33,621 nucleotides of DNA from Nitrosospira sp. GTDB taxonomy: Bacteria; Pseudomonadota; Gammaproteobacteria; Burkholderiales; Nitrosomonadaceae. The first letter of the stretch is position 1. Every line of letters starts with the position of its first letter. Shown in pieces: positions 1-33,621 of this stretch. The notes beneath the pieces are model-generated. The model was not told the DNA's origin and ran no database searches. It worked only from the letters and a program-made list of their open reading frames with translations. A program made the position numbers and the translations under genes. The stretch is from contig JACDGV010000027.1 in NCBI GenBank assembly GCA_013821425.1, positions 1 through 33,621 on the forward strand, given 5' to 3'.

Positions 1-334
1 TGCAGACTCCTGACAAAAGTCAGAAGTTTGGCGCAAGTTGAAATCGGTTACAGCGAAATATGCCATTTAATGAAATATACTCAATGAGTTACTGTGCGTT
101 TAAACTCAAATCTCCAGACAGTAGTGATATCCAATAATAATTTTATCGTCCCGCAAGCACAGGGGCAAACTGGAGTTATATGTCCCATTTTTATAATCTG
201 ATGCATGGGGAAACAGCGTTCCACGGAACCCACTCCTCAAGGGTTCGCACCAGTGGCAAAGAGGCAGAGGGACGCCCGAACCGGACTCAGGACGATACAG
301 CGGATTCCCTACCTATGCCAGGAGAAGTGAGAGC
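1..334. other. Intergenic leader upstream of rubredoxin reductase
   Basis: I see no gene here. A small inverted repeat (CTGAC, four bases, GTCAG) lies near base 10-24. A GTTCC-AC-GGAAC hairpin lies near 218, and a GGTTCG...CGAACC pair encloses about 30 bases between roughly 241 and 283, so the transcript leader could fold. The last bases before the start at 335 hold AGGAGAAG, the ribosome binding site of the next gene. No riboswitch class could be matched convincingly. Confidence 0.4.
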
Positions 335-1489
335 ATGAGCCAATTGCCTGTAATTATCATCGGCAGCGGCCTGGCGGGTTACACAGTGGCCCGGGAATTC
401 CGCAAGCTGGATGCCGAGACACCGATACTGATTATTTCAGCCGATCATGGCGGATTTTATTCCAAGCCGACGCTGTCCAATGCCCTGGCGACGGGCAAGG
501 CCCCTGCATCCATAGTAACTGCCAGTGTGGAGAAAATGGCTGAGCAGCTGAAAATGACCATTCGACCCTATAGCCGGGTAGCCGCCATTGACCCCTTGGC
601 CAAGACCGTGACTTTGCGGGATGGGGAAAAACTGCCCTACAGCCAACTCGTTCTTGCCCTGGGAGCTGATTCCATCAGGTTGCCCCTCGAAGGCGAGGGG
701 GTGAAAGACATCCTGTCCGTCAACGACCTCGACGACTACCATCAACTGCGTAACGTACTGGAACATAAAAAGGACGTAACCATTCTCGGCGCCGGCCTGA
801 TCGGCTGCGAGTTTGCCAACGACCTGACCAGCGCAGGTTATCGGGTGCGCGTCATCGATATCAGCGCCCAGCCTCTGGGGCGGCTTCTGCCGCAATCTGG
901 CGGAGCTTTTCTGCAGCGCCGGCTGGAAGCGGCTGGGGTGACTTTTCATTTGGGAGCGGCGACTCGAAGCGTGGAGCGGGTTCATGAAAGCTTGCGTCTG
1001 ACTCTCGCCAGCGGCGAAATCATACAGACTGATGTCGTGCTCTCTGCTGTAGGGTTACGTCCCCGCACTTCCCTCGCTGAAGCTGCCGGTATCGCGGTGA
1101 ATCGCGGCATTGCCGTAAGCCGCTCGCTGCAAACCCCCCATGGTGACGTCTACGCCCTGGGCGACTGCGCCGAGGTGGAGGGCAGGGTGCTGCCGTTCGT
1201 CATGCCCATCATGCACGCCGCCCGGAGCCTTGCGGCGACGCTTGCTCAAACCCCCACTCCGGTACGATATCCCGCCATGCCTGTGCTGGTAAAAACACCC
1301 GCCTGTCCCACCATTGTGTCGCCGCCGGATCCGGCCAGGCAAGGCGAATGGGTGGTCGAGGAAGATGATGAAGGCGTAAAGGCATTGTTTAAAAGCGCGG
1401 ATGGCAAACTGCTCGGTTATGCATTGCTAGGCGCTTCAACCAGGGAAAAGAACGCGCTCGCCACCCAGTTGCCGGCGGTGATGGAATAA
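335..1489 (+). CDS. rubB: Rubredoxin-NAD(+) reductase, FAD-dependent
   Basis: The 384-residue product is a pyridine-nucleotide-disulphide-type oxidoreductase. The FAD-binding GSGLAG lies at residues 10-15, the NAD(P)H-binding GAGLIG at 152-157, and the second FAD motif ALGDCAE at 274-280. The conserved segments FYSKPTLSNAL (41-51), GAGLIGCEFANDL and VKTPACPTIVSPP match the pseudomonad rubredoxin reductases closely and over full length. In those bacteria the enzyme passes electrons from NADH to rubredoxin, for alkane hydroxylation or for oxygen/ROS detoxification, in the cytoplasm. No rubredoxin gene is visible next to it, so its partner must lie elsewhere. The start is set by AGGAGAAG about 9 bases upstream. 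The function is well supported; the physiological route (alkane versus oxidative stress) is not. Confidence 0.9.
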   Translation: MSQLPVIIIGSGLAGYTVAREFRKLDAETPILIISADHGGFYSKPTLSNALATGKAPASIVTASVEKMAEQLKMTIRPYSRVAAIDPLAKTVTLRDGEKLPYSQLVLALGADSIRLPLEGEGVKDILSVNDLDDYHQLRNVLEHKKDVTILGAGLIGCEFANDLTSAGYRVRVIDISAQPLGRLLPQSGGAFLQRRLEAAGVTFHLGAATRSVERVHESLRLTLASGEIIQTDVVLSAVGLRPRTSLAEAAGIAVNRGIAVSRSLQTPHGDVYALGDCAEVEGRVLPFVMPIMHAARSLAATLAQTPTPVRYPAMPVLVKTPACPTIVSPPDPARQGEWVVEEDDEGVKALFKSADGKLLGYALLGASTREKNALATQLPAVME

Positions 1490-1656
1490 TGCCGATCGGT
1501 GCCGAGAATCAGGATCAAACACTGCGCAACAGATATTCGGAGTACCAACCGATCAGCCGATGGCAACACGGCCTTCCCCGAGGCGCCGACCAGGGACGAA
1601 CTCCATCAAATGACCGGTGGAAGAAATAAACTGGCACTGTCCTCCAGCACTATTAG

Positions 1657-2277
1657 TTAATACCCCTTCGATCGCATGCAGGAGGAATAGGCCGCGTTAT
1701 ACTGCGCGTCATGCTCCTTTGTTTCGTTAAGTCCGTAAAGCGTGCCGCCCGCTGCACCGGTTACACCGCCAATCGCCGCTCCCTTCCCCGCACCGCTTCC
1801 ACCGCCCGCAATTGCGCCTCCGGCGGCGCCAACCGCGGCGCCTATGGCGGCGCCCAACGCGGCACTCGTCAGTACCTCCTGCGTTTTACTGCTTACCTGC
1901 TCATGTGCGTACTTGTTGCATGCTTCCATCACCGACTGGGGAGGATACGCCGGCTGGGACGGATACGCAGCAGCTTGCGCAGGATAGGGTGAAGGAGGCA
2001 TTGGGACCGAAGTATTTCTGTTCGGTCGTGTAACCCGGTCATTTCGCTGCCGCCCGGCCGGCGCAACTGCCTCGGCCGCCTTGGCTGAGGCAGCCTTTTC
2101 CCCTGTCTCCGTGGCCGGGCTTGGGAGCGGAGTTAGCTCGACTTGCGCCGTGGCCGATTCAGGTGGCTCAGTCTTTGAGTCCCGCCCCGTGACTAGCAAT
2201 GTACCCGCAACCGTTGTACCCATCAGCACGATCCCGATCGTAGCAAGCTTCCAGTAATTGACAGATTCATTTGACAT
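1657..2277 (-). CDS. Membrane-anchored glycine-zipper protein
   Basis: The 206-residue product has a short polar N terminus and one hydrophobic segment at about residues 11-30, followed by a Pro/Ala/Tyr-rich low-complexity linker (about 85-115). A glycine-zipper core follows at about 137-180, with GAAIGAAVGAAGG and GAAIGGVTGAAGG, and then a Cys-containing tail (YNAAYSSCMRSKGY). Glycine zippers of this kind occur in outer-membrane and periplasmic proteins and form tightly packed helical hairpins. The membrane anchor is read from the sequence, and the cell-envelope location is inferred. AGAAGGAAAT just before the ATG sets the start. The gene sits 73 bases downstream of another small exported protein on the same strand and is probably co-transcribed with it. 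Specific function unknown. Confidence 0.75.
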   Translation of the reverse strand: MSNESVNYWKLATIGIVLMGTTVAGTLLVTGRDSKTEPPESATAQVELTPLPSPATETGEKAASAKAAEAVAPAGRQRNDRVTRPNRNTSVPMPPSPYPAQAAAYPSQPAYPPQSVMEACNKYAHEQVSSKTQEVLTSAALGAAIGAAVGAAGGAIAGGGSGAGKGAAIGGVTGAAGGTLYGLNETKEHDAQYNAAYSSCMRSKGY

Positions 2278-2350
2278 GATATTTCCTTCTAAAAAGTCGT
2301 TGCAGCTACTCGTCTCCTCGGGTCCAAGCTTATGGCCCAGTCAGCCGACA

Positions 2351-2725
2351 TCAGTGGGAACGGTGATCCTTTCCCCCGCCATTTCCCTTGTGACTCTTGT
2401 TCTTTCCCCCATTTTCGTGACCGTTGTGCTTGCCGTGTCCGTGATTGCCGTGGGCATCCCACGCACCCGGGCCATGCCCGCTGCCGCGGCCTTCCTGATG
2501 CCTTAGACGGGAACGCTCCTGGCCCCTCGTGGAACCGGTACCCCACTGAGCATTCGAGTTTTCGATCCCAGGGGAACTCATGTGATCTGATGCTATTCCG
2601 CCGGGATTCCCATGGTGACCTCCACCCATGCCGTCTTGATGCCTGCCGCCATCTCCGCGCGCCATGACAGTGCTGCCATACGCGAGAACGAGTCCCGCCA
2701 ATAATACCGATAGAGCCGCACGCAT
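2351..2725 (-). CDS. Small secreted Gly/His-rich protein
   Basis: The 124-residue product starts with a clear signal peptide (MRAALSVLLAGLVLAYGSTVMA, predicted cleavage after VMA). It continues as low-complexity sequence rich in Gly, His, Asn and Lys, with GHGKHNGH-type repeats near the C terminus. A longer reading to 2920 exists. I prefer 2725 because AAAGGAAA lies 6-8 bases upstream of it and because the upstream residues do not resemble a protein N terminus. The repeated histidines suggest metal binding, but that is inference. No domain recognised. Likely in one transcript with the glycine-zipper gene downstream. Confidence 0.65.
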   Translation of the reverse strand: MRAALSVLLAGLVLAYGSTVMARGDGGRHQDGMGGGHHGNPGGIASDHMSSPGIENSNAQWGTGSTRGQERSRLRHQEGRGSGHGPGAWDAHGNHGHGKHNGHENGGKNKSHKGNGGGKDHRSH

Positions 2726-3123
2726 AAGTGATTTCCTTTCTTTGTTATTTAATAGTATCAAAGCATTTGCCTGATTCATTACTGATGAGCTTGCGTTCAT
2801 AGAATAAAGAACATCCTGTTCCCTGCGCATGTATTTTTCTATTCTCGATCGTACGCCTCCCGGGTTCTTTCTGGCTATTGGACTGAAGTACACCTTTCCC
2901 CGGTCCCATTTCCCAGCCACCCTTCATTTCAAGCGATGCGCCTGTCCGGATACAACAGCGCGATTTGTTGAGTTTCACCAATTGTTAATTTTTTGTGAGT
3001 TTTTTCTGATTCCAAGACAACCGAATCCCTGCCTCATGCGTTATATCAGCACAGCCGTAGTGAACCAAGAGCGGTTGGCCTGCAGGAGTTAGGTGTTACC
3101 CCACTTCATAATGGAGACATACA
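2726..3123. other. Divergent intergenic region
   Basis: About 400 bases separate the minus-strand Gly/His-rich gene from the plus-strand His-rich pair, so the region should carry promoters for both directions. I found no convincing -35/-10 pair with proper spacing. A T-rich stretch lies at about 2983-3010. GGAG at 3113-3116 is the ribosome binding site of the next gene. Confidence 0.4.
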
Positions 3124-3477
3124 ATGAGAACAATAAAACTGATGTGCGTTGCCTTTGCCCTGCTCGCGTCGATTCCACCAAACCCGGCATGGGCGGGCAG
3201 GGGTCATGGGCACCATCATCACGGTCATCATAACCACGGGCATCATAATCAAGGGCACCACCACGGCCATCACCACTATAGGGGAGGTTATGGAGGAATC
3301 GGGCTGGCGCTGGGGCTCGGGTTACTCGGCTATAGCCTTGGTTCCTATAGCAACAGGGCCCCTTCCTATCCGCCCTCGTACGGCTACCCCCCGGCGGGTT
3401 ACGCGCCAGGCTATGGCTACGCGCCGAGCTACGCGCCGCCTGCGCCACCAGGGTATGGACAGCAATGGCTGCGGTGA
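3124..3477 (+). CDS. Secreted His-rich protein, short tandem paralogue
   Basis: The 117-residue product has an N-terminal signal peptide (cleavage likely after PAWA, residue 24). A His cluster follows at about 27-52, built of GHHxHGHH units, then a Gly/Leu-rich hydrophobic stretch (GLALGLGLLGYSLGSY) and a Pro/Tyr/Gly-rich tail. GGAG eight bases before the ATG sets the start. The gene downstream at 3540 is a clear paralogue with the same plan, but this copy lacks that gene's conserved Cys-containing C-terminal domain and ends in QQWLR. The His repeats suggest binding of Ni, Cu, Zn or Co in the periplasm or at the surface; this is inference only. Confidence 0.75.
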   Translation: MRTIKLMCVAFALLASIPPNPAWAGRGHGHHHHGHHNHGHHNQGHHHGHHHYRGGYGGIGLALGLGLLGYSLGSYSNRAPSYPPSYGYPPAGYAPGYGYAPSYAPPAPPGYGQQWLR

Positions 3478-3539
3478 ATGGTTCCAGGGTGGCAGATTCT
3501 CGGGTTAAAGTAGTTGCTACTTATCGAACGGAGGCAGGA

Positions 3540-4055
3540 ATGAGAACAATAAGATTAGTCTGCGTTGCCTTTACCCTGCTCGCGTCTGTTCCGCCAAACT
3601 CGGCATGGGCGGGCAGGGGCCATGGTCACGATAATCACGGGCACCATAATCACGGTCATCATAACCACGGGCATCATCATCACCGGCATCACCACCACGG
3701 TGGAGATTTTGGGGGATATAGGCTGGGGCTAGGGATGGGATTGCTGGGCTATGGCCTTGGCGCCTACGGCAACAGGACGCCTTATTATCCGCCTTCGTAC
3801 GGATATCCGCCGGTGAGGTACGCGCCCAATTACTACGGCTATTCGCCCGGATACAGCTACGCTCCTGTCATTACTGCGCCCGTTGTGGTGCCCCCGGCAC
3901 CGCCGGTCTACATCCAGCAGGAGGTCGTGCAAGCGCAGCCGCAAGCTCACGCTTCCAACTACTGGCACTACTGCCGGAATCCAGAAGGTTATTATCCCTA
4001 TGTGAAAAATTGTCCGGAGGGCTGGTTGCGGGTTGCTCCCCAGCCCCAGCAATAA
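3540..4055 (+). CDS. Secreted His-rich protein, full-length paralogue
   Basis: The 171-residue product repeats the plan of the preceding gene: signal peptide ending in AWA, a longer His block (GHHNHGHHxH units, about residues 26-57), a Gly-rich hydrophobic stretch and a Pro/Tyr-rich linker. It adds a C-terminal module with WHYC, YYPYVKNC and GWLRV. This YYPYV...C..GW pattern recurs in small exported proteobacterial proteins of unknown role. The in-frame reading extends to 3465, but GGAGGCAGGA directly before the ATG at 3540, together with alignment to the paralogue, fixes this start. A tandem duplication with loss of the tail in copy one explains the pair. Possible metal buffering is inferred. 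Confidence 0.8.
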   Translation: MRTIRLVCVAFTLLASVPPNSAWAGRGHGHDNHGHHNHGHHNHGHHHHRHHHHGGDFGGYRLGLGMGLLGYGLGAYGNRTPYYPPSYGYPPVRYAPNYYGYSPGYSYAPVITAPVVVPPAPPVYIQQEVVQAQPQAHASNYWHYCRNPEGYYPYVKNCPEGWLRVAPQPQQ

Positions 4056-4206
4056 GCAGGACATACCATGCAGCCAGGAACATGCAATCTAGCCGCTCTG
4101 CTGGGATAAGCCAGCTGGCGCATGCGCCGATGCCCTGCCCGCCTCTGACCGAAGTTCGAATCAGTTCCGTCATGACGATTATTTTTGCAGACAATTCCGC
4201 CTTTGA

Positions 4207-4611
4207 ATAACTCGGACGCCCCACACCGAATCAGGCCTGATATCCCCGCGCCCTGGGAAGCGCTGCCTCAGGGAAGCCCTGAACAAGTCCCACGCGGCGC
4301 GACAGGATGCCGCGATTGGAGCCGCTGCCGGGCTGGTTGCGGGAAGTCTTGCAGGAACCTATACTGCCGGGGCCTCTCACTACGCAAGCCAGCAACGTTA
4401 TGACATGGGTTATACGCAATGCATGTACGGCAAGTCCATCGTGTTCCCATAAACGGGTCCGGTCAACAAGGGCTCTTATATCAACAGTGCGGGCAGCACA
4501 TGGGCAGGCGCACCCTATTTATCTTATCCGGGTTATCACCCTCCCGCCCGAATGCAGAGGAACTCCCTCCTGCCGCGCCTTGGGTATCCCACCCCGCCTC
4601 CACCGCGATAG
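4207..4611 (+). pseudogene. Decayed glycine-zipper protein gene
   Basis: Frame 1 reads as a recognisable glycine-zipper protein without a usable start. It has AAIGAAAGLVAGSLAG near 4306-4356, then an RYDMGYTQCMYGKS motif typical of the end of such proteins. A TAA at 4450-4452 follows, after which the frame continues with plausible Tyr/Pro/Gly-rich sequence to a TAG at 4609-4611. No ATG or ribosome binding site lies in front, and the N-terminal signal sequence is missing. I read it as a remnant. It lies directly after the His-rich pair, extending this cluster of small exported proteins. Confidence 0.5.
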
Positions 4612-4711
4612 GGTCCTGGCGGCGCGGTAAGTTCTTCATTACTTCTGATGGGACAAGAAGCAAGGGATAAATCTTTCCAGCAACTTGGCAGAAATTTGCT
4701 TTAATGAAGTT

Positions 4712-5416
4712 ATGAAACGGCACCTCGCTTTCGGCGCTTTCCTTTTTCTGTGTTGCGTTCTTCCGTCCCATAGCGAGGAATATGCCACATTGCGGCAGAA
4801 AATGGTGGAGGAGGTCATTGCCGCGTCCGGTAGCTCCCGTCCTGCTCCCAAGGTTATGGCGGCCATGGGGAAAGTGGAGCGCCATCGTTTCGTACCAAGC
4901 TGGCTGACGCTGTTCGCCTATCGCAACCAGCCCCTTCCCATCGGGTATGGTCAGACGATTTCGCAGCCGATTATCGTCGCCCTGATGACAGATCTGCTGC
5001 AGGTCAAGGAGGGTGACAGCATACTGGAAATCGGTACCGGCTCAGGCTATCAGGCAGCGGTTCTGGCGGAGATCGCCAAATCGGTCTATAGCATCGAGGT
5101 TGTGGAACCGCTGGGAAAGCAGGCGACAGAACGGTTGAGATCCCTTGGCTATGACAATGTCAAAGTAAAACTCGGCGATGGCTATTATGGCTGGCCGGAA
5201 GCGGCGCCGTTTGATGGCATCATGGTGACAGCCGCGGCCAGCCATGTGCCGCCCCCCCTGCTCAAGCAACTAAAACCAGGCGGGCGTATGGTGATTCCGC
5301 TCGGTGCAAGTTTCATGACCCAGTATTTGATGCTAGTGGAGAAAAAGGCCGACGGTTCTGTGACAAGCCGCCAAATTGAGCCGGTGAGGTTTGTCCCGCT
5401 GACCGGAGGGCATTAA
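4712..5416 (+). CDS. pcm: Protein-L-isoaspartate O-methyltransferase, exported form
   Basis: The product has 234 residues. From about residue 25 it matches the PCMT family, which methylates isoaspartyl residues in aged proteins using S-adenosylmethionine and so starts their repair. Visible motifs are YGQTISQP (79-86), the SAM-binding EIGTGSGYQ (106-114), the acidic SIEVVEPL segment, and LKPGGRMVIPLG. In front is a hydrophobic leader (about residues 4-19, then PSHSEE) that looks like a signal peptide. Cytoplasmic Pcm normally lacks one, so a periplasmic form is inferred. A TTG nine codons upstream is open, but the ATG at 4712 gives a proper signal peptide. The ribosome binding site is weak. 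It stands alone, without surE or nlpD. Confidence 0.88.
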   Translation: MKRHLAFGAFLFLCCVLPSHSEEYATLRQKMVEEVIAASGSSRPAPKVMAAMGKVERHRFVPSWLTLFAYRNQPLPIGYGQTISQPIIVALMTDLLQVKEGDSILEIGTGSGYQAAVLAEIAKSVYSIEVVEPLGKQATERLRSLGYDNVKVKLGDGYYGWPEAAPFDGIMVTAAASHVPPPLLKQLKPGGRMVIPLGASFMTQYLMLVEKKADGSVTSRQIEPVRFVPLTGGH

Positions 5417-5794
5417 TTAGAGGTCCTCAATGGCGCCTGTCGCTGACGAGACCCGCATACTCGCAAAGCAACAACAAGAATCACAGGTTAATTCAGGACT
5501 AACGAAAGCACGAAAAGAAGCGAGCTTCATTGCACCGGGACCCGAAGGGACGATGGTTTTGCGGCGGCCTACTTTACCAGCTGATGGCGAAGTGCCGCCC
5601 CAGAGCGTTTGGCCGAGGGGCCCTGTGAAGCGGGGATCGGGCAGCGGCGGGAACGCCTGACCGCGTTTGCGCCTTCTTGGGCGCCTGCATCCCGCTACGG
5701 GGTCGCATCTTCCTGTGGAAGATACTGCTCCGCCTGCGCGGTCGCAACCAATTGCGTCGTCGCACCCGCGCGGGATCCATTTGGAGGTTTCTTG
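5417..5794. other. Intergenic region before the membrane methyltransferase-like gene
   Basis: This is a G+C-rich stretch of about 380 bases. Open frames exist on both strands, but none has protein-like composition or a ribosome binding site, and the long frame that runs into the next gene is low-quality before 5795. GGAGG at 5783-5787 is that gene's ribosome binding site. Nothing else recognised. Confidence 0.5.
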
Positions 5795-8209
5795 ATGCTG
5801 CGTCCCCCGTTTATTGCCATTGGGCTCCTCTCCGCCTGCGTGCTGGCGTATGAGGTGTTGCTGACACGCCTGTTCAGCATCGTCCTGTGGCATCACTTCG
5901 CCTACATGATCATCAGCGCCGCAATGCTGGGCTACGGCGCAAGCGGTGCGGCGCTCACCTTGCTGAAGGACAAGATCGCCTCGCATGTCGGCATAACCTA
6001 CGCCATGGCTGCCGCGGGGATGGCGTTTTTGATGCCCATGGCCTTTCTGCTGGCGCAACAGGTTCCTTTCAATCCCCTGGAACTGCTATGGGATAAAACA
6101 CAGCTAACCGGGCTACTCGCCATTTATCTGCTGATGATGCTGCCCTTCTTCTGCGGCGGGCTGGCAATCGGCCTCGTCATGTGGCACTTTGGCAGCAACG
6201 CGGGCCGCATCTATGCTTGCGATATTCTCGGCGCGGGGGCCGGCAGCCTGGGCGTTATTGGAGCGCTGTTTCTCATGCCGCCCGATAAGGTGTTAGCCGT
6301 CATTACAGCGCTGGCTTTGCTCGCTGCCGCAGTCGCCATCCTCGAGCTGAAGATGAAGCGTATCTGGACGGGCATATTCCTCGGGCTGGCTTTCCTGATG
6401 GTCGTGGCTGTACCCGCCGGCTGGCTGCAAGGAACGCCGTCCACCTACAAGGACTTGAGCCAGACGCTGAATATTGCAGGAACCCGCGTGGTCGAAAAGC
6501 GTTCCAGTCCGCTGGGACAGGTTACCGTGGTGGAAAGTCCCCGCATTCCTTTCCGCCACGCGCCGGGGATGAGCCTTAACGCCATGGACGAACCGCCGCC
6601 CCAGCTGGGCGTGTTCGTAGATGGAGATGGCCCCTCGGTACTGACACGATTCGATGGGAGGCTTGAGCCGCTCGCATACCTGGACCAGCTCACCTCGGCG
6701 CTGCCTTACCATGTACTAAAGCGATCGGACATCACGCCCCGCGTGCTGGTGCTGGGCGCGGGGGCCGGCAGCGATGTATTGCAAGCGCTCTACCATGGGG
6801 CAGCCAATGTCGACGCGGTAGAGCTTGACCGCAATGTCATCGACCTGATGAAGCAACGTTTCCGCGACTTTTCAGGCGATCTTTACAGCCGCGCCGGCGT
6901 AAACGTGCGGGAAGCCGAGGCCCGCGGCTTCGCCAATTCGACACGGGAACGCTATGACCTTGTGCAGGTGGCGCTGCTGGATTCGTTCGGGGTCGCCTCG
7001 GCGGGATTATACGGGCTGAGCGAAAGTTACCTTTACACCGTGGAGGCATTGCAGACTTACCTGAGCCGTCTCACGCCTGACGGCATGCTTGCCATCACCC
7101 GCTGGCTTACCCTGCCTCCGCGCGATTCGCTGAAACTGTTCGCCACCGCAGTAGTCGCGCTGGAGCGCGACGGCATGGCCGATCCCGCTGCTCGCCTGGT
7201 GATGATAAGAGGATGGAAAACCGTCACCATGCTCGTGAAAAACAGCGATTTCACGCCAGCCGAAATCGATGCGGTCCGCGACTTCTGCCGCAAGCGTTCG
7301 TTTGACCTGGCTTACTACCCTGGAATGCGCCCGGATGAGGCAAACCGCTACAACCTGCTGGCACAACCGTACTTCTTCGAGGGAGCTGTGGCGCTGCTGG
7401 GCTCGCAGCGGCAGGACTTCATCGACCGGTACAAGTTCTACATCGAGCCGGCAACGGATGACCGACCATATTTTTTTCGGCTCTTCAAATGGAGCACAGC
7501 CGCAGAACTACTCGCATTGCGTGAGCAGGGAGGCATGCCGCTCCTCGACTGGAGCTATCCCCTGCTGGTTGCGACGCTGATACAGGCATGTGTTGCCAGT
7601 GTTCTTCTTATTCTGGTTCCCCTGGCCGTATCTCGCGCCCGGCATGCATTGCCCACCGCGCCGACTGCCCTGTACTTTCTCGCCATCGGCTTGGCCTTCA
7701 TGTTCATGGAAATCGCCTTCATCCAGAAATTCCTGCTGTTTCTGGCCCACCCCCTTTACGCCGTCGCCGTTGTACTGTGCGCGTTCCTGGTATTCGCAGC
7801 TGCGGGAAGCTGGCTTGCGGGCAGATGGCAGAACAGGTCGGCGAACAGCAGGCACCTTACAATGGCGATAATAGTGATGGCAGCCCTATCCCTGCTCTAT
7901 CTCGCGATACTGCCCGGCGTGTTCCAGTCTCTCTCCCACCTGCCCGACAGCGCAAAAATCGCGATTTCCGTGGCATTAATCGCGCCGTTGGCGGTTTGCA
8001 TGGGCATGCCCTTTCCTACCGGCACCATGAGGCTGGCGCGCACTGCGCAAAGCAGCATTCCGTGGGCATGGGCGATCAACGGCTTTGCATCGGTCGTGGG
8101 GGCCGTGCTCGCAACCTTGCTGGCTATTCACCTCGGCTTTGCAGCGGTCATCCTGCTTGCTGTCGCGATCTATGTTGCGGCTGCTTTTGCGTTAAGGCGG
8201 TTCGCATAA
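5795..8209 (+). CDS. Polytopic membrane protein with spermidine-synthase-like domain
   Basis: The 804-residue product has three parts. Residues 1 to about 220 hold roughly seven hydrophobic segments, including YEVLLTRLFSIVLWHHFAYM. A soluble middle part carries a Rossmann SAM-type fold, with VLVLGAGAGSD at about 316-326, the acidic AVELD at about 337, and a conserved YDLVQVALLDS segment. This resembles the spermidine/spermine synthase and methyltransferase superfamily. The C-terminal part (about 585-804) is again membrane, with FMEIAFIQKFLLFLAHP. This membrane-SpeE-membrane plan is found in many bacteria and is poorly characterised. Aminopropyl or methyl transfer cannot be decided from sequence. 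The start is set by TTGGAGG seven bases before the ATG; the open frame to 5609 is not protein-like. Confidence 0.8.
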   Translation: MLRPPFIAIGLLSACVLAYEVLLTRLFSIVLWHHFAYMIISAAMLGYGASGAALTLLKDKIASHVGITYAMAAAGMAFLMPMAFLLAQQVPFNPLELLWDKTQLTGLLAIYLLMMLPFFCGGLAIGLVMWHFGSNAGRIYACDILGAGAGSLGVIGALFLMPPDKVLAVITALALLAAAVAILELKMKRIWTGIFLGLAFLMVVAVPAGWLQGTPSTYKDLSQTLNIAGTRVVEKRSSPLGQVTVVESPRIPFRHAPGMSLNAMDEPPPQLGVFVDGDGPSVLTRFDGRLEPLAYLDQLTSALPYHVLKRSDITPRVLVLGAGAGSDVLQALYHGAANVDAVELDRNVIDLMKQRFRDFSGDLYSRAGVNVREAEARGFANSTRERYDLVQVALLDSFGVASAGLYGLSESYLYTVEALQTYLSRLTPDGMLAITRWLTLPPRDSLKLFATAVVALERDGMADPAARLVMIRGWKTVTMLVKNSDFTPAEIDAVRDFCRKRSFDLAYYPGMRPDEANRYNLLAQPYFFEGAVALLGSQRQDFIDRYKFYIEPATDDRPYFFRLFKWSTAAELLALREQGGMPLLDWSYPLLVATLIQACVASVLLILVPLAVSRARHALPTAPTALYFLAIGLAFMFMEIAFIQKFLLFLAHPLYAVAVVLCAFLVFAAAGSWLAGRWQNRSANSRHLTMAIIVMAALSLLYLAILPGVFQSLSHLPDSAKIAISVALIAPLAVCMGMPFPTGTMRLARTAQSSIPWAWAINGFASVVGAVLATLLAIHLGFAAVILLAVAIYVAAAFALRRFA

Positions 8210-8554
8210 ACGCGGCCCGGACGGCCTTGCCTGACTATCCCAGCCAAATACTAGCGCGGCGCCAATGAAACTACGCCGCCCGTCACAACCGTTAGACCGC
8301 TCATTTCCCGGGCGGATGGGTCGGGCAACAGTTTGCGCAAAGGATGGCCAACCCGATGGCCCAACCGACCAAACGCCGAGCGCGGCATTTTGTTGGTTAT
8401 CAAGTTTGATATTCATGCTGGTCATGAGCTTGCAATCCCAGCCATTGTCATTGTTATTGAAGTTTGGCGAAGCTGCAGCTTCCTCGTCAGGTCTCTTTCC
8501 TCGCCCATATTATCACTGCTGGGCTGGAGAGGGCTGAAGGTAGATGCAATCCCT
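8210..8554. other. Convergent intergenic region
   Basis: This lies between a plus-strand gene and a minus-strand gene that face each other. A 7-bp inverted pair CCGCCCG (8277-8283) and CGGGCGG (8309-8315) encloses 25 bases. It has no adjoining T run, so I do not call it a terminator. Nothing protein-like is seen on either strand. Confidence 0.4.
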
Positions 8555-9460
8555 TCAAGTACCAAAAAAATTGATGCTCATTTTTTCAACGTAGAGCTCA
8601 GCGATATAGCGCGAGACCTTATGGCCCACTGCTTCCGTTTCCTGCTCGGCGGACAATGCGAAGATTCCGACCTGGAACAGGTCGATCGAGCCCAACACTT
8701 TACTTCCGGTTGGATCGAGGAATTCGATCACCCCCGATAATTCCTCCTCCTGGCTATTCTGACCCTTGACCACGAACTCGTTGAACCATGTTACCCATGG
8801 TCTGATGTCCGCTGCCGAGAATGTGATTTTGAGATTCGGAATCTCGAGTCTCGTCAGCGTACGCGTCGAGAAACGGAAATCGCCCCTAACTTCCGGGACC
8901 AGAACCTGCCTGATTGTAAAGGAGTCGATCTTGCACACGTGGGAACAGGGCAGGTCCCCCACGCGCAGGCGAAAGCTCGAGCGAGGCCATTTCTGTTGCA
9001 TGGTGTCGATTGCATCCGACAGGTTCGACCCGTCACCATCCTTGTCGATTATTTTCTCGGCATCGAACCTGATAGTGAGGAAAGCATCATCCCGGCTATC
9101 TACGTCCAGGGCCGGAAGTCTGATTTCGGTGATCAAGGCGTTATGGAAATGGCGGAACGCCACTGCTCTGCGGTCCGAATTAGCGGCTACGATGTAGCCG
9201 TTCTTACGCACATCCGGCTTGTCCATCGTGGCCCTGATCCAGGCATGCAGGCTCTTGCCCATCGATATGCCGGTCGAGACGACCATGGGCTCGAACGTCA
9301 GTGATGAGATGTTTTTCATGGGTGGGCTGTCTCCGGACGGCGTACTCTCGGTTGCAACCGCACCCTTGACATTGCCGCCTCTGAGGTCCTGGAGAGTGGT
9401 GGGCTCCCCGTTCAGATAAAGCAGCTTGTGGTCTGCAGAATATAAGTGGTAAATAGGCAT
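8555..9460 (-). CDS. Stand-alone phage-tail-tube-like protein (gp19/Hcp fold)
   Basis: The 301-residue product contains VSTGISMGKSLHAWI (61-75) and FRHFHNALITEIRLPALD (102-119), followed by DAFLTIRFDAEKI. This pattern of a helix-bearing target region, then a conserved 'HNAxITEIxxPALD' strand pair, is that of the conserved phage-tail/gp19-like proteins that form tail tubes in phages and contractile injection systems. This protein is about twice the length of a simple tube protomer, and the second half repeats related strand-rich patterns. No sheath, baseplate or ATPase gene is in view. AAGGAGA eight bases before the ATG sets the start. The family assignment is from pattern recognition only; a role in an injection apparatus is inferred and uncertain. 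Confidence 0.55.
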   Translation of the reverse strand: MPIYHLYSADHKLLYLNGEPTTLQDLRGGNVKGAVATESTPSGDSPPMKNISSLTFEPMVVSTGISMGKSLHAWIRATMDKPDVRKNGYIVAANSDRRAVAFRHFHNALITEIRLPALDVDSRDDAFLTIRFDAEKIIDKDGDGSNLSDAIDTMQQKWPRSSFRLRVGDLPCSHVCKIDSFTIRQVLVPEVRGDFRFSTRTLTRLEIPNLKITFSAADIRPWVTWFNEFVVKGQNSQEEELSGVIEFLDPTGSKVLGSIDLFQVGIFALSAEQETEAVGHKVSRYIAELYVEKMSINFFGT

Positions 9461-9784
9461 GAAATTGTCTCCTTGCGAGAATTAAGCCCAAACTGCCGGA
9501 CGCACTTGAAGTGAGCCTATCGTAGCGGAAAAAGCAAAGGATTACTTCGCCTTGCAGGGCAAAATGCGCCCCGTCTGTTCCGAGCATACGCTCGCCATGT
9601 AATGCGTGGCGCATGGGTTGCTCGGGTTACAAAGATACTTTGCCGATCAATGAAATTGGATCGGGTTAATACGGATATCCTGAAGGAAGGCTATTTCGTT
9701 AATCGAAACAAGAGTGACCTCACAGGCGACCCGGATTTATGGGGAGTTAATGGAAGATCCCATAGAGATCGGGTATTCCCGGAT
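9461..9784. other. Intergenic region with a hairpin
   Basis: No coding sequence is seen. An inverted repeat, CGCCATG (9593-9599) and CGTGGCG (9605-9611) around a five-base loop, makes a seven-pair stem with one G-T pair. It has no following T run. It lies between two minus-strand genes and could be a transcript-end hairpin of the oxygenase gene or an operator for the tail-tube-like gene. Confidence 0.35.
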
Positions 9785-10477
9785 CTAGTTGCCGACTGCA
9801 ATATATCTCTGCAGCAGCGTCGTGTCGCCTGGCGGCCACATTGAACTGATGGAATCGGTGGGATAGAACGTAACTGTCATGCTGCGCCTTGATTGAGTAC
9901 AGCCGTTCTTGACCCGCGTAACTTCATGCCAGGAGTTCTCCGAACGCAAAAAGGCCGCGGAGTTGCCAATGGTGGGCAAGACCTCTGCGGCGACGTCATT
10001 AGGGTCGGCAGAATTCAAGATGGCGAGACAACCGCCGTCCGCTTGATCCCAATACTCATTGAAATAAAACACATGGGTGACGATTTTTTCCGGGAGATCA
10101 CAGTGCGGCCCGAGATGGGCTCCCGGTCCGTAATGACAGACGTTCACCTCCATTTGGGTTGTACTCAAGTCATATCCAGTCAGAAATGACATCGCCTCGC
10201 GGTAATCCATGGAGAGCAAATCCCGAGCCAGCTCTAACCACTCCTTACTTAATCGCTCCGGGTTCGCGATCGAGCCAGAGCCCATTCCGATTAACGCGCG
10301 TGCCTCGTAATAATAACTTTTCTCGCCGCCGTGACCCTCCACCGTCTTGAAGTTATCATGGGGATAGGAGGACACGAGGGCCGTGGCGTCCGTTGGGGAA
10401 AAGAGGTTTCCGATTTCTGCCCAGGAGAAGGGCTGCGTGTTCAGTCTCTGTCGGGAAATTTCAGCTAGATTTATCAT
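9785..10477 (-). CDS. 2-oxoglutarate/Fe(II)-dependent oxygenase
   Basis: The 230-residue product matches the prolyl-4-hydroxylase-like branch of the 2OG-Fe(II) oxygenases. The iron ligands are visible as His125-x-Asp127 (GPHCD) and His184 (NSWHEV). Arg198 (RRSMTV) probably binds the 2-oxoglutarate carboxylate. The surrounding THVFYFN, GGCLAIL and GNSAAFLRSE strands fit the double-stranded beta-helix. It is close to full length for the family. TTAGGAGAA upstream of the ATG fixes the start. It lies downstream of the block A glycosyltransferase on the same strand. Hydroxylation of a sugar, lipid or protein linked to surface glycan assembly is a reasonable inference, but the substrate is unknown. 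Confidence 0.8.
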   Translation of the reverse strand: MINLAEISRQRLNTQPFSWAEIGNLFSPTDATALVSSYPHDNFKTVEGHGGEKSYYYEARALIGMGSGSIANPERLSKEWLELARDLLSMDYREAMSFLTGYDLSTTQMEVNVCHYGPGAHLGPHCDLPEKIVTHVFYFNEYWDQADGGCLAILNSADPNDVAAEVLPTIGNSAAFLRSENSWHEVTRVKNGCTQSRRSMTVTFYPTDSISSMWPPGDTTLLQRYIAVGN

Positions 10478-10596
10478 CTGGTTCTCCTAAGTTCTTAATA
10501 GCCGTTTCAAACCACGTGAAATTTGCCGTGCCGGAGGCCTGATCCTGAGTGGATCGGGACTATATAGTGCCGCGAGTTGCGCTTTAGGGGGCCGGC

Positions 10597-10765
10597 GTCA
10601 TGCAGTTCATCGACGTTCCGTCGGTGCGCTGCGCACTCCGCTTCATATTTCTCCGGGGGTTCCGATGCAGCCTCCAGCAAATTTACTTCCTTCCTCGATA
10701 ATCGCTGCGATACGATCCAAATAATCCTCAAGTTGGTTTAGAGCCCGGTATGCCGCCGGGGAGGG
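10597..10765 (-). pseudogene. Fossil of a pyruvyl-transferase C-terminal region
   Basis: Two short frames in succession resemble parts of the pyruvyl-transferase protein encoded at 18044-19960. Bases 10765-10682 encode PSPAAYRALNQLEDYLDRIA, matching PSLAAQIALEQLDEHWDHIA. After a frame change, 10680-10597 encode LLEAASEPPEKYEAECA, matching LLKATTERPEIYPAEYA with the same spacing to a downstream V-x-EL. The catalytic part is absent. It starts about 70 bases after the stop of the block A glycosyltransferase, so this block once carried a pyruvyl-transferase-type gene or fusion as block B still does. The remnant probably encodes nothing functional. Confidence 0.55.
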
Positions 10766-10836
10766 CCAGCTTTTTCGCAATTGTCTCCGCTGATCGCTTC
10801 GTGGTCCTTCGTGGTCAACAGGCTGGGCTTGTCTCA

Positions 10837-12969
10837 TCATATTTGTGCGTCCACCTTCCCATATACATGCGGAACCCACTCCCCCCACTTGGCCTCGTAA
10901 ATGGCCTTATTCCGCTCAAAAAGGTTTTGTCGGTCTTGCCTCTTCAGATTGTTGAATGATGCTGATAAATAATGATGAATAAAAACATCGTTGGCGCAGA
11001 CGATGCGTAACCCGCGTTGCTCAATGCGTCGGCAATAATCATCGTCTTCAAAAAATCCCAAGCCGAAAGCCTCGTCCAGCGGGCCCACGCGAAGATACAC
11101 GTGGCGCGGCATCATCACGCAAAAGAATGCGGCGGTTCTAAGCGGAAAGGTATGCCCTATATTGCGCCGGGTGTACCGGGCAGAGGCCTCAAGCATGGCA
11201 TCCATATCCGTATATGAGATGTTAATTTTCGCTTCATTACCGATGTTATTGGTAACAGGCCCGATAAGACCGAGGCTTTTATCTCTTTGCAGATGCCTGA
11301 CAAGTGTTCCCACCCATCCGGGCGTGACGTAGGTATCATTATTAAGCATGACCAGATACTCGCCATGGGCAGCCGCCAGCCCCTGGTTGTTTGCAGCGGC
11401 AAAGCCCCGATTCTCGTCATTAAGAACGAGCCTGCGACCCGATGATGCGTCAAGCCATTCCAATAAAAATTCTTTCGTGCCGTCGACGGACGCATTATCA
11501 ACAACAATGACTTCAAGGGGACAATAATGACTATGCTCATCAATACTTGCGAGGCAGGCGCGGGTGAGATCCAGATTGTTGTATGTGACCACGACAACAC
11601 TCACCTCCGGATTGTCTGTCACGGCCTCCGCCCGGGAAATAAGCGCATTCACGCGCTGCGTCCAGTTCTGCTCTTTTGCGAAAGCGTGACGGCAACTTAT
11701 TGCCCAGGCTGAGAGCGGATTAGCCAGCGCGTCTGCTATAGCAGAGAGGAATCCCGCGGTGTCCTTTGCTACCCGGACAAATTCCCCGAACTGTTTCATT
11801 TCCGGCAAATCTACGGATATTACGGTGCGGCCAGCGCTGAGGTACTCATAAACCTTTACAGGATTGGTCGCGAGGGTCAAAGGGACGATCTTGAAAGGAA
11901 GCAGGCAAACATCGATACCATGGATGTAATACGGAAGTGCCTGATACGGAACTTCACCAACAAATTTGATATTCGGCAAGCGCCCAAGCCTCGCTCGCGC
12001 ATTTACCGTATCAGCGCCTATAAGCAAAACACAGCAATCCGGGAAATAATTAGCAACAGCCTCAACCAGGTCCTGGTCAAACCACTCCGCGATTGACCCG
12101 TAATAACCGATGATCCGTCGCCCCCGCGAGTCTCGATATATTGATGCAGGCCGGCAAGTAAAGTGCCCGAAATCACTCGCATTCCTGATTAAGGCGCGGT
12201 GCGCGGTATGTGCGGCAACCGTGTTGTACAACCAGCCCGAAGTGGTTACCGTCAAATCTGCATTGCGAAGCAACGCATGCTCCAGAATTAATATTTCCGA
12301 GGCAGTATTACCAAAGCCTCCGTGATGATCCATGCAATCATAGACAACCCGGCTGTTAGGCAACGATGCAGCTATGTGATACCAGAAGGGATGCTGGATG
12401 AGGCAAATCACGCGCCCGGAGGCTGCCCACTCAAGCATTTCGCCGACGCTGGCACGGAGCTGGGAAAGAGTGCTAACTGCCGGAGCGGAAGTGTATATTT
12501 CGGGCGCCCCTTTGGCATACAGTTTAATCTGGAATAAGTCTTTGCTATTGCTGAGGCACTCCACATCAAATCCCGCACGTTCATCGTCCTTCAGGCTTGC
12601 CGAGACGTAGAGGACGCGACGGCCTGAAATTACCAACCCTCGTGCGATATGCTGAGGTCGTTGTTGCCTGAAGTGCCAGTCAATGACGCCCCAGACGATA
12701 TAGTCAGGCGCAGCCTGTTTTTGAGCGCAAGGTTTTATCGACGGAGGCTGAAATCCCGCTCCTTGAAAAATGCCGCTTCTGATGATACGTGATGATCTTA
12801 CAAGCAACCGGTGATAAAGCCATCCCAGGGGTTTTTTTACCGAAGGTGGGAGGGGCAACCGATGATAAATCACCCGTAATCTTCGGATCAATTTCAGTGA
12901 ATTATTCATGCCGAAGTACGGTGGTGCAACTTGGTGCCATTCCCTACGTTTTACCTTCCAAATGACCAT
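10837..12969 (-). CDS. Two-domain glycosyltransferase (GT4-like plus GT2)
   Basis: The product has about 710 residues. The first 430 form a GT4/GT-B-like unit with VWGVIDWHFRQQRPQHIA, the YDCMDHHGGF segment, IIGYYGSIAEWFD, and a nucleotide-sugar pocket region NPVKVYEYLSAG. From about residue 455 a GT2 domain begins with VSVVVVTYNNLDLT, then VVDNASVDGT, NRGFAAANNQG, the metal-site MLNNDTYV, and FFEDDDYCRR. Such tandem transferases build surface polysaccharide in the cytoplasm. The start is uncertain: ATG at 12969, TTG at 12975 (GAGGGA six bases upstream) or ATG at 12909 are all possible. The gene is paralogous to 16537-18102 plus the 3' part of 18044-19960. Confidence 0.85.
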   Translation of the reverse strand: MVIWKVKRREWHQVAPPYFGMNNSLKLIRRLRVIYHRLPLPPSVKKPLGWLYHRLLVRSSRIIRSGIFQGAGFQPPSIKPCAQKQAAPDYIVWGVIDWHFRQQRPQHIARGLVISGRRVLYVSASLKDDERAGFDVECLSNSKDLFQIKLYAKGAPEIYTSAPAVSTLSQLRASVGEMLEWAASGRVICLIQHPFWYHIAASLPNSRVVYDCMDHHGGFGNTASEILILEHALLRNADLTVTTSGWLYNTVAAHTAHRALIRNASDFGHFTCRPASIYRDSRGRRIIGYYGSIAEWFDQDLVEAVANYFPDCCVLLIGADTVNARARLGRLPNIKFVGEVPYQALPYYIHGIDVCLLPFKIVPLTLATNPVKVYEYLSAGRTVISVDLPEMKQFGEFVRVAKDTAGFLSAIADALANPLSAWAISCRHAFAKEQNWTQRVNALISRAEAVTDNPEVSVVVVTYNNLDLTRACLASIDEHSHYCPLEVIVVDNASVDGTKEFLLEWLDASSGRRLVLNDENRGFAAANNQGLAAAHGEYLVMLNNDTYVTPGWVGTLVRHLQRDKSLGLIGPVTNNIGNEAKINISYTDMDAMLEASARYTRRNIGHTFPLRTAAFFCVMMPRHVYLRVGPLDEAFGLGFFEDDDYCRRIEQRGLRIVCANDVFIHHYLSASFNNLKRQDRQNLFERNKAIYEAKWGEWVPHVYGKVDAQI

Positions 12970-13501
12970 AGCCAACTGCAATCCCTCAAAAGGCGCGGAA
13001 AGCGGATAAACGTGACACCCGCGCTTAACCGCGCCGCAATGCTATCTATTCAACGGGAACTGGTTTTTAAGATTGGAAACCGGGATCATTACAGCATGCG
13101 GCGGCACCGCCGGATAGCTGTAAAAAGTTGCAGGTATGAAACGGTTTTGCTCGTGGATTACCGCAGATAGAAGGCGCTGCACCGCGCCGGGAAGGGCTCA
13201 CTGGTTATGAGTCGCGGCTAGCGTCAAGCTGGTGCCAGTCGCACCAAAGGCGGACAGGCTCCTGCAATCAGCTCCTGCTTCAGTTTTAATTTAATATCAA
13301 ATCCACACACATCAAGCGCCACCGCGTCTGCCAAGAACAATGCCGCGAGTCTTGTGATCTCGCGGCATTGTTTGGAACAACTCATCAGCCCGCTATCGGA
13401 AGCCGAATACTGGCAAAGCGAGCCGCCCGGGGAGACCCAGGCCTTCAGTGTCGCTTCCTGGTATCCCTGTTAAAACTATCGAACGATCCACTCCGTTAGA
13501 G
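12970..13501. other. Intergenic region between CVNH/haem gene and block A
   Basis: No protein-like frame is seen. The main feature is a strong hairpin at 13336-13372, listed separately. The promoter of the block A glycosyltransferase should lie here on the minus strand, but I could not pick a convincing one. Confidence 0.4.
13336..13372 (-). terminator. Strong hairpin, probable terminator
   Basis: A perfect 14-bp inverted repeat, AACAATGCCGCGAG and CTCGCGGCATTGTT, encloses a nine-base loop. It lies about 130 bases downstream of the CVNH/haem gene stop on the minus strand. The stem ends in TTGTT followed by CTTGG rather than a full T run, so factor-independent termination is likely but not ideal. 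Confidence 0.65.
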
Positions 13502-15091
13502 TCATTTTACCGGGGTCGAGACGAGGGTATTCAGGATCGTCCAGGAAAAATCTGTCCGAAGTGTCCCGGCGAAGACGGGATCGTTAATACTCATGTAGAA
13601 ATCGGTGGCATATGGCATCCCCGTTTTCGGTTTCGGCACGTAGGCCGCCATGTTGTGACAGGTCATGCAGTTGGTTTGGATGCCGGTCGTGTTATTGATC
13701 GTACCATTGATTGGCCCACTTATGCCAAACGTATCGGGCCCAAAGCCCGCTTCGAGGTAGGGGTTATAGCCATAGACCGCGCTGCCCACGTTCTTGCCTC
13801 CTGTAATCGGCTGCGGCGGCGTAACGGTGTAGTAGGCAACCGACATCGCATAATGCCTGGTCGCTTCATCAAGGTAGTTCAAAGGGCGGGCGCTGGCGAT
13901 AGTCGCGGAACTCGGCGCAAATGGCTGATCGGCGCTGGCCGACCACCAAAACGTTTGCCAGGTCCACACCTTGTCCTCGCGCGTGGTGACGTGCATCCCG
14001 ACCAGAATGGCGTAATCGCCTTGGGACACCTTGATACCAAGTTGATTGGTCAGATAGGCCGCATCGTCCGCCGAGACGTTGTTGTGAATGAAATTATTCA
14101 GGTAGAAAGTGCTCGCTGCCGTCCGATTTTTGCATCCCGGATCATTACTATTACCGCCCGCGCCACTTGGAGTATTGATATCGACATAGACGCAACTGTT
14201 CCAAATCGACTCATCGAAACCTTTTTTCGGATCGGGAGGATTAGGCCCTGGCCAACCGGGAAACGCATAAATTCCATTAGCCACGGTTTTGGAAATAATC
14301 TTGTACACCGGCTTGATCGTTATCGAATTATTAGGAAAATTGGGAATTTCGGTGTAGCCGTTTTTCATGTATTGCTGCAATGTGCTTTCATAGAACAACC
14401 GATTGGCGATCGCGTGCTCCGCACCTGGGGGATTGTATGCAACCGAGACGAAGATATTGGTGTCCGGAGCACCTGTGGCAGCAGCGGCCGCCACAGCCTT
14501 GATGTTCGTTGCCTTGGCTTTCGGTTTTTGACCGTGGCCGAATTGGCGTGGCACCGACAACTCGAGACCAGGCCGTTTCAGCGGCGCGGCAACGGCTTTC
14601 AGGCTGGCATTGACCGGGGCGCTGCGGAAAATGATATTCGACGGCACGGTCCAAGTCTGAAACGCGCGCACCGCCGTACCCTCGATTGTACCTACCTGTT
14701 GCGTCAGGCCTGACCAGATGCCCCAACCGTGCCGATAGATCTGGTTTAAATCACCACCGTAGATCCACTGGTTCAGCAGCGTTTCCGATTGCGGGAAAAC
14801 AAAATTCGGATCCGGCTTCGGTAAATCGGGCAGACAAACCAGGTTTCCGTCGATATTGCCGATGTCGCCATACTGCCGGGTCGAGTTGAGGCAAAATCCC
14901 AACGAGTTGAGTGTGGTTGCCTGGGAGGTCCCATTCAATTTCTTGCAGGTCGCGGTTAAAGCGTCGCCGATGACCGAAATACCGGTACAAGAAAGTTGAT
15001 AGCTGCCATTCGGGATGTTCTGCGAATGAGCCGGCAAGGCCATCGCCTGAAAGGTGAGGCCGAACAATAGTGCAAGGTAATGCGTCTTCAT
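13502..15091 (-). CDS. Exported protein with CVNH-like start and single haem-c motif
   Basis: The 529-residue product has a signal peptide (residues 1-23, ending AHS). Residues about 28-85 (GSYQLSCTGISVIGDALTATC, GDIGNIDGNLVC) resemble a cyanovirin-N homology lectin domain. A large unknown region follows, with GMHVTTREDKVWTWQTFWW. Near the C terminus CMTCH (475-479) is a haem-c attachment motif. Read together, it is a periplasmic or surface cytochrome-like protein with a possible sugar-binding head. CVNH domains bind oligomannose in known cases; whether this shorter copy does is unknown. GAGGGAGAA before the ATG sets the start. A palindrome lies 72 bases upstream and a terminator-like hairpin downstream. 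It sits alone between the two polysaccharide blocks. Confidence 0.7.
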   Translation of the reverse strand: MKTHYLALLFGLTFQAMALPAHSQNIPNGSYQLSCTGISVIGDALTATCKKLNGTSQATTLNSLGFCLNSTRQYGDIGNIDGNLVCLPDLPKPDPNFVFPQSETLLNQWIYGGDLNQIYRHGWGIWSGLTQQVGTIEGTAVRAFQTWTVPSNIIFRSAPVNASLKAVAAPLKRPGLELSVPRQFGHGQKPKAKATNIKAVAAAAATGAPDTNIFVSVAYNPPGAEHAIANRLFYESTLQQYMKNGYTEIPNFPNNSITIKPVYKIISKTVANGIYAFPGWPGPNPPDPKKGFDESIWNSCVYVDINTPSGAGGNSNDPGCKNRTAASTFYLNNFIHNNVSADDAAYLTNQLGIKVSQGDYAILVGMHVTTREDKVWTWQTFWWSASADQPFAPSSATIASARPLNYLDEATRHYAMSVAYYTVTPPQPITGGKNVGSAVYGYNPYLEAGFGPDTFGISGPINGTINNTTGIQTNCMTCHNMAAYVPKPKTGMPYATDFYMSINDPVFAGTLRTDFSWTILNTLVSTPVK

Positions 15092-15162
15092 TTGGTTCTC
15101 CCTCGATAGTTTCGTGTGAAATGGAAGATTGCATCAGGGTCTTTCATCTGGCCCTCTTAAAT

Positions 15163-15178
15163 GCGTTTACGTAAGCGC
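15163..15178. promoter_or_regulatory. Palindrome upstream of CVNH/haem gene
   Basis: GCGTTTACGTAAGCGC is an inverted repeat around TTACGTAA with one mismatched position. It lies 72 bases before the start of the minus-strand CVNH/haem gene, a place suited to a dimeric regulator. No regulator is identified. Confidence 0.3.
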
Positions 15179-15232
15179 TGACGCTGCATCAGAAAATTCC
15201 TGAACAAGCCCCTACTCAAGTTCCCGCTCAGA

Positions 15233-15252
15233 ACAGCACAGCACAGCACAGC
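15233..15252. repeat. Tandem pentamer (ACAGC)4
   Basis: Four uninterrupted copies of ACAGC, directly visible. It is a short simple-sequence repeat that could vary in copy number by slippage. It lies too far from any start codon to suggest a phase-variation role with confidence. Confidence 0.7.
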
Positions 15253-15360
15253 ACTATTCATGGTATTGCTGAGTTTGCTATTCTTACTGTCAGGAAAGAG
15301 CGTGAAAAACGGGTCTTTTCTCAGCATCGCTCCTGTACGAAAGTCGTTCGGGGGGATGGG

Positions 15361-15496
15361 CTATATTCCGGGGAATGCCATGGGCTCATGAAGAAGCGGG
15401 AGTAGCCGTCCGGGATTGGACCAGGCGGAATAGTCGTGCCACGTGCGCATGAGAGCGAAACCGGACAAGCGCCACGCCGTCGGTCTGGAAGGCCGG
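15361..15496. repeat. Diverged repeat, copy 1
   Basis: About 136 bases align with 20394-20533 with only small gaps, including GTCCGGGATTGGACCA identical in both. No open frame is shared, so this is probably a decayed element or the relic of a segment duplication. In both places it lies on the 5' side (minus strand) of CVNH-type sequence. Confidence 0.6.
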
Positions 15497-15518
15497 AGAG
15501 CGTCCACGACTCTCCGGC
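15492..15518 (-). terminator. Hairpin after methyltransferase gene
   Basis: A perfect nine-bp stem, GCCGGAGAG and CTCTCCGGC, with a nine-base loop lies about 50 bases downstream of the methyltransferase stop on the minus strand. No T run follows, so termination by it is uncertain. Confidence 0.35.
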
Positions 15519-15566
15519 AGGGCGGTCGCTCCACGCGGTCGCGTAGGGCCCGGAAGGAAAAAAAGC

Positions 15567-16556
15567 CTAAGGCCTTGGCGTGTCTAATCGTGGTGTGGCA
15601 GCGACCACAACAAAGTCGCTCTTCAATACCCCAGACTCGATCAGCCCATCCTCGATATCGAAGAGCATCTGCAGTATGCGAATTGAGTTAGGGTCTTCCT
15701 GCCTGAAATTTCCTGCTATGCCATGCAGAAGAAATTGCAATAACGAGCCACCGCAAGGATTGAGTGTGTGAATGTCGAAGTAATCTTCCACAACCTTCAA
15801 TATGTCTTGCGAACGTACCGCCTCCGAAGGATCCACGCGTACGACTTCAACAGGATCAGGCAACGGTGGGAGGTGCTGAACCTGGCCGAACGAGCCGTTG
15901 ACGAACGACAGCCGGTAGCGCTCCGGAATCATGGCGAAAGCATGCGTGATGGCAGCGACCTGCTGCGGCCCGAACGCGAAGTGATTGGCTCCGACATACT
16001 CATTGAAAAAAAGCCAGCCGTTTGGCTTTAGCGAGCCGCGCACACGCTCGCATACAGCCTCTAGTTCTTGAATGTGGTGCAGTGAACCGTTGAACCACAC
16101 CGCGTCATAATGGACCTCCGGCAGGTTTGTTTTTTCGACGTCTGTTACGCGATAGTCAATAGACCGTGCGCCGATCGAGACGGCTTCCCTGAGCGCCGTT
16201 TCAATCGCGGCCGGCGCAATATCGATTGCATCGCAGTGATGAAAAGCGTTGAGCCGGAACAGGTCCCTTTCGAGCGCGCCGCTACCGCAGCCGATACTCA
16301 ACATATTCGCGACCGGCCCATTGGTATCTAAGAAAGCGCCGACACAGTATTGGACCCATGCGGGAAAATCACTTCCGCGGCAAGCAAGCTGGCGGAAGCG
16401 TTTTTGGACCTCCGGCACCGCCAACCAATAGATTTCGGGCGAGAACGCATCTGACCCGGCCATATTTTCTGACCAATGATTGGCAGTAATTCCTTTCGGG
16501 TTTTCGGGCATTGGGACGGCACGCGTACCTAAACTGCTAAACAATTTCTTGAGCAT
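15567..16556 (-). CDS. SAM-dependent methyltransferase of the glycan cluster
   Basis: The 329-residue product is a class I methyltransferase. SAM-binding motif I LSIGCGSGALE lies at residues 86-96, the acidic AIDIAP at 110-115, a VWFNGSLHHI segment follows, and LKPNGWLFFNEYVG is the post-motif strand. Its methyl acceptor is not evident; by context it probably methylates a sugar residue or lipid carrier of the polysaccharide. GAGGGAG six bases before the ATG at 16556 sets the start. This start overlaps the end of the upstream glycosyltransferase by 20 bases, which points to translational coupling. An open frame extends to 16790, but that part is antiprotein-like sequence in the shadow of the glycosyltransferase. 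Confidence 0.82.
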   Translation of the reverse strand: MLKKLFSSLGTRAVPMPENPKGITANHWSENMAGSDAFSPEIYWLAVPEVQKRFRQLACRGSDFPAWVQYCVGAFLDTNGPVANMLSIGCGSGALERDLFRLNAFHHCDAIDIAPAAIETALREAVSIGARSIDYRVTDVEKTNLPEVHYDAVWFNGSLHHIQELEAVCERVRGSLKPNGWLFFNEYVGANHFAFGPQQVAAITHAFAMIPERYRLSFVNGSFGQVQHLPPLPDPVEVVRVDPSEAVRSQDILKVVEDYFDIHTLNPCGGSLLQFLLHGIAGNFRQEDPNSIRILQMLFDIEDGLIESGVLKSDFVVVAATPRLDTPRP

Positions 16557-18102
16557 TAAGGGCTCCCTCGCGATGCACATGCGGCTGCCACGCGCCCCAT
16601 TTGCTTTCAAAATAGGCCTGGTTCTTGTCCCACAGCTTTTGATATGTGCCATTGGCAATAAGCTTCTTGAAGGAGGCCTGTCCGTAGTGATGGACGAAGG
16701 CATCTTCCGCGCACACAGTTCTATAACCGAGATTCCGGGCTCGGCGGCTATAATCGTCGTCCTCGAACATACCGATACCGAATGTCTCATCGAGAAAACC
16801 TATTTTCTCAAAAACTTCGCGACGCATCGCAATGCAAAACATGGCCAACATTGGAATATCGAATATACGACCACGATGTTCCGCGGTATGACAATCCGAA
16901 AAATCGTCCATTTGATCCAGGCACGAATATCCAACGTCGATTTTTGCTTCGTTGCCGACTGAATTCGTCACAGGGCCGACCAGCCCGATTTCAGGCACGG
17001 CCAGATGACGCAACAGTGGATCGACCCAGCCCTTCGGCACCGCAGTATCGTTGTTGAGCAGCACCAAAAAATTGCCTTGCGCCAGCCGAAGGCCCTGATT
17101 ATTTGCCGCCGCAAATCCGAGGTTATCGTCGTTGAGAATGATCTTCACGAGCGGCTTACTACGAGCTAAATAGCACAGGTAGTTGCGAGTATCGTCAGCC
17201 GACGCGTTGTCCACGATAATTACCTCGTAGTTCGGATATGTCGTATTCCGAAAGATACTCTCGATACAGAGCTGCGTAAGCTGTAAATTGTTGTAAGTAA
17301 CAACGATGATTGAGACCTTTGAATAGAGATTGGTAATGGCGCAAAGGGTGTCGTCGAAGCGGTTTTTCCAGTCGTTTGCGCGGGCAAGCTCTATGCGGTG
17401 GGTCGCAAGGTCAAGCGCTCGTTCGCCTAACGCAAGTCCGATTTTTTCGATGAATTCCTTGGGGCCGTTGGCAAAATAGACGAATTCTTCATAGCACTTC
17501 ATTTCTTCAGGCGGCACCGACACCACCGGTTTCCCTGCACTGATAAATTCGTAAAACTTGACGGGGTCAACTGCATGGGTAACGCTGTAAAGACGGAATG
17601 GAATCAGACACACGTCGAAATGATAGAGATAAAGCGGCATGTCCGAGTACGGCTTCCTGCCGAGCAAATGCACGTTCGGCATCAATTCGAGACCCGCGAG
17701 ATCCGTTACAAAAACGTCTCCAATGAGCACTAAGCTCCAATCGGGCCGCTGCCTTGCTATTGCGACCAGCAGGTCATAATCGATCCATTCGGCCAGCGCG
17801 CCATAAAACCCGATGACCGGGCGCTCGATTTCAGGCAGCAGGCTATTCGGAATGCAATGGCGGGTAAAGAATGAAAAGTCGACGCCATTTCTGACGAGCA
17901 CACAATTAGCGTTACGCCCAGACCACTTTTTGTGCAGTAAAGAGGCAGTGACAGTTACCAGATCGGCTTCCGCAACAAGCACTTCCTCCTGTTTTAATAA
18001 CGCTGCTCCAATATTTGGGAAATCAAGCCAGTCATCCATGCAGTCATATTGAATTCGCCAGCCGCGATCCATTCGGAGCTGAACAGCCAGAGGGCGCTTC
18101 AA
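16537..18102 (-). CDS. Glycosyltransferase, GT4 C-half plus GT2 (3' part of broken gene)
   Basis: The frame opens at a TTG at 18102, with no ribosome binding site, in the middle of a GT4-like domain. WRIQYDCMDDWLDFPN aligns with YDCMDHHGGF of the block A enzyme, followed by VIGFYGALAEWID and DPVKFYEFISAG. From about residue 263 a GT2 domain follows: VSIIVVTYNNLQLT, VDNASADDT, LLNNDTAV and MFEDDDYSRR. The missing N-terminal half of the GT4 domain is encoded in another frame at the 3' end of the gene upstream (18044-19960). I therefore read it as the downstream part of a formerly continuous gene, perhaps still translated by re-initiation. Its role is polysaccharide assembly. Confidence 0.75.
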   Translation of the reverse strand: MKRPLAVQLRMDRGWRIQYDCMDDWLDFPNIGAALLKQEEVLVAEADLVTVTASLLHKKWSGRNANCVLVRNGVDFSFFTRHCIPNSLLPEIERPVIGFYGALAEWIDYDLLVAIARQRPDWSLVLIGDVFVTDLAGLELMPNVHLLGRKPYSDMPLYLYHFDVCLIPFRLYSVTHAVDPVKFYEFISAGKPVVSVPPEEMKCYEEFVYFANGPKEFIEKIGLALGERALDLATHRIELARANDWKNRFDDTLCAITNLYSKVSIIVVTYNNLQLTQLCIESIFRNTTYPNYEVIIVDNASADDTRNYLCYLARSKPLVKIILNDDNLGFAAANNQGLRLAQGNFLVLLNNDTAVPKGWVDPLLRHLAVPEIGLVGPVTNSVGNEAKIDVGYSCLDQMDDFSDCHTAEHRGRIFDIPMLAMFCIAMRREVFEKIGFLDETFGIGMFEDDDYSRRARNLGYRTVCAEDAFVHHYGQASFKKLIANGTYQKLWDKNQAYFESKWGAWQPHVHREGALNAQEIV

Positions 18103-19960
18103 GAGATAGCAGGCAAGCTTGGATGTTGTCGTCGCTCATACCCTCCGTATAGAAATCCTGGGTAGTGTGCATCGACAGTGCAACCTCAAAAATCCCTTGG
18201 GAAACTTCGTTCAGACTATAAGCCTGCCCGCCTGATGAGCCCCGGGAAGCAACAACGTAAAAAACGCGATAACCCTGTTCAGCGAACTGTCGCATCATTT
18301 GTTGCGGCCGCTGGAACCGCGCCGACCAATCGATATTCGCGAAACAGACGACGTCGAAATTGCTGCTTGTGGTCAAACCAGGTTGATGGCTACATACGGC
18401 AGGCATGGCGGCGAAAGGCCGATCCGGGGCAGCTGGTCCATTGGGTGCATGGCCACCACCTCTAATGCCCGTGCTGCTGCTTGGCTTTCGCTTGCGCTTA
18501 GACCATAACACCATCAAGCGGCTGCGTTCTTGCAGCGTTAGACCAAAACGCATCAGCCGCATGAGAAAACGTAAAGGCTTCGTGATCTGCCACGACCGCG
18601 TGTTTTTCAGAAAATGGATGCCCGCCAGGGCAGTGTCTCGCTCGATTATCGCCGCGTCGCGCTCAGCCAGAAACTGGGTTCCGAGTTCACCTACATGCCC
18701 CTGTTGAATGGCGTATTCGGCCGGATATATCTCAGGGCGTTCTGTTGTGGCTTTCAGCAATGCAACATACCCCTTTTCAGATTTTGCTGCGTTTTCCGGG
18801 GCAGCTTCGAGCAAATTGGGGAGAGACTGCCAAAACCGGCTCAGTATTGATTGAGTATTAACTCTTCCTTCCCTGATAATTTTGGCAATATGATCCCAAT
18901 GTTCGTCAAGTTGCTCTAAAGCGATCTGTGCTGCTAAAGAAGGGGGACCTTTTCCAAGTCGTGTCAAAAACTGGTGGGGGTCAATCTCGCTTTCTCCGGG
19001 AAGAGCAAAAATGGTTTCAAACTCTGACAGGGCTGTGTACTTGCCAGCAGAAAGGTCTGCCGAACTGAAGACCGGTACTCCACACGCAAGTGCTGTGATC
19101 GCCAGGTGATAACTGTGGCCGATAACGGCTTCTGCCTGGCTGATTAACTCTGCTAGAAGAAGTGGAGGGGGCCAGGAAGGCAACTGGATAGAGTCTGGCA
19201 AACCATCTCCTATGATCGTTTCGTGGTCGCCGAGTACCGGTCCAATAGGGAGGATTAGAAACCGGATATCTTTGAATAAGCTCCGGTGATTTTGTATGAA
19301 TCGAATGAAGGGGGTAATACGGTAGACGGCTTGAACAATAATGTAAGGTCCTGTAAATCCTGAAAGCTCCCGCAGGATGTCCAGTTCTGCTGATTGCTGT
19401 CGATTATCAACTAATCGGGAAATTCCAAAGGCGGTATCAGGCAGTACTGCTATCCGGGAGTTATCGCAAAAATGCTTGAGCGCTTCTTGTGAAGGCTTGT
19501 CACGCACCCGAATGTATGGGCTGTTCTGAAGAACTAATCTCATTAATGGTTCTGCCCACCGGGGAATATTGTTGCAATGCATGCCCGGCGCGTTCCAGAT
19601 CAGTGGAATTCCATGCTGCAAGGCGATCAAGGCCGGCGTGAGCCAATAGCCAGTGGGGTGGTGTATCCCTGAAGTTGGCGGGCCATATGCGGGAGCAACG
19701 TCTTTGTCAAACCGGATGATAAACCCACCGCCAATGAGGACGCCGTCGAGGCTCATGGCGAGGTGCGGTAATTCGGTCACTGATGTGACTATATATGGCC
19801 ACTCTGGCGGAGTTTTGGCGTGGTAGGAAAATCGGTGAAGCTTCACCCGACCCAACCGCTTCGCCAATTCTGCCTCGGCAATAATAGGGAAGAGTAAATC
19901 CCCATAGTTCTGAACGTCGAAGGTGCCGCATATAGCAATTTCCCACACGCGTTCTTTCAT
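18044..19960 (-). CDS. Polysaccharide pyruvyl transferase fused to GT4 N-half (5' part of broken gene)
   Basis: The product has 638 residues. Residues 1 to about 330 match the polysaccharide pyruvyl transferase family, which adds pyruvate ketals to sugars: GTFDVQNYGDLLFP, LIGGGFIIRFD, WNAPGMHCNN, IRVRDKPSQEAL, ILPIGPVLGDHE, and IGHSYHLAITALACGVPVFSS. A linker with ERDAAIIERDTAL and RSWQITKPLRF follows. From about residue 540 the start of a GT4 domain appears (VVCFANIDWSARFQRPQQMM). After QACLLS the frame leaves the homologous sequence and ends in unrelated residues at 18044, while the matching sequence resumes one frame over. GAGG before the ATG sets the start. First gene of the block B transcript. 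Confidence 0.8.
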   Translation of the reverse strand: MKERVWEIAICGTFDVQNYGDLLFPIIAEAELAKRLGRVKLHRFSYHAKTPPEWPYIVTSVTELPHLAMSLDGVLIGGGFIIRFDKDVAPAYGPPTSGIHHPTGYWLTPALIALQHGIPLIWNAPGMHCNNIPRWAEPLMRLVLQNSPYIRVRDKPSQEALKHFCDNSRIAVLPDTAFGISRLVDNRQQSAELDILRELSGFTGPYIIVQAVYRITPFIRFIQNHRSLFKDIRFLILPIGPVLGDHETIIGDGLPDSIQLPSWPPPLLLAELISQAEAVIGHSYHLAITALACGVPVFSSADLSAGKYTALSEFETIFALPGESEIDPHQFLTRLGKGPPSLAAQIALEQLDEHWDHIAKIIREGRVNTQSILSRFWQSLPNLLEAAPENAAKSEKGYVALLKATTERPEIYPAEYAIQQGHVGELGTQFLAERDAAIIERDTALAGIHFLKNTRSWQITKPLRFLMRLMRFGLTLQERSRLMVLWSKRKRKPSSSTGIRGGGHAPNGPAAPDRPFAAMPAVCSHQPGLTTSSNFDVVCFANIDWSARFQRPQQMMRQFAEQGYRVFYVVASRGSSGGQAYSLNEVSQGIFEVALSMHTTQDFYTEGMSDDNIQACLLSLEAPSGCSAPNGSRLANSI

Positions 19961-20364
19961 TAGACCTCATCTTTTCCAAATTGCGCCGCACTAGAGGGCG
20001 ACGAGAAGTTGGCCGGCGCTTGATTAATTATTTTAGTCATTCCCGAGTTTTGATGGATTAAAAAGACTTAAAAGACTTCTACAAGGCGAACATCCCGTGC
20101 CAAGCGTCACGTCTGTTCCTGTAGTGCAGAGGGCTCTTGTCAATGCCGCCACGGAGACGGATTACATCATGCAGGTCTGCACTTGAGTAGCTGTAAAATT
20201 CTACAGGGGCTGGATAGACGCAAATCGCCGGGCGCGGGTCATAGCCGACGTCCGCGACCTGCTTCCCGCCCCGTCATCTCGTTCGCGGCGGCGCGGAGGC
20301 GGGTATGCTCATCGTTGTCCCGGCGCCCCCAATGATCATAACCATGGGTTTTAAAGCAGCAAGC

Positions 20365-20388
20365 CAACGTGTTGAGTGTGGTTGCCTG
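20365..20388 (-). repeat. Relic matching the CVNH gene
   Basis: These 24 bases match 14900-14923, inside the CVNH-like part of the haem protein gene, at 23 of 24 positions. On the minus strand they read QATTLNTL against QATTLNSL. The match extends weakly beyond. It is likely the last trace of a second CVNH-type gene. Confidence 0.5.
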
Positions 20389-20393
20389 ATGCG

Positions 20394-20533
20394 CTCTATT
20401 TCAGGGGAATACCATGGCTCATGTAGAAGCGGGGGCGGACGTCCGGGATTGGACCAAAGGCAGAATACGGGTGCCATCTACATCAGCCATGCGAAACTGG
20501 ACAAGCATCCCGCTGTCGATTTGACAGGCTGGG
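20394..20533. repeat. Diverged repeat, copy 2
   Basis: This is the partner of 15361-15496, in the same orientation, with long identical runs such as GTCCGGGATTGGACCA and conserved flanking blocks GGGGAAT.CCAT and GCGAAAC.GGACAAGC. It lies six bases from the CVNH relic. Confidence 0.6.
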
Positions 20534-20675
20534 GCTGTTTCAGCACCAGGCAGTCGTCCAATATCGTACGGAGGCGCGGTTGGATTCTGCAGCGGGTTCG
20601 GGCGACGCCTCCTGGGGACGTGCTAGTCGCAATTCACCTTTTGCGCTCTCGGCCGCCGCGTGAAACGCGCGCTAA

Positions 20676-23444
20676 CTACTGCTGCTCCGCGCCGACGCTT
20701 TCCGCCACGTCTTCATCGAAGATGATGGTCCGGGAGCGAAACTCTGTGTCGGGCGCGTCCCAGGAATTGAGGCGGCGCGGGCGGCGCAGCACGTTCGTCC
20801 CGCAATGAATCTCGCCGTCGCCAGTGTGGTAGTACCAGCTGTCCACGAAATGGATCTGCACCCCGAGTTCGTCGGCCACGGCAGCGGTGAACAATTCGAA
20901 CAGATCGACCATACCATCATCGATAGCGAGCCGCGTGAAATCTTTTCGCAGATATCCGTGACTATCGAAATGACGCTCATTGGGCCTGATGATGCGGCGC
21001 TCGCGTTCCGCTGCGTCGGAGCCGGGAAAACTGTCGCGAAACGCGTCGATCACGTCCTGTGCGGTGCGCATACCGCCATAGGAGGTTCGGATGAGACCGC
21101 TCGAGGAATAGACTATTGCGGGGTCGACGGCTTCCACCCAGTATTGTTCACGCGTCATCCTGCGCCTGGCGATCAGCCGCTGCCCGACCCGGTCGCGGAT
21201 TGTTCCCGGCATACCGAGTTGGCGCATGGCTGTGCGGACCACGAAGACGGCGTCAGTGCGGTACATGCGGGGGCCGTACGGTTTGGGCACCAGAAGGTGG
21301 CCATTGACCACCTGGAGGTTGGCCATGTTAGGTGAGAAGGCCGCGGTCGGCTGCTGCCATGGTGCGGCGTTAAATAATCCGAGATGCTCTACCCTGTCCC
21401 ACAGCACCGGCACTGGCAGGACCGGCACGCCGAGCTCCTGCGCCAGAATCTGCCGGCTGGGTTCGAGCATACTGGTATCGATGCCGTCGTTTACGCTCTC
21501 GCCGTTAACTTCGCGCTCGCAGTAGATGATCTCGGACGGCGTGATGTCCGCTGGATAGCGACGGTCGGCGCCTTCACCCGGCACAAAGCCGATCCGATGA
21601 ACATTGAATCTGCCCGAACCGCCGAATTCAGACGCAAGCTGCATATAGATCGACGGCGGGTCTTGCGACTGCGATACTCGCCCTGGCCGAGCAGGGGGGT
21701 GGACATGCCGCCACGCCTTGCCACGGAAGAGCCGAGTCACGGGTGAAGTGCCATCGGTCATCAGCCGCGGCATTACCCCCGAGGGCCGGCTGGGTGTGTT
21801 GATCCGATCGGGATGATGGATCGGCAGTCCGCCGCGATAGCGCAGTTCTGCCTCGCGCAAGAGCGTCATGGCTGCACGCGATGACGCATGCAGTATCGAA
21901 AAACCGGACGTGGGGTGAGGAACCACCGCCATCATCTCGTCCACGTGCCCAACCTTGAGCCACGCGGTATTGATTTCAACGATGGGCTGTTTCCTTTGCT
22001 TCGCGAGAAGCCGCAGGAGATCGGGATCCATCAGTTCTCCGCCGTCGGGAAAAATGAAGTTGCCCAGGAGGATCTTGCCGAGCGGCGCGCCGATCACAGG
22101 TGGCGTCGACTCGAGATTGCCGCCGTAGTTGGCGGAGTCGTGCATCTGATTGCCGCGCATGAACAGCCGCTGGGCCGTGTCGGCCGGCAGGGATACGGTC
22201 TGGGCGGCGACGAGCGTGTGAACAGACAGGCTGTCACCGGAACCCGCGGTGCCATGGTCAGCGCGGGCCTCGCGCACCAGTTGTTCGGCAGCATCCTTCA
22301 ATCCTCTAAGCAGTAGAGCGCGTTCCGGCTCGCCATCGGTGGCGGCGCGGTCGATGGTTTCCTTGAGCCGTGTCAGCTTCCGCCCAAGATTCCGCAGGAT
22401 GGTCACCCAGTCGTCATCCGGTGCCGGCGCCCACTGCGGGTCGGCCAGCGCGCCGAAACGGTCGAGCTGAGCGGAGACGCGCAGAATACGCCCGATGCTC
22501 GCGATCCAGTCCCCAATTCGGCGGAAGTCGAGGCGCAGGACGCCACCGTCGCTCGTATTGACGGAGATGATGCGGTCCCACAGGTTGCCGAACACGGCGA
22601 TGTCACGCGAGCGGAAATGAGTGCGGACGAAATCCTCCAGATTGTCCGTGACGGTCTCATTGGAGTTCTCGTGGCGCAGGCGAGGCAGGTGGAGGATGAT
22701 CTGCCGCGCCCGGTCCGCACCTTCCATCATCGCGTGCTGATACTGATCCTGAAGCCAGGTATCGCCGCCGGTAAGGTTGACCGGCACTTCGACGAGCGGC
22801 ACGGAAGCGGCCGCGAGGGCGCGCCGCACATCCTCCACTGAGGGCCGGTTGTCCGGCTTACTGACGATATACATTCGCGTCGCGGTGGTGAGGCAATCGT
22901 CGAGGATAACTGGCGCGACAGAGAACCGGCCAGTGTCCTCCACGTGAGCATTATTCGACGCGTCGACGCGAAGAAGCCCGAGTTCAAAACGCGTCTCCTC
23001 CCGGGTATCCATCCGATAGCTGAGGTCGAGATTAGAGAGACGGCCGAAACTCGCGCCTGCAATCGTGCGTACCTGAAGCGTGAGTTTGAGCGCGCCGCTG
23101 GCTGGCACCTGCGGAAGTTCGAACACCGCCGGATCGCCCGGGCGGTGCGGCACGATCACGCCCGAGCAGCGTATTACAAGCCGATCACCAGTACCTAAGG
23201 CCCCGGTTGGAACTCGGATTTCGAGGGGCAGCAGTTCGTCATCCCGGGGGAATGCAGTTGCGATGTCATAGTCCGCGTCCGGAGTTCCGCCACTGGAGAC
23301 ACGCGCGGGAAGAGCGCGCTGATCGCGGTCGAGGTTGGCCACCACCACCGCGCCGAGCCAATCGAGACGGGCAGCGCGTTCGGCTGCATTGCCCGTCAGC
23401 CGGCCGTTTCGGTCGAAGTCGGCGTGCAGTTCAATGCCCGGCAC
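20676..23444 (-). CDS. Bacterial peptidylarginine deiminase (PAD family)
   Basis: The 922-residue product aligns with animal PADs, which turn protein arginine into citrulline with Ca2+. A middle domain has acidic loops ADFDRNG (8-14) and ANLDRD (36-41). The catalytic domain shows GDTWLQDQ with Asp233, GNLESTPPV, LKVGHVDEM with His500 and Asp502, FSPNMANL, PKPYGP, and EIHCGTNVLRRP with Cys881. These are the counterparts of human PAD4 Asp350, His471, Asp473 and Cys645. Two insertions (about 290-430 and 540-660) make it longer than the 663-residue human enzyme, and the animal N-terminal domain is absent. The start is GTG at 23444, one base after the upstream TAA; the open frame back to 23738 is not protein-like. 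No signal peptide is seen. Protein citrullination is inferred; the target is unknown. Confidence 0.85.
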   Translation of the reverse strand: MPGIELHADFDRNGRLTGNAAERAARLDWLGAVVVANLDRDQRALPARVSSGGTPDADYDIATAFPRDDELLPLEIRVPTGALGTGDRLVIRCSGVIVPHRPGDPAVFELPQVPASGALKLTLQVRTIAGASFGRLSNLDLSYRMDTREETRFELGLLRVDASNNAHVEDTGRFSVAPVILDDCLTTATRMYIVSKPDNRPSVEDVRRALAAASVPLVEVPVNLTGGDTWLQDQYQHAMMEGADRARQIILHLPRLRHENSNETVTDNLEDFVRTHFRSRDIAVFGNLWDRIISVNTSDGGVLRLDFRRIGDWIASIGRILRVSAQLDRFGALADPQWAPAPDDDWVTILRNLGRKLTRLKETIDRAATDGEPERALLLRGLKDAAEQLVREARADHGTAGSGDSLSVHTLVAAQTVSLPADTAQRLFMRGNQMHDSANYGGNLESTPPVIGAPLGKILLGNFIFPDGGELMDPDLLRLLAKQRKQPIVEINTAWLKVGHVDEMMAVVPHPTSGFSILHASSRAAMTLLREAELRYRGGLPIHHPDRINTPSRPSGVMPRLMTDGTSPVTRLFRGKAWRHVHPPARPGRVSQSQDPPSIYMQLASEFGGSGRFNVHRIGFVPGEGADRRYPADITPSEIIYCEREVNGESVNDGIDTSMLEPSRQILAQELGVPVLPVPVLWDRVEHLGLFNAAPWQQPTAAFSPNMANLQVVNGHLLVPKPYGPRMYRTDAVFVVRTAMRQLGMPGTIRDRVGQRLIARRRMTREQYWVEAVDPAIVYSSSGLIRTSYGGMRTAQDVIDAFRDSFPGSDAAERERRIIRPNERHFDSHGYLRKDFTRLAIDDGMVDLFELFTAAVADELGVQIHFVDSWYYHTGDGEIHCGTNVLRRPRRLNSWDAPDTEFRSRTIIFDEDVAESVGAEQQ

Positions 23445-23445
23445 C

Positions 23446-24246
23446 TTACCTAGGCTCCGCTCTCGATCCAGCTCCGTCAGCCTGCTTCTGCCACGTCGGC
23501 AGTTGGTCGTCGGACCGCAGCCTGACGAGCGAGGTAGGCACCCGCACCTCCCAGGGCTCGCCCACCGGGATTTCAGCACCGGGACGTCCGAGCCGCTCGG
23601 CGAGCTCGTCCGCGATGGGCAGGAACGTATCGTCGGAAATCGCCGGCAGGCTGCCCCCGAGCCAGGGCTCACCAAACAGCCTAAAATGGTCCACCGCCTC
23701 GGCAAAGCCGGGTCTGACCGGGATCTGAACGCGTGCATAGCCCGCCTTCAAAAAGGCCTCGAACTCGGTGTCGTCGTCCTCGATCACGATCTTGTCCAGC
23801 CAAGTCGATTTGCGGCCCCATAAATAGGCATACGGCACCCAGGACATGTTCTCCCACTCGAAGGCCTGTTCAAAGAAACGCACGTATGGGCCCTCGAGAG
23901 AGGATTCCCCAAAACTGATCTGCGGCAAATTGCCGGCGCCATTGTCAATGGCGTCGAACTTGTCGTAGTGTTGCAGCGTCAGCGTCGATATCGCCAGACG
24001 CTTGATCTCGTCCACCATCAGGGCACGGTTGCTTGCGGACGGGCCGGAGACGATCTCCTGGGGAGCCTCGGCCTCCAGCTCGGCGAGCTTCGTTTCGTAT
24101 TCCGAGAGCCGCGCGCGGTAGGCCTGAACCAGCTTGGCATGAGTCTCCGCCCGCCACAGGTCCGTCGCCCGCTCAGTCGCCTCGCAAATCACTTCCACGG
24201 CAACGGCGACATCGCCCACCTTGTCAGTCACCATGGCGAAGGGCAC
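23446..24246 (-). CDS. C-terminal part of frameshifted PAD-linked large protein
   Basis: The 266 residues begin mid-protein (MPFAMVTDKVGDVAV). They carry a helical segment at about 28-65 (RARLSEYETKLAELEAEA), then FGESSLEGPYVRFFEQAFEWENM, DDTEFEAFLKAGYARVQIPVRPGF and PWEVRVPTSLVRL. Upstream bases up to about 24303 read on in the same frame (HAGQPWVWSTALDEE), so this is not an independent gene start. The frame is reached from the preceding piece by removing one C from the C6 run near 24310. I believe 23446-26579 once encoded one protein of about 1043 residues. Its TAA is followed after one base by the deiminase GTG start, implying coupled translation. No known enzyme domain was recognised. Confidence 0.65.
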   Translation of the reverse strand: MPFAMVTDKVGDVAVAVEVICEATERATDLWRAETHAKLVQAYRARLSEYETKLAELEAEAPQEIVSGPSASNRALMVDEIKRLAISTLTLQHYDKFDAIDNGAGNLPQISFGESSLEGPYVRFFEQAFEWENMSWVPYAYLWGRKSTWLDKIVIEDDDTEFEAFLKAGYARVQIPVRPGFAEAVDHFRLFGEPWLGGSLPAISDDTFLPIADELAERLGRPGAEIPVGEPWEVRVPTSLVRLRSDDQLPTWQKQADGAGSRAEPR

Positions 24247-24344
24247 CGCTCCGGTTTCCTCGTCCAGGGCTGTGGACCAGACCCATGGCTGGCCCGCATG
24301 AAAATGGTGGGGGGCGTTGGCCGATGATCACTGCGACGACCCAT

Positions 24345-26579
24345 TCATCCCACACTGCAGCCACCTGCCCCACCGTTGCACGTATCGCCTGATAGCCGTC
24401 GGGCACCTGGATACGGGTTGAATTGGTGAACTCCTGGTCCTTGTCCTCGCCGCCGGTGTTGAAGTCGTATGATTCGGTCATGAAGGGGTTCGGGCGGCGA
24501 CTTGACGTCTGTCGCACCGTACAGGGTGACATAGGTCTCGTAGTTATCCTCTGTGAGCTGGGAGGGGTTGAGGTCGAAGGCTGGAGGTTTTTCTAGCTCG
24601 ATGGCGGCCGATCGCCGCGAGCGGAAAGCCTCCATCAGCAGCGCGGCCGGCTCGGGAATCATGATGTCGAACAGGGTGCGCGGGCCGTAGTTGAACACCT
24701 GGGCCTCGTAGACCTTGGTGACCCACTGATATACGCCGGACACGTGCGCGCTGCCAGCCGTGTTGTCGAACGTGTGCTGGTCCATTTCCTCAATCTCGCG
24801 CGTAACTCGGCGGGTTTCGCGGGTCAGCACCCGCTCGGTGATTTTTTCCGAGGCCTTCTGGGTGGCCTGCCGCGCCGTTTCCGATGCCGCGCGCTCCGCT
24901 TCCTGCGACTTGCGCTCCCAGGATGCTTCTACCGACGCGCGGAACTCGACTGTCGGGCCATAGCTGGCCTTGATGCTGGCCGATCCCTTCACGGCTGTCT
25001 CCTCCTGAAGCGCCTTCTCGCTTTCACGGCGGATCTCGAAGCGGTCGGTCGTCTCGAGCGAGCGTTCGGTAGTCGTTTCCACCTCCCGTTCGGTGAGGAT
25101 GATCGTTTCGGTTTCCAGTCGCGTGCGGTGGACGCGGTCTTTCTTCTCACCCTTCAGAATGTTGGCAATATGCGAGACCTCCGCGCCTTCGTACCCCGTC
25201 AGCTGCTGCTTGACCAGCAGCAGGTCCATTATGCCGGCGGACTCGATATCGGCATGGGTCGTGGGCACGCCGTCGCCGACGGGGAAAAGGATGTCCGGAA
25301 TGTGGCCAATGATTGTGGAAGGCGACATCGAATACAACACGGGCATAGGGCTGGATGCGATCGCGACCGTTGTGTTGCCAATCCTGCGGAAAGTCCTCTG
25401 CGCAATAGGCTGGATTAGCCTCTGCGCCTCGGAATGAACGCGGTGCTTTTCCGCAGTGAGTTTCTGCACCGTCCGGGCGACGGGCTCGCCTGGATCGAGC
25501 CCCAGTTCCTTCATCAAGTCCCGGGTATCACCACTCAGCTTTTCGGTGGTTTCCTTGGCTAGACGCAGGCCGACGAGGCCCGGCATTACCGGCTTGAAAT
25601 CGGGTGAGCCGGTAAGCGCGATCCGCACGCCGCGCCCCAGCGGCAGGGCAGGTTCCGCCGTACCCAGTTTGTCCACTGTCAAGTTTTTCAACGCTTCGCG
25701 CACGACGGATGAACTACCGATATTCACGGTGGTCTGGTTCTCGCCTGGAGGGCGCGTCACGTCTCCGACGGACGCCAGCAACGTCGCCCGCAGCGACGCT
25801 TGCCGAATGGTGACCTCCTGCTCGAACAACTTTGTCGGCCGCAGGTCAGCTGGCGGCAAACGTTCGGGCGCGGCCTCCTGCACCATCACGGAATAACCGT
25901 GGGGGCGGACACCGCGCAGTTCGTCAAGCGCCTTGCCGAGCAACTCATGTCTGGCAGCTAGCGCCTTAAGCCTGTCCGCCACCTCGTCCCGCTCTGGCCG
26001 CGGTGGCGTGGACGGACGAGCCGGCAAGACCGCTCCCGGCACCCGCATCCCCCGTCGATGTACGGCCACGAGCTCGGCCAGATCTCGTGGGAACGCGGGA
26101 TCCGCATCAAAGCGCGCGGCGAGCTCGGCCACCCGCAGTATGGCAGCGAGGCGCCGGATTGGGCGCTTGTGGTGCTCAGGGGAGAGCTTTATGGCAAGGA
26201 TGCTGTCCTTTATGGGATCGATCCGGTCCTGAACAGCCGAAGCCGCGATAAATGAACCGGGCGCGTCGCCGAGCGTCTCGTTCAATGCTGCCTCGACAGC
26301 CGCGCGATCGGCCGTGCCGGCGTCGATCAACCCGTCGATCGCGGTAGAGGCCTCCTCCAGCGCCCGCAGCTCGGCAACCTTGTTGATGCTGCTTACGAAT
26401 CGGTCGGAGTTGATGAACCCCCCAGCAAGCGCGCGCAGCTTGTCGCGTCGGCCGGGGCCATTCGGTATTGCACCCGCGTCGTTCTGAAACTGGCTGTTTG
26501 CAGTCAGATCAATCGGATCGATCTCATCGCGGGATCGGTTGGGCTCCCGGATGATGTTGAATCGGAATAGTGTTTCCAT
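24345..26579 (-). CDS. N-terminal part of frameshifted PAD-linked large protein, unknown function
   Basis: This frame gives 744 residues, about the first 698 of them authentic. No signal peptide is seen. Residues about 20-300 are mostly helical with Ala/Arg/Asp-rich sequence. About 490-640 form a long charged, probably coiled-coil tract (ETETIILTEREVETTTERS, then Ser/Ala/Glu-rich), followed by YQWVTKVYEAQVFNYGPRT and FDIMIPEPAALLMEA. Near base 24485 an extra C in a C4 run changes frame. The true continuation (FMTESYDFNTGGED...WDEWVVAVIIGQRP) lies in a second frame to about 24310, then a third frame to 23446. AAAGGAG before the ATG and a strong promoter set the start. I do not recognise the family. 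A structural or scaffold role beside the deiminase is speculation. Confidence 0.7.
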   Translation of the reverse strand: METLFRFNIIREPNRSRDEIDPIDLTANSQFQNDAGAIPNGPGRRDKLRALAGGFINSDRFVSSINKVAELRALEEASTAIDGLIDAGTADRAAVEAALNETLGDAPGSFIAASAVQDRIDPIKDSILAIKLSPEHHKRPIRRLAAILRVAELAARFDADPAFPRDLAELVAVHRRGMRVPGAVLPARPSTPPRPERDEVADRLKALAARHELLGKALDELRGVRPHGYSVMVQEAAPERLPPADLRPTKLFEQEVTIRQASLRATLLASVGDVTRPPGENQTTVNIGSSSVVREALKNLTVDKLGTAEPALPLGRGVRIALTGSPDFKPVMPGLVGLRLAKETTEKLSGDTRDLMKELGLDPGEPVARTVQKLTAEKHRVHSEAQRLIQPIAQRTFRRIGNTTVAIASSPMPVLYSMSPSTIIGHIPDILFPVGDGVPTTHADIESAGIMDLLLVKQQLTGYEGAEVSHIANILKGEKKDRVHRTRLETETIILTEREVETTTERSLETTDRFEIRRESEKALQEETAVKGSASIKASYGPTVEFRASVEASWERKSQEAERAASETARQATQKASEKITERVLTRETRRVTREIEEMDQHTFDNTAGSAHVSGVYQWVTKVYEAQVFNYGPRTLFDIMIPEPAALLMEAFRSRRSAAIELEKPPAFDLNPSQLTEDNYETYVTLYGATDVKSPPEPLHDRIIRLQHRRRGQGPGVHQFNPYPGARRLSGDTCNGGAGGCSVG

Positions 26580-26629
26580 GCCAGGCTCCTTTCGCTATAG
26601 GGAAAAATAAACGCCTTTTTGCTAAATTA

Positions 26630-26658
26630 AATATAGGCATGACCGGTTGTTTAGTCAA
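26630..26658 (-). promoter_or_regulatory. Sigma-70 promoter of the PAD operon
   Basis: On the minus strand TTGACT (26658-26653), a 17-base spacer and TATATT (26635-26630) form a near-consensus promoter. Transcription would start about 45 bases before the ATG at 26579, which has AAAGGAG as its ribosome binding site. This is the best promoter I found in the window. Confidence 0.7.
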
Positions 26659-26940
26659 ACGGGCTGCTGCGGGAAAATTGCCTCAATAAAAAAGTAACCG
26701 AAGTAGCGCATCAGGAAGATACGTTGCCTCAAATTGCTGGTAACCGAATGAAGGGAGGGTTATTTGACACGAGTAAACATTAGGCGCCTCTATATTGAGG
26801 CGATAGGCAGTCGTTATCGCAGCGCGCCAACGGGCTGAAAGGGCAGATTCTGGTCTAATCTGGAAAAAACCAACACACCTAACCAGTTAAGCTGAGGTTG
26901 TAAGAGCGGGAAGGCGAGCCGATTCTAACGACCGAACCCG
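26659..26940. other. Intergenic region with hairpin element
   Basis: No gene is seen between the PAD operon promoter and the end of the CAP gene. A perfect six-bp inverted repeat, CGCCTC-TATATT-GAGGCG, lies at 26785-26802. It could be an operator upstream of the PAD promoter. A TTGACA nearby is too far from any -10 to be counted. Confidence 0.4.
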
Positions 26941-27789
26941 CTAACGCGGTGAGCCAAAGACCTGCGTCCAGTAGATCATCATGTCGCTTTCTGGGTTAGT
27001 GGCATAAGCAGCGCCCATTTCAGTAAAATTCCCGTTCATGATATTTGCGCAATGGCCGGGGCTTGAAAGCCAGCCATCGATCACCTGTTGGGGTGACGCC
27101 TTGCCTGCCGCCACGTTCTCCCCGATGCTGCGCCACGGATAACCTTGGTGCCTTGCACGCGTTCCCACCGTGCTACCACTGGGGGCTTCATGGCCAAAGT
27201 AATTTTGTTCCGCCATATCGCGGCTATGCACATGCGCGGCCGCCCCAAGCTTTTCGTTCCAACTCAGCGCGGGTGCGGCTTTATATTGCTTATTGCCACA
27301 ATTGCGCTCCTTGCCACGCGCGGCGTTCACCAACTTCAATACCTGGTGCCCCGCTTCCCGCCAATCCCCCAAATCGGGATCCAGCAGCGGCTGCGCCAGC
27401 ACAATCTGCCAGTCCCGACCCTGCCGTGACACCCCCGCCACCGAGTAACCGGGACTTAGCAGTAGACGGCAGTTGAGCTGCACGGCGAAGCGCAGCGCGG
27501 CGCGGACATTCGACGGGCCAGATAATGTCATGGTTTCGGCACGCGCCGCCGGATAGCCCGCCGCGCGTAATGCCTCCTGCAGCTGCCCGACGCCTTTGAT
27601 CTGAGCGAGGGTCGAATCGGACGTAAGCGGCGGCAGCGGTTCTCTCCGTGCGCCCTCACAGAGTGGAGAACCTGCGCGGTAGGCATTAATCAGCTCAAGT
27701 AGCTCGCCGCCCGAAGCAGCGTTTACGGTAAAAAGGGGCGACAACACACTTACCAGCGCTGCAATAGCAAAAGCACAATTTGTCTTCAT
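26941..27789 (-). CDS. Exported CAP/SCP-domain protein
   Basis: The 282-residue product has a signal peptide (residues 1-24, ending VNA). The C-terminal half is a CAP (cysteine-rich secretory/antigen 5/PR-1) domain: LKLVNAARG, LSWNEKLGAAAHVHSRDMAE, FGHEAPSG, SIGENVAAG and WLSSPGHCANIMN, which together hold the usual His/Glu cleft residues. The N-terminal half (LLELINAYRAG...LCEG, LPPLTSDSTLA) looks like a second, degenerate CAP copy without the cleft. Bacterial CAP proteins of the YkwD type are secreted; their activity is mostly unknown. The reading frame extends to 28065, but the start at 27789 gives the signal peptide. No good ribosome binding site is seen. Confidence 0.82.
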   Translation of the reverse strand: MKTNCAFAIAALVSVLSPLFTVNAASGGELLELINAYRAGSPLCEGARREPLPPLTSDSTLAQIKGVGQLQEALRAAGYPAARAETMTLSGPSNVRAALRFAVQLNCRLLLSPGYSVAGVSRQGRDWQIVLAQPLLDPDLGDWREAGHQVLKLVNAARGKERNCGNKQYKAAPALSWNEKLGAAAHVHSRDMAEQNYFGHEAPSGSTVGTRARHQGYPWRSIGENVAAGKASPQQVIDGWLSSPGHCANIMNGNFTEMGAAYATNPESDMMIYWTQVFGSPR

Positions 27790-27886
27790 ACGGTAATTAA
27801 ATCTGGAACTATCGGTTTCTTGACTGCCTCGCCTTTTGCAATGGATAAGAAGCTCCTCAAACGCTGGGACCCTGTCAGTGACTGCC

Positions 27887-29113
27887 TCAGTCGCGTGGCC
27901 AGTGTTCGGGGAGCAGGAAGGTTTCAGGGCGAAACCGTTCACCGGTACCCGGATGCCGGACGGTGCGCTTGACGACAAAATCAAAGAGCAGCGGGTTCTT
28001 GCGGTAGATCTCGTTGAGCCATTGCCGCTCGTCAGCTGTAATGAATCCATCTCTTTGCAACGCACGGGTCTGAATCACGACATTGATCCCGCCAATGGGA
28101 TAATCACTGCCGTTGATGAGCCGATGGTGAAGATCGGGTCGCTCAAGCAGACGACGCAGCGGCTCATCGAGATGGTTAAAGAACGTGATCCCCGAAATTT
28201 CCGCGTAGAGATATTCTTCGTATGCCGGCTCATCCATCATGCGTATCAACAGGTCGATACCGGGCAGGCGGCTTGAACCCGATAACGAATCCGATGCATG
28301 AGTTGGAGCATCGAGATCACGAAACGAACCATTGCTTGCTGCATGCAGCGCGACGACCGTTACGCCGCGGTCCAGCGGGCGACGCAGGCGCAGCGGGTTT
28401 CCAAGTTCCTGATCCACCGTCTCAACCGCGTGCTCGTAGCCCGTATGGCTGAGCAGGATCATTTCATGTTCGCGCATCACCTGATAGAACTCATCATGCG
28501 CGGGATCAGCCGGATTGATCTTCATTGTGCTGGGCAACCACTTTACATACCGCACACCGCGGCCGACCCAGTGGTGGAGCTGTTCGATCGCATCCCGCCG
28601 GGCGGGATGAATCGAGACGACCGGAACAAAGTTAGCGGGTGACTGCCGCACAACGTCCCAGACAAAATCATTGGAGACATAGATCGGGGTTTGATCTGGC
28701 TGAGGAGTGCCATCGGCGTCGTATGTCCGGTCGAGAGCGTAGAGCAGGAACGACATCCCGTCGGGAAAGTGCGCGGCCAACCGTTCAAGCCGCTCAATGT
28801 ATTGTTGTTCAACATCGTCTGCCCATACGATACCTGCTCCGCTCAGGTAGATGTCGGTGCGAAGTCGGCGAATGGGATGCGACCACGACTGCCAGCTCGG
28901 ATGAACCTCGCGGGAAACATGATGCACGTGCGCATCGGCAAGGCGGGATAGGTCCAGATCGGCGAACGCCGTATCGACCAAAGCGGCAGCTTCGGCACTC
29001 AGTTCGGCCCTAAGTTCTTCGGGAACCGCATCAAACGCCCCGCCGAGTCGATTCGTCACCAGGTGACAGCCGCCGGTGGTTACAAGCGAGGTAATGAGTA
29101 GAGTAGACGCCAT
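27887..29113 (-). CDS. Amidohydrolase-superfamily lipoprotein
   Basis: The product has 408 residues from the ATG at 29113. The N terminus is hydrophobic and ends in a lipobox-like TTGGC (Cys16), so membrane anchoring in the periplasm is likely. The body reads as a metal-dependent amidohydrolase/TIM-barrel: DAHVHH with His62-x-His64, VSIHPARRD, LLSHTGYEH (about 220), VVALHAASNG, and NGSDYPIGG (about 333) with a metal-ligand Asp. This arrangement fits the amidohydrolase-2 type. The substrate is unknown. A start at 29173 is also possible and would add 20 residues. GGAA lies just upstream of 29113. The gene lies about 100 bases upstream of the CAP gene on the same strand and may be co-transcribed with it. 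Confidence 0.75.
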   Translation of the reverse strand: MASTLLITSLVTTGGCHLVTNRLGGAFDAVPEELRAELSAEAAALVDTAFADLDLSRLADAHVHHVSREVHPSWQSWSHPIRRLRTDIYLSGAGIVWADDVEQQYIERLERLAAHFPDGMSFLLYALDRTYDADGTPQPDQTPIYVSNDFVWDVVRQSPANFVPVVSIHPARRDAIEQLHHWVGRGVRYVKWLPSTMKINPADPAHDEFYQVMREHEMILLSHTGYEHAVETVDQELGNPLRLRRPLDRGVTVVALHAASNGSFRDLDAPTHASDSLSGSSRLPGIDLLIRMMDEPAYEEYLYAEISGITFFNHLDEPLRRLLERPDLHHRLINGSDYPIGGINVVIQTRALQRDGFITADERQWLNEIYRKNPLLFDFVVKRTVRHPGTGERFRPETFLLPEHWPRD

Positions 29114-29156
29114 CGCATTCCGCAATAGATTGCAAATTGCATCAATCCACGAATAA

Positions 29157-29471
29157 TGCACGGTTCGGCCCATTTATGGTTGCCCGCATCCTCAAGCGCT
29201 TACTTTCGGTTCGCACGGTGGTCTCTCTTTAACCGCGCTAAAAAACTGTACCAAAGTCCACTGGTTATTAGTACCGAAGCTCGTAAGATTAGAGGGCAGA
29301 GCAGTAACGCAGGGAATAGATACGTCCAACGGATTAATACCAGCAATCCTGGGGGCTTCCTATATCTCCGAGGTGCCCCCGATTCCCGAACCGGAGTCCT
29401 TTGCCATGCTGTTAGCGGGGCTAGGCCTGCTTGGGTTCATGGTACAGCGCCGGAAGGCAGAAAATAAGTGA
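29157..29471 (+). pseudogene. Orphan PEP-CTERM sorting tail
   Basis: Frame 3 is open from 29157 and ends at TGA 29469-29471 with a textbook PEP-CTERM signal: VPPIPEPESF, then the hydrophobic AMLLAGLGLLGFMV, then the basic QRRKAENK. In PEP-CTERM/exosortase systems this tail directs export and processing of surface proteins in EPS-producing Gram-negatives. About 20 residues before it also look authentic (VTQGIDTSNG). Further upstream the reading is poor, there is no start codon with a ribosome binding site, and the frame overlaps the 5' end of the amidohydrolase gene on the other strand. I therefore read it as the truncated 3' end of a surface protein gene. Confidence 0.65.
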
Positions 29472-29504
29472 GGGCCAAACTTTTGTCAAACTGCCCAGTT
29501 AGGG

Positions 29505-30193
29505 TTGCACCTAAAATTGGCTGATTCGGTGGCACAACGGAACCTCCAGGCAAAATACTGCCAGAAAGTTCTACTTTTTGCTTGTCTCTCAAATGGGGGA
29601 GCTTACGCCTTGGCGGACACCTATGTGCTTCATTTGCAAAAATCAGGCAAGTCTTCTGCCCGTGACGTTGAGAGTATTTTCCGCAACCATTTGCACGGAA
29701 CGGAATGGGCAACACGCACCGCTACCGGCTTAACCCCAAAAGAGGCAACGGCATTGTTACGCCGCATCGTTGAGGCGGGGCACGGTCGGACGGCAGCTAA
29801 GTGTAGAAGTTACCTGCACGCAGCCTATGCGCTTGCGTTGAATGCGGAACTGGACGCCAGTGTCTCGAGCAATTTTTTGCCATTCAGAGTTGAATCGAAT
29901 CCCGTGGCATCAACGGGCAGCCTGTCCCGTTACAATAACGCCCGAGAGCACACTCTCTGACGGAAGAAGAATTGCAAGCGTACTGGCGGCGGCTCGATGG
30001 AATCAAGTCTGAACCCATTCGTGCTGCCCTGAAGCTTGCGCTGCTGCTGGGCGGTCAACGCACCACGCAGTTACTACGGCTTCGCAGCGTTGATGTGGAT
30101 CTGCAGAGCGGGATCTTGCGGCTGTATGACAGTAAGGGGCGACGCAGGAAACCCCGCATTCATGAACGAGTTATGCTTGAGAGTTGTGTATGA
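29505..30193 (+). pseudogene. Frameshifted, truncated tyrosine recombinase
   Basis: Two frames join into one phage-type integrase. The first (authentic from about 29610) has LADTYVLHLQKSGKSSARDV and TGLTPKEATALLRRIVEAGHGRTAAKCRSYLHAAYALAL, the core-binding domain. After a two-base excess in a CTCTCT run near 29955 the second frame gives LTEEELQAYWRRL and LLLGGQRTTQLLRLRSVDV, including the first catalytic Arg. The rest, with the His, second Arg and nucleophilic Tyr, is missing because the IS256-type element begins at 30183. It cannot be active. It marks an integrated element whose other end is not visible here. Confidence 0.75.
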
Positions 30194-31549
30194 CATAAAA
30201 TGAAAAGGCGGCGTATTCTTGATGTTCGATCAAGATCATCAACCTTTTACTAAGGAGTGAATACGCCATGAGTAACGATAACGTTTCTGAACTAAAGAAT
30301 CCAGGGGTAGCGAATGAGGTTCGCGATGTACTGACGGAAGTATTACGCGAAGGGGCGCGCACGCTGTTGGCGGAGGCCATCGAGGCAGAAATGGCGGAGT
30401 TTCTCCAGCGGCACCGGGACCAGAAGGACGAATCGGGCCGCGCCTGCTTGGTGCGCAATGGGTATTTGCCGGGGCGCATGATTCAGACGGGCATTGGTGC
30501 CGTGCCGGTCACGGCCCCGCGGGTGCGAGATCGCGCGGGCAAGATTCGCTTCACCTCCTCGATTCTGCCGCCGTACTTACGGCGCACCAAGACCATTGAG
30601 GAACTGCTGCCATGGTTGTACCTGAAAGGAATCTCGACCGGCGATTTTCCGGAGGCGCTGGCATCATTGCTAGGGCGAGATGCGGCGGGATTAAGCGCAG
30701 CCACGATCAGCCGCCTAAAAGCGGTTTGGCAAGAAGAGCACGGCAAGTGGGAGCGGCGGGATTTAACGAACAAGCAGTATGTGTATTGGTGGGTGGATGG
30801 CATTCATTTTGGTGTGCGGCTGGAAGCAGCAAACCAATGCATCCTGGTGATCATAGGTGCGACTGCCGAGGGCAAGAAAGAGTTGGTGTGCTTAACCGAT
30901 GGTTTTCGCGAATCCGAGCAATCCTGGAAAGAAGTATTGCTGGATTTGAAACGTCGCGGCCTCACGATCGATCCCAAGCTTGCCGTCGGCGATGGGGCAT
31001 TGGGCTTCTGGAAGGCGCTGCCGCAAGTGTTTGGCGAAACCCGTGTACAGCGCTGCTGGGTGCATAAGACCGCCAATGTATTGAACAAACTGCCCAGGCA
31101 TTTGCAACCCAAAGCCAAATCGGATTTGCATCAGATCTGGATGGCGGACACGCGGGAGAACGCACGCCTGGCCTTCGATTTATTCGTGCAAACTTACCAA
31201 CCGAAATACCCGAAGGTGGCTGAGTGCCTGAGTAAGGATAAAGACGCATTGCTGACCTTTTATGACTTTCCGGCTGAGCACTGGATTCATCTTCGTACGA
31301 CCAATCCGATTGAATCGACGTTTGCGACGGTGCGGCTGCGAACTGCCAAAACCCGGGGTTGTGTCTCGCGGACAAGTATTTTATCAATGGTATTTAAACT
31401 GGCGAAGAGCGCTGAACAACGCTGGCTGCTTCTGCGAGGATCTGAATTAATCGCCAAAGTTATTGCTGGCATCCAGTTCAAAAACGGGGTCATAACGAAA
31501 ACAGAAAATCATCAACGAATTGCCGCCTGATTAAGCTGCCATACACAAC
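30183..31549 (+). mobile_element. IS256-family insertion sequence
   Basis: The element is about 1367 bp. Its ends are GTTGTGTATGACA at 30183-30195 and the complement of GTTGTGTATGGCA at 31537-31549, matching at 12 of 13 positions. It holds a single intact transposase gene. The eight bases outside each end (GCTTGAGA and ATTTGTGT) do not match, so no target-site duplication remains, although this family usually makes one of 8-9 bp. Confidence 0.8.
30268..31530 (+). CDS. IS256-family transposase
   Basis: The 420-residue product is a full-length Mutator/IS256 transposase. The DDE residues can be placed at Asp177 (WWVDGIHF), Asp242 (LAVGDGALGFWKAL) and Glu349 (TTNPIESTFATVR). The CWVH (263-266) between the second Asp and the Glu is the family's C-x2-H signature. 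The N-terminal RNGYLPGRMIQTGIG and VPRVR-type segments fit the DNA-binding region. AAGGAG before the ATG is a good ribosome binding site. It appears intact, so the element could still move. Insertion cut an older integrase gene on its left. Confidence 0.93.
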   Translation: MSNDNVSELKNPGVANEVRDVLTEVLREGARTLLAEAIEAEMAEFLQRHRDQKDESGRACLVRNGYLPGRMIQTGIGAVPVTAPRVRDRAGKIRFTSSILPPYLRRTKTIEELLPWLYLKGISTGDFPEALASLLGRDAAGLSAATISRLKAVWQEEHGKWERRDLTNKQYVYWWVDGIHFGVRLEAANQCILVIIGATAEGKKELVCLTDGFRESEQSWKEVLLDLKRRGLTIDPKLAVGDGALGFWKALPQVFGETRVQRCWVHKTANVLNKLPRHLQPKAKSDLHQIWMADTRENARLAFDLFVQTYQPKYPKVAECLSKDKDALLTFYDFPAEHWIHLRTTNPIESTFATVRLRTAKTRGCVSRTSILSMVFKLAKSAEQRWLLLRGSELIAKVIAGIQFKNGVITKTENHQRIAA

Positions 31550-31638
31550 ATTTGTGTATTTCTCAGAATGAAGCGGGCGTATCCTTTGTGCTGGTGAATA
31601 ATGCGAACGGGCAAACGGCATTAACAGAGGGTTTGTGA
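31550..31638 (+). pseudogene. 3' gene fragment right of the IS element
   Basis: An open frame from the IS end to TGA 31636-31638 reads QNEAGVSFVLVNNANGQTAL and TEGL, which has protein-like composition but no start. It is not the continuation of the integrase on the left side of the element. I could not name its family. It is evidence that the two sides of the IS were not originally neighbours. Confidence 0.35.
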
Positions 31639-31685
31639 ACTTCAAGAACGCGACTGTCAATATAAAAGAGGAGAGGGGATAAGCT

Positions 31686-31967
31686 ATGAAAATTCTTCGA
31701 GGATTGGTCGTTATATTTTTTCTGGCGGTTATCTACTCGACAGTAACAGACGCCGCAGATGGGGAGAAAGCCACCTATGTCGGCAGCGGCCGGTATGTAG
31801 GGGAGGGCAGGTCCGTAGATGATGCACAGCTACGGCAGCGCAGCGATGAATACACGGAGCGTCAAAACGACCGTCAGCGCAGCGATGAACGCCACGAACG
31901 CGCCGAGCGTAGGGAACGGGACTCGGGTTATCGAGACAGTGGCGGCGGTTATTCTGGGGATTACTAA
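31686..31967 (+). CDS. Small secreted charged repeat protein
   Basis: The 93-residue product has a signal peptide (residues 1-23, ending in TDA) and a mature part rich in Arg, Glu, Asp, Ser and Gly. Two copies of RQRSDE occur (encoded by a 15-base direct repeat, CAGCGCAGCGATGAA), followed by ERHERAERRERD and a Gly/Tyr tail. AGAGGAGAGGGG upstream of the ATG is a strong ribosome binding site. No family recognised. It is probably periplasmic or secreted and intrinsically disordered. Confidence 0.6.
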   Translation: MKILRGLVVIFFLAVIYSTVTDAADGEKATYVGSGRYVGEGRSVDDAQLRQRSDEYTERQNDRQRSDERHERAERRERDSGYRDSGGGYSGDY

Positions 31968-32122
31968 TTTAAGAAATGTAAGGAAGCCCGAAAGTGTTTC
32001 TTTTCTTAGTCGGGTATCTCCCCAAGATTTAAAGTCAACTCCTAGCGAACTTCAGTATTCATATACAATAAAACAAAGCCGCCAGCGGGCATAGACCACG
32101 CAGCGGCAAAAGTAATGACAGT

Positions 32123-33070
32123 ATGAATTATATCGGACTTATCAATGAATTCGGGAAACCGAAGGCTAAAATTGACTTTATTACGCTCGCCCTTCCGAGC
32201 AGCATAAAAAGCCCAATAGATGCACTTCATTTCGAGAAAAACATAGAGAGTCGCGGCAACTCTATTAACGTATCCACAAAGTGGCGAGGGCCACAAGATG
32301 AGTGGATAACCATTCATGATCCATCATTGCAAACCCTACAATTCCTACTAGACGAATACTGCAATATAAGAATTCTATCTCTAGAAATTGCGTTAGATTT
32401 CAAGCTCAATGATGGCAGCAATGATCCTGTGCGCCTTCGAGAACTCCATAGCTGGCTAAAAACATCGCTTTTCCCGCAGCGGCATGAACTAATGCAAACG
32501 GGAAGGCGCAAGTTTTATGAGAAAAGCAGCAACAAGATTAAGCGCGATACGCTTGAAACTAGCAGTAGTGATAAAACCATCTATTGGACCGATTCATGGG
32601 GCCGTGAGCAAGTCCGGCTCTACATCAAAACAATCGACAATAAAAAACCAATTGAGCGGCATAGTGTCCGTTTAGAAGTGACGCTATCACCTAGCGGTTG
32701 TCATCGGGCCAAGCTATATTGGATAGGGAATTTACCCCGCTTTCTCAAGGGAATGCGGCGTTATCTATCGCCATTCCTGAACGTAGCAAAAGGAATTAAG
32801 CCAAGCATGAAGCGCACCCGTTCTAAAGACCCTGCAAAGGCTCTTAAAGCCACGTGTAGTGCCACGAAAGAGAAAGCAAGGGTAGAACGATGGTGGAAAC
32901 AATGCGGCTCAGCATGGGCTACTAAACACAATTATAAAGTCATTGCAGATGCTGATACTAATCGGCTTATTGGCGGGGGGCTAAAAAATCTACAGGATAG
33001 ATTGAGACAACTAAAATTGACACGAAAAGTGGCGGATGACCCGGATTATGAAGTATGGAAACCCGCATGA
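32123..33070 (+). CDS. Possible rolling-circle-type replication initiator of a mobile element
   Basis: The 315-residue product comes from a markedly A+T-richer tract than the rest of the window. Visible features are IDFITLAL (17-24), LSLEIALDFKLND (86-98), TIYWTDSWGREQVRLYIKT (152-170) and HSVRLEVTLSPSG (180-192). This order of an acidic beta pair, an RLYxK strand and an RxExxL strand resembles the Rep_trans/phage Rep group of rolling-circle initiators. I see no definite catalytic Tyr motif, so the call is tentative. The C-terminal 90 residues are basic and may bind DNA. The ribosome binding site is weak. Direct repeats lie downstream and an IS3-type element follows, consistent with an acquired plasmid or phage segment. 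Confidence 0.4.
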   Translation: MNYIGLINEFGKPKAKIDFITLALPSSIKSPIDALHFEKNIESRGNSINVSTKWRGPQDEWITIHDPSLQTLQFLLDEYCNIRILSLEIALDFKLNDGSNDPVRLRELHSWLKTSLFPQRHELMQTGRRKFYEKSSNKIKRDTLETSSSDKTIYWTDSWGREQVRLYIKTIDNKKPIERHSVRLEVTLSPSGCHRAKLYWIGNLPRFLKGMRRYLSPFLNVAKGIKPSMKRTRSKDPAKALKATCSATKEKARVERWWKQCGSAWATKHNYKVIADADTNRLIGGGLKNLQDRLRQLKLTRKVADDPDYEVWKPA

Positions 33071-33495
33071 ATACTGGCTTCGTTATATGTCTCGTAAGCT
33101 CTCTATAGAAGGAAGCTTGTATTATTCCTTATAAACATAAAACAAAAGCCTTAAATTGAATAACTACACAACTCTTACCGTTTTGATATCAGATTGATAC
33201 TGAGAAAAGTAACTTGCATAATAAAAGTATCATTATCCTCCTTTTTCCCAATCTATTCTCTTCAATTAGGATTCGAACTCACAGCACTATCAACACGTTT
33301 AGGATTCGAATTCACAGAGGGTGGGTAGCCTTAGACAGAAATCACTTCCTTAAAGAATATTCTTTTCTCTATGAATTTAAGTTGTATCGCAAGCCGACGT
33401 TAAAACGTATAGATCAAATAACGATGATCCGTCGGCAATTAAACGTTTTTCTTTGACTCTACTCGGAACCTAAGCGATGCCACGTTTGAACCTAG
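33071..33495. other. A+T-rich intergenic region
   Basis: No convincing gene is seen; an 80-codon frame at 33214-33456 has Phe/Ile/Arg-rich composition without a ribosome binding site. Two direct repeats at 33266-33317 are the only structure noted. Confidence 0.4.
33266..33317. repeat. Pair of 19-base direct repeats
   Basis: TTAGGATTCGAACTCACAG at 33266-33284 and TTAGGATTCGAATTCACAG at 33299-33317 differ at one base and lie 33 bases apart start to start. GGATTCGAA recalls the complement of a tRNA T-arm, so they might be attachment-site relics; iterons of the nearby Rep-like gene are the alternative. Confidence 0.55.
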
Positions 33496-33621
33496 TGACC
33501 TGCCAGGAATTTTGTAGCCACCCCTTGAGTGAGTCTTCATGTTAATTTTTGACATGGAGGCGAATATGAAGAAGCGATTTAGCGAAGAGCAGGTTATTGG
33601 GATTTTGCGTGAAGGAGAAAC
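33496..33621 (+). mobile_element. Left end of an IS3-family element (partial)
   Basis: TGACCTGCCAGGAATTTTG at 33496-33514 looks like a left terminal inverted repeat, followed after about 40 bases by the start of a transposase orfA. The other end is beyond the window, so the boundary is provisional. Confidence 0.4.
33554..33621 (+). CDS. IS3-family transposase OrfA, 5' end only
   Basis: The frame starts at 33554 (MEANM) or more likely at 33566, with GGAGG just upstream, and reads MKKRFSEEQVIGILREGE to the window edge. This is the typical opening of the helix-turn-helix OrfA of IS3-family elements, which is fused to OrfB by frameshifting. The gene runs off the window, so intactness cannot be judged. 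Confidence 0.8.
   Translation, partial: MEANMKKRFSEEQVIGILREGE

What the first reader, a model, noticed from the sequence alone, without database searches (positions are those of the whole stretch)
20676..23444. Animal-type peptidylarginine deiminase in a bacterium, catalytic set complete
Sequence shows Asp233 (WLQDQ), His500-x-Asp502 (VGHVDE) and Cys881 (HCGTN) in the same order and local context as human PAD4 Asp350, His471/Asp473 and Cys645, plus FSPNMANL and PKPYGP blocks. Bacterial relatives of animal PADs are known, notably in cyanobacteria, but a 922-residue version with two large insertions and no animal N-terminal domain, coupled to a giant partner, is unusual. Citrullination in this organism is inferred.
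Basis: partly seen in the sequence, partly recalled or inferred. Interest (0 to 1): 0.8.

Follow-up and report, generated by a model that had tools for sequence, protein, structure and literature searches.

The report
Bacterial arginine deiminase with cargo-swapping partner
A bacterium, probably an ammonia oxidiser, carries a complete-looking relative of the human protein-citrullinating enzymes, but not of the animal kind: it belongs to a bacterial branch found beside a large unnamed partner gene, and that partner sits next to different enzymes in other microbes.

Summary
The minus-strand ORF 20676-23444 (922 aa, GTG start) is a peptidylarginine deiminase: Pfam PAD 148 bits (cut-off 25), fold match to human PAD4 (Foldseek E 1.2e-28), Asp233/His500/Asp502/Cys881 at the catalytic positions; middle domain present, PAD_N absent. 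'Animal-type' does not hold: 1e-23 against human PAD2, where a human-like cyanobacterial PAD scores 2e-166. It lies in a separate clade with a long insert 1 (208-222 aa against 56-82 in 74 other PADs) and a lost Ca1 ligand (Glu353 to Gln/Lys). In seven loci of three phyla this PAD lies next to the same ~1000-aa partner: six directly downstream (8-nt overlap to 16-nt gap), one divergent (Leptolyngbya). No library model fits the partner. In the window it is split over three frames; a same-genus genome has it intact. The partner also occurs without PAD, in four phyla and an archaeon, beside patatins, amine oxidases, toxin-domain proteins and mostly unnamed genes; within this genus three kinds of neighbour occur. 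The PADs form one clade, their partners do not: the enzyme appears to be exchanged. Best reading: a two-gene effector module with PAD as one interchangeable enzyme. Delivery, target and activity are inferred.

The parts
20676..23444 (-). Long peptidylarginine deiminase, 922 aa, GTG start, PAD_M + PAD_C, no PAD_N
23070..23444 (-). Start of the middle (PAD_M-like) domain, residues 1-125, with N37, D39, D41 (PAD4 N153, D155, D157)
   Evidence: Pfam PAD_M model itself not hit at E<=10
22746..22748 (-). Catalytic Asp233 (PAD4 Asp350)
22737..22739 (-). Gln236 in place of Ca1 ligand Glu353
   Evidence: Q (6) or K (1) in the 7 long PADs measured, E in 64 of 84 PADs
21945..21947 (-). Catalytic His500 (PAD4 His471)
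21939..21941 (-). Catalytic Asp502 (PAD4 Asp473)
20802..20804 (-). Catalytic Cys881 (PAD4 Cys645)
22137..22556 (-). Insert 1, residues 297-436, mostly helical; tracks the partner gene
21495..21824 (-). Insert 2, residues 541-650
20907..21263 (-). Insert 3, residues 728-846
24483..26579 (-). Partner gene, N-terminal part in its first frame (starts METLFRF)
   Evidence: blastx to the intact same-genus partner, 68.5% over 699 aa
24293..24493 (-). Partner gene, middle part in a second frame
   Evidence: 77.6% over 67 aa
23446..24309 (-). Partner gene, C-terminal part in a third frame; its stop ends 1 nt before the PAD GTG
   Evidence: 81% over 286 aa; junction

Best explanation
The gene is a member of the PAD family with altered Ca2+ sites that works as the enzyme half of a two-gene effector module. 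The other half is a ~1000-aa partner (N-terminal FRFxxLRxP-like motif, a long charged helix - beta-hairpin - helix, a beta-sandwich, a conserved FEWxxMxYxFYPYFWG-like region) that is constant across the family, while the enzyme beside it is exchanged: PAD here, patatin, amine oxidase, toxin-domain proteins or unnamed proteins elsewhere. Shown: PAD fold and catalytic residues, repeated adjacency, exchange of neighbours, toxin-domain genes in some partner loci. Inferred: the partner carries or docks the enzyme (perhaps through PAD insert 1), the pair acts on another cell or its proteins, and the chemistry is arginine to citrulline on protein.
For: Partner next to long PAD in 7 loci of Pseudomonadota, Bacteroidota and Cyanobacteriota (window, L141, L008, L009, L010, L013, L138); gaps 1, 13, -8, 3, 16, 3 nt and divergent in L138. 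A distant partner homologue lies one gene away from the Planctomycete L011 PAD (hhalign prob 92, E 6.8e-7). Insert 1: 208-222 aa in window, L138, L008, L009, L010, L013, L011; 56-82 aa in the 74 others of 81 measurable PADs. Partner without PAD: 6 of 398 phylum genomes incl. own, 9 of 247 Bacteroidota incl. the known one, 14 plasmid records incl. an archaeal one; no further PAD in held DNA of those loci. 23 of 28 partner loci have a same-strand gene within 100 nt downstream (20, 3 from annotations). Named neighbours: patatin (downstream in L098 and L105, upstream in L099), amine oxidase, Gln_amidase toxin domain three genes downstream in two Bacteroidota loci, one with an Imm35-like gene, EndoU just under cut-off, SIR2 as second gene. 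Same genus: partner in 8 of 23 genomes incl. own (one marginal), PAD in 2 of 23; amine oxidase (3) or a 357-aa gene (2) in the other five read. PADs one clade at 99; PAD label needs at least 3 changes on starred branches of the partner tree.
Against: No secretion gene seen beside these PADs (by eye; blastp of L014 T6SS proteins hit only L085 and L019) and no shared gene after PAD: 22 ORFs from 8 loci, no cross-match. No signal peptide seen by eye. Most neighbours are unnamed; Mur-ligase and amine-oxidase neighbours are not classical toxins; in the five other same-genus loci the spacing is loose (138-285 nt). No control was run for how often any gene has a close downstream neighbour. Partner absence beside the 74 other PADs rests on tblastn of the window pieces against held flanks and on 15 whole genomes. 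Partner model is poor (pLDDT 53.5), fold matches weak (best E 3.9e-3). The Ca1 change could mean weak activity. The window's own partner is split in three frames.
Confidence: 0.45

Rival explanations
1. Intracellular defence module: the partner senses infection or damage and switches on the neighbouring enzyme, which stops the cell itself. PAD would citrullinate host or phage proteins.
For: Patatin, SIR2 and nuclease neighbours are effector types also used in phage defence (recalled); sporadic distribution; no export signal seen by eye; the Ensifer copy lies by SIR2 and AAA genes, the SIR2 protein weakly like ThsA.
Against: No PADLOC model hits the 3 partners or the PAD scanned. Gln_amidase domains, one with an Imm35-like gene, point to intercellular toxins. 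Amine oxidase and Mur-ligase neighbours do not fit.
Confidence: 0.25
2. Self-modifying structural protein: the partner is a surface or scaffold protein and PAD matures it by citrullinating its arginine-rich helix; other enzymes modify other partners.
For: Partner has a long Arg-rich helix; close adjacency.
Against: Arg content of PAD-linked partners (0.058-0.085) overlaps that of partners without PAD (0.031-0.088). Patatin, nuclease or papain-toxin neighbours have no role here.
Confidence: 0.12
3. In this genome the module is a decaying relic: the partner is frame-broken and the intact PAD is an orphan. (This can hold together with any of the other readings.)
For: Two frame changes in the window partner; intact copy in a same-genus genome.
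Against: No stop codon inside PAD, and 62% and 60% identity to two homologues over the whole length. A further apparent frame change in a glycosyltransferase near 18090 suggests assembly indels.
Confidence: 0.3
4. An animal-type PAD acquired from the animal/cyanobacterial clade.
For: Same catalytic residues; a cyanobacterium has a 60% identical PAD.
Against: No PAD_N; Ca1 and Ca2 ligands replaced; 1e-23 against 2e-166 for a human-like cyanobacterial PAD; the 60% cyanobacterial PAD is a long PAD of the same separate clade.
Confidence: 0.03

Closest known systems
Human PAD4/PAD2 (protein-arginine deiminase, PF03068)
   Same: PAD_M and PAD_C fold, Asp/His/Asp/Cys catalytic set, Trp347, Gln349, Arg372 and Arg374 equivalents
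   Different: No PAD_N; three insertions; Glu353 and Glu351 Ca ligands replaced by Gln; 14-16% identity in the Foldseek alignments
Bacterial PADs outside the animal clade (PMC8826395)
   Same: PAD_M + PAD_C, no PAD_N, scattered distribution
   Different: Insert 1 and the partner gene; Ca1 Glu replaced, where that paper calls site 1 conserved
PADs beside type VI secretion genes (L014 Nitrospirota, L085 Deltaproteobacteria; found here)
   Same: PAD near delivery genes (VgrG, ClpV in both; DcrB and PAAR in L014)
   Different: No partner in those genomes, no insert 1, outside the long-PAD clade
Polymorphic toxin systems
   Same: Constant component with exchanged enzymes; Gln_amidase, EndoU-like and Imm35-like genes in some Bacteroidota partner loci
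   Different: Exchanged part is a separate gene, and no shared immunity-like gene follows PAD
Tc toxin TcA subunits
   Same: Weak, sub-threshold Foldseek similarity of the partner
   Different: No TcA Pfam model among the hits of 28 partners at E<=0.1; far shorter; model confidence too low to decide

Membership tests
Peptidylarginine deiminase (PF03068) | Catalytic-domain HMM above gathering score | tested here: met
   148.2 bits, cut-off 25
Peptidylarginine deiminase (PF03068) | Asp350/His471/Asp473/Cys645 equivalents | tested here: met
   D233, H500, D502, C881. Invariance of His and Cys over the 84 PADs is partly built in: the scan patterns hold the Cys motif and a stretch next to the His
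Peptidylarginine deiminase (PF03068) | PAD fold | tested here: met
   Foldseek E 1.2e-28, TM 0.67 by target
Peptidylarginine deiminase (PF03068) | Four residues in one pocket | not testable with these tools
   no coordinates; pdb_via unavailable
Peptidylarginine deiminase (PF03068) | Citrullinating activity | not testable with these tools
   needs enzyme
Animal-type PAD (clade Ai of PMC8826395) | PAD_N domain | tested here: not met
   protein starts in PAD_M; no PAD_N hit at E<=10
Animal-type PAD (clade Ai of PMC8826395) | Ca2 site ligands | tested here: not met
   Glu351 to Gln234, Asn373 to Leu256 (PAD4 ligand list recalled)
Animal-type PAD (clade Ai of PMC8826395) | Ca-switch Asp (PAD4 D388) | tested here: inconclusive
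   D in window, L013, L011; N, Q, N, G in L138, L008, L009, L010
Animal-type PAD (clade Ai of PMC8826395) | Groups with human-like cyanobacterial PAD | tested here: not met
   separate starred clade; animal rows were not in the tree
Polymorphic toxin system | Constant component with exchanged toxin/enzyme | tested here: met
   no chance control for adjacency
Polymorphic toxin system | Immunity gene after the toxin | tested here: not met
   no shared gene after PAD; Imm35-like only in L130, below cut-off
Type VI secretion effector | Adjacent T6SS genes | tested here: not met
   none seen beside window or partner-linked PADs; own genome as a whole not searched
Tc toxin A subunit | TcA sequence models / fold | tested here: inconclusive
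   no Pfam TcA hit; Foldseek E 3.9e-3 on a pLDDT 53.5 model

The most novel reading that the evidence does not exclude
A previously unnamed kind of two-gene effector system, spread over at least four bacterial phyla and one haloarchaeon, in which a constant ~1000-aa partner with a helix - beta-hairpin - helix takes up exchangeable enzymes, and in which one lineage has turned peptidylarginine deiminase into a partner-dependent protein-citrullinating effector with a changed Ca1 site.
Probability: 0.35. Interest if true: 0.82.

Novelty: new variant of a known kind. Interest (0 to 1): 0.62.

Why it matters
What bacteria use PADs for is not stated in the parts of PMC8826395 that I read. A fixed gene partner, a clade-only insert and a clade-only Ca-ligand change give a concrete handle on what one bacterial PAD does. 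The partner family has no model over cut-off in the libraries tried and lies beside several other enzymes, so one experiment on it would inform many genomes.

Tried and rejected
Viral and phage origin: no relative of PAD in viral contigs, none of the partner in viral contigs or phage records; PAD was not searched in phage records. Host name: no plasmid shares the window transposase by megablast; amoA is not found in the own assembly but is in three copies in each of three single-contig same-genus genomes, so an ammonia-oxidising relative of Nitrosomonas, probably Nitrosospira (inference). Partner identity by PDB sequence profile: one chance-level hit, E 0.19. A charge-poor hairpin as sign of membrane insertion: median 11th percentile over 34 partners, not decisive. 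A tail-tube-like gene in the window has no relative in the other held loci. Paper searches (listings only except PMC8826395) showed no title or abstract start on a PAD with T6SS, a polymorphic toxin or a partner gene; the library lacks most subscription journals. Rows dropped: 23 PADs, mostly near-duplicate Actinomycetes, before the tree (84 to 61); 3 of 84 PADs could not be measured for insert 1 (L012, L025, L049). L012 is cut by its contig end. L129 was missed by my ORF filter and is not in A7; read later, it has an intact partner, an unnamed 640-aa ORF downstream and no PAD.

Full report
What is there. The minus-strand ORF 20676-23444 encodes 922 aa from a GTG that lies 1 nt after the stop of the upstream gene. 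The in-frame ATG at 23738 would overlap the partner; relatives start where the GTG is (L009, L010, L013, L141), so the short form is preferred. All four PAD matches in the 3.14-Mb genome lie in this one ORF. The window is a whole contig of that genome.

Is it a PAD. Yes: PF03068 at 148.2 bits, PAD2/PAD4 by phmmer at about 1e-23, a confident model (pLDDT 86.3, pTM 0.91) whose first 45 PDB matches are PAD1-PAD4 structures (3b1u E 1.2e-28, TM 0.67 by target, 16% identity). A 45-sequence profile aligns to PAD4 from chain residue 112 to the end, i.e. PAD_M plus PAD_C without PAD_N. D233, H500, D502 and C881 are the catalytic residues; W230, Q232, R255 and R257 match PAD4 W347, Q349, R372 and R374 (PAD4 roles recalled). 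Invariance of His and Cys over 84 PADs is partly built into the search patterns.

How it differs. Mapping 84 PADs on one profile: the stretch from the catalytic Asp to the GGN block is 208-222 aa in window, L138, L008, L009, L010, L013 and L011, and 56-82 aa in the 74 others that could be measured (3 could not). Inserts 2 and 3 are also long in these seven (182-216 and 140-159 aa), but some other PADs have a long insert 2, and L014 and L052 a long insert 3. At E<1e-5 the insert 1 HMM hits only these PADs, their G660 relative and overlapping locus copies. The Ca1 ligand Glu353 is Gln in six and Lys in one of the seven, against Glu in 64 of 84; Glu351 (Ca2) is Gln in all seven. The seven plus truncated L012 form one clade with SH-aLRT 99 in a 61-row tree (quick method). 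A human-like cyanobacterial PAD (L072) scores 2e-166 against PAD2 and lies elsewhere. So the enzyme is a PAD but not of the animal type.

The partner. Upstream lies a gene whose product matches, in three successive frames, one intact 1042-aa protein of a same-genus genome (68.5%, 77.6%, 81%). Whether the breaks are real or assembly errors is open; another apparent break lies in a glycosyltransferase near 18090. The same partner stands before long PADs in L008, L009, L010 and L013 and divergently in Leptolyngbya PCC 7375 (L138), whose PAD is 60% identical over 931 columns. A distant homologue lies one gene from the L011 PAD, the gene between being weakly like Amidase_6, below cut-off. No model over cut-off fits the partner: Pfam and PHROGs on 28 members (PHROGs best E 0.018), NCBIfam and PADLOC on 3 members each.

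The partner without PAD. It was found in 6 of 398 genomes of the phylum including the own, 9 of 247 Bacteroidota including the known one and 14 plasmid records including an archaeal one. In the DNA held for those loci no further PAD was found. Of the 28 loci in A7, 23 have a same-strand gene within 100 nt downstream (20, one of them a doubtful 82-aa ORF; three from annotations). I ran no control for chance adjacency. Neighbours with names are PAD, patatin, amine oxidase, SIR2 as second gene, Mur-ligase-like, EndoU and Het-C-like below cut-off, a tail-collar protein, and three genes downstream in two unnamed Bacteroidota genomes a Gln_amidase toxin domain, once with an Imm35-like gene below cut-off. 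Most neighbours have no name. In 23 same-genus genomes the partner is in 8 including own (one marginal, 9.9e-4) and PAD in 2. The other five that I read sit by an amine oxidase (G674 and G680 upstream, G678 downstream) or a 357-aa unnamed gene (G661, G666), at 138-285 nt, looser than the PAD pairs.

Exchange. The window partner is nearer to the amine-oxidase-linked partner of G674 (57% over its C-terminal 259 aa) than to the PAD-linked partner of Leptolyngbya (40%), although the PADs are 60% identical. On the partner tree the PAD label needs at least three changes on starred branches, while the PADs form one clade. That tree is 'quick', has long branches, and the window row covers 27% of its columns. 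DNA similarity between window and L141 covers only the module, and module GC is 0.63-0.64 against 0.54 around it in both same-genus genomes, not in Leptolyngbya (0.46 against 0.47). This fits transfer as a unit plus exchange of the enzyme.

Mechanism. I think most likely an effector module: partner as carrier or dock, enzyme as cargo, PAD citrullinating proteins of another cell. The adjacency, the insert that tracks the partner, and the exchange are shown; direction of action, delivery and activity are inferred. Toxin-domain genes in some partner loci and T6SS-linked PADs of other clades (L014, L085) lean towards intercellular action; lack of secretion genes and of any shared gene after PAD (22 ORFs of 8 loci, no cross-match) leans away. 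The partner model (pLDDT 53.5) shows a long helix, a hairpin with a recurring SYGP turn, a second helix and a beta-sandwich; its weak matches to TcA toxins (E 3.9e-3) are not evidence enough.

Literature. PMC8826395: abstract and Results sections on identification, phylogeny and synapomorphies read: PADs in under 1% of bacterial species, 0.43% of Proteobacteria, PAD_M + PAD_C outside the animal clade. Searches for PAD with secretion, polymorphic toxins or interbacterial effectors gave nothing relevant in the listings.

Noticed in passing
window 8555-9460 (-): 301-aa protein matching the Phage_T4_gp19 tail-tube family (1.5e-7, over cut-off); no relative in other held loci.
   Followed up: partly
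window 16537-19960 (-): Glycosyltransferase-like reading appears to change frame near 18090, like the partner; points to assembly indels or decay.
   Followed up: partly
window 15355-15496 and 20388-20532: 75% identical direct repeat on either side of the glycosyltransferase block next to the PAD gene.
   Followed up: no
L014 5014-12171; L085 2-11164: PADs of other clades lie beside T6SS genes (VgrG, ClpV; DcrB and PAAR in L014); in L014 a HEAT-repeat gene follows PAD and relatives of it follow the L052 and L015 PADs.
   Followed up: partly
L005 793-1410; L060, L061, L076, L077, L086 just after PAD: A ~205-aa gene family directly follows the Thalassospira-type PADs; possible immunity or chaperone partner.
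   Followed up: no
L007 4936-6816: Embleya plasmid PAD starts with a signal-peptide-like sequence, so some PADs look exported (by eye).
   Followed up: no
L019 8684-12034: Leptolyngbya PCC 7375 has a second, 1116-aa PAD, 27% identical to the window PAD over 295 columns.
   Followed up: no
own genome G000: No amoA found in this 99.86% complete assembly although three single-contig same-genus genomes have three copies each; perhaps lost in assembly of repeats.
   Followed up: partly
L108 5847-6608; L130 6484-8046; L134 1418-3658: A phage tail-collar domain gene directly follows one partner; genes by two others look tail-fibre-like by eye, but Pfam found nothing in them.
   Followed up: partly
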